This document shows positions 1-64,000 of a stretch of 64,000 nucleotides of DNA, piece after piece (the stretch's first letter is position 1; each line of letters begins with the position of its first letter). Source of the stretch: Pyrobaculum oguniense TE7 (GTDB taxonomy: Archaea; Thermoproteota; Thermoprotei; Thermoproteales; Thermoproteaceae); NCBI GenBank assembly GCA_000247545.1, contig CP003316.1, positions 1,397,233 through 1,461,232 on the forward strand. The letters are read 5' to 3'. Both the position numbers and the translations under genes were made by a program. The notes beneath the pieces are model-generated. The model did not search any database. It saw only the letters and a list, made by a program, of their open reading frames with translations, and was not told where the DNA came from.

Positions 1-647
1 AGGAGCCCCTATTCCTGCTGAGGGAGGAGCTGAGAGAGCCGCGGGTCTACATCGCAATACTGGAGGCCATCGCGGCGGGGAGAAACACGCTGGGGGAGAT
101 AGCGGACTACGCCGGCGTCGACAAGCCCAAGGCGTCTAAATACCTCTGGGTCCTCCAGCACTTGGACATTGTGAGGCGGGAGGTGCCGCTAGGCGCCAAG
201 AGGAGGGGGCTCTACTACGTGAAGGACAACCTATTCCGCTTCTGGTTCAGATTTGTATACCCCAACATATCCAGCCTAGAGCTGGGAAATGACAAGCCGC
301 TGAGAAGCGCGGAGGCCCTCTCCCAGTACTTCGGCGAGATGTTAGAGGAGTTCGTCAGGAGGTATTCCCCTGCTATATTCGGCGTCGAGCTCAAGAAGTA
401 CGTAAAGAGAGACGTGGATATAGACCTGGCGGGAGAAGCCGGCGGCTGTAGGATATACGGCGAGGTGAAGTGGTCGGCAGACGTCGACGCCGAGGCTGTG
501 GCCAGGGAGCTGGCGTGGAAAAAAGGCGGAGACGTCTACGTGGTAGTGGCCAGGGGGTTTAGGAAGAGGACGCCTCACTCCTACACCTTGGAGGAGGTCT
601 TCGATGTGCTGAGAGGTGGCAGGAGGATAGAGCTGTGTAAAAGCTAA
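1..647 (+). CDS. Archaeal ATPase, C-terminal part (DUF234-type), 5' truncated by window edge
   Basis: The reading frame is open from base 3, so the gene begins outside the window; only the last ~214 residues are seen. They contain a winged-helix segment (an I-L-E-A-I-A-A-G start, then a D-K-P-K-A-S-K-Y-L recognition-helix-like stretch) followed by a region resembling the DUF234 domain at the C-terminus of archaeal STAND/AAA-type ATPases, with a nuclease-like E-V-K core (GEVKWS). In this family the missing N-terminal half carries the P-loop ATPase. The cellular role is unknown; such proteins are abundant and variable in hyperthermophilic archaea. Frame and end are certain; the family call rests on overall resemblance. 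Confidence 0.7.
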   Translation, partial: EPLFLLREELREPRVYIAILEAIAAGRNTLGEIADYAGVDKPKASKYLWVLQHLDIVRREVPLGAKRRGLYYVKDNLFRFWFRFVYPNISSLELGNDKPLRSAEALSQYFGEMLEEFVRRYSPAIFGVELKKYVKRDVDIDLAGEAGGCRIYGEVKWSADVDAEAVARELAWKKGGDVYVVVARGFRKRTPHSYTLEEVFDVLRGGRRIELCKS

Positions 648-669
648 AAATCTTCCCATCCGCCGGGCC

Positions 670-882
670 GTGGCGAGGCCGCCGATCAAAGCGGTGTGGA
701 CATCAAAGAGGAAGACGCCTGACGGCTACTACGTGGTGGTGCTTGGCCTCTACGCCAAGGAGGTTCTGGGCGTGGATGCGGAGCCAGCCGGCCGCTTCTA
801 CGTGTACAAAACAAAGTCGTGGCAGGAAGTCCTCCGTCTCATAAACAAGGCGAAGGCCCTGGGCCTAGACGTCAGGGCCTAA
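670..882 (+). CDS. Small conserved hypothetical protein (70 aa)
   Basis: GTG start 25 nt after a TATA-like TAAAAAT at 645-651, which fits a leaderless transcript. The product is a small, charged, soluble protein with no membrane segment and no recognisable catalytic motif; a central DGYYVVV strand and a C-terminal helix suggest a compact alpha/beta fold. It follows the ATPase after 22 bp but appears to have its own promoter. I do not recognise a function. Confidence 0.6.
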   Translation: MARPPIKAVWTSKRKTPDGYYVVVLGLYAKEVLGVDAEPAGRFYVYKTKSWQEVLRLINKAKALGLDVRA

Positions 883-1000
883 CCAGCTAAGTCTCTCGCT
901 ACTTTTAACACGACATGAATTTGAGCATCTCTGCGTCTAGGCTTCCAATGCGCCTTGAGTGCTAAGTCAGATAGATGTAGATTTACCCTGGCGCGGTAAC

Positions 1001-1029
1001 ATATATAAGTAGAATATATAAGCATCTAT
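1001..1029 (+). promoter_or_regulatory. TATA promoter of the GH57 gene
   Basis: Two A/T-rich blocks (ATATATAAG at 1001-1009 and AATATATAAG at 1013-1022) sit directly before the ATG at 1030. The first is centred 25 nt upstream of the ATG, giving a leaderless transcript; the second is too close to act as TATA for the same start. Confidence 0.6.
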
Positions 1030-4000
1030 ATGAGTAGGGCATTGTTGGTACTAGTTCTGTTAGTTGTAGTTGTTTCGGCTCAAAATGTTGTGTTTGTGTG
1101 GCATATGCACCAGCCCCCGTATTATATACCGAAAGAGTCTGTCCCCACGGATACGGGCAAGGCGGTTGTTGAGGCCCCCTGGGTGAGGCTTTGGACCGCC
1201 AAGGCCTACTACCCCATGCTCCTGCTCGTGGAGGAGACCGGGGCTAAAGTCACGTTTGACATAACGCCTACGTTGCTCGAGCAGATAGAGATGTACGCCC
1301 AGGGCAGGCTGACGGACAAGTATCTGCAAATATCTTTGAAAAAAGCAGAGGACCTAACGGAGGAGGAGAAATCCTTTATACTAGAGCGGTTTTTCGACAT
1401 TAGCTGGGAGGTGCAAATTCCCAAATTTCCGAGATATCAATGCCTTCTTGAAAAGAGGAACAACGTGCCGGGATCTTTCGACACCGCCGACTACCGGGAT
1501 CTCCAAGTTCTGTTCAACCTGGCTTGGATAAACGAGAAGCTCCTCAACGAGGACCCAGACCTACGCCCAATATATCAAAAAGCTAAGGGGAGCGACTGCG
1601 GCACGCACTTCACAGACGGGGACAAGATGGCCGTGCTTGCAAAACACATGCAGTACCCCAAGGCGTTTCTAGACAAGTTGGCGCAGCTGTACAAGAAGGG
1701 GCAAATAGAGGTGATAATGACCCCGTACTATTACCCCATAGCCCCCCTAGTGGAGAACACCAACAACGCCCTGTCCACAGACCCGGGAATTATAACGCTA
1801 CCTAAACCCTTCGCACATCCAGAAGACGTCTCCGCGCAGGTACAGCTGTCTCGGCACAAGTTCAAGACCTTCTTCAAGGCCGAGTTGTTGGGAATATGGC
1901 CGCCGGAACTCGCCGTAGATGACCAATTCATACAAATCCTCGCCCAGAGCGGCATAAAATACACCGTAGCCGACCAAGTAGCGCTGGAGCGCTACCTGGG
2001 GAGACAGCCGACGCAGGAGGAGCTCTACACGCCGTGGGAGAGATACGGAGTGCTAATCTTCTTCAGAGATAAAGAGCTGTCGGACTGGATAGGCTTCGCA
2101 GGCTCTTCAACTTCTAGGCAGTACGGCGAAAAATATGCCGCTGAGCAATTCCTCTCGCTCCTCGCTGGCAAGGCTCAGGGCGGCCTCGTGGTGATAGCCC
2201 TAGACGGCGAGAACCCCTGGGAGTGGTACCCCAACGACGGCTACGTCTTCCTCACCGAGATATACAAAGCAGTGAAAAATAGTACAAAAACACTTAGAGA
2301 AGCAACAAGTTCGGCGACGCCGCGGAGATCAGAGTCGCCGCTACCGACGTCAAGCTGGGCCGGCGGAAGCCTCTCTGTGTGGGTAGGCGAGTGGGAGGAG
2401 AACTTGGCGTGGAGGATACTAGAAGGGGCGCGGCAAGTTGCGAAAAACAAGGCGTGGCAACAGCTACTCTACCCAGCAGAGGCGGGCGACTGGTTCTGGT
2501 GGTACGGCCGCGACAGGGAAAGCCCCCGAGAAGAGATCTTCGACTCACTGTTCCGCGAAATTGTGAAAAAGTTCTACGAGAAAATAGGGCTTACATACAA
2601 CTATACTTGGCCCCTAGACGAGCCCATACACTACAGAACCGCCTACACGGTAGACTGGGCAGGTGCCCCATTCAGAAGGCTTATCATCAGCGAAGTGGAG
2701 AAGATAAACATAACAGTGGAGGTTTACTCCCATTCTGCAAACACCGCGCAACATGGGAGAGCCCCCGGAATTAGGGTAATCGCCCACTGGGGCCCAGTGG
2801 CCTACTGGGGCGGGCCGTGGGGAGATCTCTACTTCGCCCCAATGACATACGCAGGAGATGTGGGGAACAACGACCTCTACGTCCTTACGCCCAAACTCGC
2901 CCCGGGGAGGTATGAGTTTACATTCATAGCACAAGGCTCCAACGAAGTCTTCGCCACGGCGCTTGGCCAAAACTACCAAGTCGAGGTACTGCCTAGAACA
3001 GACGGCCGCGTCTGCGGCGTAGAGCTCAAGCGAGTGGAGGTATACGGCGGCGGTCACCTCCTTGCCGTGTTCACGGGAAACGCCTTGGCTTACGTAGGAA
3101 ACGTCATTAAAGCTTACTACGAGGTCTGCGGCGAGGGGCCAATCTACGTAGCGGCGTCGATGGCCCTTATCCGCCAGGACTCAGGCGCGCCCTGGGACGA
3201 GGTCTTCGTCCTAGCCAGCCCCACGGCGGAGGGGCTCTACGTGGCTGAGTTTAGGGTAAACTACAGCGGCGTGTTTGAGCTGAGGGCCAAGGCCATGGGA
3301 GGCAATGTGTATTACTCGACGCCTGTGTACATAAGAGTAGAGGGAGGGCCCGGCCCAAGAGTTGTGGACGGTAGAGAAGACGACTGGGTAGGCCAGCCTC
3401 CCTTGCAGACGCCTGGCGCCGCGGTGAGCATGTACGAGCTAATAGTGACAGATCCACAAGACGACCAATACAGGTTCTACCGCCCCGATTGGAGCTGGCC
3501 GCCGACAGATGACCTAGACGCCGTAGAGCTGAGGCTCTACTCAGACGGCCAAAACCTCTACGGTCTGGTAAAACTCAAGCAGCTGAGCAACATATACGCG
3601 CCGTATGTAATAATAGCCATAGGCGTACCGGGCGGCGGCTTCAGCGAGTGGCTACCAGACTGGAGCGACACAAGGCTCGCGTTTAAGTGGGATTACATTA
3701 TAGGCATAAACTACGGCAAAGGCTCCCCACTATTCCTCTTCGACCACGATTGGTCGCCCAGGCCCACCGGTCAAATCGCCAGGTCTGGCAACGTAATAGA
3801 ATTCGCAATACCCCTAGACCAGCTACCCCTCCTAAAAACAGCCGCCGAGACTTACATAACGGCGGTAGTCTTTGCTAATAACTACGGAGGCGTATGGGAC
3901 CCCGGCAAGAATAACGCATACGACCCAGTGAGCGGCAGGTACATAACCGAGGACAACTACGCGTCTAACGTATATGATGTATTCGGCCAGGCACCTACCT

Positions 4001-4098
4001 CAGCCGAGGTCTACGGAGGCTGGGACGGCGGCGACCAAACAGTAGATTTCTACGTGAGAGTTGGCCTAGACAACGGGAGAATAGTAGCGGTTACCTAA
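1030..4098 (+). CDS. Secreted GH57 amylopullulanase-type glycoside hydrolase
   Basis: 1022 aa. Residues 1-17 form a hydrophobic Sec-type signal peptide ending S-A before Q-N. The GH57 signatures are present in order: HMHQPP at 25-30, the WPPE block with the presumed catalytic nucleophile Glu293, and LDGENPWEWY near 391-400 with Asp392 as candidate acid/base. The last ~200 residues (from the GREDDW motif) look like a glucodextranase/CBM9-like beta-sandwich used to bind polysaccharide. Family knowledge: GH57 amylopullulanases cut alpha-1,4 and alpha-1,6 bonds in starch-like glucans. Export implies action on extracellular or surface glucan. The gene is monocistronic, from its own TATA to a tRNA on the other strand. 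Substrate specificity cannot be fixed from sequence alone. Confidence 0.88.
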   Translation: MSRALLVLVLLVVVVSAQNVVFVWHMHQPPYYIPKESVPTDTGKAVVEAPWVRLWTAKAYYPMLLLVEETGAKVTFDITPTLLEQIEMYAQGRLTDKYLQISLKKAEDLTEEEKSFILERFFDISWEVQIPKFPRYQCLLEKRNNVPGSFDTADYRDLQVLFNLAWINEKLLNEDPDLRPIYQKAKGSDCGTHFTDGDKMAVLAKHMQYPKAFLDKLAQLYKKGQIEVIMTPYYYPIAPLVENTNNALSTDPGIITLPKPFAHPEDVSAQVQLSRHKFKTFFKAELLGIWPPELAVDDQFIQILAQSGIKYTVADQVALERYLGRQPTQEELYTPWERYGVLIFFRDKELSDWIGFAGSSTSRQYGEKYAAEQFLSLLAGKAQGGLVVIALDGENPWEWYPNDGYVFLTEIYKAVKNSTKTLREATSSATPRRSESPLPTSSWAGGSLSVWVGEWEENLAWRILEGARQVAKNKAWQQLLYPAEAGDWFWWYGRDRESPREEIFDSLFREIVKKFYEKIGLTYNYTWPLDEPIHYRTAYTVDWAGAPFRRLIISEVEKINITVEVYSHSANTAQHGRAPGIRVIAHWGPVAYWGGPWGDLYFAPMTYAGDVGNNDLYVLTPKLAPGRYEFTFIAQGSNEVFATALGQNYQVEVLPRTDGRVCGVELKRVEVYGGGHLLAVFTGNALAYVGNVIKAYYEVCGEGPIYVAASMALIRQDSGAPWDEVFVLASPTAEGLYVAEFRVNYSGVFELRAKAMGGNVYYSTPVYIRVEGGPGPRVVDGREDDWVGQPPLQTPGAAVSMYELIVTDPQDDQYRFYRPDWSWPPTDDLDAVELRLYSDGQNLYGLVKLKQLSNIYAPYVIIAIGVPGGGFSEWLPDWSDTRLAFKWDYIIGINYGKGSPLFLFDHDWSPRPTGQIARSGNVIEFAIPLDQLPLLKTAAETYITAVVFANNYGGVWDPGKNNAYDPVSGRYITEDNYASNVYDVFGQAPTSAEVYGGWDGGDQTVDFYVRVGLDNGRIVAVT

Positions 4099-4115
4099 AC
4101 CAAATTTTTCAAAAG

Positions 4116-4187
4116 TGGGCCCGCCGGGATTTGAACCCGGGACCACCCGCGCGTGAGGCGGGCATCATACCGCTAGACTACGGGCCC
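4116..4187 (-). tRNA. tRNA-Val (anticodon CAC)
   Basis: On the minus strand the 7-bp acceptor stem GGGCCCG (4187-4181) pairs with CGGGCCC (4123-4117), with discriminator A at 4116. The T arm is CCGGG-TTCAAAT-CCCGG. The anticodon stem CCCGC/GCGGG encloses loop CTCACGC, giving anticodon CAC. No intron and no encoded CCA. A TATA-like TTAAAAAC on the minus strand (about 4212-4219) sits ~25 nt upstream. Confidence 0.95.
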
Positions 4188-4408
4188 AGCACCGTCTTGT
4201 TTTGTTGTGGGATGTTTTTAAGCCTTTTGCCTCTTACAGCAAAGCGCCGCCGCGCAAGGCGGCGGGGATTAGACCTTGCGTGAAATTTTTAAAGTCCGGG
4301 CTGTTTCTGTAGCGCCGGGACTACGCCGGGTGAGAGCGGCTGGCGCCGCACTGTGGGCCCGGCGGGGTGCCTTCCCCAAAGTTTTTATAAAAACGCCCGA
4401 TGTGTTTT
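4188..4408. other. Intergenic region with GC-rich, possibly transcribed segment
   Basis: The left part holds the minus-strand tRNA promoter. On the plus strand a TATA-like ATTTTTAAAG (4285-4294) precedes ~85 nt of very GC-rich, self-complementary sequence (about 4296-4380) that makes no convincing protein, followed by a second TATA (TTTATAAAAA, 4384-4393) serving the next gene. The GC-rich block could be a structured ncRNA; I could not assign it to RNase P RNA, 7S RNA or a C/D-box family. Confidence 0.35.
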
Positions 4409-4852
4409 GTGAGGGGTGCGGTTGTGAGCCTACAGGTTGCTATTCTTCTCGTCTTTATACTAGCCATCGCCATAGCGCTGGCTGGCTACCTCTACTCCAC
4501 CTTCTACGCGTCTCTGCAGTATACATACATCGCGTTGACCCAGGCGTATGTCTATCCGGCGGGCTCGGGGGCCGAGGCTAAGATCTGCTTCTCCGTGGGG
4601 GGCTCCGGGAGCCTCTCCATCATTGCCGTGGAGCTAGACGGGAGGCAGGCAGAGTGGGTAAAGACATATGTAAGAGGTGCCGAGGTGGACGTGGTGAAGG
4701 CAGGCGACGTGGGCTACGTAAAGGCCTTCTTCCCGGGCGTCTCCGTGGCGCCTGGCTGGATGCCCGTAGGCCGAGTCGTCACAAAGCAGGGCTTCAGCTT
4801 CTTCTTCACCCCCGCCATTGAGCAGGGGGGAGGCCGCTGCCCCGGGGAGTAG
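4409..4852 (+). CDS. Membrane-anchored small protein, possibly type IV pilin-like
   Basis: 147 aa from GTG at 4409, ~22 nt after TATA 4384-4393; ATG 4400 and GTG 4424 are alternatives. A single hydrophobic helix at about residues 8-27 follows a short Met-Arg-Gly head and is followed by an extracytoplasmic beta-rich domain. The R-G-A / hydrophobic arrangement recalls archaeal class III (pilin) signal peptides, but the usual Glu/Gln position is not clear enough to be sure. It sits 28 bp upstream of an S9 peptidase that has its own promoter. Confidence 0.55.
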   Translation: MRGAVVSLQVAILLVFILAIAIALAGYLYSTFYASLQYTYIALTQAYVYPAGSGAEAKICFSVGGSGSLSIIAVELDGRQAEWVKTYVRGAEVDVVKAGDVGYVKAFFPGVSVAPGWMPVGRVVTKQGFSFFFTPAIEQGGGRCPGE

Positions 4853-4880
4853 CTTTAATAACGCCCAATCCTCTCTCCAC

Positions 4881-6761
4881 ATGGCTATAGGGCCTGAGGA
4901 TTTGGGGAAGCTCGTCCTAGTCTCGGGGCCGGAGACGGGCGGCGGGAGGATCCTCTTCACAGTCACGAGGATCAGCTTGGAGAACGACCGCTATGAGTCC
5001 AGCGTATGGACGTGCGATGGGGGTTGCAGGGCGGTGCTGCCTGGCCCGTTCGACGTCTCGGCTAAGCCGTCGCCAGACGGCTCCAGGATCGCCCTCCTTT
5101 CCAGGAGGGGCTTCGGGGAGAAGGAGAAGGGAGTTGGCCTATGGGTCGCGGAGTGGGGCGGGGAGCCGCGGTTGCTTGCTAAGTTCCTCGGCGTGTTGGA
5201 CTACGCGTGGGCCCCATCGGGAGAGGCCCTCGCAGTGGTGGCCTACGAGGGGTCTCCAGAGGCTGACGTGAAGCACGCGGAGAGGCTCCCCCTGTGGATA
5301 AACGACTTCGGCTTTGCCTACAACGTGTCTAGCCATCTCTACCTAGTCGACGCCTACAGCGGCGTCGTTGAGAAGCTGACGGAAGGGGACGTTCGGGTGC
5401 TAAAAGCGGCTTTCAGCCCAGACGGGAGGAGGGTGGCGTACGCAGTGGCCAGAGACTGGCTTAGGCCGTATCTCCAAGACGTCGTTGTTCTGGATTTAAA
5501 AAGTGGGGAGCGGGCTACCTGGGCGTCTGGCTACACGTCTGTTACTGAGATCGCTTGGCACCCCAATGGCCGGGGCTTGGCCTTCACGGGCCACCTAAGG
5601 CCGAGGGGCTTTTCCTCCCACTCCAGGGTGTGGGTAGTGGAGGAGGGGGGAGAGCCCCGTTGCCTAACCTGTAGCTTTAAATACGGCGTGGGCAACGGCG
5701 TCAACAGCGACGCGAGGGGGCCTAGCTATACAAGATCCCTGTACTGGGACGGCGGCTCAGTCCTCTTCCAAGCCACCGTAGGGGGCTCCGTCGGCGTGTA
5801 CCGCGCCTCTCTGAGCGGCGAGGTGGAGGCCGTGTTGGCCCCAAGAGGCGTCGTTGATGAGTTCGTCCCAGTAGGTAGGGACATATTGTACACATACATG
5901 GAGGCTGACAAGCCAAAGGAGCTTTACCTGTGGGACGGGTCGGAGGCGAAGAAGCTTACGCGTTTCAACGACTTCGTGCTGGAGAGGTGGCGCTTGAAGA
6001 GGCCCCAGAGGTTTGTAATGAAGGCAAGCGACGGGGCGGAGGTGGAGGGCTGGGTCCTCCTGCCGGAGGGGGCTGGGCCGCATAAGTGGGTTCTCTACAT
6101 ACACGGCGGGCCGAAGACGGCGTACGGCGAGGGGTTCATGTTCGAGTTTCACCTCCTAGCCTCGCGGGGCTACGCCGTGGTGTTCTCGAACCCCAGGGGG
6201 AGCGACGGCTACGACGAGGAGTTCGCCGACATTAGGTGCAGATACGGCGAGAGGGATTTCCAAGACTTAATGGAGGTGGCGGACTACGCGGTGAGGAACT
6301 TCCCGCTTGACCCCCAGAAGGCGGCGGTGGCGGGGGGCTCATACGGCGGGTTTATGACAAACTGGATAATCACGCGGGTGGACAAGTTCAAGGCGGCTGT
6401 GACCCAGCGCTCTATCTGCGACTGGGTCTCCATGTACGGCACGACTGACATTGGCTGGTACTTCGTGGAGGACCAGCTGTGTTGCACGCCGTGGAGGGAC
6501 AGGGAGCGTTGCATTGAGAAGAGCCCGCTGTACTACGCTGACAGGGTGAAGACTCCCACGCTCATCATACACTCCATGGAGGACTACCGGACGTGGCTCG
6601 ACCAAGGCGTGCTCTTCTTCACCGCGCTGAGGTTACACGGCGTGGAGGCGAGGCTGACTATATTCCCCGAGGAGAGCCATGAGCTCACCCGGAAGGGGAA
6701 GCCCAGGCATCGGGTGGAAAACTTTAAGGAGATCTTGAGCTGGCTTGATAAACATGTATAA
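4881..6761 (+). CDS. S9 family serine peptidase (acylaminoacyl-peptidase / prolyl oligopeptidase-like)
   Basis: 626 aa starting at ATG 4881; TTTAATAA at 4853-4860 lies ~25 nt upstream, so the longer frame from 4818 is not used. Residues ~1-370 form a beta-propeller with repeated SPDG-type blades. The C-terminal alpha/beta hydrolase domain contains the nucleophile elbow GGSYGG (Ser487), Asp568 in EDYRTW and His600 in ESHELTRKGKPRHR, a complete triad in normal S9 order. No signal peptide, so it is probably a cytoplasmic enzyme degrading small peptides or releasing blocked N-terminal residues. Its last 8 bases overlap the gatD start. Confidence 0.9.
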   Translation: MAIGPEDLGKLVLVSGPETGGGRILFTVTRISLENDRYESSVWTCDGGCRAVLPGPFDVSAKPSPDGSRIALLSRRGFGEKEKGVGLWVAEWGGEPRLLAKFLGVLDYAWAPSGEALAVVAYEGSPEADVKHAERLPLWINDFGFAYNVSSHLYLVDAYSGVVEKLTEGDVRVLKAAFSPDGRRVAYAVARDWLRPYLQDVVVLDLKSGERATWASGYTSVTEIAWHPNGRGLAFTGHLRPRGFSSHSRVWVVEEGGEPRCLTCSFKYGVGNGVNSDARGPSYTRSLYWDGGSVLFQATVGGSVGVYRASLSGEVEAVLAPRGVVDEFVPVGRDILYTYMEADKPKELYLWDGSEAKKLTRFNDFVLERWRLKRPQRFVMKASDGAEVEGWVLLPEGAGPHKWVLYIHGGPKTAYGEGFMFEFHLLASRGYAVVFSNPRGSDGYDEEFADIRCRYGERDFQDLMEVADYAVRNFPLDPQKAAVAGGSYGGFMTNWIITRVDKFKAAVTQRSICDWVSMYGTTDIGWYFVEDQLCCTPWRDRERCIEKSPLYYADRVKTPTLIIHSMEDYRTWLDQGVLFFTALRLHGVEARLTIFPEESHELTRKGKPRHRVENFKEILSWLDKHV

Positions 6762-8010
6762 ACGCGTCAGGGTAGTCCTCGACAACGGCGACGTCTTCGA
6801 GGGGGTGTTGATCTCCCCGACGCAGTTCAGCGACCCAGACATAGTAGTCCTTAAGCTGAAGAACGGCTACAACGTGGGGCTCAAAAAGGGGAGAATCAAA
6901 GAGGTGATAGAGCTCGGCGAAGTACCCGAGGCTTTTAAGGCCGAGGGGCCGAGGGGGGAGAGGGCTGGGGGCGGGAAAATCGCGCTGTTAGCAACCGGCG
7001 GCACCATCCTTTCGCGCGTCGACTACGTGACGGGTGGCGTCTACCCCACTCTCAGCGTCGACTATTTGTTCGAGATGCTGGGGGGTTTAGAGGCGGAGGT
7101 GGAGGCAGAGGAGGTGATGGCCAAGTTTAGCGAGGACATGACGCCTGCTCTCTGGGGGGTGCTGGCTGAGAGAGTAGCCGATGCGTTTAGGAGGGGGGCT
7201 AAGGGGGTTGTTGTGCTTCACGGCACAGACACCATGCACTACACAGCGGCGGCTCTAGCCTTTGCCTTTGCCAAGGCGCCGGGGCCAATCGCCCTGGTGG
7301 GCGCCCAGAGGTCGAGCGACCGCCCCTCCACAGACGCGGTGCTCAATATCAAGGCTGCTATGGCCGTGGCGGCGAGGGCGCCCTTCGCAGAGTCTGTAGT
7401 GGTTATGCATAAGACCAGCGGCGACTCCGCCATCGCCGTACATAGGGGCACGAGGGTGAGGAAGATGCACACGTCGCGCCGCGACGCTTTTCAATCAATC
7501 AACGCAACGCCAATCGCCGAGTACTACCCCGAGAAGGACCTCCTCCAGGTCAATACCAGCGAGTACAAGGAGAGGGACGGGCTGGAGTACACCTCCAAGT
7601 TCGAGGAGAGAGTGGCCCTTGTGAAGTTCTACCCGGGGATGCATCCCCGCCTCCTGGAGGCCATGCTCGACGTGGGGATAAGGGGCGTGGTGCTGGAGGG
7701 GACGGGGTTTGGTCACGTGGGGGAGTACCTCCTCCCTTCCATCAAGAAACTGGTAGACGCTGGGGTCGTCGTGGCGATGACTAGCCAGACGCTGTACGGC
7801 CGGGTCAACCTCTTCGTGTACAGGAGGGGGAGGGAGCTCTTGTCACTCGGCGTGGTGCCGCTTGAGGATATGTTGCCCGAGGCGGCCTATGCCAAGATGT
7901 CGTGGGCGCTGGCTAACTTCAAGCAGGAGGAGGTGCCTAGGGTGTTGGCTACGCCCGTTGCGTACGATATAAGCCCTCGATCCGATCCTCTGACATTCGG
8001 CGCTTTATGA
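6754..8010 (+). CDS. gatD: Glutamyl-tRNA(Gln) amidotransferase subunit D
   Basis: 418 aa from ATG 6754; an in-frame TTG at 6745 is less likely. Residues ~1-70 are the GatD N-terminal beta domain, followed by an L-asparaginase-like domain with LATGGTI, LHGTDTMHYTA and the K-containing HKTSGDSAIAVHRGTRVRKMH stretch; the threonines, Asp and Lys needed for glutamine hydrolysis are all present. With GatE it converts Glu-tRNA(Gln) to Gln-tRNA(Gln), needed in archaea that lack GlnRS. GatE is not in this window. The gene overlaps the S9 peptidase by 8 bp and the downstream HD gene by ATGA, so the three may be partly co-transcribed. Confidence 0.93.
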   Translation: MYKRVRVVLDNGDVFEGVLISPTQFSDPDIVVLKLKNGYNVGLKKGRIKEVIELGEVPEAFKAEGPRGERAGGGKIALLATGGTILSRVDYVTGGVYPTLSVDYLFEMLGGLEAEVEAEEVMAKFSEDMTPALWGVLAERVADAFRRGAKGVVVLHGTDTMHYTAAALAFAFAKAPGPIALVGAQRSSDRPSTDAVLNIKAAMAVAARAPFAESVVVMHKTSGDSAIAVHRGTRVRKMHTSRRDAFQSINATPIAEYYPEKDLLQVNTSEYKERDGLEYTSKFEERVALVKFYPGMHPRLLEAMLDVGIRGVVLEGTGFGHVGEYLLPSIKKLVDAGVVVAMTSQTLYGRVNLFVYRRGRELLSLGVVPLEDMLPEAAYAKMSWALANFKQEEVPRVLATPVAYDISPRSDPLTFGAL

Positions 8011-8534
8011 CCGACTTAATTTCTATAGTGGACACCCTGTGCAGGACGCCGCGCGTCGGGTGGCTCCAGCGGGGCGTTGCCGACGCTGAGTCTGTCTGTG
8101 CCCACTCCATGTTGGTGGCCCTCCTCGCCGGCGAGATAGCGGCCCAGCTAAACGCGGAAGGCGTCGATGTGGACATCAAGGAGGTTTTGGCGGTGGCAAC
8201 TGTGCACGACCTAGCGGAGTCAGTGCTTGGCCACCCGGGGAGAGAGGTACGGGAGAGGCTCCGCTGGGAGGAAGTGGAGGAGGAGGTGTTTAAGAGGGAG
8301 TTCCCCCACTTGGCGGAGCTTTTCAGGATGTATAGGTACGAGACAAACCTCGTCGGGAGAGTTGTGAGCTTCGCAGACAAGTTGGCCACGTTGATAAGGG
8401 CGTGTCGCTACAGGAAGATGGGCTACGACACCGGCGACTTGGTCAAGAACCTCTACTTGAAGCTGAGTAAATACGACGACTTGGCGCACTTGCTTGAATT
8501 CTACGTGTCTAAGTACTGCGGCTCCCTAGTCTAG
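8007..8534 (+). CDS. HD-domain phosphohydrolase (YfbR/HDDC2-like)
   Basis: 175 aa, coupled to gatD by ATGA. The metal ligands of the HD superfamily are visible: His in VCAHSMLVA, the HD pair in ATVHDLAES, and Asp in SFADKLATL. Order and length match the single-domain 5'-deoxynucleotidase group, which removes phosphate from (deoxy)nucleoside monophosphates. Substrate is inferred from family only. Its 3' end overlaps the convergent ZPR1-like gene by 9 bp. Confidence 0.8.
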   Translation: MTDLISIVDTLCRTPRVGWLQRGVADAESVCAHSMLVALLAGEIAAQLNAEGVDVDIKEVLAVATVHDLAESVLGHPGREVRERLRWEEVEEEVFKREFPHLAELFRMYRYETNLVGRVVSFADKLATLIRACRYRKMGYDTGDLVKNLYLKLSKYDDLAHLLEFYVSKYCGSLV

Positions 8535-9053
8535 GTGCTCCACCGTCACCGTGTCCTCCCGATAAGGGATTATTACTGACTTGCCCAAGGGATCCTCCAC
8601 GACTAGGGTAAATCCACCCTCGTCGATCTTGCGTTGTACAGTCTGAATGAATTTATCCACTTGGCCAGCGCTTTCGGGCTCCAGCACCTTTAGCCTCTCG
8701 GCGTAGTCTATAACTTTGTACAAGAAGCCCTCCACCGTGGTTATGAATGGTTCTCCGTGGCTCCCAGGCTCCAGGGTGAATCCCAAATCTGGCGAGTAGA
8801 TAGTCCCAGTCTTGCTCCTGACGATAAAGGACTTGGCAACGTCTAACCCGTCTCTAGGCTTAAATAAGACGCGCGTCGGCCGCCCAGTCTCGGCGTAATC
8901 CACGTCGAAGAGCCTGTAGCCGCACGTCGAGCAGTAACCGCTTTCAATTAGTACATTTCCGAAATATGGCGTCTCATACAGCAGTTGTACATACCTAAAA
9001 GTCGGGGCGCCGCAGACCGGACACCTCACCTCTCCGCTGTATATCACCGACAC
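8526..9053 (-). CDS. ZPR1-type zinc-finger protein
   Basis: 175 aa from GTG 9053, with a TATA-like TTTTTAAAT upstream on the minus strand near 9070-9078. Residues 11-45 carry a CxxC...CxxC zinc site (CPVCG and CSTCGYR), followed by the beta-rich A/B domain typical of archaeal single ZPR1 proteins. Eukaryotic ZPR1 assists eEF1A folding; an analogous role with archaeal aEF1A is plausible but inferred. Convergent with the HD hydrolase. Confidence 0.82.
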   Translation of the reverse strand: MSVIYSGEVRCPVCGAPTFRYVQLLYETPYFGNVLIESGYCSTCGYRLFDVDYAETGRPTRVLFKPRDGLDVAKSFIVRSKTGTIYSPDLGFTLEPGSHGEPFITTVEGFLYKVIDYAERLKVLEPESAGQVDKFIQTVQRKIDEGGFTLVVEDPLGKSVIIPYREDTVTVEHLD

Positions 9054-9218
9054 GGATACTCATAGTCGCCAATTTAAAAATGTGAGAATGTAAGATCCGA
9101 CTTCGGAGCCCGAGATATCGGCTTAGGTTAGGGCTAGACGTTGTAGTAATGGAGATTTGTAAAAGAACATGTATCTTTGCTTGCGTCATCCGTAAGGTAC
9201 GGCAGAATCTACCGAAGA

Positions 9219-9246
9219 ATTTATAAAGAGGATAATAAATACATTT
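9219..9246 (+). promoter_or_regulatory. TATA promoter of the zinc-ribbon/methyltransferase pair
   Basis: ATTTATAAAGAGG at 9217-9229 lies ~25 nt before ATG 9247. The 193-bp interval 9054-9246 carries the divergent promoters of the ZPR1-like gene and this operon and no other feature I can support. Confidence 0.6.
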
Positions 9247-9555
9247 ATGCAACTGGTCTTCCATGTTGTAAAGAATTGTAAATGTGGTAACGTGGTGTAT
9301 GTTGAGGTTCCGCAACGCGAAGAGTTATCCATAAGGTGTCCCAAATGCGGCGCCTCTATACAGATCAGTGCCGACGAATTTGTAGAAGAGGTAAAGCTCA
9401 GAGACTGTGAAGTGAGGGATTGGGAGAGAATAGGCGCCCTAAGCACTACAGTGCAACAGATGGTGTTACAGGCGTTAGAATCAGGCAGGGCGCCCAAGGG
9501 GCTGTGGCCTTTGCTAGTTAAACTTAGGGACGTCGGTGCCTTGATATGTACCTAG
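9247..9555 (+). CDS. Zinc-ribbon protein of unknown function
   Basis: 102 aa, leaderless ATG. The N-terminal half is a compact zinc ribbon, CKCG ... CPKCG at residues ~11-34; the rest is helical with no further motif. The 3' end overlaps the start of the methyltransferase-like gene by 10 bp, so the two are almost certainly translated from one mRNA and may act together, for example with the ribbon contacting nucleic acid. Specific function not recognised. Confidence 0.7.
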   Translation: MQLVFHVVKNCKCGNVVYVEVPQREELSIRCPKCGASIQISADEFVEEVKLRDCEVRDWERIGALSTTVQQMVLQALESGRAPKGLWPLLVKLRDVGALICT

Positions 9556-10448
9556 AATTTTTTTCAGTATATAGGTATTTCAAAGAGTATATTGAGGCGT
9601 CGGGTGGCTTATTAGAGCTGAAAAAAGCCCTCGATTGGAGTGTGTGGTACGCGGTGAAGTGGTGGAGAGAGATAAGAGAGACAGGCGCCGCGGGGGACAA
9701 CGTCTTTGCAAAGTCGCTTTATACATCTCTACTTCTTCAAGGATTCATAGACGAGGACGGCAACATAAAGAAAGAGGTGGAAAGGCCGGAGCTTCCCAAG
9801 GGTCTCTATGCGAGGGAGTGGGTTGAGATGCACGAACGCTTTGACCAGCTGGGGGCGGCGAAGATAGCTAGGGATGAGGTAGATAGAAATGCCTTGGAAA
9901 TATTATATAGCGATATACAAATACAAGGGTGGCATAGAATTATGATAAAGACATTCCTTAAGGCGGCTAGAATGGTTTCTGGACTGGCCATATTGGAGCC
10001 CTACAGCAAAGAGGGGCATCTAGCAGTGCTGGTGTACGAAGACTACGCACCAAGCCTCTACGTGGGGTACGAGCCAAATGCGGCTCTGGTAGATATAGCT
10101 AAGTCAGTGGCGCCGCAGGCAAGATTTATTGCCGCCCCGTCGGCATGCGACATTAGGGAAAAATTCGACGCCGTTCTCCTGATAGAGAAAATGCAGTGGA
10201 TGCCCGACCCTGCCAAGGAGCTTGAGTGTATAAAAAAGGCGCTGAAGGGAGGCGGATTATTGTACATAGCACAGCCAGTTGTTGAATCGATGCCGGGATA
10301 CCTGGCAATTACATCTGCGCTTGGCGCAGTCCACGTATTTACATGGAAACAGGTAGAAAACCTCCTAAAAATGCACTTCACGCTTGAGAAACGTCTCATA
10401 AAAACAATGCCGTTCTACGGCGCGGTCTGGGCACATCCCGAGCGATGA
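9546..10448 (+). CDS. SAM-dependent methyltransferase-like protein
   Basis: 300 aa. The N-terminal ~130 residues are helical and unrecognised. Residues ~140-250 resemble a Rossmann-type class I methyltransferase: a degenerate motif I, a VGYEPNAAL acidic-loop strand, FDAVLLIEKMQW as motif IV and LKGGGLLYIAQP as motif VI. The glycine-rich motif I is weak, so SAM binding is likely but not certain. It overlaps the zinc-ribbon gene upstream. Substrate unknown. Confidence 0.6.
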   Translation: MYLEFFSVYRYFKEYIEASGGLLELKKALDWSVWYAVKWWREIRETGAAGDNVFAKSLYTSLLLQGFIDEDGNIKKEVERPELPKGLYAREWVEMHERFDQLGAAKIARDEVDRNALEILYSDIQIQGWHRIMIKTFLKAARMVSGLAILEPYSKEGHLAVLVYEDYAPSLYVGYEPNAALVDIAKSVAPQARFIAAPSACDIREKFDAVLLIEKMQWMPDPAKELECIKKALKGGGLLYIAQPVVESMPGYLAITSALGAVHVFTWKQVENLLKMHFTLEKRLIKTMPFYGAVWAHPER

Positions 10449-10510
10449 AAAAGGCGTATTAGGCGATGCGAGAAGGGGAGAGTTTATATGCTACATTCGC
10501 ATTAGTTTAC

Positions 10511-11935
10511 ATGCAAGAATTCGAGATGCTTAAGTCTACGATTACCCACGTTGAGTCCGTCGAGGAGGCGCTGGGGGTTGAGAAGAAGTTCTCGTACCAG
10601 GTTGAGCTTAAGGGCCGCATTACTAGGGACATGGTGGAGGAGATAAGCAGGCTTAAGGGGGAGCCGGACTGGATGAGGAGGCTGAGGCTAAGGATGCTGG
10701 AGCTCTTCGAGAAGCTCCCCACGCCCAAGTGGGTGAGGGCAGTGGAGGAGATAGACCTAGAGGCGCTGGTGCACTACGCCAAGCCCCAGACGGAGACCGT
10801 AAGTAGCTGGGACCAAGTGCCGAAGGAGATTAGGGAGTACTACGAGAAGCTGGGCCTCCCGGAGATAGAGGCCAAGGCCCTGCTGGGGCTGGGGGCGCAG
10901 TTCGACAGCGAGATAATATACTTCAACCTCAAGAAGAAGCTCCAAGAAAAGGGCGTAATCATGCTACCCATGGAGGAGGCAGTAAGGCGCTACCCAGACC
11001 TCGTCCAGAAGTACTTCATGAGGGTGTTCCCCCCCGAGCACAAATTCGCCGCGCTTCACGGCGCCTTGTGGTCTGGCGGGGTCTTCATCTACGTCCCCCC
11101 CGGCGTGCGCATAGAGCAACCGCTGGAGACCTTCTTCTTCATAGGCCAGTCCATGGAGTCCCAGATGGAGCACTCCATCGTAGTCGCGGATAAAGGCGCC
11201 TACGTCCACTGGATAGAGGGTTGCTCCGCGCCGAGGTTGCTCAAATACTCCTTCCACGACGGCATGGTGGAGGGCTACGCCCACGAGGGGGCAACCCTGA
11301 AAATCACCACGGTGCAGAACTGGTCCCGCAACGTGATAAACTTCAACAACAAGCGGGCCATTGCCGAGGCGGGGGCCAAGGTCCACTGGGTAGAGGGGTC
11401 AATCGGTAGCAAGACCACATATACATTCCCCTCCACCGTCCTTAAGGGAGAGGGGGCCTCCACCGAGATTGTAGGCATAACCGCGGCTAAGGGGCCCTAC
11501 TGGAAGGAGAACGGGGCGAAGGTCTGGCACCTAGCCCCGAGGACCAGCAGCCGGGTGGTGAATAAGAGCATATCCGCCGAGGGCGGCGTCGCCGTGTACA
11601 GAGGGGTAGTACACGTCCAGAAGGGGGCGAAGCGCGCCAGATCCCACGTCCAGTGCGACTCGTTGGTATTAGACAAGGACTCAGCCACGTTGACAGTCCC
11701 CCACGACCAGGTCTTCGAGGAGACAGCCGTCGTCACCCACGAGGCGACAGCCTCCTCGATATCCGAGGAGAAGCTGGCCTACCTCCGCGCCAGGGGCTTT
11801 ACAGAAGACGACGCCAAAGCCGCAATCGTGTTGGGCTTCGTTGGCGACATCTTGAAGGACCTCCCCTTCGAATACGCCGTGGTGCTCGGCAGAGTCATAG
11901 AGCTGGAATTTGGCAAATTGTCGAAAGTCGGCTAA
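10511..11935 (+). CDS. sufB: Fe-S cluster assembly scaffold SufB
   Basis: 474 aa. The start at ATG 10511 is set by the TATA TTTATATG at 10483-10490, ~25 nt upstream; the frame is open from 10466. The sequence carries the SufB core: a long helical N-terminal part and a beta-helix domain with repeated G-A and V-H-W strands. SufB builds [4Fe-4S] clusters with SufC ATPase and SufD; sufC is not in this window, so this copy is detached from a suf operon here. Confidence 0.9.
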   Translation: MQEFEMLKSTITHVESVEEALGVEKKFSYQVELKGRITRDMVEEISRLKGEPDWMRRLRLRMLELFEKLPTPKWVRAVEEIDLEALVHYAKPQTETVSSWDQVPKEIREYYEKLGLPEIEAKALLGLGAQFDSEIIYFNLKKKLQEKGVIMLPMEEAVRRYPDLVQKYFMRVFPPEHKFAALHGALWSGGVFIYVPPGVRIEQPLETFFFIGQSMESQMEHSIVVADKGAYVHWIEGCSAPRLLKYSFHDGMVEGYAHEGATLKITTVQNWSRNVINFNNKRAIAEAGAKVHWVEGSIGSKTTYTFPSTVLKGEGASTEIVGITAAKGPYWKENGAKVWHLAPRTSSRVVNKSISAEGGVAVYRGVVHVQKGAKRARSHVQCDSLVLDKDSATLTVPHDQVFEETAVVTHEATASSISEEKLAYLRARGFTEDDAKAAIVLGFVGDILKDLPFEYAVVLGRVIELEFGKLSKVG

Positions 11936-11963
11936 TTTAAAAACCTGCTTTTCCAATACTCCA

Positions 11964-12557
11964 ATGCTCCCTCGCATAGGGGAGAAATTCTCACTTTGTG
12001 TACCCGAAGTCGACAATAAAGAGGCCTTAGCCAAGGCGCTTGAGATCGGCGAATTCCTCTCCGCATCGCCATACGACCTCATAGGCGTCGCCATCGCCTT
12101 CGGCGCCGATCCCGCCGAGGCTAAAAAGGCCCTTGGAGTGGAGATATTGGGCCACCTCCGCAGACCGGTGGCCACATTCCTGGCAAGGTACGGCAAGGAG
12201 CACGGCTACGAGAAAGTAGAGAGGGAGCTACTGAAGCTCTACCAGGCCCAGCGGGGGAATTGTATATGCCCAGTCGGCCCAATAGCGCCGATTGAGGGCG
12301 GCTACGTCGTGCAGCGGCCTTACGGGATATACGTATGCAGTGGCGGCGGCTGTAGAGAAGTGGCCCCCGAGCCCCTGGCCGTCTACGAGCACCCCACCGG
12401 TTGCATGTTCTACACCCCGCCCCTGGTTCTGGCAGACCAGCCCATCGCCGCCGTGGCCAACGCGCTGAAGCAACTGAAGGTGGCTGAGCCAGACCTCGTC
12501 GCCAAGTACCTACTCCCCGGCCTCTGCAGAGACCTGTGGGGGGTGTACATCCCCTAG
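11964..12557 (+). CDS. Conserved hypothetical protein with cysteine-rich middle
   Basis: 197 aa from ATG 11964; TATA-like AATTTAAAAAC at 11934-11943 is ~25 nt upstream, overlapping the sufB stop. The N-terminal ~90 residues are helical. A CIC...C...GGGC cluster at about residues 95-135 and one Cys near the end could bind metal or form disulfides. No known domain recognised. Position directly after sufB hints at, but does not prove, a link with iron-sulfur metabolism. Confidence 0.6.
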   Translation: MLPRIGEKFSLCVPEVDNKEALAKALEIGEFLSASPYDLIGVAIAFGADPAEAKKALGVEILGHLRRPVATFLARYGKEHGYEKVERELLKLYQAQRGNCICPVGPIAPIEGGYVVQRPYGIYVCSGGGCREVAPEPLAVYEHPTGCMFYTPPLVLADQPIAAVANALKQLKVAEPDLVAKYLLPGLCRDLWGVYIP

Positions 12558-12572
12558 CGCTTTACGTGGCGG

Positions 12573-13082
12573 ATGGCGGAGCAGGTGGGTAGCCCCCTGA
12601 AAAATCGCAGATGCGGCAAGCCGTGGCATACAAACAGCGAAGTCGCGATCCGCGCGCTGGTTGTTAACAAGACGAGTGGAAAGCTCATTTTATACGCCAC
12701 GTACTTCGTCGACTATCCGCCCGCCAAAATCGCGAGGGGCGATACCGAGATAGTTTATACGTTGCACATAGCAAAGAAGCGGGCCGAGACCAGGGGCTAT
12801 GTAGTCAAGGTGGATAGAGAGGAGAAGAGGGGCCCGCCGTTGGGGTACAGCTTCGCCGCGCTTGGGCCGCCTTACACAGAGCCGCCGAAAGGCGCGTGGT
12901 GCGAGTACTATCCGTCGGATATACCGACAGCAGTATGTTGGTACAGAAAGGCGTGGATCGGCGTTGATAACCTCACGGCTGTATTCCCCAGCTCCTACTT
13001 CGCCGTGTACGACGGCAAGACGTATATGAAAGTGCCGGTGATAACGCTTTCTTCATTGCGGATTTTAGGCTTCGCGAGCTGA
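12573..13082 (+). CDS. Hypothetical protein (169 aa)
   Basis: ATG-initiated frame 15 bp after the previous gene, soluble, with aromatic and Cys-containing stretches (WCEYY, AVCWYRK). No domain recognised and no clear TATA of its own, so it is probably read through from upstream. Third-position GC bias is like that of neighbouring genes, which supports real coding. Confidence 0.5.
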   Translation: MAEQVGSPLKNRRCGKPWHTNSEVAIRALVVNKTSGKLILYATYFVDYPPAKIARGDTEIVYTLHIAKKRAETRGYVVKVDREEKRGPPLGYSFAALGPPYTEPPKGAWCEYYPSDIPTAVCWYRKAWIGVDNLTAVFPSSYFAVYDGKTYMKVPVITLSSLRILGFAS

Positions 13083-13163
13083 ATCCCCAGGCGAGCCCGT
13101 TTTTGGCACCGCGCCGTCGTGAATTGGCAATTAGATTACAAATAGGCCTTGTATATGGACTTG

Positions 13164-14063
13164 ATGAAAATTGGAATAGTAAGGCCGTACGAGGTGGAGT
13201 TCAACCCGGGGGACGTCGCCGATTTAGAAGAAGCCATTAGGAAGCGGGGCCACACCCCCGTGAGGATATACGTCGACATGCTGGAGGTGAGGATAGAGAG
13301 GGGGAGAGCGGCGGTGCGGCAAGCCGTTGGGAGGGGCCAGCCGGAGGAGGTGGACGTGCCCGGGGCCATCCTCCGCCACCTCGGCATATTCCGCGACTTC
13401 GAGCAGTTCCTATACAGGATGTGGGCAGCGAGGGCCCTAGAAGAGGCCGGCGCCTACGTCATGAACCCAGTGCTGGCGTGGGCGGCTGCCGGGGACAAAA
13501 TGGCAGCTCTCATGAAGCTGGCGAAGGCCGGCCTCCCAGTGCCGCCGACGGTAGTCACCGAGAACATGTTCATAGGATACAGGGCAGTCGCCGAGTTCGG
13601 CAAAGCCGTGGTCAAGCAGATCAGGGGGGCCATGGGATACGGCGTATTTCTAGTAGAGGACCCAGACGTGGCCTTCCACATATTCTCCATGTTTGCGAAC
13701 ATAAACAAGCCCATATACGTCCAGAAGTACCTAGAGAAAGGCCCCGGCGACTACCGCGTGGTGGTGGTGGGGGGCAGGGCAATAGGCGCCGAGTACAGGA
13801 GGGGCGAGGGGTGGAAGACAAACGTCGCCCAGGGAGCTAAGCCAGAGCCGGCCAAGTTAACTGCCGAGATGGAGGAGCTCGCCGTAAGGGCGGTGGAGGT
13901 CCTAGGCCTAGACTACGGCGGCGTCGACATCGCCGAGACCCCAGACGGCTACTACATCCTGGAGGTCAACCCCACCATGAGCTGGCAAGGCTTCAAACAA
14001 GCCACCGGGATAAACCCGGCGGAGCACATAGTAGACCACCTCCTGGAAAAAATAAAAAAATAA
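13164..14063 (+). CDS. RimK-family ATP-grasp ligase
   Basis: 299 aa from ATG 13164 (MKIGIVR); ATG 13155 and TTG 13149 also lie in frame. The ATP-grasp fold is clear: preATP-grasp strand at the N-terminus, K-Q-I-R-G-A-M-G-Y-G nucleotide-binding loop, an R-V-V-V-V-G strand, and the metal-binding D...E-V-N motif (GGVDIAETPDGYYILEVNPT). RimK/LysX/MptN enzymes join an amino acid, usually glutamate, to a carboxylate; archaeal members act in lysine/arginine biosynthesis on a carrier protein or in tetrahydromethanopterin modification. No carrier-protein gene is adjacent, so the substrate is open. Confidence 0.82.
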   Translation: MKIGIVRPYEVEFNPGDVADLEEAIRKRGHTPVRIYVDMLEVRIERGRAAVRQAVGRGQPEEVDVPGAILRHLGIFRDFEQFLYRMWAARALEEAGAYVMNPVLAWAAAGDKMAALMKLAKAGLPVPPTVVTENMFIGYRAVAEFGKAVVKQIRGAMGYGVFLVEDPDVAFHIFSMFANINKPIYVQKYLEKGPGDYRVVVVGGRAIGAEYRRGEGWKTNVAQGAKPEPAKLTAEMEELAVRAVEVLGLDYGGVDIAETPDGYYILEVNPTMSWQGFKQATGINPAEHIVDHLLEKIKK

Positions 14064-14151
14064 AAACAGACCCCCAGACATAGCTACGTTTATTGGCTAT
14101 TTATTTTTCGTTTTTTGGCTAACTCAAAAAGGGCCGAAAACTTGGGCCTCT

Positions 14152-15540
14152 ATGGGTAGAAAACCAGTTCTCGGGCTGGCGGCGCTTCTGCTGGCCGTTG
14201 CGCTGATGCACGCGGCTATTCCGTACAAAGACCCATACCAATACGCAAAGGAGCACCAAACACTTTGGGGCAAGATAGGGGCTCTCGCCCACTACGACGT
14301 GGTCAAGACCACCGATCCTAGGCTCTGCTCCGACGGCCTTTCCAACTTTACCTGCTTCCTGAGCAAAACGGACGTAGCCCCCATCCTAAAGGCGCTTAAT
14401 AGAACGGGGATAAAGCCAGAGGCGGCTGAGGTAGAGGCTAAATGGGTCCTCGTCCTAGACATCAACTACACGGCGGTGCCGGCTACAAGCTACTGGCGCA
14501 ACTACACGGTAATAAAGGCGCGGGAACTCCGCTGGAACAACCAGACGGTAAGGGTTTACCAAGTGAGGATGAAGTGGTCGTATGGCGAATTGATAAAGGC
14601 TAAGGATCGTGTCTTTGAGAAATTACTGTATAAAGACAAGATCGGGGGAATAACCTCGGTAGCACCGGCCCTAGAGCGGATAGTAGTTACTACCAAAAAT
14701 GCAACTGCAGAAAGGAAGCCCGACCCCGATGCCGTGGAGAAAATTAAGAAAAAGATAAAGGAGGAATACCAGACTTTAGAAGTGGAGGTAGCGTATGCGG
14801 AATTTTACTTCGCTTCTAGATCGGGTTACTTTGATCCCCTAGAAGGTGGAATACAAATATATCTCAGTTCCTATCTTCCATCTCTGTATAGACGTGTGAA
14901 TACTTCCTGCACGCTTGGCTACACAGGTTGGTTGTATGGAACGGTACCGGTAATAGTGACGGCTTGGCACTGCAGTTACTATATTTGGGGCCAGAGTGTG
15001 TATGTATACCAACCTCTACCTCTCCTACCTAAATTCTACATAGGTTATTCATTCAGGCCGGCCGGATGTATATATAAACAGATTGATGCCAATACAATAG
15101 AGACTGATTGCGACATTATGACCATACCGGTAGAGGGGCGTAATATCTTCCCAGGAGTATATAGGCCTTCTCTAGACGCATTTGGTGGGTGGGTAATAGG
15201 CGTATATGGCAGATATGATGTTCAGTGGTTTGGTGAGTTGCATAAGGCTGGCATATCAACAGACGTAACATCTGGTCCATTGCTTTGGTATTGCACAAAT
15301 ATGAATTATCCCTTCATAGAAGGCACTCCTTACAAGGTAACTGTTAGGTGTCAGGTTGTGACTGGTATGAGCTCGGCTCCGGGTGATAGCGGGTCACCAG
15401 TTTACGTGTTAACCAGCAGTACTGCTGGTGGTACTATTAGGTTACTATATGCCTACGGCATTCTCTCGGGCACTAACTTGTTGAGAATGACAGTACTATC
15501 GCCTCTAGATGCCTACCATTTATATGTTAAATATACATAA
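14152..15540 (+). CDS. Secreted chymotrypsin-fold (S1-type) serine protease with N-terminal pro/targeting domain
   Basis: 462 aa. A signal peptide (residues ~1-22) is followed by a ~190-residue N-terminal domain containing TLWGKIGALAHYDVVKT, then a C-terminal protease domain. The triad is visible: His273 in TAWHC, Asp321 in DCDIM, Ser413 in PGDSGSP. Cysteines flank these sites as in disulfide-stabilised exported proteases. The layout resembles alpha-lytic-type enzymes with a propeptide, so autocatalytic maturation outside the cell is likely (inference). The same N-terminal domain occurs fused to a serpin relic at 58.9-60.3 kb. The stop overlaps the start of the membrane companion gene by 17 bp, so the two are co-translated. 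Confidence 0.85.
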   Translation: MGRKPVLGLAALLLAVALMHAAIPYKDPYQYAKEHQTLWGKIGALAHYDVVKTTDPRLCSDGLSNFTCFLSKTDVAPILKALNRTGIKPEAAEVEAKWVLVLDINYTAVPATSYWRNYTVIKARELRWNNQTVRVYQVRMKWSYGELIKAKDRVFEKLLYKDKIGGITSVAPALERIVVTTKNATAERKPDPDAVEKIKKKIKEEYQTLEVEVAYAEFYFASRSGYFDPLEGGIQIYLSSYLPSLYRRVNTSCTLGYTGWLYGTVPVIVTAWHCSYYIWGQSVYVYQPLPLLPKFYIGYSFRPAGCIYKQIDANTIETDCDIMTIPVEGRNIFPGVYRPSLDAFGGWVIGVYGRYDVQWFGELHKAGISTDVTSGPLLWYCTNMNYPFIEGTPYKVTVRCQVVTGMSSAPGDSGSPVYVLTSSTAGGTIRLLYAYGILSGTNLLRMTVLSPLDAYHLYVKYT

Positions 15541-16333
15541 AATTTTATTTTATGTTTTTTTCTCATTATTTTTCTTATTTGTTGTTATTCCACTTTTTCT
15601 TACATTGATTTATTTGATATGCAATTTTGGCTGGGAGCCTCCTCACCCGCCCCGATGTCAGCAAGTTGGATTGGTAGCACAGGCGCTTTTCTTCGTTCCC
15701 TTCTCTGTGATGCTCCACATATCCGAAGCCCTCTGCCATTTGTGGGAGCCTGTGGATTACGCCCTTTCGCCGAAGTGCGGGTATGCGGGTGTCGCAACTG
15801 AGGTTAACGCCGCGGGCTTCGTCTACGGGCCGTGTCAATACGAGCTTCAGATGTCTAGCTGCGCGGTTGACCGCGTCACTAAGCTGGGAAACGTCGTGGG
15901 GAGTGTCTGCGTGGCGAGTGATGGGAGATATGCAGTATTCCTAGCCCAAGTCGCGCTCGACACACGCGTCTGCGGCTTCAGGCCGCTGATGTTGTTGATT
16001 GAGCATATACTCGTCGTGGTGGATATGCGGACGGGTGAGGCTGCTTGGACCAACTTCTTGTTGCTAAACGCCACCACTCTAGAGCCATACTGGGCGAGCC
16101 CAAGCGGCGCCGTTGTGAGCCCTTGGGAAAACCCAGCCGCGATTAGCCAATTCGTGGTGTTCGGAAAAGACGGGGTCTATCTGAGAAACGCCACAGGCCC
16201 ATACGTCCTCGTGATACGCAGAGAGTTCAGAACAGCCAAGGCAAACATCGCCCCCACCACGCCCACCCCACCCACGCCTATAGAAAACGCAACCGGAGTA
16301 TTCATAAAAATCCCAGCCCCCAGCGGGAAATGA
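15524..16333 (+). CDS. Membrane-anchored companion of the S1 protease, copy 1
   Basis: 269 aa from ATG 15524, overlapping the protease stop. One very hydrophobic helix (residues ~4-32) and a possible second (~45-65) anchor a soluble domain marked by GFVYGPCQY, CVASDGRYAVF, VVVDMRTGEA and VVFGKDGVYLRN, ending in a Pro/Thr-rich linker and a last beta strand. The same domain recurs in the gene at 16829, so protease and companion were duplicated as a unit. No database family comes to mind. A role as anchor, chaperone or regulator of the protease is inference from co-translation and co-duplication. Confidence 0.75.
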   Translation: MLNIHKILFYVFFSLFFLFVVIPLFLTLIYLICNFGWEPPHPPRCQQVGLVAQALFFVPFSVMLHISEALCHLWEPVDYALSPKCGYAGVATEVNAAGFVYGPCQYELQMSSCAVDRVTKLGNVVGSVCVASDGRYAVFLAQVALDTRVCGFRPLMLLIEHILVVVDMRTGEAAWTNFLLLNATTLEPYWASPSGAVVSPWENPAAISQFVVFGKDGVYLRNATGPYVLVIRREFRTAKANIAPTTPTPPTPIENATGVFIKIPAPSGK

Positions 16334-16845
16334 GGAGTTTATTCTTTGAATATTGCTGTTTTACTAGCTCAGCCGGTTGCACTATGGAAGCCTATTGCGA
16401 CATCATGGCTATGACTGTTGATACTAGACAGCGTACCATCGCTCCGCAGGTTTTCAGACCTTACTACGACGTTGACTGGGGGACGGTGATGAAGGTGCTG
16501 GGGAGATTCGACGTCCCCTTGTGGGGCAGATTAACCAAAGCTGGTATTACGACAGATGTACAAGAAGGAGAGTTGCTGAATTATTGTAGCGACGTCACCT
16601 ACAGGTATAGTGGCAATACAATAACTGTTAAGTGCGCATTTGAGATCCGTATGGTTAATTTACCAGGCGATAGTGGCGGGCCCATCTACGTTGTGGGGCC
16701 TAGCATAGGGCTGAGCTCCATTGAGGTGTATGCGTATGGGATAACCTCGGGCTATCGCTACCTTAACCTCAGTGGGTATATAATACCGCTTACTACTATA
16801 GCATCGCCGCTTGATGCGTACCACCTCTATGTCCAGTACACTTAA
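16330..16845 (+). pseudogene. C-terminal half of an S1 protease, copy 2, lacking the catalytic His
   Basis: 171 codons, joined to the previous gene by ATGA. The product matches the C-terminal half of the protease at 14152: it has YCDIMAM (Asp) and PGDSGGP (Ser) and the shared end SPLDAYHLYV, but everything before the Asp, including signal peptide, N-terminal domain and TAWHC, is missing. It cannot be an active exported protease as written. The most economical reading is a tandem duplication of the two-gene module followed by a deletion that fused companion 1 to the middle of protease 2. It may still be translated. Confidence 0.8.
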
Positions 16846-17461
16846 GCCCTTTTTTCCCCTCATTTTAGTTGTCGGCTTTCTATTCGTTGGCTTGTTCTTT
16901 ATTCAGCACTTTTTTGAGATTTTGCTCTTCTTAGACGAGTTGAGGATCCGCTTAGGCCTTGCCAAGTTGCCCCCTCCGTGTCCAGTTGGGGAGTTGGTCA
17001 ACGCCTCTGGCTACGTCTACGGTCCTTGCCAGTACGACGGCCCCTTTAAGCCCAGCGGGGCGATGTGCAACAGCTCGATGGTTATAATTGGCGGACAAGT
17101 TTTGAGTTGCATTGCAAGCGATGGGAGATATGCAGTATTTAAGGCGCGACTCTCCTACAATGACTGTTGGCCGCCTGGGAACCGACTTGCGAAAACGTGT
17201 CTCGCAGTCCTCGCCTCCAGCGAATACGTGGTATTTGTCGACTTGAGAAGCGGCGAGGCTGTGGCTACGCCCTTGTCGATAAGCGAAGCAATTAGCGAAA
17301 AAGACGTGGTTTTCGGCAAAGACGGGGTGTACTTAAGAGGCGACCGCCCGCGGGATTTCGTATCGCTCCGCGTCGAGCTAGACCCCACAAAGCTGAGGAT
17401 CGGCCAGCCGGTAGAGCTAGTAAACAAGACAATGATAAAGGTTATTCCAGCAGGGTCTTAG
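16829..17461 (+). CDS. Membrane-anchored companion of the S1 protease, copy 2
   Basis: 210 aa from ATG 16829, overlapping the truncated protease by 17 bp exactly as copy 1 overlaps the intact protease. One N-terminal membrane helix (residues ~10-32) then a domain sharing GYVYGPCQY, CIASDGRYAVF, VVFVDLRSGEA and VVFGKDGVYLRG with copy 1. A stretch of >20 bases around SDGRYAV is identical at DNA level between the copies (15916 and 17116), pointing to recent duplication or gene conversion. Function unknown. Confidence 0.75.
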   Translation: MSSTLKPFFPLILVVGFLFVGLFFIQHFFEILLFLDELRIRLGLAKLPPPCPVGELVNASGYVYGPCQYDGPFKPSGAMCNSSMVIIGGQVLSCIASDGRYAVFKARLSYNDCWPPGNRLAKTCLAVLASSEYVVFVDLRSGEAVATPLSISEAISEKDVVFGKDGVYLRGDRPRDFVSLRVELDPTKLRIGQPVELVNKTMIKVIPAGS

Positions 17462-17592
17462 CACTTCCTCTCTAGTTCTCCCAAGGGCTTGTTGTCGCCG
17501 CCGTCTGGGTGGAACCTAAGCTATGCCGGAAATTCGCAGGGGTGGCGCTGATTCGCTGGAGTAGCGGGCTCGGCCACGCCGCCTTAATTGCT
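17462..17592. other. Short intergenic region between convergent units
   Basis: 131 bp between the protease module and the minus-strand MNT gene. No promoter, RNA or repeat that I can support. Confidence 0.4.
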
Positions 17593-17931
17593 TTATACCT
17601 CTATAAATACATCCATGAACTGGAGATACCATTTGAACTGTTCCGTGGACGCTATGTGGAGCTCCACGGGCGAGTGGGGGCTTAAGACCTCCCCCAAGGC
17701 CCTCCTCACGGCCAAACGCCCCTCTTCCGTAGACGCCAGCTCAGTGACCACCAAAACGTCGACATCGCTGTCCGGCCTCGCCGTGCCTCTGGCAAAGCTC
17801 CCGAAGACGTAGACCTGCGCCTCCGGGTCAAGCCTCGTAGCGACATCCCTCAGCCTCTCCAGGGTGTGCCAAAGCTTGTCCAGCTCCTTGGCCCTCTCCT
17901 CCCAGAGGCGCCTAAACAGCTCTACAGACAT
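17593..17931 (-). CDS. MNT-type minimal nucleotidyltransferase (antitoxin of MNT/HEPN pair)
   Basis: 112 aa. It carries the nucleotidyltransferase signature GSFARG followed by DSDVDVLVV, the metal-binding Dx D pair of the pol-beta superfamily, at minimal length. In type VII MNT/HEPN systems this protein adds AMP to the HEPN toxin and silences it. The start overlaps the end of the upstream HEPN gene by 10 bp, so both come from one transcript. Confidence 0.85.
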   Translation of the reverse strand: MSVELFRRLWEERAKELDKLWHTLERLRDVATRLDPEAQVYVFGSFARGTARPDSDVDVLVVTELASTEEGRLAVRRALGEVLSPHSPVELHIASTEQFKWYLQFMDVFIEV

Positions 17932-18260
17932 GACAACGCCTTGAGTACCTTCTCCACCTCTCCATAAGCCCTCTGGGCGCTCTCCTTCGAATACCTCACG
18001 GGCAGATAACGAGAGCTTATATACGCGTCCTCCAGCAAGTCCACAACTACGGGATCCGCCGCTACTTGTCCCACTTCTGAAAGCAGGCGCTTAAGGCTGT
18101 GGGTTTTGGGAAAATCGCCGTACTTCTCATAAATCTTGTACTTGAGGCATAGCTGTAATGCCTGTTCCAAGTGGAATAAGGCCAGGTTGTACTCCCCCAC
18201 CTCCAACATTATTTTGGCAGCTCTAAGAAACGACTTGGCGTTTTCAAGTAGAAAACTCAT
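17922..18260 (-). CDS. HEPN-domain protein (toxin of MNT/HEPN pair)
   Basis: 112 aa, all helical, with the HEPN pattern: an N-terminal L-x-A-K-x-F-L-R-A-A-K helix, a central L-A-L-F-H-L-E-Q-A-L-Q-L-C-L-K-Y core and a terminal helix. A clear RNase Rx4-6H motif is not visible, so RNase activity is uncertain; HEPN partners of MNT vary in this. It precedes the MNT gene and overlaps it by 10 bp. Confidence 0.82.
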   Translation of the reverse strand: MSFLLENAKSFLRAAKIMLEVGEYNLALFHLEQALQLCLKYKIYEKYGDFPKTHSLKRLLSEVGQVAADPVVVDLLEDAYISSRYLPVRYSKESAQRAYGEVEKVLKALSCL

Positions 18261-18430
18261 GCCCTCCGCCGGGGGCTGGGCTAATAAAAAATTAGCTCAT
18301 TACAGAAAAGCATCGCACGCCGAGATTAGGCCGCGTCGTGGATTATGGCCGAGATGCTGGGGGCGCCCAAGGGATCTTCAGCTTTTTAGACTACCGATCT
18401 TCAGATAAACAGTGTGGAGGCGCTCTTAAA
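18261..18430. other. Intergenic region, no gene seen
   Basis: Contains the promoter region of the HEPN/MNT operon and a direct repeat GATCTTCAG (near 18372 and 18399). Nothing else supported. Confidence 0.3.
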
Positions 18431-18483
18431 AGTCAGTCCGTCGCGAGCACGTCACGAGTCGGCTTTGGTACGCCATCATCACG
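18431..18483 (-). ncRNA. C/D-box guide sRNA with two 23S rRNA targets
   Basis: Read on the minus strand: C box GTGATGA, 13-nt spacer, D' box CCGA, 3 nt, C' box GTGACGT, 12-nt spacer, D box CTGA, which is the compact archaeal layout. The D-guide CTCGCGACGG is perfectly complementary over 10 nt to CCGTCGCGAG in the 23S gene at 38712-38721 and would direct 2'-O-methylation of the U at 38715. The D'-guide GTACCAAA matches TTTGGTAC at 38613-38620 over 8 nt, pointing to G 38616. Both sites lie in conserved late domains of 23S. It sits 17 nt after the Pop5-like gene, and may be processed from its mRNA or use the ATATAG element near 18500-18507. Confidence 0.75.
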
Positions 18484-18500
18484 TAAGGTGATGCCCGTGG

Positions 18501-18779
18501 CTATATGAATTTTCTTATCGACGCAGCCACCGCCTTAGCCCGCCTCATGGTGCCGGCGACTCGCGCCGTGTAGCAGCCGTCTAGCAAAGCCACTATGGCC
18601 CTGGCTTTCCTCACCAGCTCCCTCGGCACGCCCAGCACCAGCACGTTGTCGAAAATCGCCACGAGCCTCGGCGTGTAGACAAGCGACGCGAAGCCAGCTA
18701 GCTGGTACCTCTCCAGAAACCTCACATAACACAGGACGGGGTCCTCGCTGCGGATGATGAGATATCGCCACTTGGCCAC
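18501..18779 (-). CDS. rnp2: Pop5-like RNase P protein component
   Basis: 92 aa. The N-terminal KWRYLIIR strand and the C-terminal block [18 protein letters not shown]...[13 protein letters not shown] match the archaeal Pop5 pattern, where a conserved VSGTIRRAK motif closes the RRM-like fold. Pop5 pairs with Rpp30 to activate the RNase P catalytic RNA for tRNA 5' maturation. Pyrobaculum is known for an unusually small RNase P RNA, so a short Pop5 fits. I place this by motif only; no alignment was run. Confidence 0.6.
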
Positions 18780-18833
18780 AGGCCCGCGGAGGCTGGCCTT
18801 AATAAACGTGCAGGCGCTACTGCCCGCCCCTAT

Positions 18834-20199
18834 TCAACGCCCCCCAGCCCCCGGGGTGAAGACCTCCCTAGCCGCCGCTATGGGGATTAGCGCTAGGAGA
18901 AACATGGCCACCGCCATGTAGAAGTTCACCGCGTAGGCGGTTGGGGACGGCACGGCGAGTAGGACCGCCTCTCCGCCGGCCTGCAAGGCGGCAGTGGTGG
19001 AGAAGGTCGTCAAGACGGCGCCCGCCACAGCCGGGGCCACGGTAGAGCCGAAATTCCTAAACACTGTGTTGAAGCTGGTAGCGGCGCCGAGCCTGCTCCG
19101 CGGCACCGAGAAGGTGAGGAGGTTAATCAACGACACGTTGAGGAGCGTAAGCCCCAGAAAGCCCACCGACATGACCCCGACGAGCGTCCACAACCCGGAG
19201 TAGGCGTATACAGATGCCGTGAGGTAGCCAGCCACGGCCACTCCCGCCGCCGACATCTTCTTCGCCCCAACCCTCTAGAGCAGTCTCCCCGCGATGGGCA
19301 CCTCCACCAGCTGAAGCGCCGCCATGGGGGCTAGGTTGAGGCCGGCGCCTAGTATGGCGAGGCCGTAGCCGAACGGAGGCGGCATCTCAAAAAGGTAAGA
19401 CAAGCTCTGGGTGGTCATCTGCATGGCGTAAGCCGCCATGAAAATCGCCACGTGGCCGCCACAACGTTCCTATTTAGTATATCTCGAGAAATAAAGGGCT
19501 CCTTGGCGTCGGGCTCCCACACCACAAAACCCGCGGCTGATGCGGCGGCCACGGCGAATAGGGCAATCGTCGAGCCGGAGGTCCAGCCCCAGTTGGGGGC
19601 CTCTGAGACGGCGATTAGGAAAGAGGAAGCGGCGGCGAATAGGCCAATCCCCACGAAGTCAACCCGCCTCGGCGCCTTGTATCCACTCTCCTTGATGTAG
19701 AGCGCTATGAGGGCTTTAAGAAGCGCGACTCCGCTGTGTGGTACGTCATGCGCCAGCCGTAGTACTGGCTGACATACGCGCCGAGGGGGAGCGCCACAAC
19801 CATCCCCACGCCGAACATGGCGCTGATGACTCCCTGCGCCACGGGCACAAGGCGCGGCGGAAACTCCTCCCTAATGAGGGAAAAGGCCAGCGGGAACATG
19901 GCCATGCCGAGCCCCTGGAGAGCCCTCGCCAAGAGGAGGAGGTGGAAGGTGGGAGCGTATCAGGTCAACGTGACGGCGACTGAGTATATGGAGAGGGCGA
20001 GGACAAGCATTTTCTTCTTCCCGTACATGTCACCGAGGCTCCCGAGCACGGTAGCGCTGATGGTGCACAGTATGAGGTATACCGAGAGTACCCAAGAAGC
20101 CTCGGCGGGGATCACGCCGAACTCCGCCTGGATGCTTGGCGGAGAGGGCATAAGCATCACCTCTGTATACATCACAAGGAGAGCCACAGGCCCCAACAC
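18834..20199 (-). pseudogene. MFS drug/proton antiporter (DHA2/EmrB-type), multiply broken
   Basis: Four minus-strand blocks in three frames (20199-19960, 19932-19705, 19654-19415, 19256-18834) together spell a 12-14 TM major facilitator. The first block ends in an MYGKKKMLVLAL loop corresponding to the MFS motif A region; a later block has an EPFISRDILNRN loop typical of DHA2 proteins, and the last holds the C-terminal helices. The blocks are separated by an in-frame stop (near 19959) and at least two frameshifts, with a further stop near 19275. It cannot make a full transporter. An apparent TATA (ATACGATATAT) remains at ~20228-20240. Confidence 0.8.
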
Positions 20200-20279
20200 C
20201 GACAGAGCCCTCCAGGCGTACTCTTAGTTATACGATATATCGGAATCCATATCGCCATTTTCGATTGGCGTTCAAAAAC

Positions 20280-20810
20280 CTAGTCCACCCGGCCAGCCAC
20301 GAGCTCCGCCAGCACGCCCAGTGAGTCTGCGATGGGCCGTCGCCACGCGGGGTCGCCGCTCAGCTCCACGAGGAGGGAGGCCACGTCGAGCGGCGACTTC
20401 ACGTCCCGTAGGCTCTCCACCGGCGTTGAGAAGATGGCCACCTCTGGCTCGAGAACAGACAGCCACTCCGCCAGCAGGGGGAGGTTAGAGAGGAGTGGCT
20501 TAAGCGGAAGCTCCACATACTTCCCGTACTTCACAGCGACGTGTACTTGGTCTCTGGTAAGCGGATGGAGGGGGTTCACTCTAATCACTTGGACGTCCTC
20601 CCTGTACACGTATACGTTGAATTTCTCCCTCCCCCTCGCCTCAGCCCACTTGATGTCAACTCCCCTCACAAACGGCGCCAACAACGAGGTATCCCACTCC
20701 CCCCGGAGGACGGCGGCCCGAACCCCCACCTCCCAAAGAGCCCGCTCCACGCGGGGGTCCGCCGTGGCCAAATCCCACTCCACAAAGCCCCGCCTAACTA
20801 CAAAGGCCAT
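20280..20810 (-). CDS. Conserved hypothetical protein (176 aa)
   Basis: ATG at 20810, overlapping the end of the upstream RNA-binding-protein gene by 17 bp and so co-translated with it. Soluble alpha/beta protein without recognised motifs; the context with a COG1325 protein next to L15e suggests a role in RNA or translation, as inference only. Confidence 0.6.
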
Positions 20811-21150
20811 TCCTCACCCTGATCTTTAACCTTACCACATCATCGTGATTAACAGCCCTTGCCTCCCCCACGGCTAGGGCTTGTTTATCGAGGCGTAGGT
20901 AGTACAGCCCCCCTCCCTCCCCCGCCGACGCGGGGATACTCCCGCCAAATGTGTTGCACAGCCTCTCCAGCAGGTAGTCGCAGTTGTCTATGTAAGACGT
21001 TGCTAGGTATATGGGGTTCCCGTGGTGCCCCTCGTACACCTCAACCACGATGGGGATGTCGCCAAAAAACTTCTGAAGTATCTCTACCACCCGGTCCAAG
21101 TCTTCCGTGGCGTGGATCACGACGCTAAGCTCCACATAGCGGCACCGCAC
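20794..21150 (-). CDS. COG1325-type RNA-binding protein (predicted exosome-associated)
   Basis: 118 aa from GTG 21150; the minus-strand TATA-like TTTATTTA at about 21168-21176 is ~25 nt upstream, so the long frame from 21240 is not used. The sequence [16 protein letters not shown]...[10 protein letters not shown] matches the signature of small archaeal RNA-binding proteins of COG1325 that are often encoded with L15e or RNase P genes. It lies divergently from L15e, a common archaeal arrangement. Confidence 0.72.
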
Positions 21151-21211
21151 AAAGCCGCAGGGAGGGGTAAATAAATCTGTAAGCGCGTGAAAGCTTAAAA
21201 AGGGTCCGAAG

Positions 21212-21793
21212 ATGAAGGCCGTGGCGCGTTCGGCATACACCTACATGGCGATGTGGTATAGGAGAATCGGACGAGAAGTACACGAAAGACTAATGCGGAA
21301 AATCCTCATCGAGTGGAGGAGGGCTCCTTCCATAGTCAGGGTAGAGAGGCCGTTTAGGCTTGAGAGGGCTAGGAAGCTCGGCTACAAGCCCAAACAAGGC
21401 GTCGTGGTGGCCAGGGTGAGAATTATGAGAGGGCCGTTTAACAGAAGAAGGCCCGACTCCGGGAGGAGACCTAAACGCATGGGCGTATACGGCATAACTG
21501 CCTGGAAGTCCTGGAGGCAGGTGGCAGAGGAGAGGGCGGCTAGGAAATTCCCCGGCCTCGAAGTGGTAAACAGCTACTGGGTGGCCGACGACGGCGTCTA
21601 CCGCTACTTTGAGGTGATACTTATAGACTGCAACCAGCCCACCATAAGGGGCGACCCGCTCTACTCCGGCATATGCGGAAAAGAGGTGCCCAGGAGGAGA
21701 ATTATGAGAAGGCTGAGGGAGAGGCAGAAGAAGACCATAGAATACTTAAAGAAGACGCTGTTGCCCAAGCTCAAGCAAGGGGAGGGGCAATAA
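21212..21793 (+). CDS. rpl15e: Large ribosomal subunit protein L15e
   Basis: 193 aa, highly basic. The L15e hallmarks are present: WRRAPSIVRVERPFRLERARKLGYK, RVRIMRGPFNRRRP, W-R-Q-V-A-E-E-R-A-A-R-K-F-P, and EVILIDCNQPTIRGDPLYSGIC. It binds 23S rRNA. A TATA-like CTTAAAAAGG at 21191-21200 precedes the ATG. It is divergent from the COG1325 gene. Confidence 0.96.
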   Translation: MKAVARSAYTYMAMWYRRIGREVHERLMRKILIEWRRAPSIVRVERPFRLERARKLGYKPKQGVVVARVRIMRGPFNRRRPDSGRRPKRMGVYGITAWKSWRQVAEERAARKFPGLEVVNSYWVADDGVYRYFEVILIDCNQPTIRGDPLYSGICGKEVPRRRIMRRLRERQKKTIEYLKKTLLPKLKQGEGQ

Positions 21794-21799
21794 TCTTTT

Positions 21800-21888
21800 A
21801 AACACAGCAATAGTTTAACACAGCGACAGGCTGTTGAGAGCCGCCTCAGAGGCGGCGCTGTGAGACGGCCTGACGGTGTCTGGGTACA
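21800..21888. other. Intergenic region with GC hairpin between convergent genes
   Basis: Two AT-rich TTTAAACA/TTTAACA elements (21797-21822) are followed by a perfect hairpin, GCCGCC-TCAGA-GGCGGC (about 21840-21856), and a downstream GCCTGAC. It has no T tract, so it is not a simple terminator; a small structured RNA is possible. Confidence 0.35.
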
Positions 21889-22746
21889 CTACCTCTTTCT
21901 AAAAAGGTGGCCAACAAACCCCAGGTTAAACCCCCCTCTCCCCCAGGGGGCGAGGTCGTACAGAAAGGCGGAGTTGAGGGTACGGGCCAAGTTGTACATG
22001 GCAAAGACCCACGGGCCGTGCTCCGGCCTCCCCTGGAACAAGACGTACCTCGGCGCCCCCTCCTCGCCGTAGACCCAGACCTGCCCATCCCCGATGTTTA
22101 TCTTAGACGCCTTCCCCTCAGGCCTACAGCCCATCGCGACGAACAGCTTGTCCCCACCCACGGCGTATTGAAGCCTTAGATTCCTCCTAGGCGCCTCCAG
22201 CCCCATCAAAGAGGCGTAGACGTCCACCGCGGCGTAGATCCTCTCCAAGGCGCGCATAGGAGTGTATAGGCAACCTCCCCACGCATCCTTAAAACTGCCG
22301 CACAGCTGGTGGGTACCCCCCACATAGGGCTTGTACCTAACCGACACCTCGGCGAAATCGTTCGTGGCCTCCACCGGCAGTTCTAAATCCACGTTGGGCA
22401 CGGGGAGGGACCGGTAGAGGGAGAGGGAGGCGGAGAGCCAGCTATCCCCCACCACGTACACCGGCTTATCCGTTGAGAGGGCCTTCTTAACCTCCTCGAA
22501 GCCAAACACGTCGCACGAGTCCACAACCGCGTCGTAGCTCCCCGAAGGCTCCTTCACCAGTCGGACGGCGAGGACGTCTCTTATGTAATCCAGCGTGAAG
22601 AGCGGCTCGAAGGGAGGAACGTCGAGAAGAGGGTCGGAGGGGTTCGCCGTGAGGATATCCACCTCCACCCCGCTGTTCCTGAAGAGGTAAGCCAAATAAG
22701 CCGAACCCGCCTCAAGCCCCCGGATTAAAACCCTCCTAACGGCCAT
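21889..22746 (-). CDS. Rossmann-like protein of unknown function, cotranscribed with thyX
   Basis: 285 aa. The N-terminus (VLIRGLEAGSAYLAYLFRNSGVEVDILTANPS) has the beta-alpha-beta shape of an FAD/NAD-binding protein but the GxGxxG loop is replaced by G-L-E-A-G-S-A, so nucleotide binding is doubtful. A later GDKLFVAMG strand recalls the second half of flavoprotein folds. The start overlaps the end of thyX by 11 bp, so the two are co-translated. I do not recognise a function. Confidence 0.6.
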   Translation of the reverse strand: MAVRRVLIRGLEAGSAYLAYLFRNSGVEVDILTANPSDPLLDVPPFEPLFTLDYIRDVLAVRLVKEPSGSYDAVVDSCDVFGFEEVKKALSTDKPVYVVGDSWLSASLSLYRSLPVPNVDLELPVEATNDFAEVSVRYKPYVGGTHQLCGSFKDAWGGCLYTPMRALERIYAAVDVYASLMGLEAPRRNLRLQYAVGGDKLFVAMGCRPEGKASKINIGDGQVWVYGEEGAPRYVLFQGRPEHGPWVFAMYNLARTLNSAFLYDLAPWGRGGFNLGFVGHLFRKR

Positions 22747-23476
22747 AGGCGAGTGTCTCCACCCACGGCTTCTCCGGGAGGGGGCCGTGCTTCTCCTCGG
22801 CGTCTTTTATTGCGTAGAGCCGGCAGTCCTCCCCCTTCGGCACCTTGGTGCAGAAGTCTCTGTGCAACGTGGGTAAGTCCTCCCACACAAGCCTCGCCAG
22901 GTTTGGCCACAGCTTGTAGGCGTGGGCGAACATCTGCCAACAGACGTGCCTTATCTCCGCCTGGGCCGTGTAGGCGCACCGCAGGGGGGCGAAGTTGAGC
23001 AACAGCTCCCTGGCGTTCATCTGCACTGCGAAGAGGACGGCCGTGGCGTTGGGCAAAGCCATCCTGGCGTATTCAGGCTTATACACATCCCTCAGCTTTA
23101 CGTAGTCACCATACGCACGTTGTAATATCTCGACTGGAAATCCTTTTGGCACTATGAACCTAATTTCTCGTTTAGTATAATCTACGTAGCGCTGGGACTC
23201 AGACCAGTAGGACGCCAGCCTGTGCCTGATGAGCTGGGTGTGGCAAGCCCGGGAGCACTCCACGAGGAACTGGGCCCCCATAAACTCGAACACAGACCAG
23301 TGGCCCTGTCTGTAAAACGCCGAAATGCGCCTGGCGACTACGTCCGGGGCCTGCGCCTTGAGGGCCTCCTCCCAGGAGGCGCCCCGGTACAGCGCATCTG
23401 TGAAAGCTGAGACAAGCGACTCAGAGCCCCAGCTACCCACTAGGAGAACCCGCGGAGACTCAACCACGAGCACCAT
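22736..23476 (-). CDS. thyX: Flavin-dependent thymidylate synthase
   Basis: 246 aa from ATG 23476; a TTTTAAAC TATA at about 23491-23499 sits ~20 nt upstream, so the longer frame to 23602 is not used. The ThyX signature RHRxxSxxxxSxRY is present as RHRLASYWSESQRY. ThyX makes dTMP from dUMP with methylene-folate and FADH2, using a mechanism different from ThyA; many hyperthermophiles rely on it. Confidence 0.95.
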   Translation of the reverse strand: MVLVVESPRVLLVGSWGSESLVSAFTDALYRGASWEEALKAQAPDVVARRISAFYRQGHWSVFEFMGAQFLVECSRACHTQLIRHRLASYWSESQRYVDYTKREIRFIVPKGFPVEILQRAYGDYVKLRDVYKPEYARMALPNATAVLFAVQMNARELLLNFAPLRCAYTAQAEIRHVCWQMFAHAYKLWPNLARLVWEDLPTLHRDFCTKVPKGEDCRLYAIKDAEEKHGPLPEKPWVETLAYGR

Positions 23477-23660
23477 ATATACCTCGGAGGAGTTTAAAAC
23501 CACACACCTAGTTTGAAATAATGTTATAGGTAATACAACAGGCGCCGTCAAGGAGCTCGCCCACAACCCGCCTAGACGTACGCCTGTGGCTCTGTAACCC
23601 ACTATATAACTACTCCGAGAAGATGCAGGTACAGTTTTTTAGACCCGTGAAGGAGGGGCC
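23477..23660. other. Divergent promoter region thyX / glycosyltransferase
   Basis: 184 bp. It contains the minus-strand TATA of thyX and a plus-strand CTATATAAC at about 23601-23609 that may drive the glycosyltransferase. No gene seen. Confidence 0.45.
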
Positions 23661-25202
23661 GTGGTCAATATCACCCTGCCGAATATAACCATCCCGCAGA
23701 TATCGCCAGACGTCCTCAACGACACACTGCGAATCCTCAACAAGACGCGCCAAGGCCCCGTGACGGTGCCCAACGCCCCCGCCATCCCGCCCTGGCTTGA
23801 AAACGCGTTGCTGACAATATACCTCGCCCTACTGGCCCTGTCCATACTGCTAATAGCCCACTACATCTACTACGCCCGGCACTCCAGCCGCCAGCCCCCC
23901 GACCTCCGCGCCGACCCCGCCGACGCCCCCCTCTCCATAATAATTCCGGTAAAAAACGAAAGCCCCGAGACCGTCGCCCAAGCCGTGAAGAGGCTGGCGG
24001 CGCTTAACTGCCCCGACGCGGAGATCATAGTGGTGTCAGACGACCCCCCAGACGCCTTCGAGGAGATTAGAAAGGCGGTGGAGAGCCTCGCCGTCCCCAA
24101 CGCCAAGGCGCTGAGGAGGCCCCAGCCCGTGGGCTACAAGGGAGTCGCGCTGAACTGGGCCGCGGAGCAGGCCAGGGGGGAGATCCTCCTCTTCCTCGAC
24201 GTAGACAGCGTGCCGCCCCCCGACCTATGCCACAGGGCAAGGGCGGTGGGGGGGAGGGAGATCCTATTCCTCGGCTGGGACGGCTACGCCCCCGTCAAAA
24301 CCCCCATAGCAACCCTCCAGCTCTTCCTCTACAAGTATTTGCTATTTCACGTAGCGATAGTGGGACGCCACAATACGGGACACCCAATCTTCGCCCTGGG
24401 GTCGGGGATAGCGGTGAGGAAGAAGTTCCTCCAGGAGATGGGAGGCTTCTGCAACTGCACCGCCGACGACTACGACATATCCATGAAGGCGTATCTACAC
24501 GGAGGCAGAGTGGTATACTCGCCGGGGGTTCCAGTATATGTCGAGGTGCCGGGCGGCTACGCCGCGTTCAAGAAGCAGTACGCCCGCTGGACCTACAACT
24601 CGGCGTACTTATTGGCGGCGTACGGGCTGAAGATATTTAAGCTGAGGATGCCCCTCCCCCACAGAATAAGCGTCTTCCTCAACGTGGCCACCCACCCCCT
24701 CATGATAATGACAACATTCGCCATAATGCTCTCGGGACTGGCAATGGGCTACATGGGCATCCTCCTGCCGCCCCTCCACATACTCATACTACAGCTGGCC
24801 CTGGGCATAGCGGCGCTGGCCCAGGTATACTACGTCTACAAGCTGGCGAGGGGCGACGGGCACAGCTTCGTTGCGGTGGCGGGGAAGCTGGCCAAGTCAG
24901 CCGCCCTCCTCCTAGTCCTCAGCCCCTACCTAGCCCTCTACGTGGTCCTCGGCGCACTCCGGAGGAGAATAAGGTGGCACATCACCCCCAAAGGCCTCGC
25001 CTCAGTCTTGTCGGGCCGAGCCGGGCCGTACGAGATAGGCCTCGCCGCGGCCCTAGGCGCCCTCTTCGCCTACTCCCTAACCACCGCAAACCCAGTCTTC
25101 ATAACAAACACCGCCATCCTCCTAGCCGCTGCCCTCTACGTACTTACAAAAATAACTAGCCCTCCACCAAGGAGCGACGCGACACAATCGGGTACGGGAT
25201 AA
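23661..25202 (+). CDS. Membrane GT2-family processive glycosyltransferase
   Basis: 513 aa from GTG 23661. A short Asn-rich outside segment with N-x-T/S sites precedes one TM helix (~50-75). The cytosolic GT-A domain has SIIIPVKNE, the DVDS metal site, TADDYDIS and the QYARW motif characteristic of processive GT2 synthases (cellulose/hyaluronan/mannan type). Four or five TM helices follow to the C-terminus. It probably polymerises and exports a surface polysaccharide from a nucleotide- or dolichol-linked sugar. Its last 47 bp overlap the convergent lysS gene. Confidence 0.82.
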   Translation: MVNITLPNITIPQISPDVLNDTLRILNKTRQGPVTVPNAPAIPPWLENALLTIYLALLALSILLIAHYIYYARHSSRQPPDLRADPADAPLSIIIPVKNESPETVAQAVKRLAALNCPDAEIIVVSDDPPDAFEEIRKAVESLAVPNAKALRRPQPVGYKGVALNWAAEQARGEILLFLDVDSVPPPDLCHRARAVGGREILFLGWDGYAPVKTPIATLQLFLYKYLLFHVAIVGRHNTGHPIFALGSGIAVRKKFLQEMGGFCNCTADDYDISMKAYLHGGRVVYSPGVPVYVEVPGGYAAFKKQYARWTYNSAYLLAAYGLKIFKLRMPLPHRISVFLNVATHPLMIMTTFAIMLSGLAMGYMGILLPPLHILILQLALGIAALAQVYYVYKLARGDGHSFVAVAGKLAKSAALLLVLSPYLALYVVLGALRRRIRWHITPKGLASVLSGRAGPYEIGLAAALGALFAYSLTTANPVFITNTAILLAAALYVLTKITSPPPRSDATQSGTG

Positions 25203-26616
25203 CATCTTTGATAGACTCGGCGTTTGTAATAATCATCGCAAGCCTGTCCACCCCAATTCCCACGCCGCCGGTCGGGGGCATGCCAAAGGACAGCTCCTCC
25301 ACGAAGTCCCAGTCCAAGGGGTGTGCCTCGTCTTTGGGAAACAGCTCCTCCTCCCGGGCGAAGAACTCGTACTGCTTCACCGGGTCGTTCAGCTCAGTGT
25401 AGGCATTGGCCACTTCGAGGCCGCCGACGAAGGCCTCGAAGCGCTCCACAAGGCCGGCCTTCTCCCGGTGCGGCTTGCACAAGGGGGTGGACTCCTCGGG
25501 GTAGTCCAAGACGAAGGTGGGTTGCACCAGCTTCTTCTCCACCAGCTTCTCGAAGAGCTTAACCAGGGCCACCCCCCTGTTGTACACCCTGAGCGGCACC
25601 TGAAGCTCCCTCAGCCTTTCCTTAATGTTGTCGTCTGTAAGCCTGTCGGGGTCAACCCCGGCGAACTCCCGCAACGCGTCGTGAAGCGTAACCCTCCGCC
25701 ACGGAGGCGAGAAGTTTATGCTCCACTCCCTGTACTTAACCACGCCGGTGCCCAAGACGGCCCTGACAGCCTCGTACACCACCTCCTCAGTCAGTCTCAT
25801 AATGTCCTTATAGTCGGCGTAGGCCTGGTAGGCCTCTAGCGACCAAAACTCCGGGTTGTGAAGGGCGTCTATATCCTCGTTCCGGAACTGGGGGCCGATT
25901 TCGAAGACCTTCGGGAAGCCGGCGATTATGTACCGCTTGAGGTAGAGCTCCGGCGAGATGCGGAGATACCACTCCTCGTCTATAGCCCAGATCTTAGTCG
26001 TGAAGGGCCGCGCCGCCGCCCCGCCGTATATAGGCTGGAGGACGGGGGTGGGGATTTCCAAAAAGCCCCGCCTCCACATCGCCTCCCTAAACGCCTGTAT
26101 CAGCCGCGCCCGGGCCGCTACCCGCCACCGCAACTGGAGGTCGAGAACCATCGCCACCGAGCGGTACCGCATATAGAACGGGGAGGATCGGTCCACCTTT
26201 CCCCACTCCGGCAGAGGCTGAACCGCCTTAGCCAAGAGGACGATAGAGGAGGCCTTAACTGCGTAGTCCCCCCGCTGGGTCTTCACAAGAGGCCCCTCCA
26301 CTCCGATAAAGTCCCCGCGCCATACGTGCTCAAGGATCGGGAGCTTCGGATCCGCCATCACCTGGAACCGCGCCCCGTCCTCGTAGAGGTCGATAAAAAC
26401 CACGTTGGGGTGCCGCCTCACGTCTGTAACCCGCCCCGCGGTTCTGATAGTGGCGCCCAGCCACGGGTCCAGAAGGGCCTGACGCCTAAGCTCATTAAGC
26501 GCCTTTATGCTGTGCTCCACAGTAAAGGAGTGGGGGTAGGGCTCCACCCCAGCCCCCCGCAGAGAGGCCAAAAGGCGCCTCCACTCCCCCACCTTCTCAA
26601 CACTCTGTCTCTCCAT
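25156..26616 (-). CDS. lysS: Lysyl-tRNA synthetase, class II
   Basis: 486 aa from ATG 26616; GGTATAAAAACAC at 26635-26647 is the TATA ~25 nt upstream. Residues ~60-150 form the OB-fold anticodon-binding domain; then class II motifs 1-3, with motif 2 FEIGPQFRNEDIDALHNPEF and motif 3 GGVGIGVDRLAM. It charges tRNA-Lys. The class II form, rather than the class I enzyme of many archaea, is as expected for this group. The 3' end overlaps the convergent glycosyltransferase. Confidence 0.93.
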   Translation of the reverse strand: MERQSVEKVGEWRRLLASLRGAGVEPYPHSFTVEHSIKALNELRRQALLDPWLGATIRTAGRVTDVRRHPNVVFIDLYEDGARFQVMADPKLPILEHVWRGDFIGVEGPLVKTQRGDYAVKASSIVLLAKAVQPLPEWGKVDRSSPFYMRYRSVAMVLDLQLRWRVAARARLIQAFREAMWRRGFLEIPTPVLQPIYGGAAARPFTTKIWAIDEEWYLRISPELYLKRYIIAGFPKVFEIGPQFRNEDIDALHNPEFWSLEAYQAYADYKDIMRLTEEVVYEAVRAVLGTGVVKYREWSINFSPPWRRVTLHDALREFAGVDPDRLTDDNIKERLRELQVPLRVYNRGVALVKLFEKLVEKKLVQPTFVLDYPEESTPLCKPHREKAGLVERFEAFVGGLEVANAYTELNDPVKQYEFFAREEELFPKDEAHPLDWDFVEELSFGMPPTGGVGIGVDRLAMIITNAESIKDVIPYPIVSRRSLVEG

Positions 26617-26675
26617 CGCACCCCCAAACCAAGAGGTATAAAAACACACACAGGGACACACCCCAGCCCCGCCCC

Positions 26676-27305
26676 TCAGTCCACCGCCACCACGGCCCAC
26701 CCGCCGGGGAGCTCCCCCAGCCCCACCACCGGGAGACCCAGCCTGACCTTCAGCGACGCCGCCGCGGCGAGGGCCCGCCTAGAGGGGACATCGACGAAGC
26801 GCACCACGGAGTTGCCCACCACCTCCACCAGTCTCGAAAGGGCGACGACGCGGCCCCCCGAGATTGTCGCCCCCTGGAGGGCTATCCGCCACTTGGAAGG
26901 CCCCACCTCAGCCAGCTCCTCAACGGCGGCGCGTCTCGGGTCGCCCCCCAGCACCTCCACCCGGACCCCCCGGGGGATGCGGTGGAGGGCCTCCACCACG
27001 TAGGCCACCGCCGCCGTCTCAAGCGCCGAGGGTTGACCCGAGACGTAGGCGAAACGGTCTGTGGCTATGTACTGCGCCGCCGCGTTTTCGGCATAGGCCA
27101 CCACGTGCCGCCCCACCTCGCCCCCCGACACCACCACGCCGAAGGCCCAACGCGACGGCGGGCCAAACCCCCTGCGCAGAACCCACTGCGTGAAGTCGTC
27201 CACCAAAAAGGCCTTCACCTTAACCCCCACGAAGCCGGGAGGGATGAGAAGCGCCGGCTCCTCCACCCTCTTAAGGACACCCCCCTCCACCACAAGCCGC
27301 CACAT
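26676..27305 (-). CDS. Degenerate MDR (zinc-alcohol-dehydrogenase-like) protein
   Basis: 209 aa from ATG 27305. The order of elements, PPGFVGVKVKAFLVDDFTQ, a GV-VVS-G-EVGRHVV strand, AAAQYIA and VRVEVLGGDPRRAAVEELAEVG, follows the GroES-like and Rossmann halves of medium-chain dehydrogenases, but zinc ligands and the GxGxxG loop are not conserved and it is ~130 residues short. Catalysis is unlikely; a structural or regulatory role, or slow decay, is possible. Confidence 0.5.
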   Translation of the reverse strand: MWRLVVEGGVLKRVEEPALLIPPGFVGVKVKAFLVDDFTQWVLRRGFGPPSRWAFGVVVSGGEVGRHVVAYAENAAAQYIATDRFAYVSGQPSALETAAVAYVVEALHRIPRGVRVEVLGGDPRRAAVEELAEVGPSKWRIALQGATISGGRVVALSRLVEVVGNSVVRFVDVPSRRALAAAASLKVRLGLPVVGLGELPGGWAVVAVD

Positions 27306-28016
27306 CAGCCCCTCCGCCGCCTCGGGGTTGGGCTCCGCCCCCATGCCCAAAAGCCGCCTCTCCACACGTCCACAAATCCGCTGAAGTGGACGTTGGCGAA
27401 GGTCGCAGACCCCACGTCCATGCGCCTCCTCGCGCCCTCCATTGCGTCTTTTTGACGCGCCCCGTCGTCGGCCGGCCCGAGCACGTGTAGATGTATATCA
27501 TGGCTACGCAGCGCGTTTATTCTCGGCCACTTTGTACCACCTCCCCGCCTCTTCAAAGACCTTTTCGGCGACCTAGCCGTGGGTGTAGAGGACAAACCAA
27601 GCATCCTCCACTCCTCCCCAGTGTTTTATTAAGGTACTGCTCCGCGAGGCTCCAGCTGAAGCCAGCCATCACCCTGCCCCTCCACTGCGCCTTCCACCAC
27701 GCACAGTCCCCAACGGCTGGAGCGACTAGCGCCTCATGCCTCGTCCCGTATTCAAAGAGGCCCCGGCTCTTGGCCTTTGTGCTACGGGCTAGCTCGGCAT
27801 CTGCTAAGTCAAGCTCGGCGGAGGGCCCAGGCGGGGCCGCGGCCCGTAACGTCTTCCAGAAAGAGGCGGGGCGCGCCGACCCAACCGCCGAAGTGCCGCG
27901 CCCCAACCGCTGGATGAGAGCGGCGACTCGGCAATAGTAACCAGCATTTTCGACATATACCAAGCATTCTTTCGCCTACCGTCGAAGTAAAAAAAGATCG
28001 CGTGTTTTGGTAGGGT
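27306..28016. other. Region of decayed minus-strand coding sequence
   Basis: No intact gene. On the minus strand short stretches of protein-like sequence change frame: a block near 27580-27530 reads AEKVFEEAGRWYKVAENK after an in-frame stop, and 27963-27650 reads into SWSLAEQYLNKTLG. This suggests one or two small genes destroyed by frameshifts. A TATA-like TAAAAAAAG at 27988-27996 serves the next gene. Confidence 0.35.
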
Positions 28017-28421
28017 ATGCGGGGTCAACAAATCGAGAGGAAAAAGCTGGCAAAGGCGCTGTTTTTGCTAGTGCTGGTGGTTGCCGGGCAGTACGTAACG
28101 ATAGCTGGGCCGGTGACAACCCCCACGGTTAACGGCCACGTGATAGGGGTTGTGCTGGACAAGAAGGGGAAGCCGCAGTACAACATAACCTCGCTTGCTG
28201 AGTTATTGGCGAAGTACAACACAACGGCGCTGCCTCAAAACGCCTCTTGTAGTTGCTGCGCCAACACCACCGCCCCGGACCTTCCAAACGTCGCGGTTAA
28301 CGTGGACGTGGTGGTCAACAAGACTTGGTCGCGCGGCGGGGCGAACTACACCTTCTTCTTCGCCGGCATCACCGCGGCCAACGGCACCGCCAACTACACA
28401 GCCTACCTCTTGATTATATAA
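28017..28421 (+). CDS. Exported Asn-rich protein, possibly the leader half of the next gene
   Basis: 134 aa from ATG 28017. A basic head (ERKKLAK) and hydrophobic helix (~13-32) form a signal peptide or anchor; the rest is rich in N-x-T/S glycosylation sites and has a CSCC cluster (~78-81). The next frame opens one base after this stop, in the next register. Removing one A from the ATTATATAAG run at the junction would join them as YLLIYKVVGG, so the pair may be one gene split by a frameshift, or two coupled genes. Confidence 0.6.
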   Translation: MRGQQIERKKLAKALFLLVLVVAGQYVTIAGPVTTPTVNGHVIGVVLDKKGKPQYNITSLAELLAKYNTTALPQNASCSCCANTTAPDLPNVAVNVDVVVNKTWSRGGANYTFFFAGITAANGTANYTAYLLII

Positions 28422-28422
28422 G

Positions 28423-29043
28423 GTGGTGGGGGGCCAGGGAAGCGGGCACTACAACTTCTCCACCGTCACAGTCATTCTGACCAAGCCCAGCGGCGAATAC
28501 GCCCTATTCCTCACAAGGGTGGACGTGATGCCGTTTAAGAAAAACGTAACTGCTGTGGAGTACGTGGTGATCAAAAACGCCACCACGCTGGCAGACAGCT
28601 ACCGCATAATCGCAGACGCCCTACAACAAGTCAAGTCGGATAGCCCCAGAGCCTGGGACATAGCCCATAAGGAGCGGACCCACCTGGCCAAGCTGGTGGA
28701 TAAGGAAATACCGCAGTACAATAAGAAGGCGCCCACGGTAGCAACGGTGACCGACGCAATAGTATGCGTGTTTCCTGGCGTATTCTACTGCTTCCTATTC
28801 GACTGCCTCCAAATGACTGCTCCTTATTGGGTTGTTGTTGGATTATGCTACGCTACTATTTACGGCATCATCCTATCATGCCCAGCTTGTGCCACGGGAT
28901 TTGGATGTGCTACTTGTATCGCATCAGCTGTATTGCTGGCTTGGGGCACACTTGCGGGTTGCTGGGGTCATTGCCTGAGCATGCAGTTATGTGTAGCATT
29001 TGGTTGCTGGGGACCAGTACTACTTTGCACTCGGTTATGGTAG
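28423..29043 (+). CDS. Protein with 13-cysteine hydrophobic C-terminal domain; halocin C8-like archaeocin candidate
   Basis: 206 aa from GTG 28423 (second GTG at 28426). Residues ~1-105 are soluble and charged. From VTDAIVCVFPG to the end, ~95 residues hold 13 Cys in a glycine/alanine-rich hydrophobic background, with SCPACATGFGCATC followed by AGCWGHC. Dense Cys in a small hydrophobic C-terminal core after an N-terminal pro/immunity region is the layout of the halocin C8 precursor, where the core is cleaved off as a peptide antibiotic and the N-terminal part gives immunity. It lacks its own signal peptide unless joined to the upstream frame. Small multi-TM genes follow. Similarity is by pattern, not alignment. 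Confidence 0.55.
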   Translation: MVGGQGSGHYNFSTVTVILTKPSGEYALFLTRVDVMPFKKNVTAVEYVVIKNATTLADSYRIIADALQQVKSDSPRAWDIAHKERTHLAKLVDKEIPQYNKKAPTVATVTDAIVCVFPGVFYCFLFDCLQMTAPYWVVVGLCYATIYGIILSCPACATGFGCATCIASAVLLAWGTLAGCWGHCLSMQLCVAFGCWGPVLLCTRLW

Positions 29044-29069
29044 TTTTTTAAACCGCTCATTTTTTGAAT

Positions 29070-29429
29070 ATGGGCTTGGAAAGTCTCCTAGCGAATAACT
29101 ACATAACCTTCGGCGTTACGCTCTCCGCCTACCTCATGGTGCCCATCGCCTTAGGCTTGCGCAGAGGTGTCCCCGTGTGGGCGCGGGGGGTCAGCGTGGC
29201 GGCCGCCGTCACGATTGCCGCCATTGTTGCCTCGCTGGTGTTAGGCCTCCGCCCGCTGGAGCTTTACTTCTTCGCTATCTTCCTCCTCTTCGCCGCCACA
29301 TATATAGCGGCGCTTCCGTATCGCAGTAGAGAGCCGTACTTGTTCACGGCGCTCATAATGACCTCGACGCTCACCCTGGTCACGCTGAACTTGCTCTTTC
29401 AGAGGATGTTCTTTCTCGGCTGTTCTTAA
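29070..29429 (+). CDS. Small integral membrane protein (about 4 TM)
   Basis: 119 aa from ATG 29070, ~22 nt after the TATA TTTTTTAAACC at 29043-29053. Four hydrophobic helices with short loops and no soluble domain. Unknown family. It directly follows the Cys-rich gene with its own promoter; candidate immunity or export partner, by context only. Confidence 0.55.
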   Translation: MGLESLLANNYITFGVTLSAYLMVPIALGLRRGVPVWARGVSVAAAVTIAAIVASLVLGLRPLELYFFAIFLLFAATYIAALPYRSREPYLFTALIMTSTLTLVTLNLLFQRMFFLGCS

Positions 29430-29451
29430 ATTAACATAATTTCATTACATT

Positions 29452-29700
29452 ATGTGCCCTCCCTACCTCTTTCTTGGAGTCTTCCTTATAGCCTTGTCGT
29501 TAATGTGGCTTTACAACTCTACGTATATAGCCATCGGCCTTGCCGCCATGGGGATGGCTTATGTGACTATATCTCTTGCCGCAGATTTCGACAAAGGTAA
29601 GCTCCTCATCTGCGAGGCTAGGTCTAAACCCATTAGACTTGCCGCATATGCCTTGCATACTGCGCCGCCTTTCTTCCTCCTTAGCCTTTCCGGCTCCTGA
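29452..29700 (+). CDS. Small membrane protein (82 aa), ends at TGA with frame staying open
   Basis: ATG 29452 with an AT-rich promoter-like stretch just upstream. Three hydrophobic segments. The TGA at 29698 is followed in the same frame by 40 further codons of membrane-helix sequence up to TAA at 29821-29823. Either two small genes or one gene broken by a nonsense mutation. Confidence 0.5.
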   Translation: MCPPYLFLGVFLIALSLMWLYNSTYIAIGLAAMGMAYVTISLAADFDKGKLLICEARSKPIRLAAYALHTAPPFFLLSLSGS

Positions 29701-29703
29701 TTC

Positions 29704-29823
29704 TTGAATTGGTTTGTGGGTTTCTTGCTGTACGTGTTGTTGACATCTGCAGTTGTGTTCGTGGTCTTGGCCACGTTGTTAACTATAATTATCAAGGCGA
29801 AGGGCAAATTTGCTACTATGTAA
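29704..29823 (+). CDS. Mini-ORF, single TM helix (39 aa)
   Basis: TTG start 3 bases after the TGA of the previous frame, in the same register. The product is NWFVGFLLYVLL...TLLTIIIKAKGK, one membrane helix with a basic cytosolic tail. Could be a separate small protein or the lost C-terminus of the 82-aa protein; codon make-up supports coding. Confidence 0.4.
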   Translation: MNWFVGFLLYVLLTSAVVFVVLATLLTIIIKAKGKFATM

Positions 29824-30683
29824 AACACTGTGATAATTAGGCGACCCTTTTACAAGACCTCTCTTAAAGATTTGAATCCACGCGCCAAGAGGCGCCAAAT
29901 TGGTATTGAAAATCCAAGACCGTGCCGGCGTTAAAACTCGCCGCCTATTTCAAGACGGAAGGCCCGCTCCAGGAACCGAGGCGGGGAAAAAGGCCTCTGG
30001 TAAGGACGCTTTTCTACACGCCGCCTTACTTGTCATCGCCCCTATGCGCTACTTTTATCCACTCGTCTATTAGCTTTTTCTGGCTTTAGGTACACACCTT
30101 GCGGCGGCGTGTGGGATGTGCGGGACACCCAGCGACGTCGTAACTGCCGCGAACAGCCAAAGCCTCGGGGGCAGGTCCGGCGCACGCACCACGGCGCACA
30201 TCGCTAGCATCCATCGCCACGTCCCAGCGCCGTTATGAACTAACGCACATGGAAAAATAATGCGGCGCCCCCCTCAACACCATCTCCCGACCTGCGACAG
30301 CCCGTCACTGAAGAACGCCTCACGATCCTCCCACATATTCCACCCAGATCACAGCTTGGGAAGATAAACGCCGGGCCCAACGTCGCGCCGGCGCAGGGAA
30401 GAGCACAAACCTAGAGAGGGCGTCAAGACGGGCGGCCGTCGGAAGCCTCATGCAGGCCGAGGCGCCTAAGGCCGCAGGATTCGCAGAGGCGGCCGCCGCC
30501 AACCGGGTAGCAAGAGAGGGCTCACCAGCCTCATAGGCCGGCCTATGTAAGGTGCAGTCGTGGAGCGGGCCAAAAGGCACTTGGCCGCCTAGAGGAGCAC
30601 GCCGGCGCCAGAGGCCTCTGCGACCTGCTGGAGGAGTAGGCCGGCTCCGCCGATCCACGGGACAGTGGAGTCCACGCGCGGCC
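29824..30683. other. Long non-coding or decayed stretch, no gene supported
   Basis: About 860 bp. Open frames here (for example the minus strand at 30658-30320) are low-complexity Ala/Arg/Pro and do not look like real protein; a few short stretches on the minus strand look gene-like but switch frame. No RNA gene, repeat array or CRISPR recognised. Confidence 0.35.
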
Positions 30684-32120
30684 TCAACGCCCCTCTAAAA
30701 TACGCCTCACCACATCCCCAACCCTTTTAGCCACCTCTGGGTCGGGCTCCACCTCGGCGGGCCACGGCTTGCCGCCGTACTCCTCAGGTAGCTTCCTAGT
30801 GGCGTCGATCCCAAGCTTGCTTCCGTACCCCGGCGTGGGGGAGCCGGTGTCGAGAACGTCTACGTGGGCCCCCGGGACGATAACTACGTCCCGTTGCGGG
30901 TCGACCCGCTGGGCGATGGCGAAGAGCACTTCGTTGAGGTCGTGCACGTTGACGTCGTGGTCCACCACGATGACGAACTTGGTGAGGGCCATCATGTGGC
31001 CCAACCCCCACAGCGCCATCATCACCTTCTTCCCGTGCCCCGGGAAGCGCTTTTTAATAGAGACGATGGCAACCCCCTGGAAGAGGCCGAACTCCGGCAG
31101 GTTCATGTCAACCACTTCAGGCAGGAGGAACTGGAGGACCGGGAGAAATATCCGCTCCACCGCCTTCCCCATATAGGCGTCCTCCAGAGGCGGCTTCCCC
31201 ACGACAGTGCCGTAGTAGATGGGGTCCTCCCGCCGCAGGACAAGCTTAGCCTTAAACACGGGGTAGAGCCCCCCGGGGTCGTACACGCCGTAGTGGTCGC
31301 CGAAAGGCCCCTCCCTCCTCAGGTCAGAGACGTCGACACAGCCCTCCACGACGGCCTCAGCCCGCGCCGGGATGTAGAGGTCCGTGGCGGAGCCCCTCGT
31401 CACCTCGAGCCCAGAGCCCCTCAAAACCCCGGCGAAGAGGTACTCGTCCAGCGGATACGGCGTGGGCATCATCGCGCTGAGAAGGAAGACCGGGTCTCCC
31501 CCGATGACGATGGCGGCGTCCACGCACCCCCGCGACGAGGCGAAGAGGTCGGCCGCCCTCTTGTGAATCTGCGCGTGGACAATAGCCTCCGCCTCGTTGA
31601 GGATCTGGATCCGGTAAAGCCCCACGTTATATATCCCCGAGGCACTCCGCGTCACGAGAGGGCCGAAGGTTATGTAGCGGCCGGCGTCCCCCGGCCAGCT
31701 CTTAAAAGCCGGGATAGAGAGGAGGTTCGGGGCCTCCTCCACCTCCTTAACAGGCGCGCTCCGCACCGCCTTAGGGGCGTAGCGCCCAAACTCGAAGAGG
31801 TCAGCCGCGGCCCTGAACTTATCCATAAGGGTGATAGGCGGCGGCGAGGCCATCGGCGCCAAGAGGCGCCTCCCCACGTCTTCAAGCCGCTCAGCGCCAA
31901 GCGCCAGGCGGATCCTCTCCAGAGAGCCGAAGAGGTTACCGACGACGCGCCACTTGGGGAAGCCCTTCACCGACTCGAAGAGGAGGGCCGGGCCCCTCGC
32001 GTACATCACCCGGCGCAGCACCTCCGGGATCTCCAGCTCAGGCGAAAGCGGGTCAGAAACCCGCCTCAGCCACCCCCTCTCCTTCAAGGCGTCCAGAAAG
32101 TCGCGGATGTCTGAAAACAC
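30684..32120 (-). CDS. UbiD-family (de)carboxylase
   Basis: 478 aa from GTG 32120, ~25 nt after a TTTTTATTGG TATA on the minus strand (about 32138-32147). It has the UbiD fold and landmarks: an N-terminal DIRDFLDALKERGWL helix, IYNVGLYRIQI, a central REGPFGDHYGVY motif and the C-terminal DHDVNVHDLNEV metal/prFMN region. UbiD enzymes need prenylated FMN, made by UbiX, to decarboxylate aromatic or unsaturated acids. No ubiX in the window. Archaeal members take part in quinone or aromatic metabolism; the substrate is unknown. Confidence 0.88.
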   Translation of the reverse strand: MFSDIRDFLDALKERGWLRRVSDPLSPELEIPEVLRRVMYARGPALLFESVKGFPKWRVVGNLFGSLERIRLALGAERLEDVGRRLLAPMASPPPITLMDKFRAAADLFEFGRYAPKAVRSAPVKEVEEAPNLLSIPAFKSWPGDAGRYITFGPLVTRSASGIYNVGLYRIQILNEAEAIVHAQIHKRAADLFASSRGCVDAAIVIGGDPVFLLSAMMPTPYPLDEYLFAGVLRGSGLEVTRGSATDLYIPARAEAVVEGCVDVSDLRREGPFGDHYGVYDPGGLYPVFKAKLVLRREDPIYYGTVVGKPPLEDAYMGKAVERIFLPVLQFLLPEVVDMNLPEFGLFQGVAIVSIKKRFPGHGKKVMMALWGLGHMMALTKFVIVVDHDVNVHDLNEVLFAIAQRVDPQRDVVIVPGAHVDVLDTGSPTPGYGSKLGIDATRKLPEEYGGKPWPAEVEPDPEVAKRVGDVVRRILEGR

Positions 32121-32185
32121 AGACAGGAAAAACACCCAATAAAAATAGTACAAGGCCCGTGCCAAGACGCGCCGCCCCCGCGGCG

Positions 32186-33088
32186 TCAGCCCACCAGCTC
32201 CTTAACGCCGAACATCGAACCCAGCCAGTCGCCGAGGAGGTAGGTGAGGAAGGCAGTGCCCAGGAGGAGGCCCACAGTCTGCAGAAACTCAAACTTGAAA
32301 TCCCTCTCGGCGTAGACAGCCCCTTGGAAGGTCAGCAAAAACGCCAGAAATATGCCGACGGCGATAGACGCCGCGAAGGCGAGGTAGACGTCGTGGAGGA
32401 GGAAGTAGGGCAGAGACAGCAGGGCCACAGCAGCTATGTAGCTCAGCCCCGTGGCCAAGGCCGCGACGCCAGGCGACTTCCCCACCTCATGCTTCGCCTG
32501 GAGGTAAGAGGCGGAGGCCATGGAGATGGCAGCCCCCACCCCCACAATAAGGCCAATCACCCCCGCCACCACCGTGCTGTCAGTAGTGCCGAGAGTCCCG
32601 GCGTGCGCCGCCGTGATCTCGATAATGGCGTCGGCGAGGCCCAAGACCAGGGCCCCCATGTACTTCACGACGGCCTCGTCCAGCTGATCTATAAGAGCCC
32701 GCTCGTGCCCCTCCTCGTCGGCGATGATCTTGAGAAGGGCCTCCCGGTCTGCGTCTGGGAGAAGCGGCAGAACAGACCGGTACCGCCCCACCGCCTCCAC
32801 CTCCCCCCGCTCCAGGAGCTTAGCCACAAACGTCGCCCCCAGAAGAAGCCGGACAAACACCATAAAGTAGGCGTACAGCTTAAAACGGAGGACAGGCGGG
32901 GCCACGCCGGCGAACTTGTTCCAGAAGCGGAAGTGCTCCAGCTCCTGCTCCGCCAGCCGCAGGAGTACAGACCGCCTCCGCGGGTTGCGCTCCGCCCTAG
33001 CCAGCGCCGAGTACGTTACATATTCTCTATACTCGTCCAGCGCAGCCTCCCTCGCCACTTTTTGTAAATCCGAACCAACTTCTACCAC
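32186..33088 (-). CDS. Ferritin-like domain fused to VIT1/CCC1 transporter (MbfA-like)
   Basis: 300 aa from GTG 33088; TTTATAAACTT at about 33106-33116 is ~25 nt upstream, so the long frame to 33271 is not used. Residues ~5-125 form a rubrerythrin/ferritin-like four-helix bundle with an ExxH-type diiron ligand set (EQELEHFRFW and DEEGHE). Residues ~140-300 are five TM helices of the VIT1/CCC1 iron/manganese transporter family, including the GLADAIIEITAAHAGTL motif. Bacterial MbfA of this architecture exports iron. A wHTH regulator gene lies just upstream. Confidence 0.85.
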   Translation of the reverse strand: MVEVGSDLQKVAREAALDEYREYVTYSALARAERNPRRRSVLLRLAEQELEHFRFWNKFAGVAPPVLRFKLYAYFMVFVRLLLGATFVAKLLERGEVEAVGRYRSVLPLLPDADREALLKIIADEEGHERALIDQLDEAVVKYMGALVLGLADAIIEITAAHAGTLGTTDSTVVAGVIGLIVGVGAAISMASASYLQAKHEVGKSPGVAALATGLSYIAAVALLSLPYFLLHDVYLAFAASIAVGIFLAFLLTFQGAVYAERDFKFEFLQTVGLLLGTAFLTYLLGDWLGSMFGVKELVG

Positions 33089-33108
33089 GAAACAAGATCG
33101 GCCAAAGT

Positions 33109-33516
33109 TTATAAACTTGACGCCCCCCTCCCCCCTCCCCTCTGGCTGTACAAAAACTTCGCAATAGAGACAAAAGCCTCGGCCAGCTCCCTCCCCTCCC
33201 CCTCCAGCATCCGCACCGCCTCCAAAAAAGCCGAGTCGGGAGACACCCCCCTCGACCTCAAAAACCCCCAAAGCTCCTTGAAAAAATCCGCCATCTTAAG
33301 CCCGTGGAGATACGCGTCGAAAGAATCCCTAAGCATCACCACCCTCCTCCGCCCCCGCGCCACAGACACCACAACCCCCTCCCGCTCCAGCACGTAGAGG
33401 TGCCACTGAGCCGCCCCGTAGGAAATCCCAAGAGCCTTCGCCACCTGGTACACAGACGCCTCCCCCGCCCCCCGGAGGTACTCCACAATACGACGCCTAA
33501 CAGCCTCAGACTCCAC
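33109..33516 (-). CDS. Winged-helix transcriptional regulator next to the iron transporter
   Basis: 135 aa from GTG 33516; GGTATAAAAAG at 33534-33544 is the TATA ~23 nt upstream, so the TTG at 33528 is less likely. The N-terminal ~65 residues are a wHTH: RIVEYLRGAGEASVYQVAKALGISYGAAQWHLYVLEREGVV, with a basic wing ARGRRRVVML. The C-terminal half is helical, perhaps for dimerisation or ligand sensing. It ends 20 bp before the transporter gene, whose TATA lies inside this gene's 3' end. Control of the transporter in response to iron is inference. Confidence 0.75.
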   Translation of the reverse strand: MESEAVRRRIVEYLRGAGEASVYQVAKALGISYGAAQWHLYVLEREGVVVSVARGRRRVVMLRDSFDAYLHGLKMADFFKELWGFLRSRGVSPDSAFLEAVRMLEGEGRELAEAFVSIAKFLYSQRGGGRGASSL

Positions 33517-33567
33517 ACCAACACGCAAAAGCGGGTATAAAAAGACACAGGACAGAAAAACTTTTAA

Positions 33568-33578
33568 ACACGTGAGTT
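33568..33578 (+). promoter_or_regulatory. rRNA operon promoter (TATA)
   Basis: ACTTTTAAACA at 33568-33578 is the only strong TATA-like element upstream of 16S on this strand. Transcription would start near 33598, giving a ~160-nt leader that contains the 16S processing stem. Confidence 0.55.
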
Positions 33579-33704
33579 CTCATAAGGCCGCACCACCTCC
33601 AGTGAGGCCGGGCAAAAGCCCGGCCGAAATCACCTTCATGTTCCCCGGACGTCCCCCCCTGGGACCCCCAGGCCGGGGCGCCGGGGAGAAAACCCCACGC
33701 CGCC

Positions 33705-33719
33705 GCTGAGGGGAAGCCC
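33705..33719 (+). other. 16S rRNA processing stem, 5' strand
   Basis: This 15-nt segment is perfectly complementary to 35974-35988 downstream of 16S, so the two ends of the 16S region can fold into the long helix cleaved by the splicing/bulge-helix-bulge endonuclease. Confidence 0.85.
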
Positions 33720-34229
33720 GGACAAACCCACCCCCCGGGCGGCCTTGCGGCCGTCCGAAACCGGTTGATCCTGCCGGACCCGACCGCTATCGGGGTAGGG
33801 CTAAGCCATGCGAGTCGCGCGCCCGGGGGCGCCCGGGAGCGGCGCACGGCTCAGTAACACGTGCCCAACCTACCCTCGGGAGGGGGACACCCCCGGGAAA
33901 CTGGGGCCAATCCCCCATAGGGGAAGGGCGCTGGAAGGCCCCTTCCCCGAAAGGGACGGCGGCCGATCCGTCGCCGTCCGCCCGAGGGTGGGGTCACGGC
34001 CCATCAGGTAGTTGGCGGGTTAAAGGCCCGCCAAGCCGAAGACGGGTAGGGGCGGTGAGAGCCGCGAGCCCCGAGATCGGCACTGAGACAAGGGCCGAGG
34101 CCCTACGGGGTGCAGCAGGCGCGAATACTCCGCAATGCGGGCAACCGCGACGGGGCTACCCCGAGTGCCGGGCGAAGAGCCCGGCTTTTGCCCGGTCTAA
34201 AACGCCGGGCGAATAAGCGGGGGGCAAGT

Positions 34230-34274
<45 letters not shown>

Positions 34275-34278
34275 GTGT

Positions 34279-34309
<31 letters not shown>

Positions 34310-34453
34310 GGCAAGTCGCTCCTGAAATCCCCGGGCCCAACCCGGGGACGGGGGGCGATACTGCCGGGCTAGGGGGCGGGAGAGGCCGCCGGTACTCCGG
34401 GGGTAGGGGCGAAATCCGTTAATCCCCGGAGGACCACCAGTGGCGAAAGCGGG

Positions 34454-34493
<40 letters not shown>

Positions 34494-34798
34494 GAGCAAA
34501 GGGGATTAGATACCCCTGTAGTCCCGGCCGTAAACGATGCGGGCTAGCTGTCGGCTGGGCTTAGGGCCCGGCCGGTGGCGAAGGGAAACCGTTAAGCCCG
34601 CCGCCTGGGGAGTACGGCCGCAAGGCTGAAACTTAAAGGAATTGGCGGGGGGGCACCACAAGGGGTGAAGCTTGCGGCTTAATTGGAGTCAACGCCGGAA
34701 ACCTCACCCGGGGCGACAGCAGGATGAAGGCCAGGCTAACGACCTTGCCGGACGAGCTGAGAGGAGGTGCATGGCCGTCGTCAGCTCGTGCCGTGAGG

Positions 34799-34830
<32 letters not shown>

Positions 34831-34928
34831 CCGCCCCTAGTTGCTACCCCGTCCTACGGGACGGGGGGCACACTAGGGGGACTGCCGGCGTAAGCCGGAG
34901 GAAGGAGGGGGCCACGGCAGGTCAGTAT

Positions 34929-34960
34929 AGGGGCCTATCCGCAAGGAGGGCCCCGCTGAG
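34929..34960 (+). other. 32-nt 16S rRNA mini-intron (E. coli ~1205 site)
   Basis: The crenarchaeal consensus GGTCAGTATGCCCCGAA is split here: GGTCAGTAT ends at 34928 and GCCCCGAA resumes at 34961. Flanking bases do not allow a shifted boundary. The 32 nt have no ORF and fold on themselves (AGGGGCC with GGGCCCC). Excision must rely on the archaeal tRNA-splicing endonuclease. Confidence 0.85.
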
Positions 34961-34968
34961 GCCCCGAA

Positions 34969-35632
34969 AGCCGTGGCCCCCAGGTAGGGACTTTATAAAA
35001 AGAGCGTAAAGCCAAACGTGAAGACCTGGGACTACCTCTGCGGCTTAGTAGCGGCAGATGGACACATCGACGAGAATGGCTACATAACTATATCCCAGAA
35101 AGACAAGAGATTCGTCGAGAAGATTGTGGAGCTGTTAAAAGACGCTGGCGTGCAGATCAGATCAGTCTTCTACGATAAGGAGGCGGGCGTTTGGAAGATA
35201 AAAGTCAAGGACTACCCCTTCTATCACTACTTGGTCAGCAACGGCGTGCCGCCGGGCAGAAAAGCACATCGCATAAAGCCGCCAAGCTCAGCAGTAGACC
35301 CGCTGTGGTACATAGCAGGTTTTATAGACGGAGACGGCTGGGTGGAACAAGTAGTCAAAAAGGCCAAGGGCAGGACCTACTACTACATACGCATAGGCCT
35401 AAAAACCAAGAGCAGAGACCTCCGGGACTGGGTCTTACAAGCCCTGGCCGGCCTGGGCATCCGGGCCCACAAAGCAGATAAAAAAGACGGATACGAGGTC
35501 CACATAGACAGCGCAGACGCCTGGCGCATCATCCCCCTCCTCCAAAACCCATCCCATCTAGAGAAGGCCAGGTCGGCCAGGGACGACAGACTCTAGCCTT
35601 CCTCCTGCCCTACCTGGGGCCGCGGCCGGGAG
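34969..35632 (+). other. ~663-nt 16S rRNA intron with homing endonuclease gene (E. coli ~1213 site)
   Basis: Inserted 8 nt after the mini-intron. The two ends can pair as GCCGTGGCCCCCAGGTAG with CTACCTGGGGCCGCGGC, a long terminal helix typical of archaeal rRNA introns. The exon resumes at ACCCCGGGGCTGCACGCG. The exact boundary is ambiguous by one or two bases (663-664 nt). Confidence 0.85.
35018..35596 (+). CDS. LAGLIDADG homing endonuclease in 16S intron (I-PogI-like)
   Basis: 192 aa from GTG 35018. Two LAGLIDADG helices are visible: LCGLVAADG at residues ~6-14 and IAGFIDGDG at ~92-100, each ending in the catalytic acidic residue, so it is a two-repeat monomeric enzyme. It cuts intronless 16S genes to spread the intron. 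Its base composition is less GC-rich than the surrounding rRNA. From memory, Pyrobaculum oguniense I-PogI is encoded in the ~663-nt intron and cleaves at the neighbouring mini-intron's site; identity with that enzyme is inferred. Confidence 0.88.
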   Translation: MKTWDYLCGLVAADGHIDENGYITISQKDKRFVEKIVELLKDAGVQIRSVFYDKEAGVWKIKVKDYPFYHYLVSNGVPPGRKAHRIKPPSSAVDPLWYIAGFIDGDGWVEQVVKKAKGRTYYYIRIGLKTKSRDLRDWVLQALAGLGIRAHKADKKDGYEVHIDSADAWRIIPLLQNPSHLEKARSARDDRL

Positions 35633-35901
35633 ACCCCGGGGCTGCACGCGAGCTGCAATGGCGGGGACAGCGGGAACCGACCCCGAAAGGGGGAGGCAAT
35701 CCCGTAAACCCCGCCCCAGTAGGGATCGAGGGCTGCAACTCGCCCTCGTGAACGTGGAATCCCTAGTAACCGCGTGTCACCAACGCGCGGTGAATACGTC
35801 CCTGCCCCTTGCACACACCGCCCGTCGCACCACCCGAGGGAGCTCCCTGCGAGGCCCCTTGCCGAAAGGTGGGGGGACGAGCAGGGGGCTCCCAAGGGGG
35901 G

Positions 35902-35951
<50 letters not shown>

Positions 35952-35973
35952 ACCCGGGGGTGGGTAGTCCAAA

Positions 35974-35988
35974 GGGCTTCCCCTCAGC
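35974..35988 (+). other. 16S rRNA processing stem, 3' strand
   Basis: Perfect 15-nt complement of 33705-33719. It lies in the short 16S-23S spacer, which contains no tRNA gene. Confidence 0.85.
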
Positions 35989-35999
35989 CCCGCAAACCG

Positions 36000-39042
<3,043 letters not shown>

Positions 39043-39064
39043 GGCGAAAGGGCTAAGCGGCGGC

Positions 39065-39100
39065 GTGGGGGTTCCTCTCAGTTTTTCCTCAAGTCTTAAT
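39065..39100 (+). terminator. T-rich terminator region of rRNA operon
   Basis: Three pyrimidine/T-rich runs (TTCCTCTCAGTTTTTCC, then AATTTTTGG at ~39112) follow the 23S gene, as expected for intrinsic U-tract termination in archaea. No 5S gene is linked. Confidence 0.45.
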
Positions 39101-39252
39101 CACCAATTTTTGGAACCCGCTGGGGGTAGGCGGCTTACCGTGTTTTCTAGCTTTCAACGGCGTGTTGATCCTGGCGTGGTATTTTGTACAACCTCTCGGC
39201 GGTTTTTTCGTATTTTTTCAACGTAGTTTAAATATCAGGTTTGTCGGTGGGG

Positions 39253-42066
39253 ATGCGGGTTTGGTGGCTGGTCTTGTTGGTGGCTGTTCTGGTGTTGGGG
39301 GGCAACGTGGATACTAATGGGCTTGTGTTGTTTGTTAACGATACTGGGGACTACCGGGGTTCTTACTACTTGAAGGTGTTTGATCTTCAGCGGTGGTGGG
39401 ATGTGGGGTATTCGCGGGTGTTGGTTAGGGCTTCTGTGGGGGCTGAGTGGGCTTTTGAGAGGGTTGAGGGGTCTGTGCTGGATTTTGCGCTGTTTTGGGA
39501 GGATTGTACTAGTTGCGACTCTGCCGAGCCTCCTCCTGTGAAGAACGTTAATACGATTTACGAGGACGAGATTTTGAGGGTGACTTATGTGGGTGGTAGG
39601 TGGGTTGTCCAGGTGCTGTGGCACCAGGGCGGGTTTACTCACTGGGTGTATGTCAACGGCTCTCTGTTTTTTACGCACTTCGGGGGGTCTGTGGGGGGCG
39701 GCCCCTCCGGCGAGTTTTTTGGGGAGGTTCTGCGGGTTGATCTTAAGTCCTCCGGCGATCCGAGGGCTGATTCCTACGCGGTGTTTTTATTCTCCTGGGT
39801 ATGCGTGTCGGCCTTTGTTTGGCTTGTTGGGGTGGGCGGCTGTGCATGGGCTTGACGCTGGTGAGGCTAGTGGGTTGTTGAGGAGCTTTGGGTACTCGCT
39901 TTCTGTGAAGAGGGTTGACAGGAGGGATGGAGTGGTTTTGTTTTTCTTGTCTAACGGCTCTGTGGTGGAGGTCCCTGTGTTTTTCGAGGTGCAGTCCAAC
40001 GGGACGGGGCTTTTCGTGGTGGGGAACCAGTCGTGTGTCAACGCGACGTATGTCGCCGTGGTGAGGCTTTCGGGGGCGAGGGGGGTGTTGAATTTCAGCT
40101 TGTCGGTTGGGGCGTGGGACGCGGTGCTGGCGGCGCCGGCGGTTTGGCGGGGGGAGGAGGCGAAGTACGACGTCTCTCTCTTCCTCTACGCCCCGCCGGG
40201 GGCGTACTCGCTGGGGAACTTCTCGGTGTCTTTTGACAAGCCGCGGCTTGTGGCGGGGAACCGGTCTATCGTCATGAGGCCTCTCCACGCGGTGTTTCTG
40301 CCTCTTGAGACTAGGCGGCTGGTGGACGCCTATGGGCCGTGCAACGAGGCGTTTTGGAGGGCCTTCGACGAGGTGGCGGATCCGTACGACTCCTGGGTGA
40401 CGTCGCGCTTACGGTTATACCAGTGGGGAGGATCGCCGGCTTTTTCGGGAAGCTCCTGGGCGTGGGCAAGGCGGCTGAGAGGGCTGAGGGCTTAATCTCG
40501 GCGTTGAAGGCGGTTTACTACGCGCTGGGCTCTTCTAAGTGGGCTAGGGCTGTGGGGACCGGCGTCGGCTTCGTGCTCCGGGATGTGTTCATAGCGGAGG
40601 ACTTGAGGCAGATCTTAGAGCCGGAGGCGGCCGAGGAGGTCTTCTCGGCGTTTGGGGTGGACTTGGCTGAGGTGGAGCGGTTCCACGCGGGGGTGCTGAC
40701 GCGGTCTTCGTGTAGCCACGCGGGCAGGTACTACGCTACTGTGTACGTGTCTTGGGCGCAGCGGGTGTCGGCGGTGGTGGACCTCGCCTCGAACCTATAC
40801 GCCAAGGTGTCGAGAGACGCGCTGGAGAAATTCGGCAACGCCTTCGTCAAGGTGGCCGAGGGGGCTAAGCTGTTTTCGCACGTCTCCCACGCCGGCTACG
40901 TCGCGGCGCGGGCGTGGGGGCCGTATGAAATTGACGAGGATACGTGGGCAAAGGCCTTTACCAAGCTGTCTAGGGCCCTCACGGGGAGAGACGACGTGGC
41001 GGCCGTGGTGGCCACGACCCCCAACGGAATCGTGACGTCGGATAGGCAGTTGCACATAATCCTCGGCCTTGACGAGAAGAAAGGTGTTAACTACTTCAAA
41101 CCGGGGCGGGCTGGCCGGAGCGTAAGCGTCGTGGGCCTTGACGTGTTTTATGAGGAGGGCGGTGAAGAGGCCGGTGGGTTCTACTTGGCGTGGTATGAGA
41201 AGCGGAAGCTTGTTAGGTGGACGTCTCCGGAGTTCTTCGAGGTGCTTCAGCAGAATGGCCTTGCCTGGATTCTGCGGAGCAAGTTTGAAATGCGGAGCGT
41301 GAGGGGCGTCCGCTACGTGTGCTTCAACTACGAGGTGGAGTACGACGACGCGTTGTTCGGCGCCTTTGCGAGCCTGGCGACTATCTCCCAGTGGCACCAG
41401 AAGCTCGCCGCTCTGCCTCTGTTTTGGCTCCTCGGCCCCAAAATAGACGTGGTGCAAGCCGCCTACGAGGTGGACATGGCCCCGAAGGACGTGGCCGTCG
41501 AAGAGCTGAAGATGCCGGTGGGGATGCTGGGGCTGGTGGGGTATTGGAAGAAGACGGGCTACTATCTAAGTGACTTGCAAGGGAAGTTCGTCCGTGTAAG
41601 GGGCTGGAGGACCGGGGGCGCCGCTCCCGACGGCTTGGCCTTGGCTAATTGGGATGGGTGGAGGGTGGTGTGGGCCGAGGTGGCGAGGAAAATCGACGAG
41701 ACTGTTAACAAGTTTAAGAGCAACGCGGCTAAGTTGCAGGAGGCCGGCATCTTGGCTGAGGGCTCCTTTACTCCATACGGCTTTGCCCTCGCCGCGTTTA
41801 GGGTCGACGCGATGAGCGGTGTCACTGCGGGGGGCAACGCTTTTGAAAGCGGCCCGGTGTCTGAGGAGGTCCTCGCATACCCCCAAGCTAAGAGCAGGCT
41901 GGTGGAGTGGGCTGACGCCATGGACAAGCACAAGGTGGCGCCCCTATTGGCGGTCTACGAGGGGTCTGGCCCCAGCTACGCGGTGCGCGGAGTCTTGTTT
42001 GGACAACTCGTCGACTTTGACGACCCGGAGGTGAGGGCAGCCCTCTACAACTGCTTCAAGAAATAA
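39253..42066 (+). pseudogene. Large exported protein (~940 codons) with two compensating frameshifts
   Basis: TATA GTTTAAATA at 39226-39234 precedes ATG 39253. The first block (to ~39790) has a signal peptide and an extracellular beta-rich region. Coding then moves to the +1 register (about 39800-40410: GLDAGEASGLLRSFGYSLSV ... EVADPYDSWVTS) and returns to the first frame (from ~40410: LTVIPVGRIAGFFGKLLGVGKAAERAEGL) to the end at 42066. All three blocks have consistent composition and N-x-S/T sites and no other stops, so the frame changes are recent mutations, sequence errors or, less likely, recoding. The C-terminal ~550 aa form an intact open frame. I do not recognise the family. Confidence 0.75.
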
Positions 42067-42133
42067 ATACCTCCTCTTTCGCCTCATGGTCGAGCTCTTG
42101 TTTAGGATCTGCGGCGACTTAGAGGCGGGGGGG

Positions 42134-42532
42134 CTAGGGCCTATAAAGCCTTAGCCCGAACTCCTTTAGCTGGTCGAAGTGCTTCACGTTTCTGGTCCAT
42201 AGAGGCATGTCCTTAACTATTGCCGCGGCCCCTATTACGATGTCGGCGTCGCTGATCGTCGCGCCGCGGCGTCTCAGCTCTCTGTATATCTCCGCCGCCT
42301 TGGTTATTATCTCGTTGTCGTTCCAAATCACTACGAAGACCTCCTCCGTCAACGCCTTGGCCTTCTTTACGTCGGCGAAGCCTCTGGGCAGTTCGTACAG
42401 CGTCACCTCTGAGATGTGGAATATCCCCTCCCCCAGCTCAAGCCTGCCCTTGACGTACTCAATCACCACGTCTGTATCTATACCTTGTCCATTCAGCCCG
42501 CCCCAGGTACTCGGAATCCAGCAGTTGGGCAA
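42134..42532 (-). CDS. vapC: VapC-type PIN-domain toxin with disturbed start
   Basis: PIN RNase core with the acidic triad visible: DTDVVIEYVKGR (first Asp), a Glu in VTLYELPRG, and SDADIVIGAAA. The expected start would be ATG-GAC-AAG-GTA at 42497 on the minus strand, giving M-D-K-V-(Y)-D-T-D, but that ATG is out of frame by one base and hits TAG at once. The only in-frame ATG is at 42532, adding 17 odd residues. So either the toxin begins inside vapB with an unusual extension or a 1-base deletion has removed its start. PIN toxins cut tRNA or rRNA. Confidence 0.7.
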   Translation of the reverse strand: MPNCWIPSTWGGLNGQGIDTDVVIEYVKGRLELGEGIFHISEVTLYELPRGFADVKKAKALTEEVFVVIWNDNEIITKAAEIYRELRRRGATISDADIVIGAAAIVKDMPLWTRNVKHFDQLKEFGLRLYRP

Positions 42533-42677
42533 GCGCCCTCCTCGCCTCCTCCCTCCTCCTCTTCACGAGCTCTTGGGCCACCTCCCGGAGGAACTCGTCC
42601 CAAGTCTTGCTACCCTTTAGTACTTCTAGAATTTCTTTAGTCTCGCGAGAAATAGTAATTGTCGTGCTCACGGACAA
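42459..42677 (-). CDS. vapB: VapB-type antitoxin
   Basis: 72 aa. The N-terminus STTITISRETKEILEVLKGSKTWDEFLREVA is a ribbon-helix-helix DNA-binding/dimerisation domain; the C-terminal arm would block the PIN active site and repress the operon. The last ~12 residues overlap the vapC start region and may be altered by the same 1-base change that displaces the vapC ATG. Confidence 0.8.
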   Translation of the reverse strand: MSVSTTITISRETKEILEVLKGSKTWDEFLREVAQELVKRRREEARRALAQLLDSEYLGRAEWTRYRYRRGD

Positions 42678-42866
42678 TTGTACAATTAGTTATATAAGCT
42701 TTGCAATGACCCAACCGCTAGGCATCGCGTCGCATACGCCAACTCCCACTCCGTCTAGGCGGCTGGCGGTCCCGCGACAATTCGGGGAATAAGTTGTGCT
42801 GGAAGAGGGCTGGCAGCACACGGCGAAGAGAAGCTGCAGCATCGTCGCGACGCGCACAGAGGCTTA

Positions 42867-43192
42867 GTCTTCGACGTGGGGAGCCCTCCGTACATGCCGT
42901 ACTACCCGGTGGTCCCCGTCAAGTGGATTAGGGAGCGGTTTGAGAGGGCTAAGGAGCTGGCGGCGCGGAGGAGTATCAGGAACTTACAAATATACCAGCC
43001 CCTGTCGACGCCGCGTATTTGCTGAGGTGGCCCCTCGTCCAGTTCCCCTGGGAGTACGAGGTGGTCTGCGGCTTTACGCCATACGGCTGGGCCAAGCGGG
43101 TGGACTGCGGCGAGGTCTGCAAATACCTCAAAACGCCGTGGTGCGGGGAGGTCGCCGAGTTAATGCGAGAGTCGGCTGGGTGGTTGACGTAA
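42867..43192 (+). pseudogene. C-terminal fragment of a paralogue of the gene at 54341-54928
   Basis: The plus strand reads VFDVGSPPYMPYYPVVPVKWIRERF and, after a frame change near 42985, YLLRWPLVQFPWEYEVVCGF...CGEVCKYLKTPWC. The intact minus-strand gene at 54.3-54.9 kb has the same succession (IFDVRGPPYAPFYPVVPVKWVRERL ... YLLKWLLVLFKWEYRIV ... CEEVCQRVDPRPEWC). The 5' half is missing and one frameshift is present, so this is a relic. Confidence 0.75.
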
Positions 43193-43274
43193 AATCTAAA
43201 ACTTTTCCTCTATCAGGTGCTTATTGTCTTTGGTTTTTAGGACTATGTATTTCGAGATTGTGTCTACGAGCTTA

Positions 43275-43420
43275 TAGTTTTAAAGGCGACTCCCGCTAAA
43301 TAGCACGTCTGCATAGACAAGGCCCATGACGCCCACTTCCGTTAGTAGCGGCTTCTTGGCCTAGAGGTTGGCTGTATGTCGAAAGGCGGGGGCTGGCGAG
43401 CGGCTGCGTTTGCTTTTATT
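43275..43420 (+). repeat. Left arm of imperfect inverted repeat flanking a PaREP1 gene
   Basis: About 146 bp beginning with AGTTTTAAAGGCG and ending GCGTTTGCTTTTATT. The reverse complement of 44037-44187 follows the same path: TAGACAAGG-C/T-C-C/T-ATGACGCC, CCGTTAGTAGC, TAGAGGT-GGCT, AAGGCGGGGG, GCGTTTGCTTTTATT. Estimated identity ~70-75% with small gaps. Each arm starts with a TATA-like element and contains a short ATG-ACG-CC ORF; in this arm it stops at a TAG after 12 codons. Confidence 0.75.
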
Positions 43421-43568
43421 GGGTGGGGGTGCCGATTTTTGTCGATTGAATAGCGCCGCGTAGATCAATTATTATAATTTCGCGATCCTCATGGCCGTTT
43501 TAACTACAGCCGCCGTCACGGCGCAGGTCAGCCCCCAAAGCTATAAAAAGCGTTTGAGAAACAGACAT

Positions 43569-44042
43569 GTGGCAGCTGTCAAGTTGCCAGAGGAGGTGGT
43601 CGAGAGGGTTAAGAAGAGGGCTGAGGAGCTGGGACTTAGCCTTGAGAGTTATCTGATCGACGTCATTACCCGAGACGACGACCCCGAGAAGGCCTCTGAG
43701 GCCTACGTCGAGGCCTCGAAGAGCCTCCTAGAGGAGGCCAGGGGGGAGCTAGAAAAAGGCGATGTCAGACAAGCCGCGGAGAAGCTATGGGGCGCGGCGG
43801 CGCTTGCCATAAAGGCATACGCCGCGTGGAGAGAGGGCAAGAGACTCTCCAGCCACGGAGAGCTCTGGAGGTATAAAGACGTCGCGGCGGCGGAGCTCGG
43901 CGAGTGGGTACGAGACGCTTGGAACGCAGGAAACGCCATGCACACATGCTTCTACGAGGGGTGGTGTACAAAAGAAGACGTAGAAGACAGCTTAAAAAAG
44001 ATAGAAAGGTTAATCAACGAGATAGTCTCAAAAATAAAATAA
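43569..44042 (+). CDS. PaREP1-family protein (HEPN-like), inside inverted repeat
   Basis: 157 aa from GTG 43569; GCTATAAAAAGC at 43539-43550 is the TATA ~25 nt upstream, so the ATG at 43491 is not preferred. An N-terminal RHH-like AVKLPEEVVERVKKRAEELGLSLESYL segment is followed by the PaREP1 helical domain: EASKSLLEEARGELEKGDVRQAAEKLWGAAALAIKAYA, then a W-N-A-G-N-A-M-H block and YEGWCTKEDVE. PaREP1 genes are multiplied in Pyrobaculum and resemble HEPN proteins; function unproven. Its 3' end runs into the right repeat arm. Confidence 0.78.
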   Translation: MAAVKLPEEVVERVKKRAEELGLSLESYLIDVITRDDDPEKASEAYVEASKSLLEEARGELEKGDVRQAAEKLWGAAALAIKAYAAWREGKRLSSHGELWRYKDVAAAELGEWVRDAWNAGNAMHTCFYEGWCTKEDVEDSLKKIERLINEIVSKIK

Positions 44043-44187
44043 AAGCAAACGCGCTACTCGTCGATCCCCGCGAGCCCCTAGCCCCCCGCCTTGTGGCAAT
44101 ATAGCCCACCTCTAAGCCGCACGAAAAGCTACTAACGGGTGCAGGCGTCATAGACCTTGTCTACGTAAGCTCCGTCTTTAAAAACTG
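44037..44187 (-). repeat. Right arm of inverted repeat flanking the PaREP1 gene
   Basis: Inverted copy of 43275-43420. Read on the minus strand it has a TATA-like TTTTTAAAGACGG, then an ORF from ATG-ACG-CCT-GCA-CCC of ~45 codons that stays open where the left arm has TAG, overlapping the PaREP1 stop. The arms could be remnants of two copies of a small gene or the ends of a mobile cassette. Confidence 0.75.
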
Positions 44188-44835
44188 ACACTCACAGACG
44201 CGGCATAGTCCTAGGGCCAAAACCAAAGACAAGCAGTCTCTACAAAATCGGGGGAGGGCCTTAGAAAGTTTTTACGCCTCCCATACTATCCTCAACACGG
44301 TAAAGCCAATGGGCGGGGATGTGCAAAAAGGCGTAGGCGCCCCCCGAGGGGCCCGTCCGCGACGGTCTCTCTGCCCACGCCCCCTTCTGGTCCCCCGAGG
44401 AGGCTGTATCTCGGGCGCCTCGACCCCGTCCTCCTGCTAGGGGAAGGGCCTTGGGTTAAGGATGCGTGGCTGGGATGCGTATCCCCTCCGGCTACAGGTA
44501 AAAGCCGCCTAAGTCACTGGGACTCTCCCCCGTCCATTAGCTTAGCCACGACCTCGGAGGCTTGTTCGTAGGTCGCGGCTATTGGGCCGCGCATCAACCG
44601 GAAAGCAGGGCTACGTTTCGACATGGGCTAGAGGCGCCCGGCCCACCCTCCCGGAGGACGTAGCCTGGTAGGCGTCCCGGCCAGGAGCGCGCCGCGGCCT
44701 TAGAGGGGGGCTTCCGGCAAATCTCAAGCGCCTTCTCGGAGCCCCCGCGGAGGAAAAAGGCTCGCGGGTTTAGCGCAGGCGGCGGGCCGCTCAGCTGTCA
44801 ACCTCACGGCCGCGAGGCGTCCCCTCAAGGCGGCG
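44188..44835. other. Decayed region, no intact gene
   Basis: A short plus-strand stretch near 44406-44560 reads YLGRLDPVLLLGEGPWVKDAW, protein-like but broken by stops on both sides. The rest shows no supported feature. Confidence 0.3.
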
Positions 44836-45942
44836 TTAGCCGCGGGGCCTCGTCTTGAGCCACCTCTCCACGGCCTCGGCCGCCTCCTTGAACCTCAGCA
44901 ACGCCTCGAGGTGCCTCGCCGTGAGGGTGACCTTGTCTTGTTTTAGAAACCTATCGTCGTCGAATACCTTGGCCAAGATCCGCGCCTCCACCGCGTCGTA
45001 GCCCTTAGCCGCGGCTTGTGGGGTATAAACGCCCTTAGAGGTGCGTTGCCAAGAGAAGGTCACGCGCCAGGCCTTCACCACACCGCTGATGGCGTACTCG
45101 ACCGTCACCCTAAGCTTACACTCCGGGCCTCTGCAGTCTGCCGCCGGGGCGAACCCTGCGCCGGTCCCCACCCCTACCTCGGCCCTCACCTTGACAACGG
45201 CCTCGGCGTCGCCGACGTCTACCACTAGGCCCTCCACAGCCGCATGGGGCTTGAGCACCTCCTCAAGCTTCTTCAAGAGGCCCCCCTCCGCGAGGCCCCG
45301 GGCCTCGTCGTGCGCCTCGGCGTAGCGCCGGAGCTCTCTCAGAAACCTCTCCGCCTCCTGGTCGCCCTGGGCCGCGCGGCGGGCGAGCTCGCGGAGGGCC
45401 TCCGGCACTTTGAGGGCGACGTGCCTCCGGCCCGCCGTCACGCATCCGCCGAGCCTCCCTCTCAGCGCCTCGTAGGCCCGCCTCAGCTCCTCCTCCTGCT
45501 CGGGGCTGTACCTAATCACCAGCGCGTTGGTGTCAAGCCTGTAGCTCACCCTCAGCGGCACCCCGTACAGCCAAATGCGGTTGGTGCCGTAAAGCACTTT
45601 TCTAAGAGCCCTCTCGATTTTCCTCCTCTCCTCCTCGTCTTCCGCCTCGGCCGCCTTACGCCTCAAGAATTCCGCCACGGCGGCTACCCAGCCCCCGTGT
45701 CAAACCTCGGCTATCTGGTCGGCGCCCATGGAGACACACCACTCCCTCCCGCAGGGCCTCGCCTCAACCCGGGCGCCAAGCGCCTTAAGGATCTCGGCGA
45801 GCCGCTCCGCGTTTTCCCTAGAGCCCTGGAACTCGGCCTCCAGAGAGCCCTCCCAGTACAGCGCTATGCGGCCCACCACCTCGCTACCCTTTCTAAACAC
45901 GACCTTATCCCCCTCCAGCGCCACGTCCACAACCCAGCCCAC
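44836..45942 (-). pseudogene. PaREP2-like gene interrupted by an in-frame TGA
   Basis: One minus-strand frame runs from GTG 45942 (or leaderless GTG 45930, after TATA TTTATATCCC at ~45950-45960) to 44836, broken only by TGA at 45702-45700. The first block has GRIALYWEG...FQGSRENAERLAEILKALGA...ADQIAEV; the second has RIWLYGVPLRVSYRLDTNALVIRYSPEQEEELRRAYEALRG and a charged helical rest. This matches what I recall of PaREP2-family proteins of Pyrobaculum, in a short form. The stop fits a single CGA-to-TGA change (V-R-H). The two halves may be made separately. Confidence 0.6.
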
Positions 45943-46050
45943 CCCTCGGGATATAAACCTTGCGGCAAGCGCCCGGCGGGGCCGAGAGGGCCAGCCGAGC
46001 CTAAACGCATGTTTTGCGCTTCAGTTATTTTTATAGCCGAAACAATACAT

Positions 46051-46635
46051 GTGTCCCTCTCTGCTGAGGAGAAGAGGCGGTTTTTGAAGGCGCTGGAGGA
46101 GGATCAAGAGTTTAGATACGCCGTGGCTGGTCTGTTGGGCTTAGGCGAGTTGTTGGCTGAGTTGAAGAAGTTGAGGGAGGACTTCAATAACTACGTAAAG
46201 AGGAGCGAGAGGCTGTGGAGGCGGCACGAGAGGCGCTGGAGACAAAACGAGAAGAGGTGGAGAGAGGCTAACAAGAGGTTTTCCCGTCTTGAAGAGACTT
46301 TAGGCGCCATGGCTGAGAGCCAATACTCCCGGTACATCTGGGAGGACCTAAAGGAGGAGGTTAAGGCGAGGGGGGAGTCAGTGATCCGCCGTGTGAGGAG
46401 CGCAAAGGTGGATAACGTGGACGTGGACCTCCTCGTGGAGACGGACAAGCGGGTCTACGTCGTTGAGGTGAAGATTATGCCGAGGATAGAGGACGTGTGG
46501 GCTCTGCTAACAAAGACGGAGGTGGTGAAAGCCGCCTCGGGCAAAGAGGCGGTGCCCATCCTAACCGGGACCAGGATAGGAGACGACGTAGAGAAATACG
46601 CGAGGGGGAAGGGAGTGCTGATATACAGTTACTGA
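46051..46635 (+). CDS. Coiled-coil PD-(D/E)XK-type protein (DUF3782-like)
   Basis: 194 aa from GTG 46051; TATTTTTATAGCC at 46026-46038 is the TATA ~23 nt upstream, so the 463-codon open frame that starts at 45244 is mostly antisense shadow. Residues ~35-90 are a charged coiled coil with RRHERRWRQNEKRWREANKRF. The C-terminal domain has VDNVDVDLLVETDKRVYVVEVKI, the D...ExK core of restriction-like nucleases. Similar proteins are common and variable in Crenarchaeota. Nuclease activity is inferred. Confidence 0.72.
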   Translation: MSLSAEEKRRFLKALEEDQEFRYAVAGLLGLGELLAELKKLREDFNNYVKRSERLWRRHERRWRQNEKRWREANKRFSRLEETLGAMAESQYSRYIWEDLKEEVKARGESVIRRVRSAKVDNVDVDLLVETDKRVYVVEVKIMPRIEDVWALLTKTEVVKAASGKEAVPILTGTRIGDDVEKYARGKGVLIYSY

Positions 46636-48127
46636 GGCGCTTAGCTGGGGCGCCTCTAGGGCTGGTGAGACTGGGGCTTCGGGTTCCGGCGTGTTTGACG
46701 TGGTGCGTGTCTCCGCCGTGTTTGGCAGAGGCACCAAAACCGCGTTGGCAAGGGCCCTAAACGCACTACAAAGGGAAGACTGTAGATGGAAAGGGTAGTA
46801 CCCAGGTCAGATAGAGCAAACTCGACTAACGCGGCGACGCCTATGAGCACGTCATGAAGACGGCCCCTGAGGGCGCCGTTGAATTGAGAGGACAGATCGA
46901 GGCGTGTATAGGTAGTACCCACTCCAGCTAGGGGGGAGCTCCTCGAGAGGCACCGTAGAGATTGGAGAGCAGTTTCTTCTGCATTTCTAGTCATATAGAA
47001 CTTAAACTGACGGCAGTAGCCACTATGTGTTTTGTAAGGGCGTATATCCTCGTGCCCTGAGCAGACCCCTAGGGCACGCTCTGTAGGGCATACCAAGCGC
47101 GTGAAAAATCTAACCCCAAACATTCCCCATTGAATAGTGAGACCAAAGGTAGGGGGGAAAGAGAGGATGAGGGGAATTAAATTTGAAACTCCCCTCCCGG
47201 CTTAAACCTCCGTCTGTGGCCTCCCGCCAGCCTTCTAAGACTGTCCATGAAGCTCAGGACCTTCTCCAGCCACTACTCCCCACGCTTTCCAACCCAACCC
47301 TGGCGCCCAGATTAACCCCTCTGTCTTAATCTAGAGGGCACATCGCAGACGTACGGCGCTTGCCAGCTATCATCTCCACCAACGTGAGTCTTGGAACAAG
47401 ACGAAAAACAATCGGCGGACGGACATGTGAGCCTTATTCGGCTTTAGTTCGGAGTTTTGAACCATTATTAAACACCATCGTAGCCAAACACCTAAAGAGA
47501 AATACTCTTTCGCCGAGAAGAAATACGATATTGAAATGGGAGGTGCAGTTCGGCATTACTTCACTTGGAACAAGCACACGGCCGGTTATCAAATACGTAA
47601 TCTTAACTTAAGAGGAGTTTAGAAAGTCCCGTAGGCGTGATCTCCACGGTCCACCCAGTAACACAAGGCATACGTATCTGAGTAACTATTTGTGGGGACT
47701 TCGCTTGGGGGTATTGGAGGGAGGGCTTGTTCCCGCCTTTTTGGGCGGGAGGCTTCCCCTCACCTTTATAGTCGCCTTTATATTCTCGCCGCCGAGCACC
47801 CTCTGCGGCTGTATGGTGAAACTCCTCGCGAGGGTGTAGTTGCCGTGTGGCCCCGTCCCGTTGATATATGTGAGGAGCGGAAAGACGACCGCCCCCTCCC
47901 ACAGCCCTTTTCGGCGTATGTTCTCAACGGGCCGGCGTCTAGCCTTGCCCCCGCCGCAGGCATGGCATAGCTGGGTGATTGTATCGTGCTGCTCAGCGTT
48001 TCTGCTGAATAGCCGGGCTTCGACATTATTTATAATTATACATAATTATCTTTATTCTTCTATTTACCAAGTGTATTGTACTACTTATCTATACAAAAAT
48101 TTTTATTTTCCATTTCTTTAGGGCTGC
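46636..48127. other. 1.5-kb gene-poor stretch with relics
   Basis: No intact gene. On the minus strand near 46890-46770 HDVLIGVAALVEFALSDLG resembles the end of a PIN domain. At about 47930-47700 the minus strand reads TYINGTGPHGNYTLARSFTIQ and VLGGENIKATIKVRGSLPP, part of a lost exported protein. AT-rich sequence at 48020-48115, including AAAAATTTTTATTTT, is the promoter of the isocitrate lyase gene. Confidence 0.4.
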
Positions 48128-49177
48128 ATGGAAAAACTGATAGGTAAGCTGGATCTGTATGAAAAGGTTTTAAAAAATCCTGGTGCTGAATTTAGGCGTT
48201 TGTTAAAAACCGAGCCTTATATCTTTACCACCGGGGTGTATACTCCTCTGCAAGCTAAGTTGGCTCAAATCGCTGGCTTAAAGGCTGTGTACATAAGCGG
48301 TTATTCTTGTTCTGTTGGCTACCTAGGCGCGGCTGATTTAAACATCTTAACGCTTGAAGAATATGTATGGATCGCGCGCCATATAGCCAATGCCGTTACA
48401 ATACCGGTTGTGGCAGACGCTGAAAGCGGGTTTGGCAGCCTGTTTAATGCTATGCGCGCTGTGAAGGAGTTTTGGAGAGCTGGGGTTGCGGCTATTCACG
48501 TAGAGGATCAGGTGTTTCCAAAAAGATGCGGCCATCTTGCGGGGAAGCAGGTAATGCCCTTGGAGGATGCTGTGGCCATGTTTAAGGCTATTGATAGAGT
48601 GCGGCGCAATATTGATCCGGACTTCTTCATAATTGCAAGAACCGACGCTATCGGCGCCTCTAACGTGGAGCCCGAGAGGCAGGTTGACGAGGCTATTAGA
48701 AGAGCTAAGGCTTATATAAACGCCGGGGCCGACATGGTTTGGGCAGAGTTCACGCGCCCCGACGATGTTGACGCTATCACGAAATTCGCCGAGGGCGTTA
48801 GGAAGGAGTTCCCAGACGTGCCTCTGGCGTTTAACTATTCCTCCTCTTTCAGATGGCACAAGTCTAGGGTTCCAATCAGATTCAAATGGCTTGCCGAGCT
48901 TGGGTATAAATACATTTTCATAACTCTCGGCGCGTTACACGCCGAGACGTACGCAGTTTATAACTTTGTAAAAGACTTGGCGACAAGACAGGAGGAGGCT
49001 CTGTGGGAGTTGCAAAAGCTAAAAGAGGGGCACCCAACGGAGAGCCACCATAAGCTTGGCGATTTTGACTACTTTAAGGAGCTTGAAGTAACGTTCTACC
49101 CATGGGCTAAGGTTAAGTATGAACGCGGCGCCGGCTATGGCTCGGAGAAAGAAAAAGGCGATGAGAGGTTGGTATGA
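48128..49177 (+). CDS. aceA: Isocitrate lyase
   Basis: 349 aa. The ICL/PEP-mutase TIM barrel is clear: YISGYSCS substrate loop, VVADAESGFG (metal-binding Asp), HVEDQ, and the catalytic signature KRCGH, equivalent to the KKCGH of isocitrate lyases, followed by IIARTDA and FNYSSSFRW. It cleaves isocitrate to glyoxylate and succinate in the glyoxylate shunt; 2-methylisocitrate lyase is a close alternative but KRCGH favours ICL. Strong AT-rich promoter. It is coupled by ATGA to a CBS-domain gene. Codon use is slightly more A/T-rich than in neighbours. Confidence 0.87.
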   Translation: MEKLIGKLDLYEKVLKNPGAEFRRLLKTEPYIFTTGVYTPLQAKLAQIAGLKAVYISGYSCSVGYLGAADLNILTLEEYVWIARHIANAVTIPVVADAESGFGSLFNAMRAVKEFWRAGVAAIHVEDQVFPKRCGHLAGKQVMPLEDAVAMFKAIDRVRRNIDPDFFIIARTDAIGASNVEPERQVDEAIRRAKAYINAGADMVWAEFTRPDDVDAITKFAEGVRKEFPDVPLAFNYSSSFRWHKSRVPIRFKWLAELGYKYIFITLGALHAETYAVYNFVKDLATRQEEALWELQKLKEGHPTESHHKLGDFDYFKELEVTFYPWAKVKYERGAGYGSEKEKGDERLV

Positions 49178-49602
49178 GCGCCGAGTTAATAGCTTCGAAA
49201 AACGTTGTTTGCGTAAAGCCCGGAACTCCTATTGTAGATGTTGCTAAGCTGATGGCTCAGCGGAGTATAGGGTTTTTAGTAGTTTCGTCGGATTGCGAAA
49301 GGGATTTGGCAGGTGTGGTATCTGAGAGAGATATTATACGTGCATTAGCCAGCGGCCTTCAACTATCTGAGCCTGTCGATGCCATCATGACGCGCAGGGT
49401 TATCTACGTCCATAGGAATGCCCCAATTTGGGAGATTGCCTATCTTATGAGAGAGCATAAAATCAGACACGTTGTGGTGACAGACGGCGACAAAATCTTT
49501 GGTATAATTTCAATAAGAGATTTGTTAAGAGAGTCAGAAGTTATAAAAAGACTTGCCGAATACGCCGAGGAGAGGATAGATGAGATCTCGGCCTACGACT
49601 GA
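49174..49602 (+). CDS. Two-CBS-domain protein, co-translated with isocitrate lyase
   Basis: 142 aa made of two CBS motifs: AKLMAQRSIGFLVV...GVVSERDIIRALA and AYLMREHKIRHVVVTDGDKIFGIISIRDLL. CBS pairs bind AMP, ATP or SAM and act as energy sensors. The ATGA overlap with aceA suggests it may tune isocitrate lyase by adenylate binding, as inference. Confidence 0.85.
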   Translation: MSAELIASKNVVCVKPGTPIVDVAKLMAQRSIGFLVVSSDCERDLAGVVSERDIIRALASGLQLSEPVDAIMTRRVIYVHRNAPIWEIAYLMREHKIRHVVVTDGDKIFGIISIRDLLRESEVIKRLAEYAEERIDEISAYD

Positions 49603-50106
49603 ATTACCTCGCGAAATTCTGAGATCTGGGCTCAAGACAAGGTCTTCACAGATACATGCGCTTGGGGAACGGCGACGAACTTGCATAGAGGGCTCCTGTG
49701 TACGCTGGACAGTTGAGACAATAGCATATGTGGATTACATAGCGTCAAGCCTCTGAAGTGGTTGAAATATTGGCCTAGTTAGTTTTTGAAGCGTCGGTAG
49801 GCGGCCATAAAGGAGCATTTTATAAGTAGCTATAGTAGCTCTTGATGTGTATCAAAAAACCTTGCCTCGGTTTAGACAAGCAGAGATCTCAGGAAAGCGG
49901 GAAATGACCTAATCACAGGTAATGGGATTTTTGATCCTGGCAAGCGGCCGAGAAGGCGTTGAAGACGCTTCGACCTCTCTTCGGTAAGGTGGCAAGAGGT
50001 CATAGCTTAGTTGAGGCTCGGGAGGCCTTTGTGTCGTCTGCGTTGGCCTATAGGCGGTGGGTGTACGACTTATTGCTTGATATTGTGTAAAGACGAGGTG
50101 GGGGGT
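49603..50106. other. AT-richer intergenic stretch, no gene seen
   Basis: About 500 bp after the CBS gene, with AT-rich elements (CATTTTATAAG at ~49817) and inverted segments but no ORF or RNA I can support. Confidence 0.3.
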
Positions 50107-50295
50107 CTACGACGAGTGGTCGTGGGAGAGGTACGAGGTCGAGCGCGACGATCTCGGCGAGTTTCTGAAAAGAAACCCCCCAGTGGACGCCCCCTCCACG
50201 TCGAAAGCCTCCACTCCCGACTCTTTAAGAGCCAACACCACCGGCGGCGTACCCCCCATCCTCCTGTAGGCAAGCACAATCCAAAACTCGCACAC
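50107..50295 (-). CDS. Possible small protein (62 aa), or relic
   Basis: GTG 50295 with a TTTTAAAG element ~18 nt upstream on the minus strand. The first 40 residues (CEFWIVLAYRRMGGTPPVVLALKESGVEAFDVEGA) look like real protein; the last part is Ser/Arg-rich. The opposite strand also reads protein-like (VYDEWSWERYEVERDDLGEFL), so the true coding strand is unclear. Confidence 0.35.
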   Translation of the reverse strand: MCEFWIVLAYRRMGGTPPVVLALKESGVEAFDVEGASTGGFLFRNSPRSSRSTSYLSHDHSS

Positions 50296-50323
50296 GGAAA
50301 AAAGACCCCCCTCTTTAAAACCA

Positions 50324-51341
50324 TTAAGTCACGGAAGCCGGCGAGCCGCCCAACATGTCGATGAAGATGCCGACCTCCTTGGCGTACGGCGCGCTCCTCA
50401 AGGCCTTCAGCCTCTCCGCTAGGAGCTCACCCAAAACCCCGATTTCATCCCCGCCGACTGTCCTCAACGCCTCTTCGACCGCGTTGTGCACGCCGAAAAT
50501 CCAGTTCTTATCCCTTAAATTCTTCTCCGCGGCGTCGAATATGCCCACCGCCACCTTCCCGCTTGCCGGGTCGAAGAGGACGTAGACGAACTTGAACTTG
50601 GCCTTATCCACGGGAGGCGGGACTACTAGCCCCCCGGCGGAGGCCGGCGTGACCCACGCATTGCTCACCACGTATGAGCCTATCTGCTGGATATTCGGCA
50701 CGTCGGTGCCGGCGCCGCTGAAGACGTAAGTGGCGAAAGCCACATACTCCCCAGACACGCCTTGCCACTTCTTCAACGCGTCCAGCAGATTCGCCACCTC
50801 AGCCGCGGCGTTCTCAACGACGCTAGACTCAGCGACGGACTTAACCTCGCCGATGATGATAGTCTCAGAGTCGTAAACCCCGAGAATATCGGCGCGCGGA
50901 GGCTGGCCTTTCTGGCTGATAAACAACACGCGCCTAAAACCGAGCGCGTCCATCAAGCCCTCGTGGGGCTCATATACGCCAGCAGCGTCGGGGTAGGGTC
51001 ACCTCTGTGGCTATGCCCCCCGCATTGGCGTAGCCCTCGGCGTATAGGAGGGTAGCCGCCACGTCTTTGACAACGGTGTGCCTCTGTATCCCCCACGTAT
51101 CTGCCTTGCTGTTGAGCTTTTCGCTATCAACGGCGAAGAGGTATATCACAGAGCCCCCAGACACCCGCCTATACACCACCGAGTCCTCGGCGAAGTAAGC
51201 CGAAAACAACAAAGCCCTACCCATATCGTTGTAAACCCCTAGGAGAGGCGTATCGCCCATAAAGACGCCGTGTATTGCGTCATTACGTAACTTGTACACC
51301 ACGACATCGTAACCCCCAACGCTTATCCTATCCACAATCAT
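50324..51341 (-). pseudogene. Restriction-fold nuclease-like protein split by a frameshift
   Basis: Two minus-strand frames meet near 51000. The first (51341 to ~50985) ends ...AGGIATEVTL and then runs into a short wrong tail. The other register continues with PYPDAAGVYEPHEGLMDALGFRRVLFIS through ADILGVYDSETIIIGEVKS to 50324. One base change in the ACCCTACCCCGAC run would give a single ~338-aa protein. The RADILGV...IIIGEVKS pattern is the D-(x)n-ExK core of PD-(D/E)XK nucleases. If not an error, translation could also restart at 50956. Confidence 0.65.
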
Positions 51342-51799
51342 TGTACGCCGTAATAGAGAATTTGAAAGACATAAATACGAAATCAGAAATTACAGTGCAA
51401 ACAGTTATCCGAGAGATGCACAAGGATGAGAGAAAGACTAGCACGACTCGGCAAGCCGTTGATAAATTTTTCCCGCCTCTTCTCTCATAATTCATCGGCG
51501 AATTTAGCCTATCGCCGCGTTGGGCGCAGCTGGGGAGGCCACTGAAAAGGCCGCCAAGTTGCTAGACGGGAAGCGGCAACGTGCATCTAGCTCGCCGACA
51601 TTTATGACAACTCCTAGCAGGCGCGGCTCCTCGCAGAGCCAAGTTGCCGACCTCCGTAGCCCTCCCTTCGCCGACGCTTGTCGGCGCCTTGTGCGGCCTC
51701 TCCGCTATGGAGATCCTGTAAAGCGCGCGAAGCCTCTGGGACCTTCAACGCCCGGCAGTCTGGCCGCGGCCTTAAAGTTTATAAGACGCTGGGCGTACT
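51342..51799. other. Intergenic region, no gene supported
   Basis: Contains the promoter of the following PaREP1-like gene (TTTATAAG at 51778-51785). The open plus-strand frame 51520-52110 is out of register with the real gene and low in complexity. Confidence 0.35.
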
Positions 51800-52330
51800 G
51801 TGTGCGTGGAGTTTCCCGTCTTGAGCAAGCCGTGGAGGGATTTGGAAAAATACCGGGAGGCCAGACTGCGCGAGGCGCAAGTGGAGATAAACCTCGCGCT
51901 GGAGTTTTTAGAAGACGGCCTTATCAGGAATGCGGCTGGAAAGGCTTTTCAAGCATGGAAGGCCTACCTCGCCGCCCGCCTGGCGGAGAAGAGGGAGGCT
52001 TTAAAGGAGCTCTATCCAGGGTCGAGGAGGATAAGGGTAGGAGACGAAGAAGTAGAAGTAGAAGATGTAGATGTGGTAATAGCTCTAGTGCCGACAACCC
52101 ACATGATTAAGCTGTCTGCGATTGTGGGCGGGGACGCCGTAGAGTTCACCTCGCTGGCGCTTGACCTCCACCGCTACCAATACAACGGCCCCGATCCAGA
52201 GGGGTTCTTCTCCGACGTGCCAGACGACAGAACAGCCGCCCTCCTCATCTGCCGCATGGCGTCTAGGCTAGCCGGCGGCACGGATCTCTTTCAAAGAGTA
52301 TGCGGCGTCTTTAAGGACAAAGCTCTTTAA
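51800..52330 (+). CDS. PaREP1-domain-like protein, long form
   Basis: 176 aa from GTG 51800 (GTG 51806 also possible), ~20 nt after TTTATAAG. The N-terminal half matches the PaREP1/HEPN-like layout: KYREARLREAQVEINLALEFLEDGLIRNAAGKAFQAWKAYLAARLAEKREALKELYPG. The C-terminal half (residues ~90-176) is an extra helical region with a Y-Q-Y-N-G-P-D-P-E-G motif. Function unknown. Confidence 0.68.
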   Translation: MCVEFPVLSKPWRDLEKYREARLREAQVEINLALEFLEDGLIRNAAGKAFQAWKAYLAARLAEKREALKELYPGSRRIRVGDEEVEVEDVDVVIALVPTTHMIKLSAIVGGDAVEFTSLALDLHRYQYNGPDPEGFFSDVPDDRTAALLICRMASRLAGGTDLFQRVCGVFKDKAL

Positions 52331-53181
52331 CCTTTCGCCGCGCGATCCGCCTATTGCGCCAATTCTTGCGGGCGCGGCGCTTAAGCCGAGGTGTCGGCAG
52401 GGTATTTAAGGTATGGCTTTTCTAAAAGTTCTAAAACCGAGGCGCGGCGTGACGCCGCCGGGGGTGTGGTAGAAATCGGCGTGTAGGCCCTCGGCTATTT
52501 AAAACTACACACCAGCTCCCCGCTTTCAGCATCCTCGCACGGCACGTCTGTCAACACTGCGTGGTCTCCGTGGCTACAGTGCGGTAGTCCACGCCTCTTC
52601 GTAACGGCGCTTAACAACGCCAGCACTCCGCCCCCAGCACCTCTCCCCGGCTTCTGGACGTCGCCCTTGGCGTGTGGCTCCTCCGCATCGGCGAGGCACT
52701 CCCTATTTTAGGTGGAGGCAAACGCGGTTGGGTGGTCGAGCCGCTCTGCCGGCCAACTCGGCGAGGAACAGCTCCGGGCCCCCGCCCCAGCGGTCCTCTT
52801 CCGCCAGGGTGGGGGTAGAATGAGGGCCGCGTCTCTGTTTATAAGTATGGTGGCTCTTGGGGGAATGTGTGTGCCTTCAGCGGCTTGCACGGCGCCATCG
52901 TCGGCGCTACTAAATTCCGGCGTAGGCATCGTTCTTATAGAGGGCCTACTTCGGCTCACTCCCTATGGGCCCGCCCCTTTTCATATCCCCGCCCCTCTTC
53001 GTAGACAAGGTCTACTACTCTAATCCCCTTGCCGCCTTGGGGCCTGCCGCGGCGAAGACCGTGAGGAGTCACGCCGCCCCGCGCCCGGCTTGGGAGGGCG
53101 CGTTTCCGACGGCATGGCCCATAGGGCAAGGCTCTCGGTGGGCCGGAGGTGAAAGATTTATTTGTCCCCCGGTGTATCTTC
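52331..53181. other. 850-bp stretch without supported gene
   Basis: Several short low-complexity ORFs only. GATTTATTTG at 53153-53162 is the likely TATA of the next PaREP1 gene. Confidence 0.35.
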
Positions 53182-53649
53182 GTGGAGTTGTCTTCGGAGG
53201 TTTTAGATTTGGCTAGGGAGTTGGCGGCGCGTAGGGGGAAGAGCTTAGAGCAGTTTCTAGCAGATGTTCTCGTCAAGGAGCTCGACCCCGTGGAGAGGGT
53301 TGAGGTGTATCTAAAGCTTTTTGAAAAGTATTTGTCAGATGCCGAGGAGTTGTACAAGAGGGCTGACCTAGTCCAGGCCGGCGAGAAGTACTGGGGCGCC
53401 GTCGCCGCTCTGCTGAGCGCAATCGCCGAGAGGATGGGGCAAGCCCACTACACCCACAGGGACTTCTGGGAAATCGTCGAGACCCTAGTCGAGGAGACTA
53501 AAAACCCCGAATACTCCACGTTGTTTAGCCTAGCTGAAAAGCTCCACGCCAATTTCTACCACGGCTTTCTTAGAAAAGAGTCTTTCGACAAGCATAGAGA
53601 AGGCGTGTTGAAGCTTATAGAAATGCTAAAGGAGCTACTTAAAAGCTAA
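53182..53649 (+). CDS. PaREP1-family protein (HEPN-like)
   Basis: 155 aa from GTG 53182, ~25 nt after GATTTATTTG; the open frame from 53149 is not preferred. Layout as in the gene at 43569: RHH-like ELSSEVLDLARELAARRGKSLEQFLADVL, then LKLFEKYLSDAEELYKRADLVQAGEKYWGAVAALLSAIAERMG, and NFYHGFLRKESFDKHREGVLKLI. Sequence identity with the 43.5-kb copy is low, so this is not a recent duplicate. Confidence 0.78.
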   Translation: MELSSEVLDLARELAARRGKSLEQFLADVLVKELDPVERVEVYLKLFEKYLSDAEELYKRADLVQAGEKYWGAVAALLSAIAERMGQAHYTHRDFWEIVETLVEETKNPEYSTLFSLAEKLHANFYHGFLRKESFDKHREGVLKLIEMLKELLKS

Positions 53650-53654
53650 AGGGC

Positions 53655-54098
53655 TTGATACGCCCCCTTCCCACTCCGGGCGTCCGGGAATCCGCGCAGG
53701 CGCTCGGCCCCTTCGGCGAGGTGGGCTACGTGAAGGTGGGCAAGCCCTTCGAAGACGGCTTCCGCCGGCAGTCCCTAGACTGGAAGGCCGAGCCGCCTCT
53801 GGGGACGCTGAGGCTGGCGGCTTGCGGCAAGGATGGGAGGGCCGTGGCGGAGGCCTTGCTGAAAATTGCCAAGGAGAAGCTGAGGGGGTAGGGCCTCGAC
53901 CCCTCTTTCTTCGAGCCGTGGGGGCCCATCTGCCAGGGCTCTTTCATAATCCCGGAGCTCGCCGCGGTGTACCTCCCCCGACGGCTGGTGCTGGACTGGC
54001 CCCTCACCCACGACAAGCTCGCCGAAGAGCGCGGCCTCATACGGGCCGACTCAGACGGCCTCCTCGCCCCGCGGACCTACCTCCCGCGGCGAGAATAG
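53655..54098 (+). pseudogene. Open frame with internal TAG, function unknown
   Basis: The frame reads GPFGEVGYVKVGKPFEDGFRRQSLDWKAEPPLGTLRLAACGKDGRAVAEALLKIAKEKLRG, stops at TAG 53889-53891 and continues with GLDPSFFEPWGPICQGSFIIPELAAVYLPRRLVLDWPLTHDKLAEERG to TAG 54096-54098. Both parts look like normal protein, so one nonsense mutation has split an ORF of ~147 codons. No clear start or promoter. Confidence 0.5.
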
Positions 54099-54340
54099 AG
54101 GCACGCGCCGCGGCCACCTCTTCGCGCCGAGCCCCCAGGTCCCCATCGGCAACGCCTCTCAAATTGTCAAAGCCGCTCAACCCCCTCGGCGAGGGCGGTT
54201 TGGCCGCCTCTCTGCCCCTCTGGGCGAGCGAGGAACGCCGGCCCCAGCGGCGGCGAGTTGTGCCACAGCCACGCGGCGATGCGCGCCGACGTGCCGGCGT
54301 GCTGGACTCCGCCGCCTGCGTTGAAGGTTTGTCGCTGTGG
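54099..54340. other. Intergenic, no gene supported
   Basis: 242 bp of GC-rich sequence between the broken frame and the minus-strand gene. The opposing long frames here are low-complexity. Confidence 0.3.
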
Positions 54341-54928
54341 CTAAGCCTGCCTACACCACTCCGGGCGCGGGTCCACCCTCTGGCAGACCTCCTCGCATTC
54401 ATATAGGAGCACCTCGGCGCCGAAGGGGGCGAAGCGGCTGACAATCCGGTACTCCCACTTAAACAAGACCAGAAGCCACTTCAAGAGATACGCCGGGTCA
54501 AGCGGCGGCAGGTAGAAGTAAGGCTCGCCGCTTACGTGCACCACCTCCCTCCTGGCGAGCCCCAACGCCCACTCCAACCGCTCCCTAACCCACTTCACCG
54601 GCACCACCGGGTAGAAGGGGGCGTAGGGAGGGCCCCGCACGTCAAAGATAGAGCCGTGGTACGGCCTCTCGACGACAACCCGATCTCCCGCCCTTCTAGC
54701 CAGATAGAGGCCGTCCTCTGCAAACAACACACACTCCCCCGTGTCTAGAGTGCCCAAGACGAAATCCCACGCGAGGTGCTCGTCGCCGCCCCGGCCCACT
54801 AGCCTCAGGTAGTCAGCGTCGGGCTCTACTATGCGGAACTCCTCCCCCGTCAGCTTGCCAGAGCCGGGGAAGTCGTCGCGTGGTAGGTATGGTATCGCCT
54901 CCAAGTCCCTAAAGGCGTATCTCCCCAC
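54341..54928 (-). CDS. Hypothetical protein, intact member of a duplicated family
   Basis: 195 aa from GTG 54928. Motifs RPYHGSIFDVRGPPYAPFYPVVPVKWVRERL and KWEYRIVSRFAPFGAEVLLYECEEVC recur in the broken copy at 42867-43192, marking a Pyrobaculum-specific accessory family. Two C-terminal Cys pairs could form a metal site. No membrane segment. Function not recognised. Confidence 0.65.
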   Translation of the reverse strand: MGRYAFRDLEAIPYLPRDDFPGSGKLTGEEFRIVEPDADYLRLVGRGGDEHLAWDFVLGTLDTGECVLFAEDGLYLARRAGDRVVVERPYHGSIFDVRGPPYAPFYPVVPVKWVRERLEWALGLARREVVHVSGEPYFYLPPLDPAYLLKWLLVLFKWEYRIVSRFAPFGAEVLLYECEEVCQRVDPRPEWCRQA

Positions 54929-55287
54929 TTTGTAAATCGCCGTGAGAAGGCCGGGTTGACCCTAAGGAGCAATGGCGGCAACTGCTCGAGTGTTGTGAGC
55001 ACAACCACGTCAGAGCCGCACGCCTACAGACCTGTGGGGGGTTGAAGCCTCACCTACGCCCTTTAACCCGCCGATGAGCTCTGGCGTAATGTCGATGCAA
55101 GCCTCAGCGGCCAGGCACCTTCACAGCTTTGCCCCCCTCTATCTCCACCACGAGGAGGCCCCCCTCCCGAACGCCGAGCCTTTTTCCTAACATGGGCTGA
55201 AGCGGTAATCTGAATTCACCTCCGCAACAGCCGTGTAGTTGACGCAGCTGCGGACACCCCCTTGTAGATATTCTATACCTATAGATA
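54929..55287. other. Intergenic region, no gene seen
   Basis: About 360 bp with relic-like minus-strand fragments near 55180-55090 resembling an SpoVT/AbrB-type antitoxin (MLGKRLGVREGGLLVVEIEGG), without a complete ORF. Confidence 0.3.
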
Positions 55288-55288
55288 T

Positions 55289-55316
55289 TTACTCATAGTA
55301 AGTTACTTTGAGTAAG
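55289..55316 (+). promoter_or_regulatory. Palindromic operator, copy 1, upstream of the secreted-protein gene
   Basis: An imperfect palindrome built of TTACTC / AGTAAGTTACTT / GAGTAAG, ending 6 nt before the TATA TTTTTTAATAA (55323-55333) of the gene at 55351. The same building blocks occur at 57014-57039 before the TATA of the opposed operon. The position just upstream of TATA is typical for archaeal activators. Confidence 0.7.
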
Positions 55317-55350
55317 TCAAGTTTTTTAATAATTAAGACACATACAGGCC

Positions 55351-56247
55351 ATGAGGCTTAAACTAGTGATAATCGTAGCCGCGGCGGCAACGCTAATAGC
55401 AACGCTCGCCGTGGCGCTCAACATGTCTGCCGTAGATCTTGCCAAGTGGTACTATGAAAAGAGCAACTTCACAGTAAGCGACGGAGGCCCCCTGGTGGTG
55501 ATTCGCATCAAGGACGACGGGACGGTGGTCGTCGAGAAGAACCTCACCTCCCCGCCTAAAAACCTGGCTGAGGAGGGCCGCAGGAGGGCGGCGCGGCCGG
55601 CCAACGTCAGCGACGCCGAGGCGTCTCAAGCCGTCAAGAAGGCGGGGGCGGAGGGGAGATTGCTAGGCACATATCTCTTCAACAAGACTCACTACGTCAC
55701 GCTGGTGGAAAAGGGCCCATTAGAGGTATACGCAGTTGTGTGGAGCTCCAACAGCTCCGCGGTGCACAAGCTCAAGTTTGAAAAATACCTAGAAGACGCG
55801 GGCAACGAAACTGTGAGGAGAGACGGCGACTACGTCTTCGTGAAGGGCTGGAGGACAGAGGGCTATATAGACGTCAGCGGCGTCCTCCCCTTCGACGTCT
55901 ATACCTTCTACGACGAGGAGTGGGGCCAGTGGAACACCCCCCTCGGCTACTACAAAGTGGCGGCCGCTGGGCGGTTCAAGGTGATATACGGCGCGGCCGT
56001 GTACGTAGACGATAAGTCTTACTACGAAATCACAGACCCTCTGCTCTCCTCCTGCCACTGGGACCACTACTCTGAGGGAAGCGGCACGCCCCTGGCGTCT
56101 GTCCGCGCCCACGGCAAGGCAGTGACGCCTTGTTACCCAGTCGGCACCGTGCTAGACATAATGGCTGATATTGGCTACGACGCGTGGCTATACAGATCTT
56201 CGCTTGTCAAGGGCAATAAGTACTTTACCACCCAGTGCAGGTGTTAG
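55351..56247 (+). CDS. Secreted protein of unknown function under the shared operator
   Basis: 298 aa from ATG 55351, leaderless. Signal peptide residues ~1-23. The mature part has N-glycosylation sites, an N-terminal region rich in charge and a C-terminal domain (from residue ~140) with many Tyr/Asp and four Cys (SSCHWDH, TPCYP, TQCRC), likely two disulfides. No family recognised. The stop overlaps the end of the opposite wHTH gene by 4 bp. Possibly a secreted enzyme, toxin or surface protein switched by the neighbouring regulator. Confidence 0.65.
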   Translation: MRLKLVIIVAAAATLIATLAVALNMSAVDLAKWYYEKSNFTVSDGGPLVVIRIKDDGTVVVEKNLTSPPKNLAEEGRRRAARPANVSDAEASQAVKKAGAEGRLLGTYLFNKTHYVTLVEKGPLEVYAVVWSSNSSAVHKLKFEKYLEDAGNETVRRDGDYVFVKGWRTEGYIDVSGVLPFDVYTFYDEEWGQWNTPLGYYKVAAAGRFKVIYGAAVYVDDKSYYEITDPLLSSCHWDHYSEGSGTPLASVRAHGKAVTPCYPVGTVLDIMADIGYDAWLYRSSLVKGNKYFTTQCRC

Positions 56248-56456
56248 CCGCCGAGGCCTAGGCCTCTTAAAACCTCCTCTATTTTTTCCAGGGTTTCCAG
56301 CCCCCTTCTCGTAATTTTAACTTCTTTGTCTATCTGGACAAGGCCAGCCTCTTGCAGATAGTGCAAATACTTCACAGCCCTCTGATAGTTTAAATATGCG
56401 TAAAGTGTCAATTTGGTCTTCGAAAGGCCCCCCTCTTTTAAAATTTTCGATAGCAT
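56244..56456 (-). CDS. Small winged-helix regulator
   Basis: 70 aa from ATG 56456. SKILKEGGLSKTKLTLYAYLNYQRAVKYLHYLQEAGLVQI is a helix-turn-helix with recognition helix YQRAVKYLHYL, followed by a wing KITRRGLETL and a last helix. It matches the minimal PadR/DUF4364-like archaeal wHTH type. It follows the membrane-protein gene by 5 bp in one operon and is the best candidate to bind the shared palindrome. Confidence 0.75.
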   Translation of the reverse strand: MLSKILKEGGLSKTKLTLYAYLNYQRAVKYLHYLQEAGLVQIDKEVKITRRGLETLEKIEEVLRGLGLGG

Positions 56457-56461
56457 ATATA

Positions 56462-56980
56462 CTATGTATAAGTCAGGTTTTTGACCTTTTCATAAGACGT
56501 CTTGAGTTTCTCAACGAGCTCTAAGTCTTGGCGCAACCTCTTCAGCTCTCTGTCGACGTAGTAGTCGAAGGCTGTCACGAAGAGGGCAGTGGCAACTATG
56601 TACATGGCTGGGTAGTCTAGCCTTAAGAAGCCCGAGAGGAGCACGGCCGCGAGCCACGTCACCGCCAACAAGGCCACCGACATCGCAGCGAGCCCAGCCG
56701 CCGTGCAGAAATACCCACGCCTATGTACAAACTCCATGAGGGCCAGGGCGGCCTCGTTTCTAAGCCCCAGCACCTTGCGCCTGGCAATGACGGAGGCGGC
56801 TAGAAGCGGGACAAACCAATTAGCCAAAACAACAAACTTAAGTTGCGCCGCTGGGGACGAGGGCCACAGCCTCTCAACGGTATATACAAGAAGCAGCAAC
56901 AGGCCATATGCCAAGTACAGCCTTTTAAGCCACAGCAACTGGTAACAAGCATGAAGCCTCTTCCTAAATTTATCCCCCAC
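56462..56980 (-). CDS. Four-TM membrane protein, first gene of wHTH operon
   Basis: 172 aa from GTG 56980; TTTTTATTTGG on the minus strand (about 57008-56998) is the TATA ~24 nt upstream. Two pairs of TM helices (residues ~20-60 and ~85-140) and a C-terminal charged coiled tail (DRELKRLRQDLELVEKLKTSYEKV) facing the cytosol. Together with the small wHTH gene it recalls archaeal membrane-anchored one-component pairs in which the membrane protein tethers or senses for the regulator. Confidence 0.68.
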   Translation of the reverse strand: MGDKFRKRLHACYQLLWLKRLYLAYGLLLLLVYTVERLWPSSPAAQLKFVVLANWFVPLLAASVIARRKVLGLRNEAALALMEFVHRRGYFCTAAGLAAMSVALLAVTWLAAVLLSGFLRLDYPAMYIVATALFVTAFDYYVDRELKRLRQDLELVEKLKTSYEKVKNLTYT

Positions 56981-57013
56981 GCGGCACCGCGTATTTACCA
57001 AATAAAAAGCCGA

Positions 57014-57039
57014 CTTACTGAGAGTAAGTAACTTAGTAA
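57014..57039 (-). promoter_or_regulatory. Palindromic operator, copy 2, upstream of membrane-protein/wHTH operon
   Basis: Read on the minus strand it shares TTACT, AAGTTACTT and AGTAAG with copy 1 and also lies ~5 nt upstream of the TATA. Spacing between half-sites differs slightly from copy 1. Confidence 0.65.
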
Positions 57040-57190
57040 TATAGAACCTTGAAAAATAAATATTACTATTTATCAATATTATTAAACATATTATCAAGGT
57101 CAATGCCAGCTTACAGGTGACAACCCCGCCCAGGGCCGCGGGGCCGGAGAGGCGGCGCTACCCCCTATACGCCTTGAACAGCTCGCGGCA

Positions 57191-58688
57191 GTGCCCTGGT
57201 GCGGCGGTTTAGCTTGTTTCCCAGATGTACTTATCTACCACAGCTTTGCCCTTGTCCGTCAGCTTGACCTGACTATCGGCTCGACCCCGCAGCCGGCGCT
57301 CGTGGACCTCTTCGGCGAGCTGGCGAGGAGGGGGATTGCGGTGCTCTTCTCCGCCCACGACCTATCCATAGCCGCTCGGGCTTGGGACGTCGCGATGATG
57401 ATGATCAGGGGCAGGATAGTGGCGCAAGGCGCGCCTCTGGAAATAGCTAGGAGATACGGGGGAAGGTGGAGGGTGAAGATAGTTGAAAGAGGCGGCGAGA
57501 GGGTTTTCGAGCTGGACGACTTGAGGCAACTTCCCGGCGTCCTCAGCGGCGTCGAGGAGGCGACCTCTGTAGAGGTGAGCCCTCCGGATCTTTTCACTGC
57601 GTTTAGGAGGCTGGCTGGGTAGGTCGGCTACTTGCTCTTCCAATCTTCGCTGAGAAGTAAGCCTTTTGTATTCTGGATGGTGATATTCCCCGTACTGCTG
57701 ACGGTTGTGCTCGGCGGTTTGTACGGCGGAGGCGCCGAGGAGCAGAAGGCGCCTGTCTACCTCCACGCCGACGGGCCGCTGAGGGGGTGCTGGAAGGCGT
57801 GCTAAACTCGACCTTTGACTTGAGGGTCGTGGACCGGATAGGCGACCCCGTTGCCTTCGTCCTCAACGCCACGGCGAGGCTGAGGGTGCCAGCCACCCTG
57901 GTAGTGGCTAATGGGTCGGCCATTGCGGTGTATTCTACCTCTAATATATGGGGTGTCATCGTGTCAAGCGCCGTGGAGGGGGCGCTTTACGCCGCCTTCT
58001 ACCCCGACGTGCGGCTCCCCGTCAACGCCACCTTGAAGATCATCGGCGACGCGGCCAACGCCACTTCTCTCCTGGCGCAGGGACCGTTAAGAGTTGCGTT
58101 GATACTGACGTTGGTGGAGGCGATGGGCGTGGCGATCACAGGGGTTTTGTTGGCTCTCGACTCGTTAGTTGTCACGGGCTTGAACAAGAGGGTTGCCATG
58201 TTTAAAATCAGTAAGACTAGGCTGGCGCTAGCCGCGGTTTTTGGGGCCTTCCTCTCCTCTCTTGTAGGGACTTTCGCAGTGATAACAGCTGCCGACGTTA
58301 TATATCACGCAAGCGCTCTGAGGCTATTGGGTATGTGGCAGTGGTGGATCTCCTACGTCTTGAACTTCTTCTTTTTTGCTGGTATCGCCCTGTTGATTAC
58401 CATCGCTTTAGTTATGAGGAAGGCCGAGTTCGAAGCCGCGACCCCCTCAGCGTGCTCCTCTACTTATTGTTCGCCTTTACTACTGGGTACTTCATACCCA
58501 TAGAGGTTATGCCTAAGGCCATGGCGAACTTCGCCACATCTATGCCGACGAGCTACACGCTGGCCTTCGCCAGCGTTGCTACTCTAGGCGGCTCGGCCCC
58601 GCCCAGCTTGCTGGCCTATCCTGCGGCGGCTGCCGTCGCGGTGTTTACGCTGGGCCTATACCTCTTCAAGCCGTACTCCAGGCCGTGA
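57191..58688 (+). pseudogene. ABC-2 type transporter (ATPase C-terminus plus permease), broken
   Basis: 57191-57622 keeps only the end of an ABC ATPase: ALVDLFGELARRGIAVLFSAHDL with the H-loop and GGRIVAQGAPLEIARRYGG-type ending; Walker A, signature and Walker B are missing. The permease follows directly: LLFQSSLRSKPFVFWMVIFPVLLTVVLGG (57623-57785), a frameshift, then 57787-58440 with five TM helices, then another shift into the last block (to 58688: LLFAFTTGYFIPIEVMPKAMANF). Gene order is normal for an ABC-2 exporter; the whole unit is dead. Confidence 0.75.
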
Positions 58689-58881
58689 AGGCGTTAAGGA
58701 TTTCGCCCACCGAGATAGTCCTCCTCCGGGACCTCTTTTAGGAGTCCGCGCTGATAGAGTGCGACAAAATCATGGAGGCGTTGAAGTCCGGTAAACCCCG
58801 CGAGAGGCTAGCCCCTCTTCTGATTAACATCCAAACGATACGCAAGGCAGAAGTAGTAGGCGAGGGGGTTGGCCGAGACCC
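58689..58881 (+). other. Relic of a plus-strand gene
   Basis: Short protein-like stretches KIMEALKSGKPRERLAPLLINIQTIRKAEVVGEGVGR and, in another frame, LAETLRAALLEAGVGSLYEPGYPG (to ~58945). Too short to name; the right part overlaps the truncated serpin end and may mark the deletion junction. Confidence 0.35.
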
Positions 58882-60288
58882 TCAGGGCCGCCCTTCTCGA
58901 AGCCGGCGTGGGCTCCCTCTACGAGCCCGGATACCCTGGCCCACCACGTATAACGCCACGTCTGAGTTGTTGAAGGGGAGCTCCACCACTGTCAAGTCGT
59001 CGGAGATAAACCCTCTAAGAGATGGGTCTGCGCACGAGGTGAGGCTCAGTCTCATTAATTCCACGGGGCCGGCGCATTTGAACTCCCTCTTGTCCACCCT
59101 CATAGACCTCTCAGGCCACCACGTCCCGTGGAAGAAGACCGCGGAGATCAAAACCGCGCGGACGCCCTCCCCCCTAGGGTAGTCCTCGGGGACCAGATCC
59201 CGCACCAAGCCCCGGGGTTCTCTCCGAAACCCATTTATTAACCTCCTGCAATGCCGACTTGTAGCCCCCGCGAAGTCAGCCCACTTAGCCTCGGCGCCTA
59301 TGCAACTCAGCCTCAGGAGATAGCTCTCCTTAAAGGGAAATCCCCTCTGGAGCCACGCCGACGCCGCGTCCTCCAGCCAGCGGCCCGCGGAGGGGAGGAG
59401 ACACAGTTCGTCCGCAAAGCTGAAGGTCCGCCTTATCTCCCCCTTCGTGGTCCCCGAAGTGCCGGCGTAGGCCATGGCAAAGGCCTTGTACACGGAGTAG
59501 GGCGACAGCGCTATGTTCTCGCCCAGCCTGCCCAGCGCAGCCCTCTTGTAGAGCTCAACGGCGAAGCGGCCGTAGGCGTCGAGAGCCAAGCCGGACCCCG
59601 TGATCGGCAGGGGCGACGGGGCCTAAGGCCCCTCAGCCACGGGCTCAGGCGATACGCCAGGCACGACCACCACGTCGACCCCAGGGTCTATCCTCTTCAC
59701 CGCTTGGACTATCCTTTAGACCTCCTCGCCGGATGGACTGCCTCTGATGTACACCACTAGCTGATCCAAGCCGGCGGCCACGCCGGAGGCGCCCTCTCCC
59801 ATCAAGGCCTTAAGGGACTTTTCGCCTATCCTCAGCAACTCGCCGTAGGATCTCTTCAGCGGGACTTGGTAGATCCTGGCAGTCTGGTTGTTCCACCTCA
59901 GCTCCCACGCGCCCAAGACGGTGAAGTTCCGCCAGTAGAAGCCCACCGCCGTGTGGTTCACGTCCAAAGCCAACACCCACTTGGCCTCCACGGGGGCTAC
60001 CTCGGGCTTCACGCCGATTTTGCCCAAGGCCTCTAGGATCGGCGTTGCGTCCGTCTTGCTCAAGAAGCAGGTGAAGTTGGCGAAGCCGTCGGAGCAGAGC
60101 CTTGGCTCCGTGGTCTTAACCACGTCGTAGTAGGCGAGGGCCCCTATTTTGCCCCATAGTGTCTCAGCCCGCAACGCCTCCTCCGGCACCGGGCTGGGGG
60201 GACTCCCCGTTGCTAGAAAATACGCCACGGCCAGCGCCAATGCAACGGCCAAGGCGAGCAGAAGGGCCCTGGCCAAGTTCCTGCCCAT
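58882..60288 (-). pseudogene. Exported N-terminal domain - Pro linker - serpin, with two in-frame stops and lost reactive loop
   Basis: One minus-strand frame from ATG 60288 to 58882. Residues 1-~190: signal/anchor helix and the domain TLWGKIGALAYYDVVKT...LCSDGFANFTCFLSKTD, closely matching the N-terminal domain of the S1 protease at 14152. After TAA (59718-59716) the frame continues RIVQAVKRIDPGVDVVVVPG, a Pro-rich linker (VSPEPVAEGP, TAG at 59625-59623, APSPLPITG), then a serpin: NIALSPYSVYKAFAMAYAG, VRAVLISAVFFHGTWWPE, VVELPFNNSDVALYVV. The C-terminal half with the reactive-centre loop is absent. P. aerophilum encodes an intact serpin (aeropin). The same-frame continuity argues that the ancestor was a single fusion protein. 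Confidence 0.8.
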
Positions 60289-60401
60289 ATACGGCTACGC
60301 AACTTGCATTATAACTCTTGCTTACTTGTAGTATACATAGAACTATATAGCCTTGTGCGAGGCGCCGCCAAAAGGCTTATCTACACCTGCGGAGGTGGGC
60401 G

Positions 60402-61050
60402 CATGGGCAGGGCCTTCGACATGTGCACGGCGTTGCCAGCCGCGTTGTTGCTAGCCGGCACCTCTAGCCTCTTCGACTTGCCCATCGCCACAGCCGCCTT
60501 GCTCACAGCCCTGGGCGATCCCTGTTGATACTCCACTACCTTAAGCCAGCGTGGGCCGCGGCGCTGTCGTCTGTAGCCGTTGCGGCACCGGGTTTAGCGT
60601 TTCTACTCCGCCGCGAAGCCGCCCAGTGGAAACACGCCACGGTAGCCCCCCCCCCTCTTCGCGGCGTCTCCCCTATTCGCACTCGCCGCCCCTGTGCCGT
60701 AGACGCCTTGGCCCAAAGTCGAGCCCTGTTCCTCTACAAGGTGGGCAAGTACTTGGTCTATTTGGCAACTCCAGCCGCCGCGGCAGTGCTCTGGGGGGGG
60801 GGCGGGCCCTCGCCGGACTTGCAGGTGAGGCTAGGCGCCTCGTCGTGGCCGCCAAGCTTGCCAAACTCGGCTGCGTGTACGTCACGGCGGGCGCTGCCCT
60901 CCCAATAGCCTCCGCTGTATTCGAAACCGCAATCCCGCCTTGGGGGCCGCCCTAGCCTGGACCCTCATCGCGTTGCCCGGCGCAATGGTGGCGTGGCTAT
61001 CCCTACTCTACGCGGCGCTGGGTGCGGCGGAGCTGATAATCCTACGTTGA
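60402..61050 (+). pseudogene. Membrane protein broken by several frameshifts
   Basis: Starting at ATG 60402, successive frames read FDMCTALPAALLLAGTSSLF, LILHYLKPAWAAALSSVAVAAPGLAFLLRREA, LFLYKVGKYLVYLATPAAAAVLWGGG, RLVVAAKLAKLGCVYVTAGAALPIASAVFE and ALAWTLIALPGAMVAWLSLLYAALGAAELIIL. Together they give six or so TM helices of one protein; at least three frame changes separate them. Family not recognised. Confidence 0.6.
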
Positions 61051-61395
61051 GTTACCCCCTTACGTGCCGTCCTGACATCGGAAGCGCCGGCCCAACCCAC
61101 ATAGATCACGCAACGGCGGAGCCGCCTGGCGTGTCCGCGACATATAGCACTTTGACAAACCCCCCAACCCTCCCGCCCAGCCCACGAGAGCCGCGGCTTC
61201 AAAAACACGCCTCCCATCACTCTGCCCTCCGCAAGGCCCCCCAACAACGCCTCCCGCCAAGTCGCTCGCGCCTCGTCGCATTTCGAGAAGTGGTGCTGGT
61301 GGAAGCAAAACGCCGGCGACTTGATGCCAAAACTGAGTTCGCCTAAGGCCCCGCCGCCGGACAATACCACCTCCTCAATGCGCCACACGGTTACC
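61051..61395. other. Intergenic, no gene supported
   Basis: About 345 bp between the broken membrane gene and the convergent operon; long minus-strand frames here are low-complexity. Confidence 0.3.
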
Positions 61396-61977
61396 CTAGC
61401 CGCGCCCATTGCGACCTCTACACTTGTTGTTCAAAACTTCGTACCTTGCCAGCGCCTCGATTCTGCCTAGTATCAAGGTGGCGGCCGCGCCTGCGGCTCC
61501 TACGGCCAGGGCGTATAGGGGATCTGCCGGAGGCTCAGCCCACCAGAACCAGACATCCCTCTTGACCAGGTGGCGCGCGGGCAGGGCGATTAGGCCCCCC
61601 AGCAAGTTCCAGAGGAAGAGCCACACAACCCCAGACAGCCAGCCGGGAAATACCCTTTCAGAGACGCCGAAGTGGACAACTGCCGCCAAGGTAAAGAAAA
61701 GCCCAGCCACGGACAACGCCATATACTCAGGAGCCGCCACCGACACGGCGGAGAGGGCGAAGACCATGCCCCCAAGACCCAGGTAGAGGCGAGACAACCC
61801 ACAGGCGTAGTAGGAAACTTGCAGCAGTAGGTACAAATAGTGACCAAGGGCAATCAGCCCAACGCCCGCCCCCAAGCCCCACAACCCTCCCGACCCAGCC
61901 ACATAGGGGTAGAAAAAGTAGGGGACAGACAAGACAAAAGGAGATAGGAGTAGAAAAGAGGTGGGCCTATACCTCAT
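61396..61977 (-). CDS. Multi-TM membrane protein, coupled to the large exported protein
   Basis: 193 aa from ATG 61977, joined to the upstream gene by ATGA. Six hydrophobic helices with short loops and a basic C-terminus (NNKCRGRNGRG). No family recognised. Obligate coupling suggests it helps anchor or assemble the upstream gene's exported product, as inference. Confidence 0.65.
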   Translation of the reverse strand: MRYRPTSFLLLSPFVLSVPYFFYPYVAGSGGLWGLGAGVGLIALGHYLYLLLQVSYYACGLSRLYLGLGGMVFALSAVSVAAPEYMALSVAGLFFTLAAVVHFGVSERVFPGWLSGVVWLFLWNLLGGLIALPARHLVKRDVWFWWAEPPADPLYALAVGAAGAAATLILGRIEALARYEVLNNKCRGRNGRG

Positions 61978-64000
61978 CCAAGCGCAAAGGGGACTAAGAT
62001 TTTGGATCTCATACCGAGCGTCCAGTGCCTCACCTGTTGGAGTGATGTGGGCGCGTAGGGGTCTATCCACGGTATGGCAGACGAAAGCGGCGTGGAACAT
62101 GCGGCACCCACAGTTATCCCAGTGCCTACTTGGACGCTTGTGACCTCTATTGTCTTGACTTGGTTGTTCGTATCTATCTCAAAGGCCACGACGCGGTGGG
62201 CGTCGAACAGTCCAGAGCGCCATCTCACTTGTGCGTAGTCAGATGTCTGCGAAATCGACATGTCCGGGTATAGCAACCTCTCTAGACCTAGGACCTGGTC
62301 TATGACAAAACTAATCGGGCCCGGTATCTTATCCGCTATATCGAGTACCGTCTTGATAACTTGGGCTACTCTAAAAGCCCACGCAACCCACCAAGTTTCC
62401 TGTGTTGGACCGCCCTTGTAGTACACGCTCACGCCCCCTCTAAACGCCGTAGCCGGCCTTATCCTAAACTCAACAGAGGTGATCTTGTAATCAGAAGGCG
62501 CTCCCAAGTTAACCGCTAAGTAATCACGCGCTATACCTTGGTAGCTATACGTATACATGTCGACCAACACTAATGTCCTGTTGACTTGCGGTATACTAAA
62601 GCCACAACCCCTCGGCAAAACCGAGAAGTGCCCCCTGAGAATTAAAGCCCGCCACTCATCTGCATATTTATCAACGATGTTTTCTGCAAATCTATATCCT
62701 GAGAGACTTGCCTTGTATATGATAATTTCGGAGACGTCGCGGCTAAACGACACCTTGATAAGCACTGCCTTGTCTCTTGCCCGGGCCTCGTCGTACCAGA
62801 TGCCTACCGTGTTGGAGCTGAGGGCGATGCTCCTCACCACTTCGTACCTGCAATACCCGTTGTTATACACGCCGGAGAACGTCGCAACGTCTAGGAAATA
62901 CTGCGCCTTTTCTCCAACGTAGGTGCTGACCGTAAGCGAGGGGCAGGCAGACGTGCTCGACGGCACGAACACCGTCATGTCCAGATCCAGCTTGGCGCCG
63001 TAGTAGCCGTCGGCCAGCGTAAACGGCCCTATTAAAATATTCCTAATAGGTGGTTGAAGCAGTTGCTTCTCCACAAGGCCTGCGACGGTGTTTGCCCTAT
63101 CTACATGCGCAAGGCCTATGAAGTAGTCTCCCCGGGCCGCGGGCGTTGCGTATTTCCTAAAGCCTAGAGTGGCGTTGGCCCCCACGGTGTAGTAGGCGCT
63201 GTAGTACGGCACGAAGCATAGCTCCAGCCCAATAAATCTCTGCGTCCAGGCCGGATCCAGTCCTAAGGAGTAGGTGAAGGTCACATAGCCGTTTCTCAGA
63301 TCCACCGTCCAAGACCCTAGCTGTTGTCTCTTGTCGAGGTACGACGGATCTATCTCCCACACCTTTATCACGCCTCTCCCCACTACAGTACCCGTTGCAA
63401 AGCTTCCGCTGTGTACGTACCAGGCGGTGCGCCATATGTAAGTGGCGTTGTAGCCCACCGCGGCGACTGTAAGGCTTCTTAGAAGGTCGGCGTCTCTGGC
63501 CCTAAGCACTCCTAGGCAGACCTCCCCTCCCGCGGACATCCACCCGCTGGTCTTGTTAAATATAAAGGCGCCATCCGGCGCTACTGTAGACGCCGTCTGC
63601 AGGTGCACAGGCGCGGACTGGGATGTGGGCCGGCCTTCCGGAGAGGCCCCGCCGCCGCGTTTATCGTCAGCTGGACCCCTCCTAGCGGGCGGTCTCGCCC
63701 AGACGGCCTTCCCCCTCTGCGCCTTGGCCTCCTCCCCAGGCTTGAGGTATGAGTAAGTGGCCACGACCCCGTCAGGCGCTTCGACCAGCTCTACCACAGT
63801 GCCGTTGAGCTCTACGCGCAGAACCCCGCCCCTGGCATTAGGCGGCGCCCTAGCCCTAAACGCCTCCCGAGGGATGTATATCACGGCCTTCTTAAAGCTC
63901 CAGGAAGGTATGTCAACCGTCATGTTTGCCTGTAGCCAAAACGCCTTTTCCCAATCCGCGACATACGCGACGTGGACGGGCTTGTACGCCTTCCCGTCGA
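61974..64000 (-). CDS. Large exported protein, 5' truncated by window edge
   Basis: The minus-strand frame is open to base 64000, so the N-terminus lies outside; at least 675 residues are seen. The visible part begins with a beta-rich region with N-x-T sites, then a Lys/Arg/Pro/Gly-rich linker (about residues 70-105 of the part from ATG 63923), then a long Tyr- and Asn-rich beta domain with a few Cys, and a helix IKTVLDIADKIPGPISFVIDQVLGLERLL near the end. Composition is typical of Pyrobaculum surface or secreted proteins. No enzymatic motif found. Confidence 0.7.
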   Translation of the reverse strand, partial: DGKAYKPVHVAYVADWEKAFWLQANMTVDIPSWSFKKAVIYIPREAFRARAPPNARGGVLRVELNGTVVELVEAPDGVVATYSYLKPGEEAKAQRGKAVWARPPARRGPADDKRGGGASPEGRPTSQSAPVHLQTASTVAPDGAFIFNKTSGWMSAGGEVCLGVLRARDADLLRSLTVAAVGYNATYIWRTAWYVHSGSFATGTVVGRGVIKVWEIDPSYLDKRQQLGSWTVDLRNGYVTFTYSLGLDPAWTQRFIGLELCFVPYYSAYYTVGANATLGFRKYATPAARGDYFIGLAHVDRANTVAGLVEKQLLQPPIRNILIGPFTLADGYYGAKLDLDMTVFVPSSTSACPSLTVSTYVGEKAQYFLDVATFSGVYNNGYCRYEVVRSIALSSNTVGIWYDEARARDKAVLIKVSFSRDVSEIIIYKASLSGYRFAENIVDKYADEWRALILRGHFSVLPRGCGFSIPQVNRTLVLVDMYTYSYQGIARDYLAVNLGAPSDYKITSVEFRIRPATAFRGGVSVYYKGGPTQETWWVAWAFRVAQVIKTVLDIADKIPGPISFVIDQVLGLERLLYPDMSISQTSDYAQVRWRSGLFDAHRVVAFEIDTNNQVKTIEVTSVQVGTGITVGAACSTPLSSAIPWIDPYAPTSLQQVRHWTLGMRSKILVPFALG

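What the first reader, a model, noticed from the sequence alone, without database searches (positions are those of the whole stretch)
58882..60288. A protease-type N-terminal domain fused in frame to a serpin
The minus-strand frame from 60288 to 58882 is continuous apart from TAA (59716) and TAG (59623). It reads signal peptide, the same N-terminal domain as the S1 protease at 14152, a Pro-rich linker, then a serpin. All sense codons around both stops stay in one register, so the ancestor was probably one exported fusion. A shared N-terminal domain on a chymotrypsin-fold protease and on an inhibitor of such proteases suggests an archaeal protease/inhibitor pair targeted to the same place. I know of no description of this architecture.
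Basis: partly seen in the sequence, partly recalled or inferred. Interest (0 to 1): 0.85.

Follow-up and report, generated by a model that had tools for sequence, protein, structure and literature searches.

The report
Broken domain-serpin fusion in Pyrobaculum
A heat-loving archaeon carries the wreck of a gene that once joined a membrane-anchored domain, otherwise found on a protein-cutting enzyme, to a protease inhibitor (serpin); a related species keeps the same layout with a complete inhibitor but a reading-frame break at the joint, which suggests that the published inhibitor 'aeropin' descends from, or is part of, a larger exported protein.

Summary
The genome is Pyrobaculum oguniense TE7. 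Reading 60288->58942 (-), one frame gives a membrane anchor, an N-terminal domain (NTD; 58% identical to the NTD of the S1-like protease at 14152), a Pro-rich linker and a serpin. No other serpin exists in the genome. Six other Pyrobaculum-genus serpins have anchor + linker + serpin and no NTD. I found no uninterrupted NTD-serpin. A fusion in the common ancestor of the two species is the best reading, with weak tree support. The 'protease/inhibitor pair' idea is only partly supported: the NTD is shared, but serpins also occur in genomes without the NTD-protease, and the NTD has no recognisable fold match.

The parts
60205..60288 (-). Signal peptide / membrane anchor (residues 1-28, ARALLLALAVALALAVAYFLA) of the fusion pseudogene
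   Evidence: Direct reading of the translation
59653..60171 (-). N-terminal domain (NTD), interrupted by the TAA; homologous to the NTD of the protease at 14152
   Evidence: 58% identity E=1e-58; profile match through the TAA; AlphaFold2 model of the protease copy pLDDT 91.7, the serpin copy in its alignment
59716..59718 (-). TAA stop inside conserved NTD sequence (GEEV*RIVQAVKRIDP, aligned to G027 GEAHRILEAVRRIDP)
59590..59652 (-). Pro-rich linker (GVSPEPVAEGP*APSPLPITGSG), alignable with the linker of G027
59623..59625 (-). TAG stop inside the linker
58942..59589 (-). N-terminal ~60% of a serpin (PF00079 positions 3-225 of 370); reactive-centre loop and C-terminal part absent
59210..59270 (-). 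Out-of-frame stretch between two compensating frameshifts in the serpin
58882..58941 (-). Tail of the open frame with no similarity to serpins (after the truncation point)
14152..15540 (+). Intact NTD + S1-like serine protease (TAWHC, conserved Asp, GDSGSP), 462 aa; carries the shared NTD (about 14221-14805)
15509..16333 (+). Companion gene that follows the NTD-protease; companion genes lie next to most NTD loci but at neither NTD-serpin locus

Best explanation
The window holds a recent pseudogene of an exported fusion protein: signal anchor, NTD, Pro-rich linker, serpin. A gene of this layout probably arose once, in the common ancestor of P. oguniense and P. aerophilum, when recombination put a serpin where the catalytic domain of a duplicated NTD-S1-protease gene had been (equivalently, the short anchor of a Pyrobaculum serpin was replaced by anchor+NTD). 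The working protein would have held a covalent suicide inhibitor (serpin) on the outside of the cell at the place where the NTD-protease is held. In P. oguniense it has been destroyed by two stops, two compensating frameshifts and loss of the reactive-loop half. In P. aerophilum the serpin (aeropin) is complete, but the linker carries one frameshift. Shown: domain homology, order, register, lesions, and the same order in a second species. Inferred: single origin, export, former inhibition of an external serine protease, co-location through the NTD.
For: Same frame NTD-linker-serpin, with NTD homology continuing past the TAA. G027 (2,222,430 bp) has NTD and serpin adjacent on one strand; NTD frame reads ...VLVVPIAAPPEPA and serpin frame ...LPIPLSPEGYGRFAVE. 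Both NTDs group with the 14152/L010 protease NTDs, and the two NTD-serpin NTDs are sisters in the best tree, weakly (52/65); serpin data do not reject sisterhood (p-AU 0.41). dN/dS about 0.25 in the NTD and 0.1-0.3 in the serpin (NG86, several dS values saturated), so both parts were long under constraint. The paper on P. oguniense names P. aerophilum as the next closest member after P. arsenaticum. The other six serpins of the genus carry their own anchor and linker, whereas the G027 serpin frame has none of its own.
Against: No uninterrupted NTD-serpin was found in any genome searched. Tree support for a single origin is weak. Gene neighbourhoods of the two loci are not syntenic. The G027 NTD is fast-evolving (branch 1.3 against 0.47) and has lost conserved residues, so it may no longer matter there. 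Targeting by the NTD is untested, and its fold has no confident match.
Confidence: 0.68

Rival explanations
1. Two adjacent genes: an NTD gene and a serpin gene that lie head to tail and are translationally coupled (overlapping in P. aerophilum), never one polypeptide; the open register in the window is coincidence.
For: In G027 the NTD frame runs on for about 50 codons out of frame inside the serpin gene, and the serpin frame has a possible TTG start in the linker. A stand-alone NTD gene exists in G040.
Against: In the window NTD, linker and serpin share one frame, and the linker is alignable with G027 on both sides of the frameshift. A separate serpin would lack the anchor that all six other Pyrobaculum-genus serpins have. 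In the window no start codon with a signal sequence precedes the serpin.
Confidence: 0.17
2. Independent, accidental chimeras: recombination in decaying regions placed an NTD fragment next to a serpin twice, and no fused protein ever worked.
For: The NTD family is recombination-prone: a 351-nt, 99% identical second NTD piece lies 4.5 kb away, and truncated NTD genes are common. The two loci are not syntenic.
Against: Both fusions join at the same place (end of NTD, Pro-rich linker, start of serpin) and dN/dS in NTD and serpin is well below 1.
Confidence: 0.1
3. The interruptions are bypassed (programmed frameshift in P. aerophilum, stop readthrough in P. oguniense), so the gene is alive.
For: In G027 the break lies in the linker, in a C-rich stretch (CCCATTGCGGCCCCTCCC), where a +1 shift would restore the fusion; a sequencing error there is equally possible.
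Against: The window copy lacks the reactive loop and has two different stops plus frameshifts, so recoding could not give a working inhibitor there. No known recoding signal was tested.
Confidence: 0.05

Closest known systems
Aeropin (serpin of Pyrobaculum aerophilum; Cabrita et al. 2007, cited in PMC5297747 and PMC8233489)
   Different: Not described as NTD-fused in the papers I could read; in the genome the NTD and serpin are in different frames. The 2007 paper itself was not available.
Pnserpin of P. neutrophilum (PMC5297747)
   Same: Same serpin clade; shown to inhibit chymotrypsin-like proteases, including PnCHT of its own species.
NTD-S1 protease family of Pyrobaculum (window 14152, L010, L011, L017, L022, L025)
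   Same: Same NTD (about 41-58% identity), same kind of anchor.
   Different: C-terminal part is a serine protease rather than an inhibitor; usually followed by a companion gene that the serpin loci lack.
Kunitz-serpin fusion (L033, G335, same phylum)
   Same: Exported archaeal serpin with an extra N-terminal domain.
   Different: Extra domain is a Kunitz/BPTI inhibitor (PF00014, 45 bits), unrelated to this NTD.

Membership tests
Serpin (PF00079) | Profile match over the curated cut-off | tested here: met
   77.6 bits, cut-off 27
Serpin (PF00079) | Complete fold with hinge and reactive-centre loop | tested here: not met
   Window stops at profile position 225/370 and no other serpin piece is in the genome; present in G027 (hinge GVVAAAATAVV)
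Serpin (PF00079) | Covalent inhibition of a serine protease | not testable with these tools
   Shown in the literature for Pnserpin (PMC5297747)
NTD family of Pyrobaculum S1-like proteases | Sequence homology along the whole domain | tested here: met
S1 (chymotrypsin-fold) peptidase, for the 14152 protein | His/Asp/Ser motifs conserved | tested here: met
   TAWHC and GDSG invariant in six proteins; Asp region conserved
S1 (chymotrypsin-fold) peptidase, for the 14152 protein | Profile or fold match | tested here: inconclusive
   Trypsin 13.2 bits, under cut-off 20.6; family best E 6e-4 (Trypsin) and 1.3e-4 (Trypsin_2); catalytic part not modelled, pLDDT about 30
Alpha-lytic-protease-type pro-domain, for the NTD | Fold match to known protease pro-domains | tested here: not met
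   No hit with E<=0.001 and no pro-domain among the 50 best; best partial matches are generic alpha/beta folds (KH domain, MamM C-terminal domain); no Pfam/NCBIfam match

The most novel reading that the evidence does not exclude
The NTD is a protease-docking (pro-domain-like) module, and its transfer onto a serpin made a guided suicide inhibitor of the same species' NTD-S1 protease. Aeropin would then be only half of the native protein, the other half being what chooses its target.
Probability: 0.15. Interest if true: 0.72.

Novelty: new variant of a known kind. Interest (0 to 1): 0.5.

Why it matters
The cellular roles and native targets of archaeal serpins are largely unknown. If the P. aerophilum serpin is really the C-terminal half of an exported NTD-serpin, its published study dealt with a fragment, and the NTD becomes a handle for finding its location and target. 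A domain shared between a protease and a protease inhibitor, apparently by swapping the C-terminal half, would be a neat case of how an inhibitor can be recruited to its site of action.

Tried and rejected
Readthrough as a living gene: rejected for the window, since the reactive-loop half is missing and a frameshift pair is present. NTD as a known pro-domain: no family or fold match. Structure of the catalytic part: the model failed (pLDDT about 30), so the S1 assignment rests on motifs and weak profile hits. Synteny of the two NTD-serpin loci: none. Further NTD-serpins in named genome contigs and viral contigs: none. PDB sequence searches with the protease and its catalytic-domain alignment: only insignificant hits.

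Full report
OBSERVATION. The minus-strand frame 60288-58882 reads through to the serpin with only TAA 59716 and TAG 59623. The genome has a 2,436,033 bp chromosome, the size reported for Pyrobaculum oguniense TE7 (PMC3558965). The first 190 codons are homologous to the NTD of the protease at 14152 (58%, E=1e-58; 77% DNA identity over 219 nt). A profile of nine NTDs matches through the TAA (profile positions 3-215), so the TAA sits inside formerly coding NTD sequence. The serpin part reaches 77.6 bits against PF00079 but covers only positions 3-225 of 370. It is the only serpin match in the genome.

THE WINDOW COPY IS DEAD. Besides the two stops there is a compensating frameshift pair: between about 59270 and 59210 the serpin sequence (GGYKSALQEVNKWVSERTPGL) is in another frame. 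Homology to the G027 serpin ends at 58942, so about 145 residues with the hinge and reactive-centre loop are missing. Sixteen of 78 positions that are identical in the seven other Pyrobaculum-genus serpins differ here, against 0-6 in six of those seven; the seventh, L006, has 17 of 79, so this count alone proves nothing.

THE SAME LAYOUT IN A SECOND SPECIES. Among 45 genomes of the order, eight have a serpin and seven an NTD by sequence search. The NTD frame reads ...EAVRRIDPEVNVLVVPIAAPPEPA... and the serpin frame ...SQLPIPLSPEGYGRFAVE..., one frame apart, the switch falling in the Pro-rich linker. The linker aligns with the window's on both sides of the switch. The six other serpins are open frames of 398-424 aa with their own membrane anchor and a short, often Pro-rich linker but no NTD. 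The NTD therefore replaces the usual anchor in just these two lineages. I found no uninterrupted fusion: not in 398 genomes of the phylum, one scan of named genome contigs, or viral contigs.

ORIGIN. NTDs of the two NTD-serpins and of the 14152/L010 proteases group together (67/96), and the two NTD-serpin NTDs are sisters in the best tree (52/65): compatible with one origin, not proof. Serpin trees do not resolve the point (p-AU 0.41 for sisterhood). P. aerophilum is named as the next closest member to P. oguniense after P. arsenaticum. Both parts of the fusion show dN/dS well below 1 (NTD about 0.25; serpin 0.1-0.3), with dS saturated in several comparisons, so the sequences were under constraint for most of their separate history and the decay in the window is fairly recent (inference). 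Neighbouring genes are not shared between the two loci.

WHAT THE NTD IS. AlphaFold2 gives a confident model for the protease's NTD (pLDDT 91.7, pTM 0.85): two alpha/beta parts. Foldseek finds no significant full-length match in the PDB; the C-terminal part resembles generic KH-like or MamM-like alpha/beta folds. No Pfam or NCBIfam model matches. It occurs only in Pyrobaculum-genus genomes and one genome of a neighbouring genus. Its usual partner is an S1-like protease with TAWHC, a conserved Asp region and GDSG, for which profile evidence is weak but consistent. A companion membrane protein gene follows or lies near most NTD loci, including truncated ones, but neither NTD-serpin locus.

HOW IT PROBABLY WORKED. 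Inference: an exported, anchored suicide inhibitor whose NTD put it where the NTD-protease acts. [quoted passage not shown] That species' genome (G031 by size) has no NTD-protease but has an HtrA-like gene, so the ancestral serpin target need not be the NTD-protease. A dedicated protease/inhibitor pair is therefore a possibility specific to the two fused lineages, not a general rule.

VERDICT. The finding is real and, in a corrected form, worth a specialist's attention: not because of the window pseudogene itself but because it points at the aeropin locus. It is a new domain combination of a known inhibitor family, not a new kind of system.

Noticed in passing
L033 (G335 C13:35947-37038), serpin frame of 535 aa: An archaeal serpin of the same phylum with an N-terminal Kunitz/BPTI domain over Pfam's cut-off (45.1 bits): two unrelated protease inhibitors in one apparently exported polypeptide.
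   Followed up: partly
L030, L031, L035: Other archaeal serpins with about 200-350 residue N-terminal extensions; two of the extensions were scanned and have no Pfam family over its cut-off.
   Followed up: partly
just beyond the window: G000:C1:1461623-1461973 (L016): A 351-nt, 99.1% identical second copy of the first ~117 codons of the NTD-serpin gene, same strand, about 4.5 kb away, with unrelated flanks: a very recent partial duplication.
   Followed up: partly
window 15509-17458 (+): After the NTD-protease: companion gene (15509-16333), a C-terminal protease remnant (16330-16845) and a second companion-like stretch (16871-17458, 32% identical to the first): looks like a decayed tandem duplication of a protease/companion unit.
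   Followed up: partly
L024 (Pyrobaculum sp. WP30) 4932-7368: An NTD-protease gene cut off right after the NTD; the next frame (5764-7368) reads like a TnpB-type transposase (by eye, not searched), suggesting a mobile-element insertion.
   Followed up: no
L014 (G040 C1:9233-9883): A stand-alone NTD gene without protease domain, followed by the companion gene, in a neighbouring genus: the NTD may have a role of its own together with the companion.
   Followed up: partly
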